42,451 nucleotides of DNA from a virus, in the IMG/VR virus record IMGVR_UViG_3300048927_000100, positions 1 through 42,451 of that record. One strand, 5' to 3'. The position numbers and the translations under genes were made by a program. Position 1 is the first letter of the stretch. Each line of letters opens with the position of its first letter. This document shows, one piece after another, positions 1 through 42,451 of the stretch. The notes below the pieces were generated by a model that did not search any database, was not told the origin of the DNA, and was given only the letters and a program-made list of their open reading frames with translations.

Positions 1-1643
1 GATAGGGCGCTGGCTCGCAGGTAGACGAAGCCCATCCGTCCCGCGAACATCTCGGCCAGGCTCTGGTCTTCGACACCCATATGCAGGGAGACCTTGCCGG
101 TCGGCGCGGTCGTGATCGGCGCGGCGTGGGCTTCTCGCACGCCGTTGAAGAACAGCGATCTGGAGTTCGTGCCCACGTACCTTGCGTGCACGCGCGTCTT
201 CGCCCCTGCAGCCGGCGTCGTGGTGGACTCCAGCCAGGCATTACCGGTGTCCCACAATCCGACCTTCCCCGTCGCCCCTCGATAGCCGAGCGTCACGCGG
301 CTGGTGTTCGCGGTGGTATTCGCGGTGTATGAGAGAATCGCCTGGTTCGCTGCGGCAAAGGCGTTGGCAATGATCGTCGCCCCCATGGTGAAGGTGGCTT
401 GGTTGGCAAGCCCCTGGCCGAGCATGTAGCCGGTGTTGCTGCCGACGACCACCGATTCGAACCCGCCGCCGGCCTCCGTGTTGAGCGGCCGAATGGTGTG
501 CACGACCGTTCCAGTCCCGTCGTCGCGCAGGACCAGCAGGTCATCGTCAGTGGACCCCAGCCCCTCGTAGTTCCCGGCCCGGGAAGTGGCGCCATCAGGG
601 ATATCCGTCCATGCGCGCGTGGCCGTGCCCAGGTTCTCGCTCATGCGGTAGGTGAAGTCGGCCGTGTCACCATTGGCGAACCACATGTCGCGCCACCGCG
701 TGAGGCCCTGCACACGCATCGGACCCGGATTGCCGCTGCTGGCGCCTTCGTAGGCGAGCGTGTCCAGGTTGTACCGATTCATCTTGAACGTGGCGCTGTC
801 GCCGTACCTGGTGGTCCAGAGCGCGTTCTCTTCCGCGTTGATCGCGATGGTCGAGATCTCGTCGGCCTGCGCTGAAACGTCAACCGAGTCGATGAACGCC
901 AAGGTTGTCGCGTTGAACCGGGCGATGCGCTGGTTCGAGAACACCGTGACGCTGGTGTAGGACTCGACTGGCACGTAAAGCACGCCGTTGTGAACGTCGG
1001 GGTCTCCGCAGTGGTTCGTCCCATTACCCACATCGCCGATCGGGTTGGCGTTCGTCGCAACCAGGTTCCACGCGGCGTCGTACTTGTTGATCGCATTCGT
1101 GTCGGTCAGGTAGTAGTGCGTGCCATCCCAGCACACGCCTTGGTGCTCGGTCAGCCCGGTCTTGTCGCTGACCATCTCGAACAACTTGATGCGGTTGGAC
1201 TGCGATGCAGCTGCACCAACCCCCGCCCAGTCCGTCTCGACCATGTTGAACAGGAAGACGCGCTGGTAGTCGGCCCACACCGCATAGGCACCGTTGGCGG
1301 CGTTGCTGGGCACCTTGGCAAGCGTCGGATCGCCGTAATGCAGGTCGAACTCTGTGACCGCCGAAGCGCTCAGACTGGCCCGCACGAACATGGCGCCCGC
1401 CTTCGCGCCGGGATCAACACGGACGAGATGGAACGGGATGTCGACACCGGCCGTGGTCTTCGCCCTGAAATCCCGGCCGTCTTTGTAGGCCAGGCCGGTC
1501 CACACCGCTGGCGGCAGTAGCGACAGGTCGATGTAGACGGGGAAACCGGCCATGGCCTCGATTTGCGCCGGGATGGTGATGCGGACGCGCTTCTGCGCGG
1601 GCGCTCCCCGGAATCGCGCTCCGGCGACCACGCCCGGGATCAC
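1..1643 (-). CDS. Tail fibre / receptor-binding protein, 3'-truncated by window edge
   Basis: This minus-strand frame is open from a GTG at 1643 to the window edge, so at least 547 residues are present and the C-terminus is missing. The GTG overlaps the upstream stop codon (GTGA). The N-terminal ~110 residues resemble a DUF2341-like beta domain. Then comes a stretch rich in short W/Y-containing beta-strand repeats that reads like a beta-propeller (for example HQGVCWDGTHYYLTDTN and ENALWTTRYG). The last part (RVHARYVGTNSRSLFFNGV) looks like a LamG/concanavalin-type lectin domain. Its place at the end of the tail genes and the glycan-binding-type folds suggest a distal adhesin or fibre. The receptor is unknown. 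Confidence is good for a tail-associated adhesin and low for the exact domains. Confidence 0.7.
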   Translation of the reverse strand, partial: MIPGVVAGARFRGAPAQKRVRITIPAQIEAMAGFPVYIDLSLLPPAVWTGLAYKDGRDFRAKTTAGVDIPFHLVRVDPGAKAGAMFVRASLSASAVTEFDLHYGDPTLAKVPSNAANGAYAVWADYQRVFLFNMVETDWAGVGAAASQSNRIKLFEMVSDKTGLTEHQGVCWDGTHYYLTDTNAINKYDAAWNLVATNANPIGDVGNGTNHCGDPDVHNGVLYVPVESYTSVTVFSNQRIARFNATTLAFIDSVDVSAQADEISTIAINAEENALWTTRYGDSATFKMNRYNLDTLAYEGASSGNPGPMRVQGLTRWRDMWFANGDTADFTYRMSENLGTATRAWTDIPDGATSRAGNYEGLGSTDDDLLVLRDDGTGTVVHTIRPLNTEAGGGFESVVVGSNTGYMLGQGLANQATFTMGATIIANAFAAANQAILSYTANTTANTSRVTLGYRGATGKVGLWDTGNAWLESTTTPAAGAKTRVHARYVGTNSRSLFFNGVREAHAAPITTAPTGKVSLHMGVEDQSLAEMFAGRMGFVYLRASAL

Positions 1644-2194
1644 GGCGCACCCTCCAGGCTGCCGGCCAGCACCCATTCGTTCGTGCCGCGCTTGACCAGC
1701 ACCGCGGTCGCCCACTGCTTCCGGAGCTTCAGCGTCTCATCGGTCCGGATAGTCACGCCGCTCCCGGCGACGATAGTCGTCTGCCCTGTTCCGCGCTGGT
1801 TGATGTTGCGCACAGCGCCGATCGGGAACGCCGCGGTCGAGTTCGGCGGCACTGTGAGGGTGTTGGCGGTGGCCACGTCCATTTCGATCCAGTCGCCGTC
1901 GGCCAAGGCCAGCGTTGCGCTAGCGGTCTTCGTGGTGACCGTGACGCCGGTCGCGCCACCGGCGACGGCAGTCCAGGTGCCGTCCTTCCGGCCGTAGGTG
2001 GTGCCGTCCGACGGAGCGTCAGGAATACCGCCGCCGGACAGGTCGTCCTGCCACGCGGAGCCATCCCAGGCGCTCAGCGTGTCGGTATCCGTGGAGTACC
2101 AGAGACCCACGGCCTCCGGGTGCAGGTCCAGGGTCGCAGGCCGGGCCGAGGCCAGCCCCTTTCCAAGGTAGTCGGCAAGGCGGCCGCTGGCCAT
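1640..2194 (-). CDS. Tail/virion-associated protein, 184 aa
   Basis: The product has no recognised enzymatic motif. The N-terminus contains a short segment (LWYSTDTDTLSAWDGSAWQ) of the kind repeated in phage tail fibre and baseplate-adaptor proteins, followed by a Gly/Thr-rich beta region. The ATG overlaps the previous stop by 4 nt (ATGA), and its own stop overlaps the next start (GTGA), so it is translationally coupled to both tail neighbours. It is probably a fibre adaptor or virion decoration protein, inferred from position and composition only. Confidence 0.7.
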   Translation of the reverse strand: MASGRLADYLGKGLASARPATLDLHPEAVGLWYSTDTDTLSAWDGSAWQDDLSGGGIPDAPSDGTTYGRKDGTWTAVAGGATGVTVTTKTASATLALADGDWIEMDVATANTLTVPPNSTAAFPIGAVRNINQRGTGQTTIVAGSGVTIRTDETLKLRKQWATAVLVKRGTNEWVLAGSLEGAP

Positions 2195-2787
2195 CAGGTG
2201 ATCTCCGTGTAGATGAGGTTGCCGTCGTCGGCAATGAGAAATACAGGCTGGCCGGAGACGATCTCGCCGCTGACCACGGGCAGAATCCCGCCGCGTCCGC
2301 CGCCGCCGGTGGCAGACACGATCGGCCGGCGCGGGTCGCTATTGTCGACGGTGATCCCCGTCCCGGGGCGGACCTCCTGCACGGCGCTGTCGGCCTTGGC
2401 CAGCGATGCGATCGCCGCGGCGGTCAGCGCGATGCTCGGATCACCAGCAGCGCCGTCACCGTTGGTGACTTGGATGCCGGTTCCCTGTTGAATCGTCCGG
2501 GTATGGAACTCGCCATCGTCCGATCGCGTCACGAACCCCTTGCCGATCAGTGCCGCCAGATTCTTGATATTGGTCGGCACCTCGCGGATCAGCTTCCACA
2601 CCGTGGCTCCGACGGAGGAACTGCCGCCAGAGGAACCACCAGGCGCATTGATCACCTGTGCCGCGGTCAGCAGTTGCCCGTCGGGCCCGTACAGGTTCCT
2701 TCCCACCTGCGCGCCATTGGTCGCCTCAGTGTCGACCGTGGCGAAGCTGCGCGGGTTCTGGTGTAGCGGGACGCGGACCTTGGGCAT
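2194..2787 (-). CDS. Tail fibre-associated protein, 197 aa
   Basis: The product has an N-terminal positively charged segment, a Gly/Ser linker at about residues 50-60, and two copies of a GTGI-V-N-D/G-P-I motif (about residues 103 and 145). That motif is typical of beta-rich phage tail or fibre shafts. The gene lies between Rz1 and another tail gene and overlaps both by one or a few bases. Function is inferred from composition and context as a structural component of the distal tail. Confidence 0.7.
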   Translation of the reverse strand: MPKVRVPLHQNPRSFATVDTEATNGAQVGRNLYGPDGQLLTAAQVINAPGGSSGGSSSVGATVWKLIREVPTNIKNLAALIGKGFVTRSDDGEFHTRTIQQGTGIQVTNGDGAAGDPSIALTAAAIASLAKADSAVQEVRPGTGITVDNSDPRRPIVSATGGGGRGGILPVVSGEIVSGQPVFLIADDGNLIYTEIT

Positions 2788-3077
2788 TACTTCCCCAGCG
2801 CGCGAATCTCGGACATGCGGCCATCGCAGTCCTCAAGCGTCAGCAGGTTGGCGTTGTAGGCGGCGACCACGGCCTCGACAGTGCGTGACGCCGCGCGCTT
2901 GGCCGGGCACGGCTTGGTCAGGCGCGCGTCGACCGGAACCAGCTTTTCGACAGACACGTGCACGACCTCGGGGAGCCTCGGCTTCTCGGGCTTGTGCGCG
3001 CAGCCGGTCAGCAGCGCCAGGGCGATCAGAGCAACGGAATGGATTCGCACAGCTGCACCTCCAGTTGGGACCGGCAC
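2787..3077 (-). CDS. Rz1: Rz1-like outer-membrane spanin lipoprotein
   Basis: This small product has an N-terminal hydrophobic segment ending in the lipobox LLTGC (Cys about residue 26), followed by a proline-containing periplasmic part, which is the layout of o-spanins. The start lies inside the 3' end of the Rz frame in another frame (52-nt overlap), the classic nested or overlapping Rz/Rz1 architecture. With Rz it would fuse inner and outer membranes in the last step of lysis. A GTG start a few codons downstream (VRIHS) is also possible. Confidence 0.75.
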   Translation of the reverse strand: MPVPTGGAAVRIHSVALIALALLTGCAHKPEKPRLPEVVHVSVEKLVPVDARLTKPCPAKRAASRTVEAVVAAYNANLLTLEDCDGRMSEIRALGK

Positions 3078-3460
3078 GCCGGCGTGGTCTTCGCGGCCTG
3101 CAGCGCCTTCTCGGCGGCAGCAGCGCGGCGCTGACCGGCAACCGCTGCCGCCTCGGCACGGCTCGCCGCCTGTTCGGCCACCGCCTTGGCGCGGGCCGCG
3201 TCGTCGATCGACCGCTGGGTCTGGTCGTTGATGTCACTCAGAAGCTGGCCGCAGGCGTTGGCCGCCCGCAGGTTCTCGGCGGCATCGGCTTGGGCACCAT
3301 CGCGCGCGCGTACCAGGTTGTCGATGCGCCCCTGATCCTTCGACGACTGCCGCTCCTCCCCCCTCTGGCAGCCGCTGACGAACACGACCGCGAGAACCAG
3401 TACGGCGGCCCCGGCCTTCAAAGCCCAGATGTACGGACGGAGCGGGTCCAGGCTCAGCAT
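3026..3460 (-). CDS. Rz: Rz-like inner-membrane spanin
   Basis: The 144-aa product has one N-terminal hydrophobic segment (about residues 16-28) followed by a long Ala/Glu/Arg-rich, strongly helical coiled-coil region, as in i-spanins. I chose ATG 3460 because a GGAGGA site lies just upstream; the frame stays open further upstream but without typical sequence. The hydrophobic segment ends in VSGC, which satisfies a lipobox pattern and is unusual for an Rz protein. It belongs to a lysis cassette with lysozyme, holin-like protein and Rz1. Confidence 0.75.
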   Translation of the reverse strand: MLSLDPLRPYIWALKAGAAVLVLAVVFVSGCQRGEERQSSKDQGRIDNLVRARDGAQADAAENLRAANACGQLLSDINDQTQRSIDDAARAKAVAEQAASRAEAAAVAGQRRAAAAEKALQAAKTTPACRSQLEVQLCESIPLL

Positions 3461-3672
3461 GTCGGCTTCCTCCGAGACTTGAGCACGCGCGCGACAACGC
3501 CCAAGGCGCCAAGGCCGCGAATCGACCATTTGGCAGGCTCGGGCAGCTCGTCCATCCAGCCCATCGCGGCGATCGCGTCGTAGATGTCGGGGAACACGGT
3601 CACGAGGCCGAAAACCCAGACCGACGCCAGCTTCCACGCACGGCGCCACCCATCGATCAGTTGCAGCTTCAT
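3454..3672 (-). CDS. Small membrane protein, candidate holin
   Basis: The 72-aa product begins with a basic amphipathic stretch (MKLQLIDGWRRAWK), then a hydrophobic segment (LASVWVFGLVTVFPDIYDAIAAMG) and a second weaker one near the C-terminus, ending in basic residues. Size, topology and position between lysozyme and spanins suggest a holin or a phage protein of that group. It overlaps both neighbours by 4-7 nt. It could equally be an antiholin, with the 105-aa neighbour being the holin. Confidence 0.7.
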   Translation of the reverse strand: MKLQLIDGWRRAWKLASVWVFGLVTVFPDIYDAIAAMGWMDELPEPAKWSIRGLGALGVVARVLKSRRKPTC

Positions 3673-3986
3673 TTGATCCCCCTGAGCTGCTTCAGCTCTC
3701 GGATGTCCTGCTTGTTCTGTTCGGTCTGGATGGCGATCTTCGCCATTTCGATCTTCAGCGCGGGCACGTCCGCTAGCTGGGTATTCATGACCTGTAGCTG
3801 CTGTCGCAGGCCGCTGATCTGCTCACTCGTGACCTGCTGCTGGGCCAGCATCGACTGCACCGACGTGACCAGCCAGATGCACCCGAGGAGGATTCCGGCG
3901 CCGAACGAGCCGACCATCCATTTCTCGACCGTGCCGAGCGAAATGCGGGTGCGGCCGTCCTGGCTCGGCTGGGCTTCCATGGTCAT
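3669..3986 (-). CDS. Single-TM coiled-coil membrane protein in lysis cassette
   Basis: This product has a cytoplasmic-type N-terminus, one transmembrane segment (about residues 25-45, MVGSFGAGILLGCIWLVTSV) and a C-terminal heptad-like coiled coil rich in Gln and Leu. It overlaps the lysozyme stop (ATGA) and the holin-like start. It may act in holin control or as a second holin; the sequence does not decide between them. Confidence 0.65.
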   Translation of the reverse strand: MTMEAQPSQDGRTRISLGTVEKWMVGSFGAGILLGCIWLVTSVQSMLAQQQVTSEQISGLRQQLQVMNTQLADVPALKIEMAKIAIQTEQNKQDIRELKQLRGIK

Positions 3987-4435
3987 ACGGCCCCGCCCCG
4001 GCCTTCGAACACACTGCGCTCGTCGGCGCGCCGGTTGGTCAGCCCCTTCATGACCTTGCCGGCCGCCTTGTTCCAGCGGGGGAACTGGCCGGCCGCGCCA
4101 GCGACGTCGCCCGCGTTGAACAGCTTGAGCAGCGTCGAATTGCGGAAGGCGGTGACGCCGATGTTGTAGGCCAAGCTCACCATCGCACCAAGCTGGTAGT
4201 CGGTAGCCGGCCGGCGAAGGGCTGACTGGACGCCCTTCGTGAAGCGGCCTAGGTCGATGGCCAGGCGGTCGTCAGCCTGCTTCTGGCTCCACTTCACGCC
4301 CTGGACGATGCCCGGGCCTGTGGCGCCATAGCCGATCGTCCACGGCGCGCCGCCAGTCGCCGGGTCCGGATAGGCCGTCAGACGGCACCCCTCCCATTTC
4401 TTCACCAGCTGTACCGCATGTGCGAGCGCGCTCAT
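3983..4435 (-). CDS. Endolysin, lysozyme (glycoside hydrolase family 24)
   Basis: The 150-aa product matches lambdoid/T4-type lysozymes. It shows KKWEG with catalytic Glu15, AYPD with Asp24, and PWTIGYG with Thr33, corresponding to the E-D-T triad, then the typical AMVSLAYNIG and RFPRWNKAAGKV segments. It hydrolyses peptidoglycan between MurNAc and GlcNAc. No signal peptide or anchor is visible, so release probably depends on a holin. It is the first gene of the lysis cassette, which is embedded between ejection-protein and fibre genes. Confidence 0.92.
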   Translation of the reverse strand: MSALAHAVQLVKKWEGCRLTAYPDPATGGAPWTIGYGATGPGIVQGVKWSQKQADDRLAIDLGRFTKGVQSALRRPATDYQLGAMVSLAYNIGVTAFRNSTLLKLFNAGDVAGAAGQFPRWNKAAGKVMKGLTNRRADERSVFEGRGGAV

Positions 4436-4546
4436 CGCCTGCCCCTATGTTCGTTGGGGTCATGCTGCCGGAGCTGGGTCCAGCTTCAACGGATGGGCTA
4501 CGATGCGCTGGGCCCTGGATTGGCCGGGGCAACCAAGGAGACGGTG

Positions 4547-5035
4547 ATGAGTTATCCGATCGATGCGCTGAAATCAGCGCGCGCAGACCAGCTCCGCCCC
4601 GGAGCGTTCTTTTTTGATGGTCACGGGCAGTGGTTCTTGTCGGCCCAAAGAGCCGACAGACAAACAGTGGGCGCGATCAGGCTTACTCGCCGTGGCGAGG
4701 CCCTATTGGGCAGCTACATCCCTGATCCACATGGCGAAGCGTTTGCTGTTTCGGAACCCTACACTGTGCAGATAGCAGTTGACGACTACTCAGAGATGGT
4801 TACGGATGGCCAATTCCTGGGCTCAATTCTGGCCGGCTCTCCGAACACAATTTTCGCCGCGGAAAATGATCGAGCACTGTTCAGCTTGGATGGACTAGAG
4901 CAGGGCGATGGGGCTCCTACCTCCCGCAGGTGGAGATTTCTGCGATGGAGCGGATGGCTGGTTGACGAACATGGTCGCAGAGTAGGCAATCAACCTCTGT
5001 TCACCGTGGATGCAAACGATAACGTAGACGCCTGA
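4547..5035 (+). CDS. Moron-like protein of unknown function, 162 aa
   Basis: This gene is on the opposite strand to the structural operon. I chose ATG 4547 because AAGGAG lies 6 nt upstream (4536-4541); the frame upstream is open but unlike coding sequence. The product starts MSYPIDALKSARADQLRPG and looks soluble and beta-rich, without a signal peptide or recognised motif. Codon use is clearly more A/T-rich at third positions than the flanking late genes, suggesting recent acquisition. Strand, base composition and the downstream hairpin fit an independently expressed moron, possibly active in the lysogen. No function is assigned. Confidence 0.75.
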   Translation: MSYPIDALKSARADQLRPGAFFFDGHGQWFLSAQRADRQTVGAIRLTRRGEALLGSYIPDPHGEAFAVSEPYTVQIAVDDYSEMVTDGQFLGSILAGSPNTIFAAENDRALFSLDGLEQGDGAPTSRRWRFLRWSGWLVDEHGRRVGNQPLFTVDANDNVDA

Positions 5036-5043
5036 TGCCTAGC

Positions 5044-5063
5044 CCGGCCGCCAGCGCGGCCGG
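5044..5063. terminator. GC-rich hairpin after the moron gene
   Basis: An 8-bp perfect stem (CCGGCCGC / GCGGCCGG) with a 4-nt loop follows the stop codon at 5035. There is no T-tract after it, so it is a weak candidate terminator or a mRNA-stabilising hairpin. Confidence 0.35.
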
Positions 5064-5098
5064 TGCTACCATCTCCCCAGCACACCGAGGATCGCGAT

Positions 5099-5308
5099 AT
5101 GCCCGCCCCATGGGAAAAACACGCCGTCTCGCCTGAGGCCGAGCGCCTTGTGGCGCGCAACCAGGCCGAATTGAACTTGGAGCGCTCGATGCCCAAACGC
5201 TGGTGGCACGACATGGCGTTCGGGTGGGGCGGGTGGTTCGTCATCGCACTGGTCGCGGGGTCAGTTTTCGCCTTGGGCTGGCTGCTGCTCTCGGGCCTGA
5301 CTCAGTAG
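5099..5308 (+). CDS. Small single-TM protein, possible second moron gene
   Basis: The 69-aa product has a charged N-terminal half and one C-terminal transmembrane segment (about residues 45-66, GGWFVIALVAGSVFALGWLLL). ATG 5099 follows a GAGG at about 8 nt. The last 48 nt overlap the 3' end of the convergent 918-aa gene. It follows the 162-aa plus-strand gene and could be co-expressed with it. Function is unknown, and a spurious ORF cannot be excluded. Confidence 0.5.
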   Translation: MPAPWEKHAVSPEAERLVARNQAELNLERSMPKRWWHDMAFGWGGWFVIALVAGSVFALGWLLLSGLTQ

Positions 5309-8017
5309 CTCCGCAGCCTCAGCGATGTCTTGGTCGGCCTTCTCGGTTGCGATTCGCTTCAGAACATTGATCTGCGCCGGGAGTGCTCCGATCGGCAGTT
5401 CCGTCGCCTTCGCAAGCCACTTGACCCAGCTCGGGTTCGTAACGAGCCGCGCCGCAATATTGGACCCAACGCCACCTGCGCCGAGCCAAAGCGCCGGCGC
5501 AAGGTTCCCCGTCATGATCGAACCGCCAAGGCCGCCCCAGTAGGCGAAGTTGGACCCCTGCCGCGCAGTGCCGGATGGGTTCGCCAACGCTTTGCCGCCA
5601 TCCTTGATCCGCTCAGCGACCTTCGAAATCTTGTCCAGGTCCTGACTGAAGCCGGGGCCGTAGCGGTCGAACAGCGCCCGGCGTGCTTCGGGGCTGGTCT
5701 TGTTCCAGTTCGTCAGGAACGTAGCGGCGCTGAACGCATCGCCGGCGGCGTCTTGGGCCCCCGGATTGGCCAGGCCCATGCGGCGCAGCGCCGCCGCGGT
5801 GACCGCCTTCTGCCCCTCTTCCGGCAGCGACTGCATGACCGAGCGCAGCGTGGACCCGCCATCTTTCACCCCGCCCATGACCGCCTGGTAGATTTTCTCT
5901 GGACCCCCGTTGCGGTCGATCACGCGGTCAATGTCGTCAATTCGGGTAGCGCGCGCGTTGAAGTAGCGGTTGGCGCGGTCCAGAGCCTGTCGGGCCTCTG
6001 GAGTGGTCGCCGCCGCCTCCATGTCCTGGCTCAGCGCGGCATACACCGCCTTCCACTTACTGCGCGGCACGTCGGACACCAGCGAGGTGTTCTCCAGCTC
6101 CCCGCCGACCAACGTCCGCAGCTTCCGCAGTGCCTCGTAAGGCAATTTCCCGTCGATCTGGCTGGTCAGGTAGTCGTTGACCTGCTTCTCCACGTAGTCG
6201 CTGCCGAAGTTCTGCTGATTGATGGCCGAGTCCGGCGTGACACGCTGATCGATGGCCTGCGGCGACATCACCTGAGCGTCGAGGTCTGCCCGCGACATCA
6301 TCTGTGCCTCGATATCAGCCTGCGTCGGCAACCGGGCATCGATGCTTGACCGGGTAGGCACCTGGCGGGCGATTTCCTCGTCGCTGATGACCGGCATGAG
6401 AGTCTTGCTGGTCTCGGGGAACATGGCGCGGCGCTGGTTTTCCGCAATGGCCGCTTGCTGCTGGGCGCGTAGCTCCAACTGCAACTCGTCGGCCTCCTGA
6501 TACAGCTGAGCGCGCCGACCCTCGATCATGCTGGCCATGCGATCGCGGAGGCGATCCTGCTCTCCTGTCAGAGAATTGCGCTGCTCGCCGGCTTCGGCCA
6601 CCAGATTCTGCCGCTGTACATTCGTCTCCTGCGCAAGCTCTGCACGCCGCAGCTGTGCCTGCTCCGTCAGGTCGGCCCGCATCTGTTCCACCTGGGCGCG
6701 CATCCCCGGCCGCGACAGCACGCCTTCAATGCCGCCCGCATCCTTGGACAGGGCGCTCTCGATGCCTTCGAGGCGAGCGTTCTGGAAGAAGCGCGACACG
6801 CTGGGTGCGCCCGGGATTTCCTCGTTCAGGGCGGCCAGTGCGGCGCGCACGTTGTCGATGCCCACCCGCTCGTCGTTCGGAAGCAGGCCGTCCAGCCGGT
6901 TGTAGAGCTGGTCGGCGCGTTCGCGGCTGGTGCGGATAAAGCCACCCTCGCCGCGAATGCCCTGCTCGATCGCGCGACCAGCGCGTTCAGCACTGGGATT
7001 TCGGAACAGGCTATCCGCCTGCTGCTGCAGGCCGGACCCAATAGCATCAGCCTGGCGATCGGCAAACCTCGCCATGACGCCCGCGCTTGTCGGTCCAGCG
7101 CCAAGCAGCGTTTCAGCGCCCTGCCGGGACCAGGCGCCCGTGCCCTGCCCGACGGACGGCGTAGCGCCAAGCACCCCAAAATCGTCAATGGCCTGCGCCA
7201 ACTGCTGGCGGTTGCTCTCACCCCCTCGCAGAGTGCCACGCAGCGCTGCAGGTGCGCCGGCCGTGACCAAGGACGGCCCAAGTCCGCCCAGCAGCCCGGC
7301 GGCGATCTGCGCGCCTGCGCCGCCGCCACCCTCTCGCACTGCCCCGCTGGCACCGGCGCCGGTGCCAGCGCTAATTGCCTGCAGTACAGGCTGTGCCGTC
7401 AGAATGTCACCCGCTCGCCCGCCGAGAGTGGGAGCATTTGCTGCCACCTGCTGCAGCGGCGAGGAGGCTGCGCGTGCGGGGTTGATCAGCGCGCCCTGGC
7501 TTGCCGCCATCGAAGCGCCAGAGCGGCCAGCGTTGAGGCCTGCACCAGCACCGAGAGTCAGGCCGGTCCCAGCGATAGCCTCGCCCACGTCGCCAAGCAC
7601 GCGGTCACCGGCGGTCTGCGCCTGAGGCAGGCCCAGGGTGTCGGCCAGTCGGCCGGCATTGTCGCGGAAGCTGGCAACAGGCCGCCCTGTGACCTTCGTT
7701 TCCAAGGCGCCGAGTGCATCACCACCGACGGCGCCGAGAAGGCCGCCACCGGCCTGGATGATCGAGCGCAGGCCGAACATGGCGTCACGGACCTTTCCAG
7801 CCTTCCACCCGTCCGCCTGCCGGCCGTCGGCCGTGGAGTCGACAGTAGCGGTGACGCCCGAGAAGTCAGGCCGCTCGGCCTGCACTGCTGGGAGGTCAGT
7901 CACCGGCATTGCATCGCGCTGCGTCTTGTAGGCCTGAGCCAAGCGGCGCGCATCGTCTACGTTGCCCGCTGCGTCGGCGGCGCGCAGGGCCTGCTCAATC
8001 TGTTCAAGGGTGGCCAT
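5261..8017 (-). CDS. Large internal virion / DNA-ejection-type protein, 918 aa
   Basis: The long product has a charged helical N-terminus (MATLEQIEQALRAADAAGN), a Gly/Ala-rich central-left section with several hydrophobic Gly-rich stretches, a long Gln/Glu/Arg-rich coiled coil (about residues 400-540) and a helical C-terminal part. Between the coiled coil and the C-terminal part lie about five ten-residue repeats of the type ..AxIDxRVxx. Large helical proteins with Gly/Ala-rich, membrane-active segments located after the nozzle genes are typical podovirus ejection proteins that extend the DNA channel through the envelope. It is coupled to the next upstream gene (ATGA). The role is inferred from position and composition. 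Confidence 0.8.
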   Translation of the reverse strand: MATLEQIEQALRAADAAGNVDDARRLAQAYKTQRDAMPVTDLPAVQAERPDFSGVTATVDSTADGRQADGWKAGKVRDAMFGLRSIIQAGGGLLGAVGGDALGALETKVTGRPVASFRDNAGRLADTLGLPQAQTAGDRVLGDVGEAIAGTGLTLGAGAGLNAGRSGASMAASQGALINPARAASSPLQQVAANAPTLGGRAGDILTAQPVLQAISAGTGAGASGAVREGGGGAGAQIAAGLLGGLGPSLVTAGAPAALRGTLRGGESNRQQLAQAIDDFGVLGATPSVGQGTGAWSRQGAETLLGAGPTSAGVMARFADRQADAIGSGLQQQADSLFRNPSAERAGRAIEQGIRGEGGFIRTSRERADQLYNRLDGLLPNDERVGIDNVRAALAALNEEIPGAPSVSRFFQNARLEGIESALSKDAGGIEGVLSRPGMRAQVEQMRADLTEQAQLRRAELAQETNVQRQNLVAEAGEQRNSLTGEQDRLRDRMASMIEGRRAQLYQEADELQLELRAQQQAAIAENQRRAMFPETSKTLMPVISDEEIARQVPTRSSIDARLPTQADIEAQMMSRADLDAQVMSPQAIDQRVTPDSAINQQNFGSDYVEKQVNDYLTSQIDGKLPYEALRKLRTLVGGELENTSLVSDVPRSKWKAVYAALSQDMEAAATTPEARQALDRANRYFNARATRIDDIDRVIDRNGGPEKIYQAVMGGVKDGGSTLRSVMQSLPEEGQKAVTAAALRRMGLANPGAQDAAGDAFSAATFLTNWNKTSPEARRALFDRYGPGFSQDLDKISKVAERIKDGGKALANPSGTARQGSNFAYWGGLGGSIMTGNLAPALWLGAGGVGSNIAARLVTNPSWVKWLAKATELPIGALPAQINVLKRIATEKADQDIAEAAELLSQAREQQPAQGEN

Positions 8018-9279
8018 CAGCGGATTCCATACTTGCCGAGGAGGTCGTCGACGCCGGCGCCGGAAGCGGCCGGCAAACCCTGCGCGCGAACAGGTGCGGT
8101 AGGCGCGCGGTTGCGCGGGGCATCTCCGAGGGTTCCGCCGCCGGCGGGCTGATAGCCGGAAAGCTCGAGGAAGCTGCGCAGCTTCCGCGCCTGGACCTCC
8201 GGCGGGTCAAGATACGTCGGCATCTGCGCCGTCGATGTCTCGCGATCGGCGTTGGTAATCATGCCGGTCGGATTCTCGTACGCGGCCCAGGCCGCACCGG
8301 CGCCCTGCGAGTAGGACAGGATGTCGGCATTGCTCACATCGCCCAACAGCTGCCCACCCGGCAGTTTGCCCAGCGTGCGCGCAGTCCCGCCCTGCACGAA
8401 ACGGCCGCCATTCTGCTCGACCAGCTCGCCGATCTTGGCAGCGTCCATCTGGCGCAGCTGCTCCATCGGCGTTCCCGTCAGCGCCGATGCGTACTCCAGC
8501 AAATTCCGCTGCACACCCTGCACCGCCACGCGCTGGCGTGGGTTGAGGTCGCCGCCGGCCTCCCCGCCGGCGCCCGCCGGCTTGTCTGCGGGGCCCCCGG
8601 GGATAGCCTGCAGGCCGCCATCCGGGAGCCAGCGGTAACCGCTCGGGGCTTTGCCGCCGCCCCCTCGTGTTGCTCCGCTCCCAAGGACGTCGGCGCGGTC
8701 CAGCGTCATGGCTTGCTTGGTGCGCGCAGCGGACGCATAGGAACTGGCCGCACTGGCGTCAGACGCGCGCGCGCGCGCCGCATCGGCCGCCATCCCTGCC
8801 CGTCCCTGCTCCGTAGTGCTGATCCCGCCAGCGCCAGGCACGAACCGGTTGTTCAAGAGGTTCTGCCCCTGCACTGCCGCAAGCTCCTGCGGCCCGTTGG
8901 CGACCGCCATCAGATTTGCGTTGGCGCCAGCCCAGTCACCGCCGAGCGCCGAGTCGCGCGCGCCGCTGCGCGCGGCCGCCCCGAGCACGTCAGTGAGCTG
9001 CCCGGCATCGAACTTGTCGTTGGCCAGCAGCGAGATGCTGCCCAAGGTGCCGAGTGCGTCACGGTCGCCACCCAGGACCCCGGTGACCAACTCCGGGTTG
9101 ACCAGAGCGCGCTGCTCGTTGATCTGGTTGGCGAGAATCGCATCCGATCGCGACTTGCGCGCCTGCTGCAGCGCCTGTTCGACCTTGTAGGCCCGGCCGA
9201 GCTCGTCGTTGTACGTGCCCCGGGTGTTCCCGAATAGCGCGCTGCCGAGCACCTGCCCGGCGCTGTACGGATCGGCCAT
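8017..9279 (-). CDS. Internal virion / ejection-type protein, 420 aa
   Basis: The product is Ala/Gly/Gln-rich, largely helical in its first 200 residues, with a Gly-rich linker near residues 200-245 and a mixed C-terminal part. No enzymatic motif is visible. It is flanked by, and overlaps, two other genes of the same character, which together form a three- or four-gene ejection-protein set. The start ATG 9279 overlaps the previous stop. Confidence 0.75.
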   Translation of the reverse strand: MADPYSAGQVLGSALFGNTRGTYNDELGRAYKVEQALQQARKSRSDAILANQINEQRALVNPELVTGVLGGDRDALGTLGSISLLANDKFDAGQLTDVLGAAARSGARDSALGGDWAGANANLMAVANGPQELAAVQGQNLLNNRFVPGAGGISTTEQGRAGMAADAARARASDASAASSYASAARTKQAMTLDRADVLGSGATRGGGGKAPSGYRWLPDGGLQAIPGGPADKPAGAGGEAGGDLNPRQRVAVQGVQRNLLEYASALTGTPMEQLRQMDAAKIGELVEQNGGRFVQGGTARTLGKLPGGQLLGDVSNADILSYSQGAGAAWAAYENPTGMITNADRETSTAQMPTYLDPPEVQARKLRSFLELSGYQPAGGGTLGDAPRNRAPTAPVRAQGLPAASGAGVDDLLGKYGIR

Positions 9280-9926
9280 TACGCCCTCCCCATGGTCATG
9301 GGGTCGTAGACCCCGTAGTAGTTGGCGCCGAGCTGCGGCGAGGAGGCTGCACCGGCCATGCCACCACCGCCGGCCATGGCACCGCCTGCAGCGGTAAGGC
9401 CGCCGGCGATCAGGTCCACCTCGGGGCGCCGGCGAATCTGGCGCAGGCGCAGCTGGTCGATGTAGCGCTGCCCGGCGCTCTCGCGCGCGGCCAGGCCGAT
9501 ATCGGTGGCGAGGTTGCCGTAGCCGAATGCCTCGCCCTGCCGCTGCATCTGCGGGGCGTCGATACGCGACATCAGGCCGGCAGTCGTCTGCGCGCTGTCT
9601 GCCGCACCGGTGCGCGCCGCGGCGCTGTCCGCCTGGAACGCGGTCCCGCCAACCGGCGAGCCGAAGCTGCCGTCGGTCTGCCGCTGCCCGCGCCGCAACG
9701 TCTCCATGTACTGCCCCAGCCGCTGGGCTCGCTCGTCCTGCGCGGTACTGGCTGCGACGTTGGAGATCTCGTCGTTGACGCGGCGGTCGACGTCCTGCTG
9801 CTTGCGGGACTGGCTGAGCAGGCCCTGCGCAGTGGCCTCATCCTGCTTGCGCAAGACGTTCTGGGTTTCCTGCTGCTGCATGGCGGTGCCAGCGACAGCC
9901 AGGGCGATTGGAATGAACGCACCCAT
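9279..9926 (-). CDS. Internal virion-type protein with N-terminal hydrophobic segment, 215 aa
   Basis: The product starts with a hydrophobic stretch (MGAFIPIALAVAGTAM) followed by a Gln-rich helical region (residues 17-75), a Gly/Ala-rich C-terminal region, and the ending GVYDPMTMGRA. An N-terminal hydrophobic helix followed by Gln-rich helices fits small podovirus ejection proteins. It lies 3 nt after the upstream gene and overlaps the downstream one. The role is inferred. Confidence 0.75.
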   Translation of the reverse strand: MGAFIPIALAVAGTAMQQQETQNVLRKQDEATAQGLLSQSRKQQDVDRRVNDEISNVAASTAQDERAQRLGQYMETLRRGQRQTDGSFGSPVGGTAFQADSAAARTGAADSAQTTAGLMSRIDAPQMQRQGEAFGYGNLATDIGLAARESAGQRYIDQLRLRQIRRRPEVDLIAGGLTAAGGAMAGGGGMAGAASSPQLGANYYGVYDPMTMGRA

Positions 9927-9929
9927 GGT

Positions 9930-10628
9930 TTAGGCACCCCCGCCGTAGATATTGAAGTTGGCGTCGCGATTGGCCTGCCGACGGGCGGCCTCCTCGCGGC
10001 GCTGCTTGACGAACCCGCCGATCGTGGCGAACTGGTCGCCCAGTTGCTCGCCGTAGGCCTGCGACTTGGCGCTCTCGAAGTTGGAGCGCAGGCCGGCCGC
10101 CGCCTGAGTCGCCGCGGTGGTCGCATCAAGGCCGGAGGTCGCCAGTTGGATCAGGCGTGCGCGCGCATCCTGGTCGGCTGCCTCCAGCTGCGCGCCGGCG
10201 CCCTGCGCCCTGCTCTCAACATTGAGCAAGCCACGGTTGTAGTCATCCGCCATCCGGCGGTTCTGGTCCACGTTGACGCTGCCGCCGGTGAGGCCGCCCC
10301 GCGCCAGCGAGAACCGTAGCTCGCGGCTGGCGTCGGTGTTCTGGCGATTCAGGTCCTCCAGCGCACGTGTGCGCACCGCAGACACGAAATCGCTGATGTC
10401 GCGCTCGCGGGTCGGGTCGTTGAAGACCTTGTTCACCCGCTCCTGCGTCGCCTTGATGCTGGCCTGGCGTTCCATCTCCAGCCGCGCGGCCACGTCAGCG
10501 GCTGACTCGCCCTGCTTCTGGGTCTTCGTCAGGCCGAGTGGATCAAGCCACTTGCCCGCACCGGACTTCTGGATTGTCCCAGTCGGGTCGGCCCAGTTGC
10601 CCTTGCCGATATTGCCGCCGCCCGCCAT
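9930..10628 (-). CDS. Internal virion-type protein, 232 aa
   Basis: ATG 10628 overlaps the stop of the DUF2833-type gene (ATGA); the frame is open further upstream, but that part looks like shadow sequence. The product begins Gly-rich (MAGGGNIGKGNWADPTG), then becomes helical and charged, with many Ala, Gln and Arg residues, and ends NIYGGGA. It is probably part of the ejection-protein set. Confidence 0.75.
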   Translation of the reverse strand: MAGGGNIGKGNWADPTGTIQKSGAGKWLDPLGLTKTQKQGESAADVAARLEMERQASIKATQERVNKVFNDPTRERDISDFVSAVRTRALEDLNRQNTDASRELRFSLARGGLTGGSVNVDQNRRMADDYNRGLLNVESRAQGAGAQLEAADQDARARLIQLATSGLDATTAATQAAAGLRSNFESAKSQAYGEQLGDQFATIGGFVKQRREEAARRQANRDANFNIYGGGA

Positions 10629-11119
10629 CAGGCCTTCTCCTTGGTTCGGGAAAACACCACCGCGTCCGCGCCGTTGGCGCAGTAGCCGCGCAGGGTTGCC
10701 TCTCGCGTATAGCCCAGCGAACGCTCGTACCACTCGAACGTCTTTTCGCGCCCGGCCAGCCCGATGAGCTGCAGCCGGTGCACCTCGGGGCGCTCCAGCA
10801 TCCGATCATTGAGCCGGCGAGTGACCTTAGTGATGGTCCGCCAGTGCCTCTCCCAGCCGTCCATCGTGCCGAGCTGCCACCCCTCCCAAACACCCGGGCG
10901 GACCTGCCAGAACCCGCCGGCCACGACGGGCACGTTGTCGGCGAGGATGACGAACTTCGGGCCATGCACGGAGGCCATGCGCAGGATCGCCGGCTGCGGG
11001 TCGTACTCTGCATCACCGGTGACGGCCAGGTCCTGCTCGATCTCGTCCGGGCGCATGTGCCTCGCCAGATAGGCAAGGTCTTCGATCAGAACCTGCTGGG
11101 ATGTGACGATCTCGGTCAC
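10628..11119 (-). CDS. DUF2833 / T7 gp13-like protein with acetyltransferase-like fold
   Basis: The 163-aa product resembles the DUF2833 family that includes T7 gp13, a protein needed for assembly of the internal virion core. It has the GNAT-like pattern of an N-terminal helix (ADEIEQDL-type), a central beta segment (FVILADNVPVVAGGFWQVRPG) and the C-terminal RLQLIGLAGREKTFEWYERSL-like segment corresponding to helix a4/b7 of acetyltransferase folds. Position between tail tube and ejection proteins agrees. Enzymatic activity is doubtful. Confidence 0.8.
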   Translation of the reverse strand: MTEIVTSQQVLIEDLAYLARHMRPDEIEQDLAVTGDAEYDPQPAILRMASVHGPKFVILADNVPVVAGGFWQVRPGVWEGWQLGTMDGWERHWRTITKVTRRLNDRMLERPEVHRLQLIGLAGREKTFEWYERSLGYTREATLRGYCANGADAVVFSRTKEKA

Positions 11120-11607
11120 GGCCCATTACCCATGTCAAAGAACGACAGCTGGGCCTGCTGAAGGCTCCACCGCTGGCCTGGAGCGAAGTCGATCCGTAGG
11201 CTGAAGCTCGGAGCCGCCATCGGCATCGGGATAACGCCACCCGGCAGCGTGTCGGCGGCGATCGAGTACGGCTCAGTGAACGCTGCCAGATTGCGCTGGT
11301 CGTATCCGATGCTCACGCTTGGCGCACCCTGGCTCACGATGTCGAACCCCTCCATCATCTTGGTAACCCCCGGCGTGCCGAAGTCGAGCCACGGCCATTG
11401 GACCGAACCGCCAAACGGGATCACCTGTCCGCCGACCTCGTCACTGACCTGGAAGTCCGTCACGACGCTGATTTCGTCGCCGTGCCTGATATATAGATCG
11501 TTGCCGAGCTGGGCGAACGCATCAACGGAAAACGGGAACAGATACCGGCTCCATGCGCCCTGTTTTCCCGTCCCTCGCATCGTGTAGACGTAGACGAGCG
11601 TGCTCAT
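11116..11607 (-). CDS. Nozzle C-terminal-like tail protein, 163 aa
   Basis: The product begins MSTLVYVYTMRGTGKQGAWS and continues RYLFPF, which resembles the C-terminal platform part of podovirus nozzle/stabilisation proteins, where a W-S-R-Y/F-x-F-P pattern normally sits inside one long polypeptide. Here it is a separate ORF whose ATG overlaps the stop of the 837-aa gene (ATGA). I infer that the nozzle is assembled from separate chains. A simple small tail protein remains possible. Confidence 0.7.
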   Translation of the reverse strand: MSTLVYVYTMRGTGKQGAWSRYLFPFSVDAFAQLGNDLYIRHGDEISVVTDFQVSDEVGGQVIPFGGSVQWPWLDFGTPGVTKMMEGFDIVSQGAPSVSIGYDQRNLAAFTEPYSIAADTLPGGVIPMPMAAPSFSLRIDFAPGQRWSLQQAQLSFFDMGNGP

Positions 11608-14117
11608 GGGTCACACACCAGGGCAGAATTTGAAGACATGATGTTGTCCGTCTCTTCGAAGCCGCGGGATAGCCCGACAGTAAAGCGCCGATGGGCCGCC
11701 GCCCAGATCAGCGCCACACATCGGCTGCTCGGCTTGGTCTTGAGGCTCCAGGTAGCGCCATCGATGCTGACGGCATACCTCGACGAGGGAACGATCGGCA
11801 TGCTCACCAATCCGAGGTTCGGTGACCAAGCGAGCGCGCCTGCGGTAGCGGTTGGCACGCTGATGTACGCCCAGTTGATACCGTCGGTGCTGCGCAGGAT
11901 CGAGCTATCGGCGCTGGTAGCGCAGTACAGCACTCGATTGCGCGCGTCCCAGCACACCTGAGCGTCAACTCCGGCCGTGGAATAGCGCAGCGTCCATGCG
12001 GCCCCATCGGGACTTGTATAGAAGCTCAGATTCCCGCCACCGCCGCTCACGAGGATGAACAGACCAAGGGCATCTGCGTAAACCATCGTGCGTGGATTGG
12101 AGATGGTGTTGTTGTTCCTGGCCCATGCGACGCCATTGGACGAGACGAACGTCGCCGAAACACCCGCCACCACGAACCGACCCGCTCCCCACGTCGCAGC
12201 GCCTCCTCTGGTGACTGCACTGAACCCCGTAACAGCGGTGGCCGTGAAGTTGATGCCGTCGAAGCTCGTCAGGATCGAATTGTTTGCCGCCTTGGAAGTG
12301 GCCACGAACACCCCCAGAGACGGCGACCACGCCACTGCGTTGGTCGACTCGTCGGCCGGGAATCGGTTCACCCACGTGTCCCCGTCGGCGGATGAGAAGA
12401 TGCCCCGGCGTACCGATGCCAGGGTGATCCCAAGCTCCGGCGAATGGGCAAAACCGTAGTAGGCATTGCCATCTGTCATCCGTGGGGTGGTTTCGATCGA
12501 GAACGTGTAGTCCCAGGTGATCTCGCAGACCTGGGCGGTGTCGGCGCGGCGCGCCTCGACGTCGGCCGAGTCTGTCACCCCCACCTCCCATGCGAAGTTT
12601 CCGCGCTGGGCGTAGGTGAAGTTGACCACCCCGTCATCTCCCAACGTTGCACCTGGCGGCAGAGCACCGGACACGACGCTGATCTCGGAATATGGCGGCG
12701 TGCCGCCGACGACAAGATACCGGCGAGTGCCCCAGTCCCCCACGATCCCATCGGGAAGATCACCAGTTACTACCAGCGGCGGCGGCGTGTAGTCACGGAA
12801 GGCGAGCCAGTACTGGCCGGCTCCGGGGTAATACGTGCCGATGGGCTCAATGCCATTTGCGATGGTGACGCGTAGAGACTCCTGAACCATCACGTCGACG
12901 GGCGCGCCCACATCACCGGCCGAGAGGTTCTCGGCAGCATTGGCGATCCCCACAGTGCGCACGCCGAGCTGGGAGACGTAGAGCAGATCGTTGGAAACCG
13001 GAACCGCCGCCTTGGGCCACACCGACCCAATGCCGTCCATCTGGTCGAGGATCGCCATCGCCGCCGGATCAGGGTCCACCTGCCAGTTCTGGAAACTGCT
13101 GGCGTTGAGGGCAACGAGATTGGCTCGGTACTGCTGCAGCACCGCCATGTCGTTCGAGTTCGCCTGCTGCAGCCCGGTAGGCAGGTAGCCGGCATCATCG
13201 GCCGTGCTCCAGTCCAGCGGGTTCGCGGTCGCGCAGAACTTCACGATGTCCTTGTCGACGGCGAACACCTTGCTCGCCACGATCGCCACGACCTTCGAAT
13301 TCGGGCAGCGCTCGTCCTCGACGCGGCGGGACACCGCCTCCCAGTTGATAGTCCCGTCCTGCACCATGGCGCCGATGTCGGTCGGCCAGGTCGGCTCGGT
13401 TGCACCGCTTACGTACCGCGGCGACGCCGTCCAAGTGATGCGACTGGTGGTGACCGCCTCCCAGATGACGTCGTTGTCCACGACCTGCAGCCCAAGGATG
13501 CCCGGCCAGGCCGGCTCATTGGCGCCCGAGGTGCCCGACTCGGGTTGCACTGCGCGATACACCAAGCCATCCGGCAGGCCGGCGCTGGCCCCGGACACAG
13601 AGAGGTTGTCGCCGAAGATTGCATGACTGTGGTCGGCGACTGAGGTCAGGTGGATCGCCGCGCGCGCGTACGCCGCGCCAGCAGGACACACAGCATCGAC
13701 CTTCGACTGGTGCCAGGCACCGCCCGACCCGCTGTCCACCACGTTGCCCTTGTCGATCGAAAGTTCGACGTTGGTGGCGCTATACCAGCGGACCTCCGCC
13801 CAGCCGGCAGTTGCACCGGCGACCGACGCGCCCTGCTGGATCATGGCCGTGGCCGTCAGCGTCGCGCCTACGGGGACAACCAGCTGCGCGTTGTTGAGCG
13901 CCACGCCGTCAGGCTGATTGCCGGGAAGCTGCACGCACCCGCCGCCGCCGTAGCCGCCTGACGCCGTGTAGGCGGCCGAGCCACTGAAGGTCCAACCCGT
14001 CGCTCCAGCGAATCCGCCGTTGGCCACCTGTGGGTTGTTCGGCGCCGGCGCGGTGACCGGCTGCACCAGATCGCCCGGGAGGTAGAAGTTACCGGCCTGC
14101 CAGAAGGGAGCAGCCAT
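11604..14117 (-). CDS. Tail nozzle core with CBM-like and beta-propeller domains, 837 aa
   Basis: Several regions can be read. Residues ~30-175 look like a jelly-roll carbohydrate-binding module (VANGGFAGATGWTF ... AIFGDNLSV). Residues ~185-265 hold two copies of an EPxWP...WEAV module. Residues ~265-440 resemble the body of podovirus nozzle proteins (ATANPLDWSTADDAGYLPTG, NWQVDPDPAAM). An Ig-like linker (GGTPPYSEISVVSGALPPG) follows. The last ~300 residues form sialidase/PSII-type propeller blades with TSPDGAAWT, STDGINWAY and SIDGATWS. The start (TAATG overlap) and the stop are coupled to neighbours that look like the missing nozzle ends. It probably combines tail-tip structure with glycan binding. 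Confidence 0.8.
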   Translation of the reverse strand: MAAPFWQAGNFYLPGDLVQPVTAPAPNNPQVANGGFAGATGWTFSGSAAYTASGGYGGGGCVQLPGNQPDGVALNNAQLVVPVGATLTATAMIQQGASVAGATAGWAEVRWYSATNVELSIDKGNVVDSGSGGAWHQSKVDAVCPAGAAYARAAIHLTSVADHSHAIFGDNLSVSGASAGLPDGLVYRAVQPESGTSGANEPAWPGILGLQVVDNDVIWEAVTTSRITWTASPRYVSGATEPTWPTDIGAMVQDGTINWEAVSRRVEDERCPNSKVVAIVASKVFAVDKDIVKFCATANPLDWSTADDAGYLPTGLQQANSNDMAVLQQYRANLVALNASSFQNWQVDPDPAAMAILDQMDGIGSVWPKAAVPVSNDLLYVSQLGVRTVGIANAAENLSAGDVGAPVDVMVQESLRVTIANGIEPIGTYYPGAGQYWLAFRDYTPPPLVVTGDLPDGIVGDWGTRRYLVVGGTPPYSEISVVSGALPPGATLGDDGVVNFTYAQRGNFAWEVGVTDSADVEARRADTAQVCEITWDYTFSIETTPRMTDGNAYYGFAHSPELGITLASVRRGIFSSADGDTWVNRFPADESTNAVAWSPSLGVFVATSKAANNSILTSFDGINFTATAVTGFSAVTRGGAATWGAGRFVVAGVSATFVSSNGVAWARNNNTISNPRTMVYADALGLFILVSGGGGNLSFYTSPDGAAWTLRYSTAGVDAQVCWDARNRVLYCATSADSSILRSTDGINWAYISVPTATAGALAWSPNLGLVSMPIVPSSRYAVSIDGATWSLKTKPSSRCVALIWAAAHRRFTVGLSRGFEETDNIMSSNSALVCDP

Positions 14118-14905
14118 TATTGAGCCCCCTGGGAGCCGCTGCCGGAGCTGCCGCTGAACTTGTAGCGGTCAACGATCTGCGGCGGCAGCGAGATGTTCGG
14201 GTTTTCCGGGTCGATGGCGGCGGGAACGGCCACGTCGCTGTCCTCGAAGGTGGTGGCGCCATCCGCAGCCGGCCACGCAGGCTCCGTCGGACCAGACTTG
14301 GGTGACGGGCCGAACACGTCGGTCGCGGTGTATTTGAAGCCGTTGTCGACGGTCGGAACGATCACGTCGCCGAGCGAGCGCGCCACGTTCTTCACCCAGA
14401 CCTGGAAGGACTGCGTGCCACTGGACAGACGGTAGGCGATGCCGTTGGCGGCACTGGGCGTGACCAGCGCGCCGGGCAGATAGGACTTGTTCGGCTGCCA
14501 GACGGTGCCGCGCTCGAGCCAGTAGTGGAAGACGTCGCCATTGGCGAACTCCGGCACCACGTACAGGTAGCCGAGGAACGGGCCAGCGAAGTGGATGTCC
14601 TTGAGCGGCATGTCGGGGATCGAGGGGTGATTCAGCACTTCGCACTCGACCGTCGGCGATGCGGCGGGAATCGTGCGGGTCACGTGGCTGAAGACGATCA
14701 GCTTGCCGTCGTAGGCGCACATGCCCTTGGTCCCCTCGGGCAGCGTGATCTTGTTCTGCGTGCCCGGGCGCTGCCGGATGACACCAGCCTGATCGACGTA
14801 GCCGTCCACCAGGTCATAGAGGGTGTTCGGGTCCGCACCGCCCTTTGTGCGTAGCCGATTGATGCCGCCCTTGGCCGCGTTAAGCGTGACGAGGCGGCCG
14901 GTCAT
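14117..14905 (-). CDS. Nozzle N-terminal-like tail protein, 262 aa
   Basis: The product starts MTGRLVTLNAAKGGINRL and continues with VDGYVDQAGVIRQRPGTQ. This is the type of N-terminus seen in podovirus nozzle/packaged-DNA-stabilising proteins (KGG.N, V.RPG). Residues ~140-230 carry a YLPGALV segment and an EPAWP module also found in the next gene. ATG 14905 overlaps the adaptor stop. It appears to be the first of three consecutive ORFs that together resemble one nozzle protein. Confidence 0.75.
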   Translation of the reverse strand: MTGRLVTLNAAKGGINRLRTKGGADPNTLYDLVDGYVDQAGVIRQRPGTQNKITLPEGTKGMCAYDGKLIVFSHVTRTIPAASPTVECEVLNHPSIPDMPLKDIHFAGPFLGYLYVVPEFANGDVFHYWLERGTVWQPNKSYLPGALVTPSAANGIAYRLSSGTQSFQVWVKNVARSLGDVIVPTVDNGFKYTATDVFGPSPKSGPTEPAWPAADGATTFEDSDVAVPAAIDPENPNISLPPQIVDRYKFSGSSGSGSQGAQ

Positions 14906-15651
14906 GCGAACGGCACCTCTGGCTTGGGTGGGACATAGACCCACGGCGAGCCCGCCGGCGGACCCGGGATGTAGCGCGCCGTGGCGTGCGTGCCAGCAAC
15001 CAGGTTGGCGATCATCACCTCCAGCTGCTGGACGTAGGTTTGTGCGTCAGCCTGCCGGTAGTGCTGCTTGCTGTTGTAGAGCGCCAGCAGGAACACGATC
15101 TCGCTGTCGATTGTGGTCTTGTCCGTGTCCTCTGTGAAGCGGTCGAGGTCGAACTTACCCTTGATGACCAGGTTGCCGAGCGTCTCGTCCGGCGCTGGCG
15201 AGATTTCGATGCAGTTGCGGAACTCGTAGCGCTGCGGCAGGCCGGTCAGCTCGTTGGTCGTGTACGCGCGCGGGTTGATCCCGGGCAGCATCTCGCTCCA
15301 CACACCGTCGCGCTCGCGGCCAACCCACGTCACCTGGCGCGGGTTGATGATCTTGGAGCAGGACTGCGGGGCGTTCTTCTCATCGTTGTCTGGGTAGTCG
15401 TACAGGCGCTGCCCGGCCACCAGCGGCCAAGAGAACCAGCGTTCCGTCTTGAACTCGCCGTTGGGACGGCGGTAGAGCGCCACTTGGGCGCTCTGCAGGA
15501 AGTCGTTGAGCAGCTCTTTCATGCCCGGCGGCGGGTTGGCCGCCTGTGCAGCGAAGCCCAGCCGGACCATCAGCCGCTTGCGCAGCTCGGCCAGCGTGGC
15601 GTTTCCGTCATTGCTGGCGCAGGCGCACTGGATGGGGTCGGTGATGCTCAT
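14902..15651 (-). CDS. Tail tubular protein A / head-tail adaptor
   Basis: The 249-aa product resembles podovirus adaptors (T7 gp11, P22 gp4 group): an N-terminal helix, then a segment of the type ELLNDFLQSAQVALYRRP, then a FSWPLVAGQRLYDYP turn, a central beta-rich domain, and a C-terminal helix with DSEIVFLLALYNSKQHYRQ. These join the portal to the nozzle. It lies between capsid genes and the nozzle genes, as expected. Confidence 0.82.
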   Translation of the reverse strand: MSITDPIQCACASNDGNATLAELRKRLMVRLGFAAQAANPPPGMKELLNDFLQSAQVALYRRPNGEFKTERWFSWPLVAGQRLYDYPDNDEKNAPQSCSKIINPRQVTWVGRERDGVWSEMLPGINPRAYTTNELTGLPQRYEFRNCIEISPAPDETLGNLVIKGKFDLDRFTEDTDKTTIDSEIVFLLALYNSKQHYRQADAQTYVQQLEVMIANLVAGTHATARYIPGPPAGSPWVYVPPKPEVPFA

Positions 15652-15716
15652 GGGCCGCCTCTTGAAGGGCGGGCCAGGTTTCCCCAGCCCGCCGGATTGC
15701 TACTTGCCGCGGTGGA

Positions 15717-16277
15717 TCAACCGCCCAGGGTGCCGTGCGCGCTGGCCTGTGCCGCGTCGTACAGCGCCTGCAACTCGGCCTTCGGGGCATTGCCCTTGTG
15801 CTCGACGCCCAGACGGGTCAGTTCCTCGCGGAGTTCGGCGTGGGACAGTTCCGGCTGGTCCTCGCTGACATCGGCAGCGCCGGCCTGCGCCGCGTCGGCG
15901 GGCTGCTCGTAGCCCTTCTGCCCCGGGCGGGGCGGCAGACGGCTTTCGATGACGGCCTCGGACTGCTTCTTGAAGCTGTCGCGGCCCAGGTCCATGCCGA
16001 GTTCCTTGGCCACGTCGCGTGCGCCGCCACGGAAGACCTGATCGATGACCGGGCGGTACTTGTCGCCGTACTTCGTGACCAGGCGCTGATACTCCTGAGT
16101 CGCGTTGTTCGGCAGCTCGATGGCGTGGTAGTCGTCGTTGGTGACGGTCACGTTCTCTTCGCCGTGGATCAGCTCGAGGATCGGGACCTCGTGCTTGAAG
16201 ACGGTGTCGGAGATGGTCACTTCGGTGCTGCGGTAGATCGTCAGCAGCACCACGGTGGCAATGATGGTCGGCTTCAT
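15717..16277 (-). CDS. Head-associated protein with C-terminal HeH/SAP-like motif, 186 aa
   Basis: ATG 16277 is preceded by AGGAGG at a good distance. The N-terminus is a beta segment (KPTIIATVVLLTIYRSTEV) that is probably not a signal peptide. The middle is charged and helical. The C-terminal LREELTRLGVEHKGNAPKAE segment fits a HeH/SAP-like small helical motif, often used in nucleic-acid binding or capsid proteins. The position after capsid genes suggests a head-completion or closure role, which is inferred. Confidence 0.72.
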   Translation of the reverse strand: MKPTIIATVVLLTIYRSTEVTISDTVFKHEVPILELIHGEENVTVTNDDYHAIELPNNATQEYQRLVTKYGDKYRPVIDQVFRGGARDVAKELGMDLGRDSFKKQSEAVIESRLPPRPGQKGYEQPADAAQAGAADVSEDQPELSHAELREELTRLGVEHKGNAPKAELQALYDAAQASAHGTLGG

Positions 16278-16306
16278 ATTCCCTCCTAAGGGAATCCGGG
16301 GAGAGA

Positions 16307-16323
16307 CGGCCCGCACGGGGCCG
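16307..16323 (-). other. Intergenic hairpin between two head genes
   Basis: A 6-bp GC stem (CGGCCC / GGGCCG) with a short loop lies in the 54-nt gap between the 80-aa gene and the head-associated gene. No T-tract follows. It may stabilise or attenuate the late mRNA. Confidence 0.3.
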
Positions 16324-16331
16324 CCCTGAAA

Positions 16332-16574
16332 TCAGCCCGCGAGGGCGTAGACGGTGCCGGCGGCGGACAACTTGATCCACTGCGGCAGGTTCTGGACCTC
16401 GGTCTGGCTATTGGCGGCCAGGGTGGCGAGCGTGGTGTAGGTGCCGGCCTGCGTATCGGCGCCCTGCAGCGTCGCCGCAGTGCCGGACAGGTTGGAGAAG
16501 GTGGCGCTGCCGCCGCGCAGGAACGGGCTGTTGCCGGTCTTGAACGCGGTATCGGTAATCGGGGTGGACTTCAT
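16332..16574 (-). CDS. Small head/decoration-type protein, 80 aa
   Basis: The product is small, Thr/Ser/Ala-rich and likely beta-structured (MKSTPITDTAFKTGNSPFLR). It is preceded by AGAGGAA and lies directly downstream of the major capsid gene. That position and composition are common for capsid decoration or stabilising proteins. No family is recognised with certainty. Confidence 0.7.
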   Translation of the reverse strand: MKSTPITDTAFKTGNSPFLRGGSATFSNLSGTAATLQGADTQAGTYTTLATLAANSQTEVQNLPQWIKLSAAGTVYALAG

Positions 16575-16601
16575 GGACGGTTCCTCTGTATCCGGGGGAG
16601 A

Positions 16602-16621
16602 GCCCCGGCCGAAGCCGGGGC
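16602..16621 (-). terminator. UUCG-loop hairpin downstream of the capsid gene
   Basis: Read on the minus strand this is an 8-bp stem GCCCCGGC / GCCGGGGC closed by a TTCG tetraloop, 8 nt after the capsid stop codon. It is followed by TCTCCCCC rather than a run of T. It is likely a 3' mRNA-stabilising hairpin or a partial terminator that sets capsid expression apart from the downstream genes. Confidence 0.5.
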
Positions 16622-16628
16622 CACCTGA

Positions 16629-17675
16629 TCAGGCGATGGACAGCACGGCGTGCACGTTGCGCTTCGACGCGGTCAGGCCGTACTTGTTGGTCTGCGCGTA
16701 GTAAGTGACGTAACGATCCGGCAGCTTTTCCGGCTTGCGCTTCTTCATCCAGTTGCCCTTCACCGGACGGAATTTGAGGAAGTTGCGGTTGAGCAGGTAG
16801 CAGCGCTTGGTCCACGGGTACGTGATCGCGCCGAGCTTCGCGTCCAGCATTTCGAAGGTCGGGTCCCAGATCAGCTCGATGCCGCGGTAGAACACCGCGG
16901 TGACCGATGCGTCCAGGCCGGTGCCGCCGTTCGCGCCGATGATGATCTGGCGATTGACCTCGGTCTTCGCCTCGGCCTTGTAGGCGTTGAGGAAAGCCTG
17001 GCCGCAGCGGATGTCGGTCGGGATCGCGCCGCCGTAGCGAACACAGGCGTCGTACATGGCGTCCAGCGCGGCGACAACGCCGCCCGAGGCGATAGCCATG
17101 CTGGCGTTGTTGCGCCAGTAGGTACTGGTGCCGGCATTGATGCCGCCGACGATGTCGCCGGTGCCCGGGGTGGTCGAGACGATGTGATCCAGGCCCGGCA
17201 CAGCCTTCGCGCTCTGCGAACCGTTCTGCAGCAGCTCCAGCGCCAGGCCTTCCTGCAGGCCATTCTTCATGGCGGTCCAGCTGGACTTCAGCAGGTTGAC
17301 CAGCTGTTCCTTCTCCTGCGAGCTGGGCACAGCCACGCCGGCGTCATCGATGAGGATGCCGTTGCGGATCAGGCGGTCCTCGTCGAACCAGAAGCCCTCG
17401 TGGTTGCTGTAGTACTGAAACTTGGCGAAGCGGTTCGGGTCACGTTCGTTGTAGGTGACCTGGTCGGCGCCTTCGTAGTTCTGGTAGTTGCTGTCGTTGG
17501 AGATGAACAGCTTCTCGTTGAAGATGCCGTTGCCGAAGAACGAGACTTCCTTGTTGTCCACCAGCAGCTGAAGCGTGCGGTGGGCGATGGAAATCTGGTC
17601 TACGGGGTCCTTGGTGGAGTAGGACTCCAAGGTGTAGTTCGAGCCCTGCGCAAGCTGGGCGGTGGTCCAGGCCAT
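16629..17675 (-). CDS. Major capsid protein
   Basis: The 348-aa product (MAWTTAQLAQGSNYTLESYS...) fits a podovirus major capsid protein in size and position after the scaffold. The N-arm is helical, and a central segment (PSSQEKEQLVNLLKSSWTAM) precedes a Gly-rich domain (GTGDIVGGINAGTSTYWRNN) that is typical of HK97-fold A and P domains in this group. The C-terminal part (AITYPWTKRCYLLNRNFLKF) is also characteristic. ATG 17675 has GAGGAC upstream; the frame extends 13 codons further but without a site. Confidence 0.88.
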   Translation of the reverse strand: MAWTTAQLAQGSNYTLESYSTKDPVDQISIAHRTLQLLVDNKEVSFFGNGIFNEKLFISNDSNYQNYEGADQVTYNERDPNRFAKFQYYSNHEGFWFDEDRLIRNGILIDDAGVAVPSSQEKEQLVNLLKSSWTAMKNGLQEGLALELLQNGSQSAKAVPGLDHIVSTTPGTGDIVGGINAGTSTYWRNNASMAIASGGVVAALDAMYDACVRYGGAIPTDIRCGQAFLNAYKAEAKTEVNRQIIIGANGGTGLDASVTAVFYRGIELIWDPTFEMLDAKLGAITYPWTKRCYLLNRNFLKFRPVKGNWMKKRKPEKLPDRYVTYYAQTNKYGLTASKRNVHAVLSIA

Positions 17676-17844
17676 GATGTTGTCCTCGAATGGGAATGGG
17701 AGTTGCTTTTCCATCCACGTTCGAGGGGGGCGAGGCCTCTTACTGCCCTACCGGGCGCGACTCCGGCGTACTGCATGCGTGGCGCGGTTGTCAGCCGCAG
17801 GGGTAGATTGCCCCGGCTGCGGAACGCGTCAACGGATACAAGAA

Positions 17845-17862
17845 ACCCCGCCGGAGCGGGGT
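17845..17862 (-). terminator. Intrinsic terminator between scaffold and capsid genes
   Basis: On the minus strand a 7-bp stem (ACCCCGC / GCGGGGT) with a TCCG loop is followed by TTTCTTGT, a reasonable U-tract. It lies 10 nt after the scaffold stop codon, and 169 nt separate it from the capsid start. Either readthrough or a separate promoter in 17676-17844 must feed the capsid gene. A weak TTGACG with a poor -10 occurs there, which I do not call. Confidence 0.6.
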
Positions 17863-17871
17863 CTCGTTGGG

Positions 17872-19008
17872 TCAGGCTGCGGCGTTGTTCGCCTGCTCGA
17901 TGCCGAAGTCCAGCGCCTTCATCGGGTCATCGAAAGCCGGAGCCATCGCCGGGCGCGGGCCGGTCGGACGCAGCGGGCCGGGTCGCGGCAGTGCCGGGGC
18001 GGCGGGAGCCGCAGGAGCAGCGGCCGCCGGCGCCTGGATGCGTGCATACGCCAGCGCTGTTGCCTGCGGCCACTGGCTCGGGTGCAGCGTGGCGCGGATG
18101 TGGGCCACAGCCTCGTTGAGAGCGGGCCGCTTGGCCAAGTAGTCCGGGTCACGGGCACGCGCGTCGGCGTCGAACTCTTGCAGCCAAGCAATGCCGCCCT
18201 GCTCTGCCTGCTGCTGCGCCTGGCTCTGTTCCTGCTCGCGCTGCTGGGCCTGCGTGGTGACGGCCGACTTGGCACGCTGGCCAGCGATCTCGACCGCGCG
18301 CGCCTTGGGCAGATCACCCGCCTCGACTTCGGCGCGGAGGTCCGGGTGCGCGGCAAGCGGATCGTGCACGCCCGGCACTTCCTTGCCGAGCATGGTGGCC
18401 AGCACGCGCAGCTCCTGCTCCATGACGGAGTAGGCCTTCTCCGCCGAGGCGACATCGCCCTTGCTCGCCTTGGCGATCAGGCCCAGATAGTCCAGCGCCT
18501 GCCCGTACTGCTCGGGGTTGGCGCCGGTGTCCATCACCATTTTGACCATGTCCTCGCCCACCTGGGAGCGCTGAATCAGGTTGGGCAGCTTGGAGATGTC
18601 CTCGATGCCGGCCTGCTTCAGCGCGTCACGGATCGGGGCCAGCTCTTTGACGTCGGCGGCCAGGGCGCGGAACCGTTCGGCCGACTTCTCCTTCAGGCCG
18701 AGCTCGCCGATCTCCTTCTCGGTTTCTGCGTCGGCAGCAGGCGCCGCAGCAGGATCGGCGGGCGGCGCTGCCGGGTCAGCGGCGGGATCGGCCGGCGGCG
18801 GATCACCTGCGGCCGGGTCCTGCGGCGCCGGTTCGGCGGGTGCGGGATCAGCGGCCGACGCCGGATCGGCCGGCTCAGCTGCAGGGGCCGGATCGGGCTG
18901 GCCTTCATCGGCAGATGCGATGCCTGCGTCCAGCGCATCCAGTGCGTCGGCGGTGGCGTCTACCGGTGCCGGATCGGTGCCCGGCTGGGTGTTGTCGTTC
19001 GGGTCCAT
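17872..19008 (-). CDS. Scaffolding protein
   Basis: The 378-aa acidic product has a long Ala/Pro/Asp low-complexity N-terminal region (about residues 13-95), a helical charged centre, a Gln-rich coiled coil (QAQQREQEQSQAQQQ) and a Pro/Ala-rich C-terminus ending in a short helix (DDPMKALDFGIEQ). Disorder, helicity, acidity and the position between portal and capsid genes are classic for scaffolding proteins, which guide procapsid assembly and leave. ATG 19008 is favoured over the adjacent GTG because GGAG lies 7 nt upstream. Confidence 0.82.
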   Translation of the reverse strand: MDPNDNTQPGTDPAPVDATADALDALDAGIASADEGQPDPAPAAEPADPASAADPAPAEPAPQDPAAGDPPPADPAADPAAPPADPAAAPAADAETEKEIGELGLKEKSAERFRALAADVKELAPIRDALKQAGIEDISKLPNLIQRSQVGEDMVKMVMDTGANPEQYGQALDYLGLIAKASKGDVASAEKAYSVMEQELRVLATMLGKEVPGVHDPLAAHPDLRAEVEAGDLPKARAVEIAGQRAKSAVTTQAQQREQEQSQAQQQAEQGGIAWLQEFDADARARDPDYLAKRPALNEAVAHIRATLHPSQWPQATALAYARIQAPAAAAPAAPAAPALPRPGPLRPTGPRPAMAPAFDDPMKALDFGIEQANNAAA

Positions 19009-19090
19009 CACTTGCTCCAGGTTGCGAATACCCGCCAGATGGCGAGCGAGAGTGGGTGGTGTTGCGCCGTCCAGGCGGTGTATATGCGGC

Positions 19091-19480
19091 TCATGCGGCC
19101 GCCGGACTTTCGGGTCGCTCGTACTCGCCCCGTGCGCGATAAACCCGGATCAGCAGCACATTCCAGTAGGCGATCATGCATTTGGCCTGCGTCACGAGGT
19201 CGTTCCGTTCGTCCTCGGAAAGGCCGGCATAACGCTCCGTGGTCAAAAAGGCATTGAGTTTGGCGATCCGGTCGTCCAGCTCCGTCTGCTCGGCGACCAT
19301 GCGTTGCACATGGGGCGGAAGGTGGCCGACGTGCCCCATTGGCAGGTATGCGGCCTCGAACGCGTCTTTCGGCGACCAGCTGATGTAGCCGTCTGCGTAC
19401 TTCACCGAATAGCCATCGACGCCGTCCTTCTGCGCCGGCCACGCCTCAATGATCTTGGTCCCTACGTAGTGCTGGGTCAT
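19091..19480 (-). CDS. Small phage protein fused from two domains, 129 aa
   Basis: The N-terminal half (KIIEAWPAQ...GYSVKYADGYISWSPKDAFEAAY) is a beta-type domain common as a small stand-alone phage protein. The C-terminal half (VAEQTELDDRIAKLNAFLTT ... AYWNVLLIRVYRAR) is a helical hairpin domain also widespread in phages. The function of both is unclear to me. It lies between portal and scaffold genes, with 82 nt to the scaffold start. A role as a host-directed protein rather than a virion part is possible. Confidence 0.75.
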   Translation of the reverse strand: MTQHYVGTKIIEAWPAQKDGVDGYSVKYADGYISWSPKDAFEAAYLPMGHVGHLPPHVQRMVAEQTELDDRIAKLNAFLTTERYAGLSEDERNDLVTQAKCMIAYWNVLLIRVYRARGEYERPESPAAA

Positions 19481-19492
19481 TTCGTGCTCCTA

Positions 19493-21796
19493 TCAGGCTG
19501 CGAGTGGGTCGGCGGACGGATCACCGCCGGGAGGTGCTGATTCCATTGGCGGCTGCTGACCGCCAGGACCGCCCGCAGGCTGAGGCTGCGGCGGCTGGAC
19601 AGGCTGCGAGCCGTCGTTCTGCGGGATGAGCTGGTCGATATCGATGCGCTCGCCGCTGCGTTCGGCGGTCAGGCGCATGAGCTGCTCGATGGCGTCGGCC
19701 ATGGACTCAGGCGATGCACCGCGCAGCTGGCCGATCTGGGTGATGCCTTGCTGCAGAAGCGGCAGCAGGTTGGCCCACGACTGGCGCTCGAGCGCGGTGT
19801 TCGGCTTGCCGGACGATCCGGCGCGAATCTCGATGCGCACGAACTCGGTGAGGTCGTCCGGGCCCATGTACGGCGGCCAGAACGCCGACGGCCCGGCGAT
19901 GAAGCGCACGTCCTCGTCGGTCAGGTACACGCGCGAAATCTCGCAGGTGTACTGAGCAAGGTCGCTCAGGACCGATTCGAGGCTGTCGCGACGGCTGCTG
20001 CTGCGGGCCTGGAAGCCCTGCTGCTGGATGTCCGCCTCGGTCGCGGTCTTGGCCGTGTTCACCGAGCCGGACAGCGCCTCTTGGATACCCCAGATGCGCT
20101 CAAGCTCGGTGGTGATACCGACACGGCTGTAGACCGCCGGGTCCATCTGCGGGTAGCTGATCGGCATCAGCAGGTTGCGTAGATCGACGTTCGGCTGCGT
20201 AGTCTTGATCGCCACGTACTCGCCGGTCTTGGCCTTGACCAGCTTCTCAGCCTCCTCCGCGTCCATGGCGCCAGCGTTGAACCCCATCTTGGGGATGATG
20301 CGGCGGCGGTGCTCAGCCTCGGCCGAGCCGATGCGGTTGTACTCGTCCATCAGCTTCGTGGAGCGCGTGACCAGGCTCTGTGGGTGGCGCTGACCGTCGA
20401 CCTCGGATGTGCACAGCACGAAATACGGGTAGAACCGGGTCGTGGCCGGCGGGTTGAACCCGGGCTTGACCCAGAACGGGACGCCCGTGATGCCAGTCAG
20501 GACCGTGTTGCTCACCGCGTCCCACAGCTCGACCACGCGCAGGAAGCTGGTGGCGCCGGTGGTGGAGCTGGTCGTGTAGGCGTCAGCATCCGCCGCGGTG
20601 ACGCCCTCGGACATGGCGCTGACGCTCTCGTCCTTGCCCATACACGGCTTGCGCGGGTAGTACCGGGTCGCCTTGCCCAGAATCTCCTCGGCGCGGCCCT
20701 TCTCGTCGTACTGCGCGAGGTACGGGCCGAACTGCGCCAGCGCATCCTCGTAGGAGATGAATGACAGCTCGGCGTTCCACGGTGCGTCGAGGTGGTTGGC
20801 GATGGTGAAGCCAGGCGCCACCTGGAAGTTCTCGCCGTCCACGTTATCGATGACGTAGCCGCGAGCCACCACGCGCTCAGCGCCGCTCTGGATCGTCTCC
20901 AGTTGGCGCTCGAGATCGGCGATCTTGGCTTCCTGGTCATTGCCGAAGACGCCCTTGACCGTTTCCCAGGCACCGGTGATCACACCGGCCGAGCCGTCTT
21001 CCAGCTCGGTCTGGATTGCCCGCGCCCGCGCGATGTTCTGCTGAAGGTCGTTGATCGCCGTCTGCGTCTCGGGCGAAATCTCGGTCCGCTCCTGCCATGA
21101 GGCCTTGAGCACACCGGGGCCGATCGTCAGCGAGGAGCGAACCCACGGCCGGCCGCGGCGCTTGAGGTTTGCGTCCTTCCACATCTGGGTGCCGACCGCT
21201 TCCATCGTTTCGCAGAACTGCTTCATCTCGCGGGAGCGGCGGGCGTACTGCTTGCGCAGCTTCATCACCTCGATGCTCACCAGCTTGTCCAGCCCACCCT
21301 GCGCGGCGAATGAGTCCTGCGCCTGCTGGCTCTGGGCGAGCGCCTGGTCTTCCGGAACACCAGCGCGGACCAGCTCAACCGCCACGCGGCGGCCCACTTC
21401 CATCGCCTCATCCTCGGCCTGCTGCTGCAGCTGGGCCATGAGCTGCTCGTTTGACTCGACCACGTCGCGCAGCTGCTCGGGCGTGGGCATCCGGTGCGCC
21501 GGGCCGGGAGTGACGTCGAAGTCCGGGTTGCGGGCGTAAAGGAACGACTCCTGGATGTCGATGTAGGTGCCGATGAGGTTGGCATCGACCAGGAAACCGG
21601 AGTCGCCGCGCGCCTGACGCCGGTCGCGGGCGTACTGCCGCCGGGCGTCCACGTCGTACTCCCGCGCCTCCTCGAACCGCGCCATCCAGCGCTTCACGTC
21701 CGCCTGCTCGCGGCTCAGCTTCTTGGCACGCGCGGGATCAGGGTCGGCGGCCATCGCAATGCCGGTTTCAAGGGCGGCAATCGGCTGGTCAGTCAT
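19493..21796 (-). CDS. Portal protein
   Basis: The 767-aa product has the features of P22-like portals: a helical N-terminus, a RPWVRSSLTIGPGVLKASWQ segment, a central coiled region (residues ~250-310), wing and stem regions with KPGFNPPATTRFYPYFVLCT and RSTKLMDEYNRIGSAEAEHR, a helical crown, and a Pro/Gly/Gln-rich tail. The dodecameric portal forms the DNA entry channel and docks the terminase. The position between TerL and scaffold agrees. Confidence 0.88.
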   Translation of the reverse strand: MTDQPIAALETGIAMAADPDPARAKKLSREQADVKRWMARFEEAREYDVDARRQYARDRRQARGDSGFLVDANLIGTYIDIQESFLYARNPDFDVTPGPAHRMPTPEQLRDVVESNEQLMAQLQQQAEDEAMEVGRRVAVELVRAGVPEDQALAQSQQAQDSFAAQGGLDKLVSIEVMKLRKQYARRSREMKQFCETMEAVGTQMWKDANLKRRGRPWVRSSLTIGPGVLKASWQERTEISPETQTAINDLQQNIARARAIQTELEDGSAGVITGAWETVKGVFGNDQEAKIADLERQLETIQSGAERVVARGYVIDNVDGENFQVAPGFTIANHLDAPWNAELSFISYEDALAQFGPYLAQYDEKGRAEEILGKATRYYPRKPCMGKDESVSAMSEGVTAADADAYTTSSTTGATSFLRVVELWDAVSNTVLTGITGVPFWVKPGFNPPATTRFYPYFVLCTSEVDGQRHPQSLVTRSTKLMDEYNRIGSAEAEHRRRIIPKMGFNAGAMDAEEAEKLVKAKTGEYVAIKTTQPNVDLRNLLMPISYPQMDPAVYSRVGITTELERIWGIQEALSGSVNTAKTATEADIQQQGFQARSSSRRDSLESVLSDLAQYTCEISRVYLTDEDVRFIAGPSAFWPPYMGPDDLTEFVRIEIRAGSSGKPNTALERQSWANLLPLLQQGITQIGQLRGASPESMADAIEQLMRLTAERSGERIDIDQLIPQNDGSQPVQPPQPQPAGGPGGQQPPMESAPPGGDPSADPLAA

Positions 21797-21847
21797 GGCG
21801 GATTCGCGAGGTCATTTGTCCTCAAGTTGCCCGTTCTGGCTATGGCT

Positions 21848-23473
21848 TCAACGGTAGTAGTTGGCTGCGCGCTCTTCGTCGGCGCGGTCGTCCCGCTCCC
21901 TGGCGGCATGCCATGCGTCGGTGAACGGCTTGAGTGGCTTGCGCTTGGCGACAGCCGGCCTCTCTGCCGGGACCATGTCGGCGATTCCGCGTCCGAGCAG
22001 GCCGCACACGTCCACGCCGTCATCGAACCGGCCGCGCGGGAAGCTGACCAGCATGTCGACCAGGCGCTTCACCAAGGCATTGCCCCTTGGGAAGCGAACC
22101 CTCCCCTCCTTCACGAGGGCGCGGAAGGCCTGAACCTTGGCCACTTTGTCCCCGATGTGGGGCAGGTACTCGTAGTTGGCGAACATGTTGTCCTGCCGCT
22201 GCAGCAGCCGCCGCACCGGCTTCACCGAGTTCTCCTGGCCGCCCACCTCGCCAAACCACCACAGGGGCTTGTGCTGTTTGATGAGCGAGAGCTGGGCGGC
22301 CACGCTCTTGTCGAGCTCGACCTGCTGCGCCCACCAGTCAACGATCCACAGCACGCGAGCTTCGTCCAACCCCACCACGCCGTGCTCCGTGTAGTCGGGC
22401 TCGTTCTGCTTCTCCAGGTCCTTCTCGGTGACGGCAAAGTCGCTGGCGCCGTACTTCTTCAGCCGCGCCGGCAGTTCGTCAGGGTCATACCAGAGGTCAT
22501 CGAAGTCGGCGAGGTCAAATTGGTTGCCGGTGTCGGCCTTCGGGCGCCCCTGATACAGGCTGGCCCAAGTGCGGGCGATGGCCTTGTACTGCGCCCAATG
22601 CTGAGGCGAGAACCACTCGGGCCATAGGTACTCGCCAACCTGCCGGCCCAGCGGGTCGTCTGAGCGGTCAGCCTGCGCGGGGATGCACAGCACCTCCCAC
22701 ACCTGGCCGTCGCGGCACTGCACCGGGCCGGACTCGCCGTCCCAGTCGGTGGGCAGGATGGAGCCAGCCAGGTCTTCGGGGTGCCACCGGGTCTGGATCA
22801 GGATGATGGACGCGCCCGGCTTCAGGCGGGTGAGTAGATCGTCGTCGTAGGCCGCACGCGTGCTCTGCCGCACCGTCGGGCTATCGGCCTCCTGTCGGCC
22901 GGCCACCGGATCGTCGATGATCAGCACGTCGGCGCGCGCGGAAGTCACACCGCCCAGGATGCCGGCGGCGAGCATGCCTGAGTCGTTGGTCAGCTCCCAC
23001 TCGTCCACAGCCCCGCTGCCGTCGCGGATCGTTGTCGGCTTCTCCCAGATCGACGCGTACTCCTGGCTCGCGCAGATCGCGCGGCATCGCTTCGAAGAGC
23101 GGTAGGCCGGTTTGGCGGCGTAGCTAGTCGAGATGACCTTACAACCGGGCCACATGCCCATGGCCCACGGCGGCGCGACAACGCCGGCATAAGTGGACTT
23201 GGCGGAGCCTGGAGGCATGAAGACCATCAACCGCCCCATGTACCTGCGAAGGCACTCCTCGACCTTGTCCAGCAGCAGCTCGTGATGGGCGGCCAACTGT
23301 ACCTTTTCGGCCGCGGCGCACACCCAGCTGCTGAAATCGTCGTCATCCACCGGTGCACCAGGGATGGCGATCGACAGCGCGAAGGCCTTGAGCGACTCAC
23401 GCGAGCGGCGACGGCGGATAACCTCTGCCGCTGCCGCTGCTGGGGTCAGGCGCGGGCGGCCATCAGCCAACAC
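21848..23473 (-). CDS. terL: Terminase large subunit
   Basis: The 541-aa product is the packaging ATPase-nuclease. The ATPase part shows a Walker A-like MPPGSAKST (about residues 86-94), which lacks the usual first Gly spacing but matches a known TerL variant. Walker B is VLIIDDP, and a coupling segment IILIQTRWHPEDL follows. The C-terminal nuclease has acidic residues in GASDFAVTEKD and DDGVDVCG. I prefer GTG 23473 (AAGG 10 nt upstream, 11-nt overlap with the small subunit); a TTG at 23494 would add seven residues. Confidence 0.92.
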   Translation of the reverse strand: MLADGRPRLTPAAAAAEVIRRRRSRESLKAFALSIAIPGAPVDDDDFSSWVCAAAEKVQLAAHHELLLDKVEECLRRYMGRLMVFMPPGSAKSTYAGVVAPPWAMGMWPGCKVISTSYAAKPAYRSSKRCRAICASQEYASIWEKPTTIRDGSGAVDEWELTNDSGMLAAGILGGVTSARADVLIIDDPVAGRQEADSPTVRQSTRAAYDDDLLTRLKPGASIILIQTRWHPEDLAGSILPTDWDGESGPVQCRDGQVWEVLCIPAQADRSDDPLGRQVGEYLWPEWFSPQHWAQYKAIARTWASLYQGRPKADTGNQFDLADFDDLWYDPDELPARLKKYGASDFAVTEKDLEKQNEPDYTEHGVVGLDEARVLWIVDWWAQQVELDKSVAAQLSLIKQHKPLWWFGEVGGQENSVKPVRRLLQRQDNMFANYEYLPHIGDKVAKVQAFRALVKEGRVRFPRGNALVKRLVDMLVSFPRGRFDDGVDVCGLLGRGIADMVPAERPAVAKRKPLKPFTDAWHAARERDDRADEERAANYYR

Positions 23474-23936
23474 CGCCCGCCTTGCCGGCCGCAATCGCCA
23501 GCAGCTCGGCCTCGCTCATCTCCACAGCCTTACGCACGTCCAGGGCGCCCGAGTGCTCGATCTCGCGCCGGTTCGTGTACGCGCCGCCCGTCTCCTTGGC
23601 CGCCTGCTCCAACAGCTGAGCGGCCAGAGCCATGTTCTTCATGTTCTCGGCGCGCGCGGCCATGCGGTCCAACGCGCGCAGCCGGTATGCCCGGTTGGCG
23701 ATCGGGATGTTCACCGTCTCCTCTTTAAACCGGGCGCGCGACTCATGGAACAAGGTCACCCACCGCGCGGCCAGGTCCCGGCCAGCGAACTTCGTTGGGT
23801 CGTGCGTCTCGGCCTGCTGGCGGCTGATCTCCACCCCGTACTGCGCCTTGACCGCCTCGACCACCTGCGAAGGCGTGTCGAAGCAGGCCAGCGACTGGAC
23901 GATGAAGGCTTTGATGTTGGTGTTCAGCACTGCCAT
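23463..23936 (-). CDS. terS: Terminase small subunit (DUF2280-like)
   Basis: The 157-aa product starts with a helix-turn-helix-like region (IVQSLACFDTPSQVVEAVKAQYGVEISRQ), then RDLAARWVTLFHESRARFKE, and a long helical segment, as in DUF2280 small terminases. It would recognise the packaging site and load the large subunit. It directly precedes and overlaps terL. Confidence 0.85.
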   Translation of the reverse strand: MAVLNTNIKAFIVQSLACFDTPSQVVEAVKAQYGVEISRQQAETHDPTKFAGRDLAARWVTLFHESRARFKEETVNIPIANRAYRLRALDRMAARAENMKNMALAAQLLEQAAKETGGAYTNRREIEHSGALDVRKAVEMSEAELLAIAAGKAGGVG

Positions 23937-23966
23937 TGTGGATAACTCGTCATGGAGGGTCGCAGG

Positions 23967-24584
23967 TCAAACCGTATGGAGGCAGGTGCCGCAGGCCTGA
24001 GCCACATCGGCTGTCGCGACCTCAGGCGCTTCCCTGGCCGCTTCAACCAAGCGCTGAACCTGGCCGCTTGCGCCATACCGCCTCACCACACCCACGAACT
24101 CCTCTACGTCATGCGCCCGCATCTCCAGAACCGGCAGTCCCGTGTCCTTGCGGAACTTGGGCGAGCCGTACTGATCCATGGATTGGGCAATGTGGTACAG
24201 CTCGTGCTCGACCAGCGCGCAGAACTCGGCGTCGGTGCACTGGGCGCAATAGTCAGCTGCCAAGGTGATGACGAAGTCCGGCACTCCTCCGAACCAGTCC
24301 ACCATCTGCCGCTCCATCCGCCCCTTCTGCCACCCACCGGCACGGAACATGATCTGCTCGGCTTGGCCGATGACCACACGCCCCTGCTTGGTGAACGCGG
24401 TCTGCGCCCACAGCACGCCGATATCGGCTTCCTGCAGGTGCGCATGGTCTGGGTTGGCCAGCGTTCCGTCATCGGCGAGTATCTGGTAGCCGATCCACTC
24501 CCACACGTCGGGAGCGGGTACGAATTTGGGCCAGATGCTCTCCAGATCAGGCGTGAGCAGTTCTGTGGGCGGCATCGGCCTCAT
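23967..24584 (-). CDS. Putative phage zinc metallopeptidase
   Basis: The 205-aa product carries HELYH (residues 127-131, HExxH) in the context FCALVEHELYHIAQ, preceded by two Cys (CAQC) and followed by HDVEEFVGVVRRYG, which supplies a possible third ligand. This agrees with the phage metallopeptidase family often found just before the terminase. No signal peptide is visible, so it acts in the cytoplasm. The substrate is unknown. Confidence 0.8.
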   Translation of the reverse strand: MRPMPPTELLTPDLESIWPKFVPAPDVWEWIGYQILADDGTLANPDHAHLQEADIGVLWAQTAFTKQGRVVIGQAEQIMFRAGGWQKGRMERQMVDWFGGVPDFVITLAADYCAQCTDAEFCALVEHELYHIAQSMDQYGSPKFRKDTGLPVLEMRAHDVEEFVGVVRRYGASGQVQRLVEAAREAPEVATADVAQACGTCLHTV

Positions 24585-24784
24585 GCATCTATCGCCCCAT
24601 CAGCCAGCCGGTCCCGTCCAACCTTGGTCACAGCAAACCGGCCGCCCTTCTCCTGCACGTAGCCATGGCCCACCAGCGCATCGAGCAGCCCGTCCCCACC
24701 CTTGTGGTGATCGCGCCACTCCTGCCGGTCTACCGAGAACTCCCCCGCGAGGTAACGCAGGGCCTGGGTGATCTCGTTCTCCAT
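24581..24784 (-). CDS. Small winged-helix-like protein, 67 aa
   Basis: The product MENEITQALRYLAGEFSVDR... followed by DGLLDALVGHGYVQEKGGRF has the layout of a small winged helix (helices, then a beta wing). ATG 24784 overlaps the upstream stop (TGATG), and the stop overlaps the metallopeptidase start. DNA binding is possible but not demonstrated. Confidence 0.65.
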   Translation of the reverse strand: MENEITQALRYLAGEFSVDRQEWRDHHKGGDGLLDALVGHGYVQEKGGRFAVTKVGRDRLADGAIDA

Positions 24785-24954
24785 CACCGCAGGCCCTCCT
24801 CGGTCGCACGGGCGGAGATGGTCACGGTTCCGGGTTGCAGCCCTTCCCCGCCGCCGCAACTCGGCAACCCGTTCCCTCGGTGCTGGCTGTTGCCCACCTG
24901 CCAGCTGGGGCTACCGATACATCCCTCGGTAGACGGGTTGATGTGACTGGTCAT
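24784..24954 (-). CDS. Small Cys-containing hypothetical protein, 56 aa
   Basis: ATG 24954 overlaps the stop of the upstream gene (ATGA), and its TGA overlaps the ATG of the downstream gene, so translation of all three is coupled. The product begins MTSHINPSTEGCIGSPSW. It has two Cys and a Gly-rich centre and no recognised family. Support comes from the perfect coupling at both ends. Confidence 0.5.
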   Translation of the reverse strand: MTSHINPSTEGCIGSPSWQVGNSQHRGNGLPSCGGGEGLQPGTVTISARATEEGLR

Positions 24955-25391
24955 GCGGCGGCGTCCATGGCGGCGAACAGGTCGAGCTGCAGGGTCAGGC
25001 TGGGCGCCGCCGGGGGCGGAGGCGCGATGCCCAGGTGTTCCCGGATGTCGTCCAGCACAGATGCCGCTGCCGATGCGTCGGCCTTGGTGAATCGGTACAT
25101 CCCCACGAACCAAGGCCAGTACGGCGACCGCGGCCCCTGCCGGAGCATCTCCACGGCCACCGGCTTGTCCTCGGCAAGCACGAAGGCCTGCGAGGTGCTG
25201 GGGTCGATGAGCAGGCAGCTGGTCAATCCGCATGAGCGCTGGTTCTCTGTGATCCTGGGGACGATTCGGGAAACCGCCTCGATCGGGCTGGCTGGGTCCA
25301 CGACGCAAAGCGGTCGCGGCTTCCACACCTGCCTGAAAGCGACACCTGTAGTTCTACCGGGACGGGCTTTGGCTTCAACGGATTTGCCCAT
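24951..25391 (-). CDS. Hypothetical phage protein, 146 aa
   Basis: ATG 25391 follows GGGGAG at a good distance. The product starts MGKSVEAKARPGRTTG, has mixed alpha/beta character (SCLLIDPSTSQAFVLAEDKP) and a helical C-terminal region with a Pro/Ala stretch. No family recognised. It lies in the middle replication/recombination-to-packaging block. Confidence 0.65.
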   Translation of the reverse strand: MGKSVEAKARPGRTTGVAFRQVWKPRPLCVVDPASPIEAVSRIVPRITENQRSCGLTSCLLIDPSTSQAFVLAEDKPVAVEMLRQGPRSPYWPWFVGMYRFTKADASAAASVLDDIREHLGIAPPPPAAPSLTLQLDLFAAMDAAA

Positions 25392-25426
25392 GTTTCGGTC
25401 TCCCCTGCGGAGTGGGATCACGGTTG

Positions 25427-25657
25427 TCATGCACGCACCTGTCGTTCGTACTTACGAGCTGGCCGCCCAAGGGCGTAGCGCTTGTAGCCGCGAGTTCCAG
25501 CCACAAACAGAATCCCGTCGCGCCCCATCGCCCATAGCGTCTGAGCAATCCGGACCCGGGCGACACCTGTTACGCCAAGGCCATCGGCCACGTCACCAGC
25601 GAAATGGCGGCCCGGGTTCTGCTCCATCCACTGCCTGATCTGTGCGGCGCGGGTCAT
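25427..25657 (-). CDS. Small winged-helix-type protein, 76 aa
   Basis: The product (AAQIRQWMEQNPGRHFAGDV ... RIAQTLWAMGRDGILF) has the pattern of a winged helix-turn-helix with a C-terminal beta wing and a basic tail (RPARKYERQVR). ATG 25657 overlaps the RusA stop. It could be a regulator of late transcription or a replication accessory protein; the sequence does not decide. Confidence 0.68.
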   Translation of the reverse strand: MTRAAQIRQWMEQNPGRHFAGDVADGLGVTGVARVRIAQTLWAMGRDGILFVAGTRGYKRYALGRPARKYERQVRA

Positions 25658-25998
25658 GCGGCCTCCAGTGTGATTTCCAAGCGCGGGTTGGCGCGATCCA
25701 GCCCAGCGCGGCGGATGCTCAGCTCCACGATCTGGCTGTCATCCTCGTAGACACCCGCGTGGGCCAACGCGTCTAAGGGCGCCTTGAGCAGGTTGTCCAC
25801 GTCCCGGCGACGGTTGTCCGGCGCCCACGCCTCGATGCGGACGGCGACCTGAGCCTGGCCGAACCGCTCGGCAGCGATCACCGCGGCGACAGCCCGGACG
25901 CGGTAGTCGCGGCCATGGGCCGAGATCAGCATCCGGCCCCGGAAGGTGCGCCAGTAGGTATTGACCGAGGGCGGCCAGGGGAGAATCAGCTTGCTCAC
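25654..25998 (-). CDS. rusA: RusA-like Holliday junction resolvase
   Basis: The 114-aa product matches RusA. It starts SKLILPWPPSVNTYWR, has a basic central strand, RRRDVDNLLKAPLDAL with Asp66 and Asp68, and YEDDSQI with Asp87, corresponding to the three catalytic aspartates of the family. It cuts four-way junctions during phage recombination. The GTG start at 25998 overlaps the upstream stop (GTGA); an upstream in-frame extension has no such support. Confidence 0.9.
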   Translation of the reverse strand: MSKLILPWPPSVNTYWRTFRGRMLISAHGRDYRVRAVAAVIAAERFGQAQVAVRIEAWAPDNRRRDVDNLLKAPLDALAHAGVYEDDSQIVELSIRRAGLDRANPRLEITLEAA

Positions 25999-26321
25999 GC
26001 CCCCTCCACGAAATCGGACCCGAGGATCGCGGCAATGCGTGCCAACTTCCACGCAGCGTTCTGCGTTCGGCCTCGGCGGTTCCACGCTCTCGACACTTTC
26101 CGAGCGATCTCAACCTCGGTCATAGGCTGGTCAACCACTTCAAAGCAGCCTGCGGTGGCGCCACACCGGGAACACTCAACCCACGCATTGCTTGCATGGT
26201 CTGGCCGGTAGAGGCAAAACGCGATGGTGAGCCGCGCCGGACTGTCGCAGAAGGGACAGGGCAAGAGAGCTGCCCAGCCGTTGGGCAAGCTCTCGCGATC
26301 ATAGGTCTTTGCCCTGCTCAT
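25995..26321 (-). CDS. Lar-like restriction-alleviation-type zinc protein
   Basis: The 108-aa product has CPFC (ALLPCPFCDSPARLTI) and a second pair CSRC (VECSRCGATAGCF), followed by a helix ending in SRAWNRRG. This is the layout of Lar/Ral-type phage and prophage proteins that modulate type I restriction. ATG 26321 overlaps the DUF1364 stop. The activity is inferred from the family. Confidence 0.75.
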   Translation of the reverse strand: MSRAKTYDRESLPNGWAALLPCPFCDSPARLTIAFCLYRPDHASNAWVECSRCGATAGCFEVVDQPMTEVEIARKVSRAWNRRGRTQNAAWKLARIAAILGSDFVEGA

Positions 26322-26626
26322 GCCGCCACCCTGATCAGCCCCAGCTGCCAGAGCTGCAGCATCGTGCGCTCGTGGGCGCGCTGCCAGATGTCGGCCTTCT
26401 CCTCGCGGGTGAAGCGCCGGCCTTGGTCCAGCTCGCGGTGGCAGCTGCGGCAACCGCTGGCGAAGAAACAGTCATGCGCCTTGAGCGCCCCGCCCTTCCC
26501 GTGCCGGCTCTGGTTGCTGTGCGCTGGCTCGCCCGGGCCGCCTTCGCAGATGCCGTCGATCTGGAGGGTGCATTCGAGCTGATACGCGAGGTCCAGCAGG
26601 CTGCGGTCGCGGTAGTTGCGATTCAT
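26318..26626 (-). CDS. DUF1364-type phage protein, HNH-like zinc fold
   Basis: The 102-aa product has the pattern of DUF1364: an N-terminal CTLQIDGICEGGPGEPAHSN, then a Lys/Gly segment (GGALKAHDCFFASGCRSCHR) with Cys and His ligands, and a basic C-terminal helix. DUF1364 members in lambdoid phages sit among nin-type recombination genes, as here between NinB and RusA. Confidence 0.78.
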   Translation of the reverse strand: MNRNYRDRSLLDLAYQLECTLQIDGICEGGPGEPAHSNQSRHGKGGALKAHDCFFASGCRSCHRELDQGRRFTREEKADIWQRAHERTMLQLWQLGLIRVAA

Positions 26627-26883
26627 GCCCCATCTCCTTCAGGAGTGCGGCAGTAGCTGCAGACGCGCCCACGGAGGGTTGCCGCGTAGGTGTGCGAGCC
26701 GCATCCAGGACACTTCCTTGGCTGGTCGAGTTTGCCGGCAGCCGGCTGTTTCGCACGCGATGCCGAAAAGGCGCGCGCTTGCAGCTCAGCCTCATGGCCC
26801 CTTCGAGAGGCAGCTACTTGCTGCGCATGCATCGCCTTCATCTGGATAGCACCGGCCAGTGGCGACCAGTAGGGGACGCCCAT
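26623..26883 (-). CDS. Zinc-ribbon-containing small protein, 86 aa
   Basis: The product has a Gln/Ala/Arg-rich helical N-terminal half and a C-terminal zinc ribbon with CPGC and CSYC. ATG 26883 overlaps the NinB stop (ATGA), and its own stop overlaps the DUF1364 start. Function unknown; a nucleic-acid-binding role is plausible. Confidence 0.68.
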   Translation of the reverse strand: MGVPYWSPLAGAIQMKAMHAQQVAASRRGHEAELQARAFSASRAKQPAAGKLDQPRKCPGCGSHTYAATLRGRVCSYCRTPEGDGA

Positions 26884-27362
26884 CACGCAGCCCTCCGAAC
26901 CGGCCCGAAGTCGGCCATCTCGTCCTGCGCGCGGGCGGACCATTTCACGCCGCGCTCTGCGCCGAAGGCATGGACGAACTCCAGTAGCTCGCCCATCTTC
27001 CGGCGGCTGTACTGGCTGGTCCGGGCGCCGAGCATGACCGTGCCGCCGCCAATGCCCTGGGCCATACGGGTTTCGCCCTCAAAAGCGGCAGTCAGTACCG
27101 CCTTCCACGAGTCCGATGGCATCAGGTCAATCACGAACTCGCCCTTGGCGTTGGTGTGAGCCCATTTCACCTGCTTGCTGATGTCTGCCAGCGTGGCCCA
27201 CATTGCCGAGTTGGCATCCAGCGTGCGCTTCGGCTCCCGGACCTCGATGTCGAACTGCTCGCCGGCGGCGGCCCGATGCCGGATTTCCGATATCGCCCCG
27301 TCGATCACCAGCGGCAGGCGGGGGTTGTCGAGGCGCACCGCGAATAGGCGCTTGTCGGTCAT
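26883..27362 (-). CDS. ninB: NinB-like recombination protein
   Basis: The 159-aa product matches NinB (lambda Orf): AVRLDNPRLPLVIDGAI near the N-terminus, RTLDANSAMWATLADISKQV in the middle, and C-terminal TSQYSRRKMGELLEFVHAFG. These recombination mediators bind SSB-coated single-stranded DNA and support Red-type recombination. The phage also carries RecT, YqaJ and RusA. ATG 27362 overlaps the preceding small ORF (ATGA); the frame is open upstream but belongs to another gene. Confidence 0.88.
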   Translation of the reverse strand: MTDKRLFAVRLDNPRLPLVIDGAISEIRHRAAAGEQFDIEVREPKRTLDANSAMWATLADISKQVKWAHTNAKGEFVIDLMPSDSWKAVLTAAFEGETRMAQGIGGGTVMLGARTSQYSRRKMGELLEFVHAFGAERGVKWSARAQDEMADFGPVRRAA

Positions 27363-27511
27363 CGCGTGGTCCTTGCCATGAAGTAGCAAGCAAGCGCGCA
27401 TGCGGAACAGAACGAGGCCGAAGCTATGTTCACAACACTGCCGGCGAGCGCCCAAGGGAGGTTGATTGCGACCATCAGCAAGCAAAACCACACAGGCAAG
27501 TACCTTTTCAT
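27359..27511 (-). CDS. Small two-TM membrane protein, 50 aa
   Basis: The product MKRYLPVWFCLLMVAINLPW... followed by SVVNIASASFCSACALACYF has two hydrophobic helices and a basic C-terminus. Its start and stop overlap neighbours by 4 nt (ATGA), which supports translation. Function unknown; small membrane proteins in this position are sometimes superinfection-exclusion or lysis-timing factors. Confidence 0.55.
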   Translation of the reverse strand: MKRYLPVWFCLLMVAINLPWALAGSVVNIASASFCSACALACYFMARTTR

Positions 27512-27692
27512 GCTGCCCTCTCCCTCTTGATCTCGCTGTCTCGTTCGTCCCAGCCGGCTTGCCATGCCTTGCGCAGCTCGTGGCCGTCTGGACCCATTTC
27601 GTACATCGGCACCGACTCGCGGCCCTTCGCCCTGCCTCGCGCATCCAGCGGCCGGCTTGGTGTGCGGTGCGCTTTTCGTCAATGCCGGCCAT
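27508..27692 (-). pseudogene. RMF-like small protein with apparent -1 frameshift
   Basis: From ATG 27692 (GAGG upstream) one frame reads MAGIDEKRTAHQAGRWMREA, and the -1 frame then continues AKGRESVPMYEMGPDGHELR and RKAWQAGWDERDSEI. Joined, these 61 residues resemble the ribosome modulation factor family (RAHQ.G...G, PY, W..GW). The shift point is near 27630, without a classic slippery heptamer. Either it is a mutation or sequencing error, or the 3' part is expressed on its own from ATG 27606. The end overlaps the next ATG. Confidence 0.45.
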
Positions 27693-27843
27693 GCCGCAAC
27701 CTCGCCACTTCCACGATCGATTCGGCAGTGATGTGCGACACGCGGTAGACCGCCATCACGTCAGCGACAACCTGGCGAGTGGTGAGCGCGAGCATCGCGG
27801 TAGGGATGCCGTCGGCCAGGCTCTGAAGCTTCTGGATGTTCAT
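27679..27843 (-). CDS. Small helical hypothetical protein, 54 aa
   Basis: The product MNIQKLQSLADGIPTAMLAL... is helical and has VYRVSHITAESIVEVARLR at the end, a possible small DNA-binding helix pair. ATG 27843 overlaps the upstream stop (ATGA). No family recognised. Confidence 0.6.
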   Translation of the reverse strand: MNIQKLQSLADGIPTAMLALTTRQVVADVMAVYRVSHITAESIVEVARLRHGRH

Positions 27844-28205
27844 CTCCGTCCTCCGACCTTGCGGCCAGGCCGTAGCCCCCAGCCCAGCTCCGCCGCCGCC
27901 GCCTCGGCGCGCTCGGGATTGGCGGGAATCGGAACCTTGGCCAGCACCAGCTGCTCGCGCGGCGGCATCGCCTCCAGCAGGTCCGCCGGCGTCGGCCACG
28001 TCTTGCGCTGGCGGCACAGCACAGCGAACCCGCGTTTGAACCGCGGCGTGTCGAGCTGCGCGTCGTAGTGCCGGCCCTCAGTGATTGCCTCCAGCCAGAC
28101 GGCGGCGGTCAGCTGGATGACCTCCGCTGCCGGCGTACGCTCCAGGCCCAAGCACATCAAGCGCTTCAGCCCTTCCGAAATTTCCCGTTTGATCCAGTCC
28201 GCCAT
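27840..28205 (-). CDS. Phage replication-associated protein, 121 aa
   Basis: The product MADWIKREISEGLKRLMCLG... has a pattern (LERTPAAEVIQLTAAVWLEA, then KTWPTPADLLEAMPP) that I associate with a phage family found immediately after DUF1376-type replication proteins. GGAGG precedes ATG 28205. The first 128 nt overlap the end of the DUF1376 gene in another frame. A helicase-loader-type partner role is inferred from position. Confidence 0.65.
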   Translation of the reverse strand: MADWIKREISEGLKRLMCLGLERTPAAEVIQLTAAVWLEAITEGRHYDAQLDTPRFKRGFAVLCRQRKTWPTPADLLEAMPPREQLVLAKVPIPANPERAEAAAAELGWGLRPGRKVGGRR

Positions 28206-28932
28206 TTCCAAAATCCTCCAATGCCATCAAGCCCTGCGCCGTTTTCCCGATCTGCTGGACGCTCCCGGGCCCGGCACGAGCACCGCGCGGCGCGTCGGCA
28301 CGCCTGATCCAGTTCCGCCAAGTGCTGTGCCAGTTCGCCTTGCGGCCCTTGGCGCCAGCGACGCCGTGCCAGTAGTCGCGGAACTTCTCCGCCTCAGCGC
28401 GCCAGTCGACCTCGGGGCGTTCGGCAATCGCGAAATCGATGTCCTCGACAGACGGCGCCCATCCGTCGGGGAGACGTGAGCCGTTCGGCGAACGCCTCGC
28501 TCCTGCTTTTTGCTCTTCTGTTTGGTTACTGGTGTCTGGTGTCTGGAGAGCATTGCCTTCGCTATGCGTTTGCATTGCGTCCGCATTGCGCCCGCACTCC
28601 GAAGGCTTTGCGTCCCTGCTCCACCGGGCATTCGCGCTGGCGCGGGCCTTGTCCTGCTTGGCTTGGTAGCGCTCGATCTCTTCGTCGGCGCGCTTGTTGT
28701 GCCAGCCATCAGCCTCCTGGACGAAGAACTCGGCAAGCACCACCTCGACCGCCTCCACCTCTTCAGGTGACCGCGCACCGGCCAGCCGCGCTACTTGACG
28801 AACCTCGGCAGGCAACGGCTCTTCCTGCAGGTAGTACCGGCGCAGCAGGCGCGAGTAGATCGCGTCCTCCAGCAGCGACAGGTGGGCTGTCGCTGCCGCG
28901 TAGTCGCCGATGTGGTGCTCGTAGTAGTTCAT
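28078..28932 (-). CDS. DUF1376/YdaU-type replication protein
   Basis: The 284-aa product starts MNYYEHHIGDYAAATAHLSL and continues EDAIYSRLLRRYYLQEEPLP, the hallmark of DUF1376 (YdaU) phage replication proteins. The central part is Gln/Asn-rich and variable, and a second domain (DGWAPSVEDIDFAIAERPEV ... FRDYWHGVAGAKGRKANWHS) matches the C-terminal part of O-like replication initiators. The last ~40 residues overlap the next gene. It probably initiates phage DNA replication, possibly at an origin inside its own sequence, as in lambda O. Confidence 0.82.
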   Translation of the reverse strand: MNYYEHHIGDYAAATAHLSLLEDAIYSRLLRRYYLQEEPLPAEVRQVARLAGARSPEEVEAVEVVLAEFFVQEADGWHNKRADEEIERYQAKQDKARASANARWSRDAKPSECGRNADAMQTHSEGNALQTPDTSNQTEEQKAGARRSPNGSRLPDGWAPSVEDIDFAIAERPEVDWRAEAEKFRDYWHGVAGAKGRKANWHSTWRNWIRRADAPRGARAGPGSVQQIGKTAQGLMALEDFGNGGLDQTGNFGRAEALDVLGPGAYAGSGGHPADRRRLAGGNH

Positions 28933-28935
28933 GGC

Positions 28936-29253
28936 TCAGGCGGCTCGCGGAGCGTCGTCCGTCAGGCTGGTGATGGGGAACCACGTGCAGCCGTTGCGCC
29001 CGTTGCTGGCCGAGCACTTACGAACGGAACCCCGCACGATCAGCCCATTGCGAGCCAGCTCCGGCAGGCGGCGGGCGAGCATGAAGCGGTCGAGGCCGGT
29101 GGCGCGCGCCAGCTCCAGGCTGGTGAGGCCCGGGTGCTTTCGTACGGCAGACGCGGCGACGGAGTGCTGCTGGGCCTGCAGTCCAGACGAAACGATGTGC
29201 GCAGCGGCCTCGTGGCTGCTGCTGGGATCGGCGGTGCGTGCGGGATGGTTCAT
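28936..29253 (-). CDS. Winged-helix DNA-binding protein, 105 aa
   Basis: ATG 29253 follows GAGGAG. Residues ~40-90 (HPGLTSLELARATGLDRFML, then ARRLPELARNGLIV) form a MarR-like winged helix. The end has two Cys and a basic patch. It immediately precedes the replication gene and may regulate the early leftward operon or assist replication. Confidence 0.68.
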   Translation of the reverse strand: MNHPARTADPSSSHEAAAHIVSSGLQAQQHSVAASAVRKHPGLTSLELARATGLDRFMLARRLPELARNGLIVRGSVRKCSASNGRNGCTWFPITSLTDDAPRAA

Positions 29254-29263
29254 TGCCAGCTCC

Positions 29264-29386
29264 TCAGCCCTTGATCGGGCGGGCATGCAGCGGGATGACG
29301 CGATCGGCGCGGGCCTTCTCGGTGCCGGACTTCAGGCTGCCGGGGTTGAAGGCGCGCCACGGGTGGTTCTTGGCAGGTGCGCTCAC
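29264..29386 (-). CDS. Very small basic protein, 40 aa
   Basis: A GTG start (29386) overlaps the stop of the CII-like gene (GTGA) and encodes MSAPAKNHPWRAFNPGSLKS plus a basic C-terminal part. The stop lies 10 nt before the next ATG. Coupling and spacing support it. Function unknown. Confidence 0.5.
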   Translation of the reverse strand: MSAPAKNHPWRAFNPGSLKSGTEKARADRVIPLHARPIKG

Positions 29387-29748
29387 GGCCAGCGGATTCC
29401 GAGCTTGTTGAGCGTCCCGCTCAGGGCCTCGAGGTGCTTCTGCAGCTCGGCCATGGCCTCTGCGGTCGCGGCCTCGGGGGTGATCAGATACCGCTCCATC
29501 AGGTAGTGGATCGGGGAGACATCGCGCGTCTCGGCGATGTACTTCTCCAGGTCGTCGATCGACAGGCCGCGGGGCTTGCCGCCGCTGTCTGCGCCGGCGA
29601 GCTTCTCGCTCAGCTTCGAAGGGGCCATGTCCAGGCGGCCGGCGACTGCCGTCACCCCTGCCCCGCTGTAGACCTTGCTGGCGATGTGTTCGCGGAGCGT
29701 GCGATTGCGGGTGAGGCCGTCTTCGTAGGTAATCGTGAGGCTTTTCAT
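29383..29748 (-). CDS. CII-like phage regulatory protein
   Basis: The 121-aa product MKSLTITYEDGLTRNRTLRE... has an HTH-like segment (GVTAVAGRLDMAPSKLSEKL) and a helical C-terminal half, as in the CII-type phage regulator family (PF06892-like). It is the second gene of the leftward operon, after the Cro-like gene and a terminator, as cII follows cro and tR1 in lambdoid phages. It may activate lysogeny promoters. Confidence 0.72.
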   Translation of the reverse strand: MKSLTITYEDGLTRNRTLREHIASKVYSGAGVTAVAGRLDMAPSKLSEKLAGADSGGKPRGLSIDDLEKYIAETRDVSPIHYLMERYLITPEAATAEAMAELQKHLEALSGTLNKLGIRWP

Positions 29749-29765
29749 GCAGTTATCTCGTTGGT

Positions 29766-29805
29766 GGGAACGCTGGGGTATTCGTGTTCCCCTGCGTTCC
29801 CCTGC
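29766..29805. promoter_or_regulatory. Direct and inverted repeats upstream of the CII-like gene
   Basis: Two tandem copies of GTTCCCCTGC (29786-29805) and an inverted GGGAACGC (29766-29773) lie between the cro-side terminator and the CII-like start. They may be a protein-binding or antitermination (nut-like) site. The role is inferred. Confidence 0.35.
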
Positions 29806-29818
29806 TTGGTCGTGAAAA

Positions 29819-29847
29819 TGGCCGCTCACCGAAACGGAGAGCGGCCA
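29819..29847 (-). terminator. Intrinsic terminator after the Cro-like gene
   Basis: On the minus strand the 9-bp stem TGGCCGCTC / GAGCGGCCA, with a structured 11-nt loop, is followed by TTTTCACG. It is 34 nt after the Cro-like stop, equivalent to lambda tR1, and implies antitermination for expression of the ~30-kb leftward operon. Confidence 0.7.
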
Positions 29848-29881
29848 GATGGAAATTCAGATCAGGGACGAAGCGGCCATG

Positions 29882-30088
29882 TCAGGCGGCCTTCTTGCGG
29901 CGGGGCGCGGTGGCGGGCTTAAACAAGTCGGGCCGCTTCTGTGCGGCCCGCCAGCACCACGCATCAGGCAGTTGGTCCTGGTCCCCGCGACCTGTCATCG
30001 ACTGGCGCGGGAGGCCGAGGAAGCGGGCAAACTCGGCGTTCGTTTCGATGCCGAGGGCGGACTTTGCTTGGGCCAAGGTCGGGTTCAT
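29882..30088 (-). CDS. Cro-like repressor, 68 aa
   Basis: The product MNPTLAQAKSALGIETNAEF... contains an HTH (NAEFARFLGLPRQSMTGRG) and a basic C-terminus (APRRKKAA). It is divergent from the CI-like gene and the first gene of the leftward operon. Its start codon lies only 7 nt from the predicted -10 hexamer, so the mRNA may be leaderless. Confidence 0.75.
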   Translation of the reverse strand: MNPTLAQAKSALGIETNAEFARFLGLPRQSMTGRGDQDQLPDAWCWRAAQKRPDLFKPATAPRRKKAA

Positions 30089-30094
30089 TGCGAT

Positions 30095-30124
30095 AGTAAA
30101 TCATCGGTTACCAATGACAGTCAA
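30095..30124 (-). promoter_or_regulatory. Promoter of the leftward (cro) operon
   Basis: On the minus strand TTGACT (30124-30119) and TTTACT (30100-30095) are separated by 18 nt. Operator O1 covers the -10 and O2 the -35. The predicted start falls at about the A of the cro ATG. The same hexamers, spacing and operator geometry occur at 31485-31514. Confidence 0.65.
30096..30111. promoter_or_regulatory. Operator O1 (16 bp)
   Basis: GTAAATCATCGGTTAC: GTAA/TTAC half-sites with an 8-bp centre. It overlaps the -10 of the leftward promoter. It matches the reverse complement of O4 at 15 of 16 positions, and is the first of three sites at an exact 24-bp pitch. Confidence 0.7.
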
Positions 30125-30135
30125 CCATGATTTCC
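30120..30135. promoter_or_regulatory. Operator O2 (16 bp)
   Basis: GTCAACCATGATTTCC; its reverse complement matches O1 at 12 of 16 positions. It starts 24 bp after O1 and covers the -35 of the leftward promoter. Confidence 0.6.
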
Positions 30136-30143
30136 ACATTTCC

Positions 30144-30159
30144 GTCAATCATTCGTTAC
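30144..30159. promoter_or_regulatory. Operator O3 (16 bp)
   Basis: GTCAATCATTCGTTAC; it matches O1 at 13 of 16 positions, starts 24 bp after O2 and ends directly before the CI-like ATG. Binding here would block cI transcription or translation, as OR3 does in lambda. Confidence 0.65.
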
Positions 30160-30654
30160 ATGAGCATTGGCGCCCGACTAGAGGAGCTGCGGAAGGCCTC
30201 GCAGTTGACCCAGCAACAGATGGCTGACATCGTCGGGACGACGAAGCAGTACGTCGGTCGCCTGGAAAAAGGCCTGAACCAGAACCCGAACGGAGTGTTC
30301 CTGACCGGATGGGCACGCCACTTTGCTGTTAGCCCGCGGTGGCTGTCGTCCGGTGAAGGCCCCCGATACGCGGCCGAGCGCACGTCGTCTCAGTCAGCGC
30401 GACCCGACTTCGGCAAGCTGGCCGCGTCGGTTCTTCTTCTTCGTCACTATCTGGACTTCACGGGCGAACCGTCTGAGTGGATCAGCGACGAAGTTCTATT
30501 GGAAACGGCGTTCGAGGTGGTCGAGGAGTTCGGCGCAGAAGTCCGCGCGGACAACGTGTTCGACCTGACAAAGGTTCTGGCAAAGAAAATCAGGGGTGGA
30601 GCGGATGCACAAGGACAGCAGGTTCGAGGAACTCGCACAGCGGTTGGCAGTTAG
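30160..30654 (+). CDS. CI-like repressor without peptidase domain, 164 aa
   Basis: The product MSIGARLEELRKASQLTQQQ... has an XRE-type helix-turn-helix (residues ~5-55; TQQQMADIVGTTKQYVGRLE). The C-terminal part is short and helical (LLRHYLDFTGEPSEW, AFEVVEEFGAEV) and lacks the S24 Ser/Lys autoprotease seen in LexA-like repressors. ATG 30160 has no ribosome-binding site and abuts operator O3, so a leaderless mRNA is likely; an in-frame ATG at 30127 lies inside O2. It is the probable prophage repressor acting on the five 16-bp sites. Confidence 0.8.
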   Translation: MSIGARLEELRKASQLTQQQMADIVGTTKQYVGRLEKGLNQNPNGVFLTGWARHFAVSPRWLSSGEGPRYAAERTSSQSARPDFGKLAASVLLLRHYLDFTGEPSEWISDEVLLETAFEVVEEFGAEVRADNVFDLTKVLAKKIRGGADAQGQQVRGTRTAVGS

Positions 30655-30964
30655 GACCGCACAGCTTCGCGGGGAGGCTCAGGAGGCTCGCCCTGCCCTG
30701 CGGCTGGTTGCGGAACAGGCCCCGCAAGGCATGGACTTCATCCTGCGAGAGTCCCATTGCCGGATGATCCGTCACTTCCGCCGCCGCTGGGGCGCTTCAA
30801 TGCAGCTGCTCATCGACCAGGCGTGTTTCGGCTACACCGGCATCGAGGCCCTTCCCGATGACGATCTCATCCAGCTCCATCGCGACCTGGAGCGTGCCCA
30901 AGACTGTATGCGCGACGGCGTTTCCTTCGAAGATGCCGGACTTCTTCGCTCACGATACGGGTGA
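30605..30964 (+). CDS. Hypothetical protein cotranscribed with the repressor, 119 aa
   Basis: It overlaps the repressor 3' end by 50 nt, with AGGGG upstream of ATG 30605 (GTG 30596 is an alternative). The product is helical and Arg/Gln-rich (FEELAQRLAVRTAQLRGEAQ), with a central RMIRHFRRRW basic patch and an acidic second half. No family recognised. Being in the lysogenic transcript, it may be made in the lysogen. Confidence 0.65.
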   Translation: MHKDSRFEELAQRLAVRTAQLRGEAQEARPALRLVAEQAPQGMDFILRESHCRMIRHFRRRWGASMQLLIDQACFGYTGIEALPDDDLIQLHRDLERAQDCMRDGVSFEDAGLLRSRYG

Positions 30965-30967
30965 ACC

Positions 30968-31429
30968 ATGGCTCTGAACGCGCTTCTATTTGCGGCGGTA
31001 ATCGCCGGCGGCCCCGTCATCACTGACGAGGATAGAGCCACCATTGAGCAAGCCACTCGCACTGCGGACGCCTTCGCCTACTGCGCTGGGGTATGGGACT
31101 TCTTTGCCGCAGCTGAATCAGCTGGTGATCGCCCCGCTTCCGCAGAGCAGTTCCGCAGCATGGGCAATGGAGCGCAAACTGCCGCCCTCTGGACACACGC
31201 CAAGGCCCACTTGGCTTCTGGCGGGAAGCCAGCCCGTTATGGTGCATGGTTGCCACTCGTCACGCCGAGGCGGACGGCGGCGAACCTGCAACTGCATGCG
31301 GCACTGGAGCATGGTGACACTGACCGCGCCAAGCGTGAGGGTGAGACCTGCCGGGGGATGCTGGAGTCGCAGCAGATGGCGATTGACTACTTGCGCCAAG
31401 ACCAGGTCAATCTCGAAGTAGGCCCGTAA
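30968..31429 (+). CDS. Predicted exported protein, 153 aa
   Basis: The first ~15 residues (MALNALLFAAVIAGG) look like a short signal peptide or membrane anchor, although no basic n-region is present. The rest is helical, with two Cys (FAYCAGVWDFF and GETCRGM) that could form a disulphide in the periplasm. It follows the repressor and the 119-aa gene by 3 nt. Likely lysogen-expressed; function unknown. Confidence 0.65.
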   Translation: MALNALLFAAVIAGGPVITDEDRATIEQATRTADAFAYCAGVWDFFAAAESAGDRPASAEQFRSMGNGAQTAALWTHAKAHLASGGKPARYGAWLPLVTPRRTAANLQLHAALEHGDTDRAKREGETCRGMLESQQMAIDYLRQDQVNLEVGP

Positions 31430-31473
31430 TCTGAACGGAATCTCACGTGTTCAGAAATAAAATCGCCTTTTGA

Positions 31474-31489
31474 GTAACTTTTAATTGAC
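31474..31489. promoter_or_regulatory. Operator O5 (16 bp) upstream of the DGR operon
   Basis: GTAACTTTTAATTGAC; GTAA/TGAC half-sites, 11 of 16 matches to O1 in reverse orientation. It lies exactly 24 bp before O4 and overlaps the -35 of the rightward promoter. Confidence 0.5.
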
Positions 31490-31514
31490 CGCTGCAAGTA
31501 ACCGATGGTTTACT
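31485..31514 (+). promoter_or_regulatory. Promoter of the rightward DGR operon
   Basis: TTGACC (31485-31490) and TTTACT (31509-31514) are separated by 18 nt, with predicted start near 31521. O5 covers the -35 and O4 the -10, the same geometry as the cro promoter. It would drive 31568 onward, including both DGR targets, recT and the RT. Confidence 0.65.
31498..31513. promoter_or_regulatory. Operator O4 (16 bp) upstream of the DGR operon
   Basis: GTAACCGATGGTTTAC; its reverse complement matches O1 at 15 of 16 positions. It sits over the -10 of the rightward promoter. This near-identity ties the DGR operon to the CI/Cro switch 1.4 kb away. Confidence 0.7.
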
Positions 31515-31567
31515 AGCTCCGTCGCCCCAAGACACCCTCACAACGAGGCGGGGCCGGAGATCGAGTC

Positions 31568-31762
31568 ATGGAGCACCTGCTCGCAGTCATCGTAGTTACC
31601 GGTTGCAGCCTGGCCGTCGTGGGTGGCCTGGCAATCTTCTTCAGCCGCGCCAAGGGTCTGAAAAACCTCTGCGCCGGCCAGTCTGACCGAGAATCCGCCT
31701 TCCTTGCCACCGAAATGGCCGCCAGCTACGACGCTGCGCGCCATGTCCGCGAGGAGGCCTGA
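31568..31762 (+). CDS. Small single-TM protein, first gene of the DGR operon
   Basis: The 64-aa product MEHLLAVIVVTGCSLAVVGG... has one N-terminal hydrophobic helix (residues 4-25) and a charged C-terminal half. A GGAG lies ~10 nt before the ATG. It ends 3 nt before the first DGR target start. It could be a membrane anchor or partner of that target, which has no membrane segment of its own; that is speculative. Confidence 0.65.
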   Translation: MEHLLAVIVVTGCSLAVVGGLAIFFSRAKGLKNLCAGQSDRESAFLATEMAASYDAARHVREEA

Positions 31763-31765
31763 GCC

Positions 31766-32170
31766 ATGAACGCACAGACCACCCAGCGTTTCACCCAGAC
31801 CCACGGCGGCGTGCTGACCGTCATCGATTCGACCACCGGCCTCGAGTGGATCGCCAAGCCGCTGGCTGGCGAATTCGAACACCAGAAGGCCATCGACGCC
31901 TGCGCCGCGCTGGACTTCGCCGGCCACAAGGATTGGCGCCTGCCGACCCGCGCCGAGCTGCTCACCCTGGTGGACATCACCCGCCACGAGCCGGCTATCG
32001 ACACCGAATCTTTCCCCGACTTCCCGAAGCGCGGCTGGTTCTGGACCTCCGACCTGTGCGCCTGGTCTTCGGCGGCCGCGTGGCTCGTCAATTTCGGCCT
32101 CGGCCTCGTCAGCCTCAACCACCGCTACGGCTACGGGATCGCGTTGGCCGTGCGTCGTGCCGGTCAGTAA
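31766..32170 (+). CDS. DGR variable protein 2 (DUF1566/lectin-fold), distal target
   Basis: The 134-aa product has a DUF1566-like body (STTGLEWIAK, DWRLPTRAELLTLVD, WFWTSDL) and a C-terminal variable region from about residue 98 (AWSSAAAWLVNF...YGIALAVRRAGQ), encoded by VR2. In this fold, related to the C-type lectin-like Mtd family, the variable residues form a ligand-binding face. No signal peptide, anchor or fibre domain is present. It lies 5.6 kb upstream of the template. What it binds is unknown. Confidence 0.85.
   Translation: MNAQTTQRFTQTHGGVLTVIDSTTGLEWIAKPLAGEFEHQKAIDACAALDFAGHKDWRLPTRAELLTLVDITRHEPAIDTESFPDFPKRGWFWTSDLCAWSSAAAWLVNFGLGLVSLNHRYGYGIALAVRRAGQ
32059..32164 (+). repeat. 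DGR variable repeat VR2
   Basis: 106 bp align without gaps to TR 37764-37869. There are 16 differences: 15 are at TR adenines (of 23 in the variable core) and one is a T to A change at 32138. The GC-rich 3' end (GCGTTGGCCGTGCGTCGTGC) is invariant and is the initiation region; directly after it VR2 has C where TR has G. Confidence 0.9.
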
Positions 32171-32198
32171 TTGGGCTTTCTGACATAGGGGTCACGAC

Positions 32199-32495
32199 AT
32201 GCCAGCCGACTACCAGATTGCCCGTAACGACGACGCTCCGGAGCAGAACGACGAGGCCTACCAGTTCGCCTGCGACCAGGTCGCGGCCGAGCTAGAGGCC
32301 GAGGCCGAAACCGCCGAGATGGTTTCAGCGCTGAGCGGCTCCCGGCATGTCGTGCACTTCCTGATGTCGCAGAAGGTTCCACCACACCTACTGCCCTATG
32401 CCCGTGACCTCGCTGAGTTGGTCCGCAACATCTCCGACCGTGTGGATGGGCAGATGCAGACGTTGAGCAGCTCCGACATGAGGGACGCCGCATGA
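32199..32495 (+). CDS. Hypothetical acidic phage protein, 98 aa
   Basis: The product MPADYQIARNDDAPEQNDEA... is acidic and helical, with a Glu/Ala-rich first half and a conserved-looking MVSALSGSRHVVHFLMSQKV in the middle. It starts 28 nt after the DGR target, and its end overlaps the next start. No family recognised. Confidence 0.65.
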   Translation: MPADYQIARNDDAPEQNDEAYQFACDQVAAELEAEAETAEMVSALSGSRHVVHFLMSQKVPPHLLPYARDLAELVRNISDRVDGQMQTLSSSDMRDAA

Positions 32496-32683
32496 ACACC
32501 TTCGAGAACACCCGGTTCCGCCAGCTGGTTCAGAAGCGCGCCGAGAGTTTGGGCTACTGCCCGATGACTGTCCGCCAGATCGTGCGGGTAGCCGTTGCCA
32601 CCGGCGTCGGCACGCTCGCGGCGCAGGCTCACCAGGTGGTGCCCTACCCCGCCAGCTCGGCGACATGCGGGGATGCGGCATGA
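32492..32683 (+). CDS. Hypothetical small protein, 63 aa
   Basis: The ATG overlaps the upstream stop (ATGA). The product MNTFENTRFRQLVQKRAESL... contains MTVRQIVRVAVATGVGTLAA, possibly a weak HTH or amphipathic helix. Function unknown. Confidence 0.55.
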   Translation: MNTFENTRFRQLVQKRAESLGYCPMTVRQIVRVAVATGVGTLAAQAHQVVPYPASSATCGDAA

Positions 32684-32883
32684 ACACAAATGAGAACGAG
32701 CCGATGCACCCCAGCGAAACGGCCATGGCCCGCTATCACGGCTTGACCAAGCGCGAGTACTTCGCCGGGCTGGCGATGCAGGGACTGTGCGCAAGGAATG
32801 ACGGCGAGCTTTCACACAACCGAGCCGCATATGCGGTGGAACACGCCGATGACCTTCTCGCCGCGCTGGAGAAATCCAAATGA
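32680..32883 (+). CDS. Hypothetical small protein, 67 aa
   Basis: The ATG overlaps the preceding stop (ATGA). The product has YHGLTKREYFAGLAMQGLCA and ends AYAVEHADDLLAALEKSK. This YFAxLAMQG..A...AD.LLxxL pattern is widespread in small phage proteins of unknown function. Confidence 0.7.
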   Translation: MNTNENEPMHPSETAMARYHGLTKREYFAGLAMQGLCARNDGELSHNRAAYAVEHADDLLAALEKSK

Positions 32884-32993
32884 ACCCCCGCCGCGAAGCC
32901 CTGATCGACCTGTCTCTCTGGTGCGCGTTCGGCTTGACCTTCATGGCGCTCGGCGCAGTGGCCTCCCTATTGGTGCAAGGAGTTGTGTGGTGA
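32880..32993 (+). CDS. Very small TM protein, 37 aa
   Basis: ATG 32880 and TGA 32991-32993 overlap both neighbours (ATGA and GTGA). The product MNPRREALIDLSLWCAFGLT and the following hydrophobic residues form one transmembrane helix. Function unknown; support comes from coupling. Confidence 0.5.
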   Translation: MNPRREALIDLSLWCAFGLTFMALGAVASLLVQGVVW

Positions 32994-33181
32994 GACGCGA
33001 GCGAAAGGAAACCGAGCGTGACCGATTCGAATTGTGGCTGAGGCGACAAGGTTTGATTCCTAAGCACAAGGCGTGGAACTGGGGAACCTATACCGACCCC
33101 GCTGTCGCAAACGCCTGGGCGGCTTGGAAGGCCTCAGCGAGATCGGCAGTTCGCCGCGAAAGGTCGAGGATCGCCAAATGA
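32990..33181 (+). CDS. Small basic protein, 63 aa
   Basis: A GTG start overlaps the upstream stop (GTGA), and the stop overlaps the next ATG. The product is basic and Trp-rich (RDRFELWLRRQGLIPKHKAW, AVANAWAAWKASARSA). The pattern 'FE.W......' ending '..AW.AWKA' occurs in small phage proteins of unknown role. Confidence 0.6.
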   Translation: MRRERKETERDRFELWLRRQGLIPKHKAWNWGTYTDPAVANAWAAWKASARSAVRRERSRIAK

Positions 33182-33315
33182 CCCCACTCACCGAACTGGC
33201 CCGCCTCTTCGCCGACATCCCGAGGCCTGAGCCGCTGGCACCCATTGACCCGATCGACACCGACGAAGCAGTGAATGGCGTTTGCGCCCAAGGAGATGAC
33301 GAATGCGCCATCTGA
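33178..33315 (+). CDS. Very small acidic protein, 45 aa
   Basis: ATG 33178 overlaps the stop of the preceding ORF. The product MTPLTELARLFADIPRPEPL... is acidic and Pro-rich. Its 3' end overlaps the following gene by 13 nt. Function unknown. Confidence 0.45.
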   Translation: MTPLTELARLFADIPRPEPLAPIDPIDTDEAVNGVCAQGDDECAI

Positions 33316-33560
33316 CCGCTGCCTTCCTCTGCGCCCTGGTCGCGTCGTTCTGCGCCGCCGTGGTGCTGCGCGCCCTGATCACCAATGCCGACAGTTTCAT
33401 CCTGATCGGCGGTATTGGCGCCCTGTTCTTCGCCTACCGCTGCTGGGCCGAGGTCCGCCAAGCGTGGCCGGCCTTCACTCGCCACTTGGCTCACCGGCGT
33501 GCCATGCGCCGCGGCGCGCCGCTGGTCCGCATCAATCTGCCCAAGGAAGACGTGCAATGA
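33303..33560 (+). CDS. Small membrane protein, 85 aa
   Basis: Two hydrophobic helices (residues ~4-24 and ~31-46; FLCALVASFCAAVVLRALI and FILIGGIGALFFAYRCW) are followed by a basic C-terminal tail. AAGGAGATGACG lies before the ATG. The stop overlaps the next start. Function unknown. Confidence 0.65.
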   Translation: MRHLTAAFLCALVASFCAAVVLRALITNADSFILIGGIGALFFAYRCWAEVRQAWPAFTRHLAHRRAMRRGAPLVRINLPKEDVQ

Positions 33561-34513
33561 GTGACCTGATCCCCATCGAATCCGTGAACGCGGTCGAAGT
33601 GTTCACCGGAAACGGCTTGGACGACCTGCTGGCGCGCATCCGCGCCGAGGCGATCACGCTGGTGCCTGACCTCTCCACCGTGGCAAGCCGAAAGGACATC
33701 GCATCGCAGGCCTACAAGGTGGCCCGCTCAAAGACCGCCATCGACGAGGCTGGCAAAGCGCTGGTGGCCGACCTGAAGAAGCAGACCGGTGACATCGATG
33801 CGGCCCGCAAGAAGGCCAGGGACACGCTGGACGCACTGCGCGATGAGGTCCGCAAGCCGCTGACCGACTGGGAAGCCGAGCAGGAGCGCATCGAACGCGA
33901 GCGGATCGAGGCCGAAGAGCGCGCCAAGGCGGAAGCCGAAGCCCAGCGCATCGCCGACCTGGAGCGCCGCGAGGCTGAGTTGCGCGCCAAGGAAGAAGCG
34001 ATTCGTGCCGCCGAGGAGGCTGAGCGCCAGCGCGTCGCCGCTGAGCAGGCCGAGGCAGCCCGAATCGAGCGGGAGGCCAAGCTGCAGCGGGACGCGGAAG
34101 AACGCGCCAAGCGCGAGGCACAGGAAGCGATTGCCCGGGCCGAGCGCGAAGCAGCTGCTGCAAAAGAACAATCCGCCCGTGATGCCGCTGCCGCCGAAGC
34201 CCGCGAGAAGGCCGCCGCCGAGAAGGCCAAACGCGACCAAGAGGAGGCCGTTCGACAGGTAGAGCAGAAGGCGCAGCACGAGGCTGAGCAGCGCGAGCGT
34301 GCCCGCTTGGCTGCCGAAGAGAAGGCCAAGGCCGAGGCGAAGCGCCAGGCAGATGAAGAAGCCCGACAGGCCGCCAACAAGGCCCACCGCCGCCGGATCA
34401 ACGTCGCCGCCGTCGAAGCGCTGACCGCCGAAGGCATCGACGCGGACGGGGCCAAGGCCGTCGTCACCGCCATTGCGCTGGGCAAGATCCCGGCCGTTTC
34501 CATCAAGTACTGA
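33557..34513 (+). CDS. Coiled-coil protein upstream of RecT, 318 aa
   Basis: After a globular N-terminus (MSDLIPIESVNAVEVFTGNG ... RKDIASQAYKVARSKTAIDE), most of the protein (residues ~100-280) is a single charged Glu/Ala/Arg coiled coil, superficially TolA-like. A short C-terminal domain (VAAVEALTAEGIDADGAKAV) ends it. Genes of this layout commonly precede phage recT and exonuclease genes. A DNA-end-protection or annealing-partner role is inferred only from context. Confidence 0.72.
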   Translation: MSDLIPIESVNAVEVFTGNGLDDLLARIRAEAITLVPDLSTVASRKDIASQAYKVARSKTAIDEAGKALVADLKKQTGDIDAARKKARDTLDALRDEVRKPLTDWEAEQERIERERIEAEERAKAEAEAQRIADLERREAELRAKEEAIRAAEEAERQRVAAEQAEAARIEREAKLQRDAEERAKREAQEAIARAEREAAAAKEQSARDAAAAEAREKAAAEKAKRDQEEAVRQVEQKAQHEAEQRERARLAAEEKAKAEAKRQADEEARQAANKAHRRRINVAAVEALTAEGIDADGAKAVVTAIALGKIPAVSIKY

Positions 34514-34520
34514 GGCAGAT

Positions 34521-35432
34521 ATGACCACCCAGCTTATGACCATCGAAGACTCGGTGTACGGCACGAAGGACGTCTTCGCGTCGGTGCTGACCGATCGGTC
34601 CATAAACTTCGACCGCGAGTGCGAGTTTGCCCTGCAAGCCCTCTACAGCAACGATTTCGCGATGAAGATCGCGCTACAGAACCGCGCCTCGGTCACTGCC
34701 GCTGTCGTGAACATCGCCGCCATCGGGATCAGCCTGAACCCGGCGAAGAAGCAGGCCTACCTGGTGCCGCGCGACGGCAAAATCTGCCTCGACATCAGCT
34801 ACATGGGCCTGATGGACCTTGCCATCGACTCCGGGTCAATCCGCTGGGGCCAAGCCGAGCTGGTCTATGAGGCGGACACCTTCGCCCTGAACGGGGTCGA
34901 CAAGGAGCCTACCCATTCTCGCAACCCGTTTGGTCGTGATCGCGGGGCAATCGTTGGCGCCTATGTAGTTGTGAAGACGGCTGACGGCGATTACCTCACC
35001 GACTGCATGAGCCGCGAGGAAATCGACGGAATCATGGCCCGCTCCCAGTCGGTAAAGTCCGGCAAGTCATCGCCGTGGAAGACCGATTGGAACGAAATGG
35101 CAAAGAAGACTGTCGTCAAGCGCGCCTACAAGTACTGGCCGAAGACAGATCGACTGGACCAGGCGATTCACCACCTCAACACCGATTCTGGCGAAGGGCT
35201 GGCAACCTTGGTCGGTCAGCCGGTGCCACGTGGCGCTCTACCGCCGCCGGCAGATAGCCCCGAACGTGATGCGCTGTACGCCCGTTTGCAGGACATCGCC
35301 ACGACCGGGCTTGAAGCCTACGGCACGGCATGGAAGGGCCTGACCAAGGACGAGCGGACGATGATCGGGCAAGCGGCGCACGAGGGGCTGAAAGCCCAGG
35401 CTGAGAAGGCTGGCGCCGTGGAGGTGGAGTGA
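34521..35432 (+). CDS. recT: RecT-family single-strand annealing protein
   Basis: The 303-aa product shows the RecT signature (FALQALYSNDFAMKIALQNR, then AAIGISLNPAKKQAYLVPRD, and ICLDISYMGLMDLAIDSGSI) and the C-terminal segment WNEMAKKTVVKRAYKYWPKT. It anneals complementary single strands made by the neighbouring exonuclease. ATG 34521 follows GAGG. Its stop overlaps the exonuclease start (TGATG). Confidence 0.92.
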   Translation: MTTQLMTIEDSVYGTKDVFASVLTDRSINFDRECEFALQALYSNDFAMKIALQNRASVTAAVVNIAAIGISLNPAKKQAYLVPRDGKICLDISYMGLMDLAIDSGSIRWGQAELVYEADTFALNGVDKEPTHSRNPFGRDRGAIVGAYVVVKTADGDYLTDCMSREEIDGIMARSQSVKSGKSSPWKTDWNEMAKKTVVKRAYKYWPKTDRLDQAIHHLNTDSGEGLATLVGQPVPRGALPPPADSPERDALYARLQDIATTGLEAYGTAWKGLTKDERTMIGQAAHEGLKAQAEKAGAVEVE

Positions 35433-36202
35433 TGCGCGTCATCTCCTGCGAACAAGGCAGCCCCAAGTGGCACCGCGCGCGCGCCGGCGTCATCACTGCC
35501 AGCATGTTTGGCGTCGCCCGAAAGAAGGTAGGCGGCCTCACCGAGCAGCAGCAGACCTACGTCGATGCAGTGCTTTCCGGCCTGGGCGACAAGGAAGCGC
35601 AGGCGAAGGCCGGCTACAAGGCGGCGCCGAAATCGGAAACGGTCGCCAAGGCTATCGCCGGCCTGCCGGTTGGTGATTTCTCCGAGGAATCGAAGAACTA
35701 CGCCTTCCGTCTTGCGATCGAGCGTATCAACGGCGAGCCGCTGGATGAGGGCTTCGAGACCTACGCCATGCGTCGCGGCCATGAGCTGGAGCCGATGGCC
35801 CGGGCAGAGCACGAGGTCCAGTCCGGCCTGATCGTGAAGCGCGCTGGGTTCATCGTCAGCGATGACGGCGTGTTCGGGGCATCCGCAGACGGCCTGATCA
35901 ACGACAACAGCGGGGCGGAATACAAGTGCTTCATCGACCCGTCCAGGCTGCGTGCCTTCCACATCGACAACGACGCCAGCGACATCTTTGAGCAGGTACA
36001 GGGCTGCATGTGGCTGGCCGAGCGCGAGGAATGGCACGTCGGCTTGTACTGCCCCGCCCTCGTCCACTGCGGCCGGCACCTGTGGTGGCGCGTGTTCCAG
36101 CGCGACGACGCGTTAATCGCCGCCATGGAGAAAGACCTGCGCGCTTTCGCTGACCTGGTCGACACCTTCCACCGCCAGCTGCAGGAGCCGCTGGCGGCCT
36201 GA
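35432..36202 (+). CDS. YqaJ-type (lambda Exo-like) exonuclease
   Basis: The 256-aa product matches the YqaJ/lambda exonuclease PD-(D/E)XK family: SPKWHRARAGVITASMFG at the start, YAMRRGHELEPMARAEHE in the middle, then VFGASADGLI (catalytic Asp) and AEYKC (E-x-K), and a Gln-containing helix EQVQGCMWLAERE. It digests 5' ends of duplex DNA to feed RecT. A GTG one codon earlier is an alternative start. Confidence 0.9.
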   Translation: MRVISCEQGSPKWHRARAGVITASMFGVARKKVGGLTEQQQTYVDAVLSGLGDKEAQAKAGYKAAPKSETVAKAIAGLPVGDFSEESKNYAFRLAIERINGEPLDEGFETYAMRRGHELEPMARAEHEVQSGLIVKRAGFIVSDDGVFGASADGLINDNSGAEYKCFIDPSRLRAFHIDNDASDIFEQVQGCMWLAEREEWHVGLYCPALVHCGRHLWWRVFQRDDALIAAMEKDLRAFADLVDTFHRQLQEPLAA

Positions 36203-36285
36203 TCCCCTGCTGCCCGCTCACCACGGGCAACAACACCCGCGCCGGCCGGCTTCCCAACGCCGGCACCCACACACAGGAGTCCAGC
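36203..36285 (+). other. Intergenic segment with two hairpins
   Basis: This 83-bp gap contains a 6-bp stem-loop (36211-36229, TGCCCG/CGGGCA) and a GCCGGC stem-loop (36245-36264), then ACAGGAGT as ribosome-binding site of the next gene. No T-tract follows. It may uncouple exonuclease translation from the DGR section. Confidence 0.35.
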
Positions 36286-36471
36286 ATGAAAGGCCAGCTC
36301 GACATCTTCGACCATGACCCGGCCAGATTGGCGGCGAAGCACCGCGAGGCGGCGCAACACGCCTTGAGTGCTGGCGATCAGGGCTACTTCACCGCCCGTG
36401 AGCGCTACGAGTTCCTGACCGCCGAGGCCGAGCGCCTGGAGCGTCAGGCGGGGATCAGGGCGGCTGCATGA
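36286..36471 (+). CDS. Small helical protein, 61 aa
   Basis: The product MKGQLDIFDHDPARLAAKHR... is helical and charged, with YFTARERYEFLTAEAERLER at the C-terminal side. CAGGAG is well placed. The stop overlaps the next ATG. Function unknown. Confidence 0.65.
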   Translation: MKGQLDIFDHDPARLAAKHREAAQHALSAGDQGYFTARERYEFLTAEAERLERQAGIRAAA

Positions 36472-36797
36472 GCAAGCGGCATCCCTTCGTCTGTCCGAAA
36501 CCGCCGATCGGTCGGCCGATCCATTACCCGCGCGACGTGCGCACCGTCCGCGACCACCTCCGCCGGCACCTGCGCGAGGAGGGCCGGCAGATGCAGCACC
36601 TGGCCGCAGCGTGGGGCGTCTCGAAGCACACGGTCTATGCGCTGTTCAACGTGGACCGGCCGCTGCCGCCGCAGCACGTCGAGGCATCCATCGCCCACCT
36701 GGGCCTGGACGACTTCGACGCCAACGAATTGAGGCTGCTGGCTGCCCGCGAGGCTGGCTGGCAGATCGACCCGAAGTACCTGATCACCACCCCGTAA
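36468..36797 (+). CDS. HTH (Cro/XRE-like) DNA-binding protein, 109 aa
   Basis: The product contains an HTH (GRQMQHLAAAWGVSKHTVYA, about residues 39-58) followed by a helical section (VEASIAHLGLDDFDANELRL). The ATG overlaps the upstream stop. It lies 16 nt before the proximal DGR target and may regulate the DGR section. The target sites are unknown. Confidence 0.65.
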   Translation: MSKRHPFVCPKPPIGRPIHYPRDVRTVRDHLRRHLREEGRQMQHLAAAWGVSKHTVYALFNVDRPLPPQHVEASIAHLGLDDFDANELRLLAAREAGWQIDPKYLITTP

Positions 36798-36813
36798 CCA
36801 CCAGGAGCACCAC

Positions 36814-37239
36814 ATGAGCAACCCGAAGTTCATCAAGATCGGCGCCGATGGCGCGCAGCTGCCCGACGACGCCACCGGCCATGTCGCCGTCTTCCTGCCC
36901 GACCACGGCCTGACCTTCAGCGCCACCAGCGTGGTGGCCACTGACTTGCCGCACGAGAAGTGCGAGGCGGCGTGCAAGGCCCTGACCCTAGCCGGCCACA
37001 GCGATTGGGACCTGCCGACCATCGAGGAGTTGCAGCTGCTCATCGACCGCAGCCGCTACAGCCCGGCCATCAACACCGACTTCTTCCAGGACATCCGGAA
37101 CGACTGGTACTGGACGAAAACCCCGGCCGCCTGGTCTTCGGCGGCCGCGTGGAGCGTCTATTTCAGCTACGGCGGCGTCAACTACGGCCCCCGCAGCTAC
37201 GACGGGTTCGCGTTGGCCGTGCGTCGTGCCGGTCAGTGA
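36814..37239 (+). CDS. DGR variable protein 1 (DUF1566/lectin-fold), proximal target
   Basis: The 141-aa product has an N-terminal beta region (FIKIGADGAQLPDDATGHVA), a DUF1566 core (DWDLPTIEELQLLIDRSRYS, WYWTKT) and the variable C-terminus from about residue 104 (AAWSSAAAWSVYF...GFALAVRRAGQ). It is a paralogue of the distal target, with a different N-terminal part. Twelve codons of the variable region correspond to AAY or CAC codons in the template. AGGAGCACC precedes the ATG. The Avd gene starts 25 nt downstream. The ligand is unknown. Confidence 0.88.
   Translation: MSNPKFIKIGADGAQLPDDATGHVAVFLPDHGLTFSATSVVATDLPHEKCEAACKALTLAGHSDWDLPTIEELQLLIDRSRYSPAINTDFFQDIRNDWYWTKTPAAWSSAAAWSVYFSYGGVNYGPRSYDGFALAVRRAGQ
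37124..37233 (+). repeat. DGR variable repeat VR1
   Basis: 110 bp align without gaps to TR 37760-37869 with 13 differences, every one at a template adenine (A to G, T or C). The last ~30 bp are identical to TR, and the next base is C in VR and G in TR, an IMH versus IMH* type distinction. The 18 bp after the initiation region match those after VR2 at 14 positions but not those after TR. Confidence 0.93.
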
Positions 37240-37264
37240 TTTGATTTTCTGCTGAGGCCTATCG

Positions 37265-37705
37265 ATGACTTCCCGCTTCCAGCTCCCGCCCATCCTCAAA
37301 GCGTGCGAACGGTTGCTGCTCGAAATTGAGCAGGCCGTCCGGCAGTTCCCGCGCTACCACCGCTACATGATCGGGTCGGACCTGCGCCGCCAGATGATGT
37401 CGGTGAGCAGCTCGGCGAACCGTGCGTGGCGTGACCGCGCCAACCAGTCGAAGTGGGTCGGGCAGCTGGTGTGGGACATCGATGACCTCAAACAGCACCT
37501 GCAGGCCGCCAAGCTGCTCCAGGCGTTCGGCAGCTTCCGGCAGTTCGAGATGCTGATCCGCCTGGCTGAAGAGCTGGGCGCGCAGGCCGGCGGTTGGCGC
37601 CGTCGGCTGGCAAACCCCCAAGCCCAGAATGCGCAAGCCAATGGCGTCGCGCAGCGTGGCCAGAAACTGAGTACCCGTGTCGCCTCTGAGGGGGCCAATT
37701 CATGA
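37265..37705 (+). CDS. avd: Avd-like DGR accessory protein
   Basis: The 146-aa product fits the accessory variability determinant: a basic four-helix bundle with PILKACERLLLEIEQAVRQF, YMIGSDLRRQMMSVSSSANR and VWDIDDLKQHLQAAKLLQAF, and a basic C-terminal tail. In BPP-1 the Avd pentamer binds the reverse transcriptase and template RNA. GAGG lies ~9 nt upstream of the ATG. Its TGA overlaps the RT ATG (ATGA), so the two are translationally coupled. Confidence 0.85.
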   Translation: MTSRFQLPPILKACERLLLEIEQAVRQFPRYHRYMIGSDLRRQMMSVSSSANRAWRDRANQSKWVGQLVWDIDDLKQHLQAAKLLQAFGSFRQFEMLIRLAEELGAQAGGWRRRLANPQAQNAQANGVAQRGQKLSTRVASEGANS

Positions 37706-39063
37706 CGAAGCTTCGCTACCAGCACGGATGCGCTGACGGGTCGAAAGTACATGGGGAGGCGGCCGCCTGGTCTTCGGCGGCCGCGTGGAACGTCAATTTC
37801 AACAACGGCAACGTCAACAACAACCACCGCAACAACAACGGGTTCGCGTTGGCCGTGCGTCGTGCCGGTGAGTTTCAGGGGGAAGTCTCGCTGCAGGATT
37901 TGTACCGGGCATGGCGGCGCGCGCGCCGCCAGAAGGTGCCTAGCTTCAACCAGCTCCGTTTCGACGGGCGTTGGTCCGATGGGCTGCTGCGGCTCGAACG
38001 TGAGCTGGTCGGCGGCACCTGGTCGCCGCGCCCCTCCACCTGCTTCATCGCCACCCGGCCCAAGGCGCGCGAGATTCACGCGCCGGACTTCGCCGACCGC
38101 GTGGTGCACCACTGGCTGGTTCCCCAGCTGGAGGCACTGTGGGAGCCGACCTTCATCCACGACAGCTACGCCAACCGGAAAGGCCGCGGCAGCCACGCCG
38201 CCGTCCGCCGGGCTCAGGAATTCAGCCGGCAGGTGCATTCGGGCCAGGGTGGCGGCTACTACCTGCAGCTGGACGTGGCCAACTTCTTCAACAGCATTCA
38301 CCGGTCGACGCTGTGGGGGATGCTCCGCAAGCGCATGCAGCGCCGCGGGCTGTCCGCTACGGCGCAGAAGGCCACGCACGCCCTCCTCCGCCGGTCGCCG
38401 CTGCATGCCGGCGTCCAGTACCGCGCCACCGAGGCCGAGCTGGCGCAGGTGCCGCCACACAAGCGTCTGGTCAACGCGCCGGCCGGGCGCGGCTTGCCGA
38501 TCGGCAACCTGTCCAGCCAGTTCTTCGCCAACGTCTATCTGGACGCCCTCGACCAGTTCGTGAAGCACGAGCTCAAGGCAGAGCGCTACCTGCGCTACGT
38601 CGATGACTTCGTGCTGTTCCACCACGACCGCGAGCAGCTGGCAGCCTGGCGCGACCAGATCGAGGTCTTCCTGGCCGACCGCCTAGGGCTGCGCCTCAAG
38701 GCTGAGCAGCACCTGCGCCGGTTGACCGATGGCCTCGACTTCCTCGGCTACGTGATCTACCCCACGCATACCCTCGCCCGTCAGCGGGTAGTCGGCCACG
38801 TACGGCAGGCTCTCGCGGAATGGGAAGGCGTGCACGTCGAGGGCAACAAGCTGCGCGGGCGCCCGTCGGCATTCCGTGACCTTCGCACGCGGCTTGCCAG
38901 CTACCAGGGCCACCTGCGGCACGCGAACAGCCACCACCTTCTGGCCTCGCTACACCAACGCTTTCCGTGGCTGGCCTGCGCTGCCACGCCGCGGCGCTTC
39001 AGCCATCGAGCCGAGCGCCAGACCATTTCCATTAATTTCAGGAAGGAGCCGACCAATGGCTGA
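37702..39063 (+). CDS. DGR reverse transcriptase with in-frame TR extension
   Basis: The 453-aa frame starts at ATG 37702 with GAGGGGG upstream. Residues ~20-56 are the template repeat translated (Asn-rich: NVNFNNGNVNNNHRNNN). The RT proper begins near residue 64 (LQDLYRAWRRARRQK). Motifs are REIHAPDFADRVVHHWL (~123-139), YLQLDVANFF with catalytic Asp191, the DGR-type IGNLSSQ (267-273) and YVDDF with Asp301/302. This RT class copies TR RNA with adenine-directed errors for transfer to the VRs. Translation could instead start downstream at TTG (Leu67) or inside the TR, leaving the TR non-coding. Confidence 0.93.
   Translation: MTKLRYQHGCADGSKVHGEAAAWSSAAAWNVNFNNGNVNNNHRNNNGFALAVRRAGEFQGEVSLQDLYRAWRRARRQKVPSFNQLRFDGRWSDGLLRLERELVGGTWSPRPSTCFIATRPKAREIHAPDFADRVVHHWLVPQLEALWEPTFIHDSYANRKGRGSHAAVRRAQEFSRQVHSGQGGGYYLQLDVANFFNSIHRSTLWGMLRKRMQRRGLSATAQKATHALLRRSPLHAGVQYRATEAELAQVPPHKRLVNAPAGRGLPIGNLSSQFFANVYLDALDQFVKHELKAERYLRYVDDFVLFHHDREQLAAWRDQIEVFLADRLGLRLKAEQHLRRLTDGLDFLGYVIYPTHTLARQRVVGHVRQALAEWEGVHVEGNKLRGRPSAFRDLRTRLASYQGHLRHANSHHLLASLHQRFPWLACAATPRRFSHRAERQTISINFRKEPTNG
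37759..37784 (+). repeat. Inverted repeat at the 5' end of the TR
   Basis: GCGGCCGCC (37759-37767) and GGCGGCCGC (37776-37784) form a perfect 9-bp stem with an 8-nt loop. VR1 retains 8 bp of it and VR2 only 4 bp, because the left arm falls outside VR2 homology. The stem contains no adenine. Confidence 0.7.
37760..37869 (+). repeat. DGR template repeat (TR)
   Basis: 110 bp with 23 adenines in the variable core, arranged as ten AAC, one AAT and one CAC codon, which cannot mutate to a stop codon. Both variable repeats align without gaps. The TR starts 58 nt into the RT reading frame and is in the same frame as the target proteins. After 23 free positions 4^23 (about 7 x 10^13) DNA variants are possible. 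Confidence 0.93.
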
Positions 39064-39274
39064 TATCGAACAGCAGGCCCGTGAACGCATCTTCCAAGAG
39101 CAGTCCACACATCACGTCTACCGGGGATCGTGCGGATCGCTGCCCTGCTACTGCTGGGCCACGGATGACCACGTGATCGGCGATGAGGTGAAGCGCGACG
39201 CGGACCAGTCCACCACCCTGGCCACCGTCAGGCCGCCCAGTGACCTGCGCACCAGGCTGCGGGAGGACCGGTGA
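39056..39274 (+). CDS. Small Cys-containing protein, 72 aa
   Basis: GGAAGGAG precedes ATG 39056, which overlaps the RT end by 8 nt. The product has GSCGSLPCYC in the middle, possibly a small metal site, and a charged C-terminus. The stop overlaps the methyltransferase start (GTGA). Function unknown. Confidence 0.6.
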   Translation: MADIEQQARERIFQEQSTHHVYRGSCGSLPCYCWATDDHVIGDEVKRDADQSTTLATVRPPSDLRTRLREDR

Positions 39275-40045
39275 ACTACTACAACGAGTTCGAACCTTAC
39301 GCCGCGCAGTGGCTGCGCAATCTCATTGCCGAGGGCCTGATCCCCGCCGGCGACGTCGACACCAGGAGCATCACCGATGTTGAGCCCCAAGACCTTGCAG
39401 GCTACCGACAGTGCCACTTCTTCGCCGGAATTGGCGGGTGGCCTCTTGCCCTGCAATTGGCCGGCTGGCCTGACGATAGACCTGTTTGGACCGGATCCTG
39501 CCCCTGCCAGCCCTTCAGTAAGGCCGGCGGGAAGCTCGGCTTCGACGATGACCGACACCTCTGGCCAACCTGGGGGGGGGCTCATCAGCAAGTGCCGCCC
39601 TACAACGATCTTTGGAGAGCAGGTTGCGCCAGCGGTTAAACACGGGTGGCTCGACTTGGTCGCAGGGGACCTGGAGAGAGAAGGCTACGCCTTCGCATCG
39701 ACGGTATTGCGAGCATCAAGTGTCGGTTCCCCTCATGACCGCAGGCGGCTCTTCTTCGTTGCCCACGCCGACGGCCAGGGAGTGGAGGGACTTGTCCAAG
39801 GCTTCAACTCTAACGTCGCTCGACCGTGGGGATGGCGTGGGGAAGAGGATATGCGCGCTATCGCCGCAGCTCCGTTCGAGCCCGGAGATCGTTGGCCTCA
39901 ACCCCTCCTTCGCCGGGTGGCTGATGGGATACCCGGCCGAGTGGGACGCCTGCGCGCCTACGGCAATGCCATCGTCCCGCAAGTCGCGGCCGAAGTGATC
40001 GGCGCCTACATGGATTGCTACCCCGATCCCGCGCCTACGAACTGA
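39271..40045 (+). pseudogene. DNA cytosine (C5) methyltransferase, frameshifted at a G9 tract
   Basis: Motif I (HFFAGIGGW, ~49-57) and motif IV (GSCPCQPFS, catalytic Cys79) are in the frame starting at GTG 39271. After a run of nine G (39572-39580) the family sequence continues in the +1 frame: ISKCRPTTIFGEQV (motif VI), DRRRLFFVAHAD (motif VIII) and LRAYGNAIVPQVAAE (motif X), ending at 40045. Eight G would restore one ORF. As read, the first frame ends at 39639 and lacks motifs VI-X. Either it is an inactive allele, a phase-variable OFF state, or a homopolymer sequencing error. It would protect phage DNA by methylation. Confidence 0.8.
39572..39580 (+). repeat. Poly-G (G9) tract inside the methyltransferase
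   Basis: Nine consecutive G follow T39571. This is the exact site where the protein family continues in another frame. Such tracts slip during replication and are a known phase-variation mechanism in methyltransferase genes. Confidence 0.8.
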
Positions 40046-40058
40046 CAGGAGACCCGTT

Positions 40059-40394
40059 ATGGGAGCCGCTGAAAAGCTAGACATCGTCGGAAAGGACTGG
40101 CTCACCGTGGATGAGGCCGCGCACTACTGTGGGGTGTCCAGGAGCCAGTTCGACTCAAACATCGCGGAATACGGGATCGAGCCGCGCAATTTCATGGGCA
40201 AGAAACTCTACGAGAAAGCCGCCCTCTACTCTGTAATCTACGGTTCCCGACAATGGTCAAGGTCACAATCTTCTGGCGGGACGGCGCCGCGTACCTCAAC
40301 TGGCGCGAGGGCGGCAAGCGAAGCCGCGTCGCCATTGGTCGCGTCGGCCCACGAGAAGCTGAGGGCATACGAGCGGCGAAAGAAGCAGAACTGA
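40059..40394 (+). CDS. Excisionase-like HTH protein, 111 aa
   Basis: The product has KDWLTVDEAAHYCGVSRSQF, a MerR/Xis-type HTH, followed by a short wing (IEPRNFMGKKLYEKAALYSV). GGAGACC lies upstream. It is directly before the integrase and overlaps its start by 142 nt; the Ser/Ala-rich C-terminal third is probably overprinted. It likely directs excision, or regulates the integrase. Confidence 0.7.
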   Translation: MGAAEKLDIVGKDWLTVDEAAHYCGVSRSQFDSNIAEYGIEPRNFMGKKLYEKAALYSVIYGSRQWSRSQSSGGTAPRTSTGARAASEAASPLVASAHEKLRAYERRKKQN

Positions 40395-41242
40395 CGCACG
40401 GGGTACGCATCCTGCCCCGGCTCCCCAGCGTCAGGGATTTCCTGGAGGCGTACCTGGACTGGTACAAGGCCGAGCACCCCACCACGCACGGCAAGGCAAA
40501 GAGCGAGGTTCGCCTGTTCATTGCCCGATTCGGGCACCGGCCTATCGACACGCTGCGGCCCATGGAGATGGAGTCCTACAAGTCGGACCGGCTCACCAAG
40601 GACAGGGTTGCGCCTGAGACGGTGGGCAAGGAAGTTCGGCGGCTGCAGGCGGCATTTCGGCGCGGGGTGAAGTGGAAGGAGCTGGACTTCAATCCGCTCG
40701 AAGAGATTCAGGCGCCGCGCGGGGTTCGCAGCGTCGCGGTGCGGTTCTACGACCGGGCGGCGATGCGCAGGCTCTACCGGGCCAATCCTGAGCGCGCCGC
40801 GCTGTGGCTGTTCATGGCGCACACGGGGCTGCGCCGCGGCGAGCTGGTCGGCCTGGGCAAGGAATCGGTCACGGGGCGCCGGCTCAAAGTCGAGAGCGAC
40901 CCGGACGAGGATGGCCAGGGGCGCACGAAGTCCGGCAAGTGGCGCGAGGTGCCGCTGAACCGTTATGCGCGCTGGGCACTTCGCCACCTACCCGACCCGC
41001 TGGTGGCCGTGCACAAGGACACGGTGTCCGACTGGTTCGCCTCAGATGCGAAGCGGGCGGGGATCGGCGGCAGCCTTCACCGGCTACGGCATACCTTCTG
41101 CGCCCACATGGTGATGGCCGGCGTTCCGCTGCGCCGCGTACAGCTGCTCGCCGGGCACGCGGACTACGCGACCACCGAGAAGTACTATGCTCACCTGACG
41201 CCCGAGGGTGACGACGGGGCGGTGGCCAAGCTCAGGTATTGA
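40253..41242 (+). CDS. int: Tyrosine recombinase integrase
   Basis: The 329-aa product has an N-terminal arm-type DNA-binding beta domain (TIFWRDGAAYLNWREGGKR), a SAM-like core-binding domain (~58-150) and a catalytic domain with TGLRRGEL (Arg194), HRLRH (His276, Arg279), GHADY (His302) and TTEKYYAHL (Tyr312). It would integrate the phage at the tRNA-Arg 3' end located 87 bp downstream. The start overlaps the excisionase-like gene. Confidence 0.93.
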   Translation: MVKVTIFWRDGAAYLNWREGGKRSRVAIGRVGPREAEGIRAAKEAELTHGVRILPRLPSVRDFLEAYLDWYKAEHPTTHGKAKSEVRLFIARFGHRPIDTLRPMEMESYKSDRLTKDRVAPETVGKEVRRLQAAFRRGVKWKELDFNPLEEIQAPRGVRSVAVRFYDRAAMRRLYRANPERAALWLFMAHTGLRRGELVGLGKESVTGRRLKVESDPDEDGQGRTKSGKWREVPLNRYARWALRHLPDPLVAVHKDTVSDWFASDAKRAGIGGSLHRLRHTFCAHMVMAGVPLRRVQLLAGHADYATTEKYYAHLTPEGDDGAVAKLRY

Positions 41243-41243
41243 G

Positions 41244-41261
41244 CTGGGACCACTGGGACCA
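41244..41261 (+). repeat. Tandem 9-bp repeat near the attachment site
   Basis: CTGGGACCA occurs twice in direct tandem right after the integrase stop, about 70 bp from the tRNA 3' end. It may be an arm-type integrase binding site. The att core is expected in the tRNA 3' part, but the second copy lies outside the window. Confidence 0.4.
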
Positions 41262-41328
41262 AACCCTGTGGATATGCGGGAAACAGTGGGAAATGCCGTT
41301 GGTGCAGCACGGCCTAAACCATTGATTT

Positions 41329-41405
41329 TGGTGACCCCGGCCCGATTCGAACGGGCGACCTTCCCCTTAGGAGGGGGACGCTCTATCCAGCTGAGCTACG
41401 GGGCC
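41329..41405 (-). tRNA. tRNA-Arg (anticodon CCT), prophage attachment site
   Basis: On the minus strand 77 nt fold as a tRNA: acceptor GGCCCCG / CGGGGTC, D-arm GCTC..GAGC, anticodon stem TCCCC / GGGGA with loop CTCCTAA (anticodon CCT), T-arm GCCCG TTCGAAT CGGGC, and an encoded CCA. Its 3' end faces the integrase, so this is the likely integration site; the phage restores the 3' end. Confidence 0.93.
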
Positions 41406-41550
41406 ACGGAGGGCGTAAAGGATACAGGCAAACCGCGCCTTCCTTCCAATCACCCGCGACGCACGCACCACGAGTGCCCCGTTACCCGCCACTCATCCCC
41501 GACGGCGGCAACTGCCCTATGCTCCTGTGCCCCCGCGATGAGTGACGTAA

Positions 41551-42195
41551 ATGCATTCCCTGTGGGTCCTGCTGTCCCAATTGGGCGACAGCCGCTGGTT
41601 GCTGCCGTTGAGCGGAGTGCTGATTCTCTTCGGTGCCCGGGCGAACCGTGCGCTGCGCATGCGATGGGCGGTCGGTCTGGTCGTTGTCGGCGGGCTGTCC
41701 CTCGCCTCTAAACTGGCGTTCCTGGGGTGGGGCATCGGTTGGGCGCGCCTGGATTTCACTGGATTCAGCGGCCACGCAACGATGACGGCGGCGGTCTATC
41801 CGGTCATCTTCTACCTGACGCTCCAGGGGCGGGTGCGGTGGCCACTCGCCGGCGCGGTGCTCGGTGCACTGCTCGCCGCCGCAATCGCTTACTCACGGCT
41901 GCCATTGAACGCCCACTCGGTGTCGGAGGTCGTCAGCGGATGGCTGTTGGGCATCGCCGTCAGCGCCATGGCCCTGCGGGCCCGGGATGACACCGCCGAG
42001 ACGCCACTGCCTGCCATCGCCGCCGCCGTGCTTGGGGCAGCGATGGCCCTGGTGCTCTTCTCGGGCGTGCGGACGCACGATCTGGTGATGCGCCTGGCGA
42101 CCGATTTGTCCGGACGCGGCGAGGTATTTACCCGCGCAAGCGCCTGCAGCCACCCGGCCTCGCATGCGGCGCCTGCCTGCCTGCCGAAGCGCTGA
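41551..42195 (+). CDS. PAP2-type membrane phosphatase (host)
   Basis: The 214-aa product has five or six hydrophobic segments and the PAP2 motifs FSGHATMTAAVYP (SGH) and SRLPLNAHSVSEVVSGW (SRxxxxxH). The first KxxxxxxRP motif is not obvious, so activity is less certain. Such enzymes remove phosphate from membrane lipid carriers such as undecaprenyl pyrophosphate or phosphatidic acid. It belongs to the host, beyond the tRNA. Confidence 0.8.
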   Translation: MHSLWVLLSQLGDSRWLLPLSGVLILFGARANRALRMRWAVGLVVVGGLSLASKLAFLGWGIGWARLDFTGFSGHATMTAAVYPVIFYLTLQGRVRWPLAGAVLGALLAAAIAYSRLPLNAHSVSEVVSGWLLGIAVSAMALRARDDTAETPLPAIAAAVLGAAMALVLFSGVRTHDLVMRLATDLSGRGEVFTRASACSHPASHAAPACLPKR

Positions 42196-42379
42196 GCACC
42201 CTGGCGGGGCGAAGGAAGTCAGGGCGACGTCCGCCATACGCCGGGCAATGGAGGCGACGAGGCCGCTGCACCGCCAGATGAGGCATTGCCCCCCTCTGTT
42301 ACCATTCGGGGTTCAGCTTGCCGCCCCCCCACCCTGCCAGCGGCCAGCGCCTTACAAACGCAACGCAACAGGAGTTTGC

Positions 42380-42451
42380 ATGTCCTCTGACCTGCTCAAG
42401 GCCCTCGGCCTCGACGCGACCAACGCTGGCACCTACCTTGGCAACGGCGAG
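42380..42451 (+). CDS. Start of an aldehyde dehydrogenase, partial (host)
   Basis: AACAGGAG precedes ATG 42380; 24 codons (MSSDLLKALGLDATNAGTYL...) run off the window. The start resembles antiquitin-like (ALDH7) semialdehyde dehydrogenases of Xanthomonad-type genomes. Too short to be sure. The 184-bp gap before it (42196-42379) shows nothing else I can call. Confidence 0.5.
   Translation, partial: MSSDLLKALGLDATNAGTYLGNGE

Follow-up and report, generated by a model that had tools for sequence, protein, structure and literature searches.

A lambda-like pair of operator clusters predicted to place the DGR operon of a Stenotrophomonas-type prophage under its lysogeny repressor

The window analyzed here, a stretch of 42,451 nucleotides of viral DNA, contains a cI-like repressor gene (30160-30654, plus strand) that is divergent from a cro-like gene (29882-30088, minus strand), the first gene of a leftward early operon. 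The 164-aa repressor has an N-terminal HTH_3 domain (E 1e-9), and the solved sequences closest to this HTH are those of the 434 repressor. No S24 peptidase domain was found in the window CI by domain search. Therefore, our claim from the sequence is limited to a lambda-like layout and does not extend to the lambda CI family. The cro-like gene has a conserved position, its product matching Pfam Phage_CI_repr under the cut-off (E 0.088). The same operon also includes a CII-like gene (a weak match) and replication genes.

Two genes separate cI from the rightward early operon: g2 (30605-30964, plus strand; phrog_27415), which overlaps the end of cI, and g3 (30968-31429, plus strand). The overlap with cI is also seen for the g2 homologs of loci L022, L023, L031, L036, and L040. 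An S24 domain was detected in 18 of the 31 repressors of the survey set described below; g2 homologs follow none of these 18 and follow 6 of the 31, all six without an S24 active-site motif by eye. The predicted structure of g2, of fair quality, gave no meaningful fold match (best E 1.7), and a sequence comparison with solved structures gave no convincing relative (one match at E 0.88). As the window CI has no S24 domain, the cotranscribed g2 is a candidate for the function that inactivates the repressor, and it may be an antirepressor or a co-repressor that replaces SOS cleavage.

Five 16-bp sites flank these genes in two clusters. The first cluster, OR, lies between cI and cro and consists of O1 (GTAAATCATCGGTTAC; 30096-30111, minus strand), which covers the -10 of the PR promoter, O2 (GTCAACCATGATTTCC; 30120-30135, minus strand), which covers its -35, and O3 (GTCAATCATTCGTTAC; 30144-30159, plus strand), which abuts the cI start codon. 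The second cluster, OL, follows g3 and consists of O4 (GTAACTTTTAATTGAC; 31474-31489, plus strand) over the -35 and O5 (GTAACCGATGGTTTAC; 31498-31513, plus strand) over the -10 of the PL promoter. The initial annotation had proposed these five starts, at 30096, 30120, 30144, 31474, and 31498, with an exact pitch of 24 bp; on direct reading the coordinates are exact, and the pitch between site starts is true inside both clusters. It had also described O4 as the reverse complement of O1 at 15 of 16 positions. A match of this quality does exist, but its partner is the fifth site, O5 (31498); O4 (31474) resembles the reverse complement of O1 at only 11 of 16 positions, and its symmetry is only partial.

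The two clusters cover promoters of the same layout, again as proposed. By pattern match, PR, the cro promoter, reads TTGACT, 18 nt, TTTACT on the minus strand (30124 to 30095), and PL reads TTGACC, 18 nt, TTTACT on the plus strand (31485-31514). TTGAC-N19-TTTACT occurs only twice in the window, with both strands searched, and these occurrences are PR and PL. The register is also common to O2/O1 on PR and O4/O5 on PL, with the -35 ending one site and the -10 ending the next. A strict sigma-70 promoter scan of 29800-40300 returned no promoters and missed PL itself, because both -10 hexamers (TTTACT) are without an A at position 2. The cI start codon directly adjoins O3, with no Shine-Dalgarno sequence by eye, and in 12 of the 13 phages that carry the window type of repressor the PR -10 is followed after 6 nt by the start codon of cro (after 7 nt in the other one); both mRNAs look leaderless from these positions.

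A symmetric weight matrix was built from the OR sites of these 13 phages alone, with OL never included. When the whole window was searched, as the initial annotation had suggested, the matrix picked exactly these five sites in 42,451 bases. O1 to O5 scored 23.7, 21.5, 21.0, 16.8, and 23.2 bits, respectively, O4 being the weakest site, and the next best position in the window scored 9.3 bits. A chance likeness or a general sigma-70 promoter pattern could be considered, given that the motif is partly promoter sequence (TTGAC, TTTACT) and that AT-rich stretches look alike, but we regard this as extremely improbable. The repeated geometry had been judged hard to get by chance, and indeed a 24-bp pair scoring as well as O4-O5 was found in 0 of 200 first-order Markov windows. 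In a motif-free test, in which the best 15-mer shared between AT-rich stretches was compared with 60 dinucleotide shuffles, the OR/OL match of the window was reached by none of the 60. Moreover, the sites are conserved in the 13 phages while their spacers have diverged: the 8-bp spacer between O1 and O2 is different in all 13, and the operator sites are nearly invariant, O1 being kept in 13/13.

Relatives with this repressor are present both in viral contigs and in genomes. When viral contigs were searched with cI, 12 loci were obtained; the five sites are kept at the same pitch in ten of them (71-97% identity), three of these ten being nearly the window's own phage. The two loci without the five sites, L014 and L015, align with the HTH over just 36 and 28 residues. 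In addition, four loci from Stenotrophomonas genomes (L082-L085) keep the five sites, two of their CIs being 48% and 43% identical to that of the window over the matched stretch. The window-type CIs in alignment A4 are 40-97% identical to the window CI. The five sites and the promoter layout are common to the 13 window-type phages; the spacer measures 18 bp at both promoters in 12 of them, and one PL has 17 by pattern match. The distance from cI to OL is variable, with PL located 840-1344 nt past the cI start across window-type phages, so the OL cluster moves as a unit with the PL promoter.

It is improbable that the OL sites serve mainly for looping with OR, strengthening cI autoregulation, with operon repression as a secondary effect. 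The two clusters, 1.35 kb apart and equal in pitch, are arranged as bridging by a repressor oligomer needs, and lambda is a precedent for repressor oligomers that bridge OL and OR. However, in the 13 phages O4 covers the PL -35 and O5 the PL -10, in the register that O2 and O1 have on PR, and looping needs none of this.

The operon downstream of PL contains a first DGR target, a recombinase, an exonuclease, small genes, a second target, Avd, a template repeat (TR), and a reverse transcriptase (RT). Target 1 (31766-32170, plus strand) is an Lcl_C domain protein with a VR at about 32059-32164 (VR1). It is preceded by the first gene of the operon (31568-31762, plus strand), encoding a 64-aa protein with an N-terminus that is hydrophobic by eye and that might anchor or export target 1. 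Next come a RecT-like annealing protein (34521-35432, plus strand; start taken from the script's gene model) and a recombination exonuclease (35432-36202, plus strand) with phage exonuclease/RecE-like matches. Target 2 (36814-37239, plus strand), also an Lcl_C domain protein, has its VR at about 37124-37233 (VR2). The Avd accessory protein (37265-37705, plus strand) matches phrog_3206 (E 2e-18) and scores 32.4 bits against Pfam bAvd, under the 40-bit cut-off. The TR (37760-37869, plus strand) is located inside the beginning of the long RT reading frame (37702-39063, plus strand; RVT_1, phrog_1423), and the true RT start is probably downstream of it. The RT was assigned to the DGR type because of the TR/VR and Avd context.

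VR1 and VR2 are the ends of the two Lcl_C proteins, and in the 70 bases of each that align best with the TR every difference falls on a TR adenine; past this stretch VR1 has one T/A mismatch by eye. A scan of both strands at the same stringency found no further VRs in the 42-kb window. The TR, two adenine-varied VRs, Avd, and RT together indicate that the DGR in the PL operon is genuine.

Other features of this region were noted. A hairpin in the PL leader (31517-31559, plus strand; -20.1 kcal/mol, z -2.1) pairs with the GGAG before the first gene, and its CTCCG/CGGAG in the window corresponds to CTCCA/TGGAG in L006, L017, and L018, a compensatory change. Hairpins after OL were also seen by eye in L022, L026, L036, and L044. 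Downstream of the RT, cytosine methylase homology at 39271-40045 is split over two frames (the first and second half of phrog_363), and this gene looks frame-broken or misassembled. The end of the integrase gene adjoins a tRNA-Arg (CCT) gene at 41242-41405; this junction is the likely attachment site, and the PAP2 gene beyond it is probable host DNA.

The position of RecT and the exonuclease between the two targets first suggested a RecT-DGR coupling, with the annealing protein aiding cDNA integration. This idea was rejected, as RecT is present in few RT-bearing records: a search with the RecT family alone gave 5 matches, 3 of them above the cut-off, among 37 RT-bearing records, and the pairing is not general. 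No report of DGRs combined with RecT recombineering was found in the open-licence literature.

An RT family search of 12 whole records gave four matches, namely the near-twin L006 and L017, L018, and L019. No RT match was obtained in L007-L013, seven records that have the same cI and keep OL, nor in the 21.8-kb fragment of L004; the RT-less records of the same immunity are contigs of viruses, two of which measure just 15.7 and 19.8 kb, and the lack of an RT is not proven for every one. A DGR-specific operator was ruled out on the basis of these seven records, and since same-cI records keep OL without the RT, OL did not arise for the DGR. In the records examined, the window immunity type thus appears usually to drive PL operons that are without a DGR. 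The initial annotation had tied the second cluster to the DGR operon: the cluster is indeed at the promoter of that operon, but it serves the whole early operon and is not DGR-specific.

The reverse situation is provided by L017, L018, and L019, which have nearly the same DGR operon as the window (identity of 94-96% for the RT and of 84-87% for the first target) and unrelated repressors. The repressors of L018 and L019 are of the S24 type, for which SOS induction should turn the DGR on, whereas in the window type it may not. In each of these phages OL matches the phage's own OR and is unlike the window motif. The own OR motifs that flank the DGR-operon promoter, as consensus sequences by eye, are ATGCATNNATGCAT in L017, TATYAGTGSCRCTA in L018, and ATTAAACNNNNTGTTTAAT in L019. 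A 32-base leader, beginning at 31523 in the window, directly follows OL in all three with 0-1 mismatches; it was not found in L007-L013 with up to 10 mismatches allowed. These comparisons indicate an exchange of the immunity module whose boundary lies between the operator and the leader and in which OR and OL were replaced together.

The survey of RT loci covered the window and its RT relatives to L060, 47 loci in total, and compared AT-rich segments within 8.5 kb upstream of the RT. No testable pair was obtained for 5 of the 47; the shared motif was above all 60 shuffles in 36 of the 42 tested loci. The six that failed the shuffle test were L038 (reached by 1/60), L048, L049, L050, L053, and L054. 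L056 passes the shuffles with a pair that is unlike OR/OL and was left out of later counts; with the duplicates L042 and L058 also dropped and L038 retained, 34 loci were kept. Most of the 34 have a divergent cro/repressor pair around one cluster and a second cluster before the DGR operon. The site pitch in the survey loci is mostly 22-27 bp, TTGAC lies within OL in 22 of 30 loci, and the repressors of the 34 loci form at least 18 HTH clusters. The survey RT loci have one to three VRs each, all on the RT strand in the fetched stretches (up to ~21 kb). Every VR detected in the 34 OR/OL loci is located between OL and the RT on the same strand, wherever OL is placed. A crude gene finder placed a minus-strand gene between OL and the RT in three of them (L024, L025, and L041).

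For 30 loci, with three near-duplicates and one weak case left out, the sum of the matches between each OR and its own OL was above that of all 100,000 random pairings; this figure is inflated, as the regions were picked by their own-pair score, a bias from which the shuffle tests are free. Among twelve further genome regions (L175-L186), eight were above all 40 shuffles, L176 and L178 were reached by 2/40 and L184 by 1/40, and no pair was obtained for L175; by eye, L175-L178 do show sites of the OR type. The repressors of L175-L179 and L181 were observed to join the C-terminal part of the window CI to another HTH and are natural domain swaps. In L179 and L181, which pass the shuffles, OR and OL share a matching motif that is different from the window's. 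This bears on whether Cro alone, or a regulator of the host, could bind the sites instead of CI, which we consider very improbable. In lambda-like phages Cro and CI use the same operators, which would allow it, but the operators differ with the repressor HTH even where the C-terminal part is common (L181). The best 15-base OR matches have a mean of 10.2 and a maximum of 13 between pairs with different HTHs and are 10-15 between pairs with the same HTH, a trend and not a rule.

Taken as a whole, the two clusters are very probably the OR and OL of a lambda-like Stenotrophomonas-type prophage, in which CI would shut PR and PL and hence the DGR. The initial annotation had predicted coordinated repression of the leftward and DGR operons, and the way in which OR and OL change together with the repressor across immunity types supports this prediction well. 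CI (30160-30654) would bind O1-O3, turning off PR, with cro, the CII-like gene, and the replication genes, and controlling its own promoter. It would also bind O4-O5 and turn off PL, the sole promoter seen for the rightward operon. The DGR and its targets would thus be silent in the lysogen. Upon infection or induction, PL would be on and the DGR, its targets, and the recombination functions would be expressed together, with PR driving replication; loss of CI would open PR and PL at the same time. We infer binding by CI (and Cro), the role of PL as sole promoter of the DGR, when mutagenesis takes place, and any OL-OR looping.

A variant of this model keeps OL as described and gives the DGR genes (36.8-39 kb) a repressor-independent promoter, with low activity in the lysogen that is boosted by PL. 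The RT is located ~6.4 kb from PL, and hankyphage lysogen cultures are already DGR-active, with repressor silencing inducing the activity (PMC12135933). We consider this variant unlikely, however: there is no consensus promoter in 29800-40300, in a scan that also misses PL; no plus-strand terminator-like site was found after 30432 in a scan to 40300 and hence none between PL and the RT; and target 1 begins 252 bp after OL. A weaker promoter inside the operon may still serve avd-RT.

The OL/OR layout of lambda is textbook knowledge, and the window resembles it in having cI and cro divergent with three operators between them and a second cluster past cI and two genes (compare rexAB). As in lambda, this second cluster is at the promoter of an early operon with recombination genes, and the operators lie on the -35 and -10. 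There are also differences, as two OL sites were found here vs three in lambda, the 164-aa repressor lacks an S24 domain for cleavage, cro seems to be leaderless too, and the early operon carries the DGR and its targets.

The hankyphage is related in terms of regulation. According to the available part of its description, when the CI-like repressor RepCHP is silenced, phage genes are expressed more strongly and DGR activity is induced (PMC12135933). In contrast, it is a Mu-like transposable Bacteroides phage with a tail-fibre target and global derepression (PMC12135933); an operator map of the DGR operon was not found in that part, while the operators of the window are directly at the DGR-operon promoter. 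The Bordetella phage BPP-1 shares the TR, VR, Avd, and RT and the adenine-directed variation, as covered in the available portion of PMC8144416, but it varies a virion receptor-binding protein, whereas both targets of the window are in an early operon. The same portion of that 2021 DGR survey by Roux et al. catalogs viral and non-structural targets with C-lectin folds, which the Lcl_C targets of the window may resemble, and presents control of RT activity as one of two undecided explanations for differing activity (PMC8144416). Words beginning with lysogen, temperate, repressor, or early are absent from the available text of that survey (PMC8144416). In a reconstituted DGR, efficiency was reported, in the part available, to depend on replication, replication direction, and expression (PMC12875486). 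Together with the hankyphage results (PMC12135933), this fits a DGR that is expressed at replication, both articles dealing with other systems. No title or abstract on phage repressor operators at a DGR operon was found in the open-licence literature, which is not proof of absence. What is already known is the OL/OR layout and repressor control of a phage DGR, with the hankyphage as the one functional precedent; what is new, as read from the genomes, is the operator-level and immunity-independent placement of DGRs in predicted PL operons.

For the control of DGR activity, these prophages would offer a direct switch: one repressor and two clusters, of which OL is located at the DGR operon. Ready-made controls come from the phages in which the immunity module has been swapped naturally while the DGR operon has stayed nearly the same. 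Should expression of the targets and the mutator be confined to the time after derepression, variants would be made during the burst, at high replication. The role that a hypervariable protein made early and apart from the virion genes has for a phage also becomes of interest. More tentatively, and with somewhat less than even confidence, we propose that the DGR is standard PL-operon cargo in many Stenotrophomonas-type prophages, with hypermutation in the lytic or infection phase, in time with phage replication, and with small, early, probably non-virion targets. If this is true, the targets would be binding proteins of hypervariable sequence and not tail tips, and whichever repressor a prophage has, its operators would end up at the DGR operon.

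Follow-up and report, generated by a model that had tools for sequence, protein, structure and literature searches.

A phage diversity-generating retroelement whose template repeat lies in frame within the reverse transcriptase gene, next to a conserved folded RNA

Among the described diversity-generating retroelements (DGRs), that of Bordetella phage BPP-1 (avd-TR-brt) is close to the locus that we analyzed. Both have the same types of Avd and reverse transcriptase (RT), adenine-specific changes from the template repeat (TR) to the variable repeats (VRs), and the order target, avd, TR, RT. BPP-1 has a spacer RNA between TR and brt that recruits bRT-Avd, and the 3' end of its avd contains the termination motif (PMC12875486). 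The DGR of Burkholderia phage Magia is similar to ours in other ways: it belongs to a temperate phage, and it has a small target with a lectin fold near recT and nuclease genes. However, its RT is just 38% identical, our covariance model of the RNA described below (R1) does not match it, and its annotated RT ORF contains the TR without overlapping the avd stop codon. Finally, the Pseudomonas-phage DGRs of Cruim01, LPPA56, and SC_8_H2H8_2017 resemble our locus in having a structured RNA directly 5' of the TR, in their case the RT-15 RNA of Rfam (RF03018).

DGR templates have been described as mostly intergenic (PMC8144416). In the accessible part of the DiGReF paper (2012), the RT and TR RNAs are proposed to be transcribed separately, and loci whose TR overlaps the end of the annotated RT ORF make up a cassette group ("group 3"); conservation of the frame, a shared avd stop and RT start, or an overlapping RNA structure do not appear in that part (PMC3521204). 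Within the portion of the literature that we covered, we found no report of a TR that is maintained in frame as part of the RT coding sequence, of an avd-stop/RT-start overlap within a structured RNA, or of the RNA itself. It is not rare for a single template to serve several targets (28.6% of surveyed DGRs have multiple VRs), and DGRs with DUF1566 targets are already known (PMC6642488).

A diversifying element in a temperate phage

The window, by which we mean the whole stretch of DNA that we analyzed, is positions 1 to 42,451 (42,451 nt) of IMG/VR virus record IMGVR_UViG_3300048927_000100. Its left part carries, on the minus strand, a terminase and a tail-fibre-like gene. Its right part carries, on the plus strand, a repressor, RecT, an exonuclease, both DGR targets, avd, the RT, a methyltransferase, and an integrase. 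By this placement, the targets are small stand-alone proteins of the early region instead of tail genes, while the BPP-1 target (Mtd) is a tail protein. The integrase is followed by a tRNA-Arg and then by a PAP2-family gene (window 41242-42451), so the right end of the window is probably the prophage attachment site and the start of host DNA. The C-5 cytosine methyltransferase 3' of the RT is split, with the N-terminal part at 39271-39639 and the remainder at 39377-40045 in another frame. It looks frameshifted in the window record (39271-40045); in a related locus (L005), the two matched parts share one frame.

Table 1. Positions of the DGR and neighboring features in the window
Feature	Position	Strand	Evidence or remark
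Target gene 2, DUF1566/Lcl_C, 134 aa, VR2 C-terminal	31766..32170	+	Pfam Lcl_C, E 3.5e-26
VR2	32059-32164	+	16 differences from TR, 15 at TR adenines
Target gene 1, DUF1566/Lcl_C, 141 aa, VR1 C-terminal	36814..37239	+	Pfam Lcl_C, E 7e-22
VR1	37124-37233	+	13 differences from TR, all at TR adenines
avd, 146 aa, stop TGA at 37703-37705	37265..37705	+	phrog_3206 'Avd protein of DGR', E 1.7e-18; Pfam bAvd
Three-way-junction RNA	37630-37755	+	helices P1-P4; ends 4 nt before TR
P1, in avd	37630-37634/37649-37653	+	RNAalifold
P2, closes the three-way junction	37674-37680/37749-37755	+	RNAalifold
P3, holds the G-rich Shine-Dalgarno side	37682-37685/37692-37695	+	RNAalifold
ATGA, RT start overlapping avd stop, in P3-P4 junction	37702..37705	+	ATGA in 86/87 relatives, GTGA in 1/87
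DGR RT gene, 453 aa	37702..39063	+	phrog_1423, E 6e-98; RVT_1, E 2e-15
P4, in RT leader	37710-37716/37730-37736	+	RNAalifold
TR (template repeat)	37760-37869	+	in frame inside the RT gene
Short conserved tail, at the IMH* position	37870..37881	+	VRs diverge here; TR/VR identity stops
Tyrosine integrase	40253..41242	+	Pfam Phage_integrase, E 4e-18; context of a temperate phage
tRNA-Arg(cct)	41329-41405	-	3' of integrase

The initial annotation described a complete DGR with one template and two targets, and suggested that both targets had been rewritten. All of the parts were confirmed: TR, VR1, VR2, Avd, and a DGR-type RT. As claimed, both VRs align with the TR without gaps and differ from it at adenines. 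VR1 aligns over 110 nt (BLAST E 5.7e-37), and since adenines account for 23 of these 110 bases in the TR, random placement would give its pattern of differences with a probability of about 1e-9. VR2 aligns over 106 nt, and its one difference at another base is T-to-A. There is support, too, for VR1 and VR2 having been rewritten independently. We found no further copy of the TR in the whole record.

Both targets score above the Pfam cut-off for Lcl_C (PF07603), and by this Lcl_C/DUF1566 profile they are predicted to be of the C-type-lectin kind. In each, 6 nt separate the end of the VR from the end of the gene. Orthologues of target gene 2 in relatives also lie far upstream of avd. The Avd-like gene is borne out by its match to phrog_3206; its match to Pfam bAvd (E 1.4e-7) is under the Pfam cut-off. 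The RT has the motifs LPIGNLSSQ and YVDD, as expected from the initial annotation (IGNLSSQ and YVDD), and the screen against DGR-RT profiles was positive. By sequence, the nearest solved chain is 8ub7 (E 2e-53), which we take to be the BPP-1 RT. The repeats, the Avd, the DGR-type RT, and the two Lcl_C/DUF1566 targets together indicate that the DGR assignment is correct, and the DGR-defining features that we tested are confirmed for this element.

To look at diversification more broadly, we pooled 180 TR-VR pairs over the relatives of this element. Among 2,638 substitutions, 2,587 were at TR adenines. Adenines had changed at a rate of 0.60 and other bases at 0.0033; our scoring of TR-VR pairs tolerates mismatches at A, which somewhat favors this contrast, yet the contrast is far beyond such a bias. 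Close relatives (RT 94-97% identical) have nearly the same TR and different VRs, which differ essentially only at positions of TR adenines. Near-identical RTs and TRs with differing VRs support the view, from comparison of the genomes, that the DGR is active. Each locus has 1-3 VRs in the stretch that we fetched, on three kinds of DUF1566 target. Some loci (L015, L018, L024, L083, and similar ones) have up to three DUF1566 target families for one TR, and the window keeps two.

The template repeat within the RT reading frame

A TR located between avd and the RT is incorrect, as the TR falls within the RT reading frame. The initial annotation overlooked both the in-frame TR and the structured RNA 5' of it. 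The RT frame is open from the ATG at 37702, which overlaps the avd stop, through the TR to the RT core at 37891, 21 nt past the TR. In the predicted protein, residues 1-19 are a leader (MTKLRYQHG...), residues 20-56 are encoded by the TR (...AWNVNFNNGNVNNNHR), and the RT fold begins at about residue 61. AlphaFold2 gives a confident RT fold from there on and pLDDT < 50 for residues 1-60.

We compared this arrangement with relatives, including 79 from IMG/VR, 80 loci from genomes, and phage records. The in-frame set is 87 loci that have avd and whose RT shares 55% identity or more with that of the window. In 87/87, the avd stop overlaps the start of the RT frame (ATG in 86, GTG in 1) and no stop codon occurs up to the RT core. 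The distance from ATGA to the core takes 19 distinct values among the relatives, and every one is a multiple of 3. Kinship inflates the 87/87 (there are 63 representatives at <93% identity), so the 19 distinct lengths are the more cautious count. As a check, we used the RNA model: in 22/22 loci found by RNA searches alone, which partly overlap the earlier set, the frame that opens at the ATGA runs on across the TR and into the RT. In contrast, 62 more distant DGRs are spread across the three frames (23/22/17), and 45 of the 62 have in-frame stops before the RT core. Some Pseudomonas-type groups have an open frame through the TR without a constant distance from the avd stop; we did not count these as in-frame because GC-rich DNA yields open frames by chance.

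Two kinds of relatives are informative about the start and the frame. In three loci (L050, L052, and L074), the ATGA holds the sole ATG, GTG, or TTG codon up to 15 codons into the RT core. In four others (L036, L051, L059, and L066), the frame of the TR is shifted, so that it encodes a Thr-rich instead of an Asn-rich peptide, and the RT frame is regained 3' of the TR; L187, one of the 22 loci from the RNA searches, is a further case of a shifted TR with an intact RT frame, for a total of five. (Automatic calls of the TR frame from the ORFs of the VRs gave some wrong votes in GC-rich DNA, and we accepted shifted TRs only where the translation shows them, which is the case for these five.) A shifted TR with a restored RT frame implies that the reading frame is being preserved and not the peptide. 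In the shifted members, the TR RNA presumably still templates the usual frame with Asn codons in the targets.

The conservation of the start and of the frame is established by these comparisons, and from it we deduce that the RT is probably translated from ATGA through the TR. The layout, with the TR in frame in the RT gene beside a folded RNA, is common to about 100 related phages and prophages, and it is kept over divergence down to about 56% identity of the RT.

A structured RNA 5' of the template repeat

We predicted the structure of the region 5' of the TR with RNAalifold on 52 sequences. The predicted three-way junction (Table 1) spans the end of avd and the RT leader. It encloses the Shine-Dalgarno sequence and the start codon of the RT, with the ATGA in the junction. 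Of the 21 base pairs, 17 show compensatory changes, and 95.9% of cells pair, as compared to 79.4% in shuffles and 30-52% if the partners are slid. When we scanned the alignment in windows against column shuffles, this junction had z = -14, two windows overlapping the RNA had z = -8 and -5, and z was about -3 or weaker elsewhere.

Synonymous divergence (pS) points to the same region. It is about 0.55-0.6 across the gene bodies of avd and the RT, 0.28-0.32 in the last 26 codons of avd, 0.18-0.43 in RT codons 1-56, and 0.54 directly after. On a finer scale, pS is 0.27 in RT codons 56-60 and 0.65 in codons 61-65, so the constraint stops about 12 nt past the TR. In other words, low synonymous divergence is restricted to the last part of avd, the leader of the RT, and the TR with these 12 or so nucleotides.

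This is not where BPP-1 has its spacer: here it is the 5' flank of the TR that carries the conserved RNA. On the 3' side, where the RT core follows after just 21 nt, we saw little sign of one. Neither pS nor the alifold scan gave a clear signal for an element 3' of the TR like that of BPP-1. Two windows there have z of -3.0 and -2.1, and pS is 0.6-0.7 from codon 61 on; a structure that is variable in sequence is possible.

When we searched the window against Rfam for DGR RNAs already described, the sole matches were the tRNA and chance ones. RF03018 has no match in the window even at a relaxed E-value, nor in the loci of the clade that we tested. Conversely, R1 matches none of the carriers of RT-15, where the RNA lies between avd and the TR. 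We did find RT-15 RNAs directly 5' of the TR in three loci (L164, 5687-5879; L163, 5700-5891; L165, 5677-5867). The presence of RT-15 RNAs 5' of the TR in Pseudomonas-phage DGRs suggests that template-side RNAs on the 5' side are more widespread among DGRs.

R1 also matches beside the TR in sister and outgroup DGRs, with 68 bits in L108, 60 in L101, 54 in L100, and 52 in L155, as well as in L104, L099, L073, L102, and weaker ones. In these, some or all of the RNA is intergenic, and the start of the RT lies beyond the TR. The sequences show a single origin of the in-frame layout from DGRs with the RNA between genes. In the RT tree, the in-frame loci form a single clade with SH-aLRT support of 99, and the nearest sister group has its TR outside the RT. 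The simplest history is that a template RNA between genes was captured once into coding sequence, in phages of Xanthomonadales. On one side, avd would have been extended into the RNA; on the other, the start of the RT would have moved into it, and the TR and RT would have lost the gap that separated them. The named hosts are Stenotrophomonas, Xanthomonas, Pseudoxanthomonas, Lysobacter, Luteimonas, Arenimonas, Rhodanobacter, Dyella, and Dokdonella. Of 395 species genomes of Lysobacteraceae that we searched with the RNA model, 19 have the element.

Translation, templating, and the alternatives

We think it very probable that this is an active DGR whose RT is translated from the avd stop/start overlap through the TR, and whose message holds the three-way-junction RNA, the TR, and the RT core. 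In the proposed mechanism, a single avd-RT messenger would contain, in order, the three-way-junction RNA (from the end of avd and the RT leader), the TR, and the RT core. Ribosomes would re-initiate after avd, so that the RT would be made by translational coupling, and they would translate from the overlap straight through the TR. The RT would copy the TR RNA and misread adenines, and the cDNA would replace the VRs of the two DUF1566 targets. The folded RNA would mark or recruit the template; here our guide is BPP-1, with its termination motif at the end of avd and its 3' spacer that recruits bRT-Avd. Because the Shine-Dalgarno sequence and the start of the RT sit in the fold, we infer that translation and templating would compete.

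A stronger form of this idea is possible, and we hold it tentatively: the avd-RT transcript may be bifunctional, either message or template, which would couple the choice of template, the supply of RT, and the RT:Avd ratio in cis. Ribosomes that finish avd would melt the three-way junction, restart at ATGA, and make RT through the TR. Without ribosomes, the RNA would fold, hide the Shine-Dalgarno sequence and start of the RT, and become a template for RT-Avd.

A serious rival, and a real possibility, is that the layout reflects compaction of the genome and no regulation. The TR would be a tolerated disordered tail of the RT, the RNA would be the usual mark of a template, and translation and templating would not be linked. 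This would fit with the predicted disorder of RT residues 1-60, with TR-encoded peptides that can switch frame completely, and with an RNA that predates the capture. However, compaction alone does not predict that the Shine-Dalgarno sequence and start of the RT would be inside a conserved fold, and given that placement, at least steric competition is expected. It is unlikely that the TR-encoded N-terminal peptide has a function in the RT protein, such as contact with Avd or with the target protein. A leader motif (MTxPRYPxGCAAGSQVxG) and the residues encoded by the TR are conserved in most members, but the conservation of the leader coincides with P4 and with low pS, the peptide is Thr-rich in at least five members, and the region is predicted to be disordered. 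Finally, it is very improbable that the RT starts inside or after the TR (for example, at a GTG or TTG near its 3' end) and that the upstream open frame is incidental, as it may be in other DGRs whose TR overlaps the annotated RT ORF: in-frame TTG and GTG codons do occur 42 and 36 nt 5' of the RT core in the window and in many relatives, and more distant DGRs must start the RT after the TR or within its end because of upstream stops, but an internal start leaves unexplained the constancy of the frame in 87/87 loci across 19 lengths, the invariant ATGA, the members with no other start codon, and the restoration of the frame around shifted TRs. In most members, an internal GTG or TTG may give rise to a second, shorter RT besides the one that starts at ATGA.

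In this lineage of phages, the same bases serve as message, as template, and as structured RNA, and the layout makes it testable how a retroelement decides between translating an RNA and copying it. The covarying RNA 5' of the TR has no match in Rfam and also occurs in DGRs outside the clade. It points toward a recognition element on the template side that is unlike the 3' spacer of BPP-1, and the RNA model is a handle for finding further members. If the transcript is indeed bifunctional, then the choice of template, the supply of RT, and the RT:Avd ratio would be self-limiting in cis.

Follow-up and report, generated by a model that had tools for sequence, protein, structure and literature searches.

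The template repeat of a phage DGR lies in frame within the reverse transcriptase gene, whose start codon sits in a covarying RNA element

In the DGR studied here, the template repeat (TR) lies inside the open reading frame of the reverse transcriptase (RT). We asked whether this TR is translated as part of the enzyme, or whether the RT starts farther downstream and the frame through the TR has no meaning. The DGR is carried by a virus record of 42,451 bases (IMG/VR record IMGVR_UViG_3300048927_000100), whose whole length is called the window below. The window also contains an integrase gene at 40253-41242. The parts of the DGR are as follows:

31766..32170, + strand: target gene 2, encoding an Lcl_C protein (Pfam Lcl_C, E 3.5e-26), about 5 kb upstream, with VR2 at 32059-32168.
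36814..37239, + strand: target gene 1, encoding an Lcl_C protein (Pfam Lcl_C, E 7e-22), with VR1 at 37124-37237.
37265..37705, + strand: avd, the accessory variability determinant (PHROG 3206, 'Avd protein of DGR', E 1.7e-18).
37688..37694, + strand: GAGGGGG, the Shine-Dalgarno-like site of the RT, recognized by its sequence, 7 nt upstream of ATGA and overlapping the 3' arm of P2 (see below).
37702..39063, + strand: RT open reading frame (RVT_1, E 2e-15; phrog_1423, E 6e-98).
37760..37873, + strand: TR, aligned to VR1 and VR2 with adenine-specific differences, inside the RT open reading frame and in the frame of the targets.

On every sequence test bearing on that family the locus is a DGR, with a layout that departs from that of BPP-1. 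A DGR-type RT lies beside the template, an Avd accessory protein is encoded, the TR/VR pairs differ almost only at template adenines, and the target, a C-type-lectin-like protein, ends in the VR. TR and VR1 differ at 14 positions (13 A substitutions and one G>C) and TR and VR2 at 17 (15 A substitutions, T>A and G>C); each VR runs up to the stop codon of its Lcl_C protein. The best PDB match of the RT was 8ub7 (E 5.8e-38), which we take to be the solved RT of BPP-1. Avd reached 32.4 bits against Pfam bAvd and 39.6 bits against NCBIfam DivGenRetAVD, below the respective cut-offs of 40 and 80. The Lcl_C domain (DUF1566) is described as a lectin-like fold in the accessible text of PMC6642488. For the hairpin or cruciform that directly follows VR in the BPP-1 type of layout, a basic scan of 70 nt around and after each VR end, covering perfect inverted repeats with arms of 6-12 nt, found none; an imperfect one may be present. 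Plasmids gave no match. Nine DNA-level matches were obtained among phage records; they were RT pieces only, with 60-80% identity, and none covered 80% of the query.

A preliminary description of the locus had reported that avd and the RT gene overlap in ATGA behind a GAGGGGG site. Both are present, the avd TGA and the RT ATG sharing 4 nt at 37702-37705. It had also placed the TR in the RT frame, which is the frame used in the target proteins, and the alignment bore this out: codons 1-19 of the RT form a leader, codons 20-57 are TR, and the RT fold occupies codon ∼60 onward. An open frame through the TR in one GC-rich sequence proves little, because two of the three forward frames are open across the TR region of the window, and because in BPP-1 (locus L204, ∼2141-2456) the brt frame also runs without a stop through TR and spacer, giving a Thr-rich reading. 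We noticed no Met before the annotated start in the brt frame of BPP-1.

We compared homologous loci, 64 gathered from IMG/VR, 80 from GTDB genomes, and a further set again from IMG/VR, 203 including the window. A TR could be identified in 179 of these, and the 24 loci without one were dropped. The avds of relatives were located by profile, tblastn with the window avd having missed the distant ones, and the VR frame was set by a target-protein profile, open-frame length being unreliable in GC-rich DNA. The RT tree was built from 170 distinct RTs, leaving out L042 (short) and eight loci with an RT identical to another. The window falls in one clade of 107 RTs (node support 0.852), whose named hosts include Xanthomonas, Stenotrophomonas, Pseudoxanthomonas, Luteimonas, Lysobacter, Arenimonas, Dyella, Rhodanobacter, and Dokdonella.

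The preliminary description had left two options, an RT carrying a TR-encoded segment or a start downstream, and had named stops and frameshifts in homologues as evidence against the first. When we looked for such stops there were none: all 107 distinct RTs of the clade have a frame that runs uninterrupted across the TR. The overlap start, sharing 4 nt with the avd stop, is in the RT frame in 106 of the 107 (103 ATG and 3 GTG). The remaining locus, L158, has a frameshift at its start, on a contig with Ns in the TR, and is the sole uncompensated case. Outside the clade, the phase from avd to RT is random (22/16/22 in 60 loci), and in the nearest outside relatives, L082, L083, and L088, stops occur within the TR or behind it. 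Judged by these counts, the combination of in-frame overlap and open TR is a property of the clade and not a product of chance.

The changes that the region has undergone point the same way. Measured in 103 of the 107 loci, the length from the overlap start to a conserved motif in the RT core has 21 different values, and on the RT tree it changed at least 40 times, always by a multiple of three (start-to-TR lengths cover 92 loci and TR-to-core lengths 89). Five loci (L026, L165, L171, L191, and L195) have the TR in another phase relative to the RT; paired compensating indels keep their frame continuous and replace the Asn-rich tail with a Thr/Ser-rich one. The frameshift of L165 and L171 may go back to one common event.

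Could the real RT start nevertheless lie in or after the TR, the upstream frame being incidental? The window has in-frame candidates at TTG 37849, GTG 37855, and TTG 37900, in-frame GTG or TTG codons at the TR end are common in the clade, and ATG codons occur within the TR of some Pseudomonas-type loci; in addition, RT homology in phages begins at residues 49-65. Against such a start stand the strictly in-frame length changes, the random avd-to-RT phase outside the clade, and the start codons on offer. From the beginning of the TR to the core, 95 of 106 loci have no ATG and nine have no ATG, GTG, or TTG, and in L034, L074, and L199 the overlap start is the sole in-frame ATG, GTG, or TTG before the core. 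We regard a downstream start as very improbable. A Shine-Dalgarno-like motif is present in 105 of 106 clade loci. Because of the clade-wide frame, the in-frame length changes, the compensated indels, and the loci without another start, comparison of the sequences makes it very likely that the RT is translated from the overlap start through the TR. Of the two options in the preliminary description, the first is thus favored, the frame having been kept across at least 40 length changes and by compensated frameshift pairs. Extra internal starts may give a second RT product.

The start codon itself turned out to lie within an RNA element, composed as follows:

37670..37758, + strand: covarying RNA element with the RT start, identified by covariation and adjoining the 5' end of the TR.
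37674-37680 with 37749-37755, + strand: P1, pairing the last avd codons with the leader.
37682-37686 with 37691-37695, + strand: P2, whose 3' arm uses part of the Shine-Dalgarno site.
37710-37716 with 37730-37736, + strand: P3, within the leader codons, with imperfect pairing in the window.

The 5' half of the element consists of the last codons of avd, and both the RT start codon and the Shine-Dalgarno site are contained in it. In 58 diverse sequences, its 19 pairs are formed in 93.0% of cells, compared with 78.4% in shuffles, and 140 cells show double changes, compared with 29.1 ± 5.2; none of 500 shuffles matched the element on pairing or on double changes, and slid controls were at most 50.6% paired. 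The element of the window alone is no more stable than shuffles (z +1.2), and the evidence for it is covariation, not single-sequence stability. A covariance model, R1, scored 84.9 bits in the window and was found in 95 of the 95 sources given (the window and 94 clade-type loci), 58 of which had built it. In L173, L175, and L177, the avd/RT overlap lies ∼45 nt further downstream within the element, is still 4 nt long, and is in the RT frame. In Rfam, the best hit for 36700-38600 had an E value of 0.11, all hits were far below gathering scores, and there was none at the strand and place of the element. Model R1 had no match in BPP-1.

A second conserved RNA feature marks the other end of the TR:

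37868..37875, + strand: TR 3' end and putative IMH*, motif GTGAGTnT, with codons 56-58 compared in 101 loci.

All 101 loci have NGT as codon 56 and GAG as codon 57, and 100 of them retain a T at the third position of codon 58. The motif is fixed in the RNA while the RT amino acids vary, which fits a priming or IMH* site at the TR end, as we infer from the alignment. We also looked for a conserved structure of the spacer type 3' of the TR, inside the RT gene, and obtained no support for it: RNAalifold gave an energy of 0 on 105 sequences, 0 to -0.2 on 100-101 codon-aligned sequences, and about -9 on 38-39 near-clade sequences, and fourfold-site diversity just after the TR (0.586 and 0.541) was not lowered relative to the core (0.526). 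The alignment 3' of the TR is poor, which weakens this structure search. Lack of a 3' structure would fit a recognition structure that has moved to the 5' side of the TR.

Translation through the TR would give the RT a tail of ∼57 residues, Asn-rich in the window and predicted to be disordered. In the AlphaFold model of the RT, pLDDT is below 50 for residues 1-59 and 83-98 per block of ten from residue 61 on, with 55 in the last block. For the leader, pN/pS in the near clade (27 representatives) is 0.257, close to the value of 0.211 for the core, and differences by codon position number 482/683/1504; the third-position excess persists at sites unpaired in the RNA element (28/31/93 per site). 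Across the whole clade, the leader signal is weaker (153/202/240, a ratio of 1.35 compared with 1.94 for the core), because RNA-level constraint is mixed in. Some codon constraint on the leader, a Thr at codon 2 kept in 98 of 101 loci, and the residues G36, N37, and E57, invariant in 59 sequences, could be taken to mean that the Asn-rich tail encoded by the TR has a function as protein, binding for example RNA or a partner. However, the TR codons are constrained by their role as template for the targets, the conserved positions at the TR end are constrained as RNA, five loci swap the Asn tail for a Thr/Ser tail, and pLDDT for the tail is below 50; hence we consider a functional tail improbable. 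The TR peptide looks dispensable, and its sequence appears to matter little; the five natural frameshift variants suggest that it is exchangeable. By comparison across loci, and going beyond the preliminary description, the TR peptide is not the conserved thing, and the RT start sits in a conserved RNA structure.

Outside the clade, model R1 was found in seven of 82 non-window loci with E values of at most 0.004 (L088, L084, L141, L083, L087, L092, and L085). The gap from the end of the element to the TR is 2 nt in L088, 9 nt in L085, 10 nt in L087, and 25 nt in L083; in L092 the element touches the TR, and in L084 and L141 the TR comes directly after it. The avd gene stops before the element in L083, L084, L085, and L141, and the RT starts after the TR in these four loci and in L088. 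Because relatives with an RT start after the TR keep the element as the 5' flank of the TR, the element appears to be an ancient component of the template RNA, and avd and RT would have extended into it at a later time. In L084 (5022-5115) and L141 (4166-4259), element and TR follow avd and the RT lies ∼800-900 nt further downstream. In L092 (5743-8217, a Desulfobulbales MAG), one open reading frame of 824 codons joins the RT and a downstream Lcl_C-like target with VR, and may be a fusion or an assembly artefact.

Several other loci have a reading frame through the TR that is not fused to the RT. In L088, avd overlaps (ATGA) a separate leader-TR open reading frame, which overlaps the RT start; in L083, the leader-TR frame ends as GTGA on the RT start. 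In L100, L104, L111, L113, and L126, an ATGA-started open reading frame of 86-96 codons passes through the TR in the frame of the targets and terminates on or close to the RT start. These five are mostly Campylobacterota-type MAGs, and a further IMG/VR scan returned only relatives of at most 48% identity. An overlap-started open reading frame through the TR, in some frame, was scored in 17 of 86 non-clade loci (24 of 93 scored, minus seven clade relatives left out of the tree), and by this count it is a recurring minority arrangement outside the clade; it is not a general DGR requirement, because most non-clade DGRs were scored without one. In the Pseudomonas-type loci L044-L056, L063, and L130-L145, the TR lies in the 5' region of the RT frame, in the Thr-rich phase, without conservation of the start. 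The TRs of L136 and L144 contain stops, and the RT of the Pseudomonas-type loci may start inside the TR.

These relatives bear on a simpler explanation, plain compaction, by which a deletion fused the TR region to the RT gene and the TR is translated without regulatory meaning. The best start would now be at the avd stop, so the frame must stay open, and frame continuity would also be expected if the only good start happens to lie upstream and has no regulatory role. The 144-nt spacer between TR and brt of BPP-1 is missing here, as a deletion would predict, and a disordered tail with a replaceable TR peptide fits as well. Yet ATGA-coupled TR frames that are not fused occur in L088 and the Campylobacterota-type loci, the leader-TR frame of L083 overlaps the RT start, and within the clade a covarying RNA element continues to enclose the RT start. 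The unfused leader-TR frames of L088, L083, and the Campylobacterota-type loci indicate that ribosomes pass through the TR outside the fused clade as well. We therefore hold compaction alone to be possible but rather unlikely.

We consider it fairly probable that translation coupled to avd runs through the template and that folding and translation of the RNA are mutually exclusive. A ribosome that ends avd would re-initiate at the overlapping ATGA, read the leader of 18-19 codons and then the TR, and continue into the RT. While translating, it would have to open the element, in which P1 encloses P2 and P3, and the folded element would hide the Shine-Dalgarno site; a given transcript would thus be either translated or folded as a template. 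RT supply would then depend on avd translation as well as on the state that the template RNA is in. Of these steps, avd-coupled translation through the TR into the RT is well supported by the comparisons above. We infer, further, that in the cell folding precludes translation and vice versa, as a switch, that Avd or RT binds the element, which would limit or repress RT production, and that the element would stop reverse transcription at the TR edge. Because the TR is inside the RT gene and the RT start is in an RNA structure before the template, template and RT message can be one RNA. As a more tentative extension, which we put forward with less than even confidence, this one RNA would have two exclusive uses: once there is enough Avd-RT, it would bind the refolded element and shut its own start, and the transcript would become template. 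The recognition structure would then have moved from the 3' spacer, its place in BPP-1, to the sequence just 5' of the TR, and the template RNA would be coding throughout.

Part of this arrangement is already known. DiGReF (Schillinger 2012, PMC3521204), in its accessible text, catalogued as group 3 those DGRs in which the TR overlaps an end of the RT open reading frame, and took the arrangement as irrelevant. With its TR at RT codons 20-57, the window belongs to this group. That text records the arrangement alone and leaves frame, start site, coupling, and RNA element untreated, so the overlap class as catalogued in 2012 came without frame analysis. TR translation is not discussed in the accessible text of PMC6642488, PMC8144416, PMC4372165, PMC10907252, and PMC3240598. 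We found no report of the RNA element or of the conserved frame in a search of papers available without subscription; translational coupling in DGRs gave no paper, among the papers listed for DGR covariation, RNA structure, or ribosome the only one that names DGRs was a group II intron review, and among those listed for DGRs of Stenotrophomonas or Xanthomonas none dealt with this subject. What is new here, from comparative sequence analysis, is an RT start codon and Shine-Dalgarno site within a strongly covarying element that abuts the TR. By comparison, a whole phage clade, mostly of Lysobacterales, would translate its template as part of its own enzyme. This raises the questions of how the ribosome and the reverse transcriptase share one RNA, whether the enzyme works in cis on the message that encodes it, and what keeps hypermutation in check. 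Lying beside the TR and having no Rfam match, the element is a new handle on the 5' limit of the cDNA or on RNP assembly.

Among the closest known systems is BPP-1 (mtd-avd-TR-brt), with which the window shares the order of avd, TR, and RT, a C-terminal VR in the target, and adenine-specific differences. In BPP-1, the avd stop TAA abuts the TR (2178-2311), which is followed by the 144-nt spacer and the brt start at 2456, and according to the accessible text of PMC12875486, a motif in the avd 3' end ends cDNA synthesis and the 3' spacer recruits proteins. The window does not have this type of layout, in which non-coding sequence between avd and RT holds the TR and a 3' spacer follows; instead, there is no spacer, the TR lies inside the RT open reading frame, the RT starts before the TR at ATGA, and a structured element lies 5' of the TR. 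Group II introns such as Ll.LtrB also encode an RT, LtrA, within their own template RNA. Their open reading frame is in domain IV, looped out of the ribozyme, and binding of LtrA near its own start site represses translation, whereas in the window the copied template itself lies in the reading frame. Finally, gene pairs coupled by an ATGA overlap can have a structured site that hides the Shine-Dalgarno sequence and is opened by the upstream ribosome; in the window, the coupling site doubles as the 5' flank of a template for reverse transcription.
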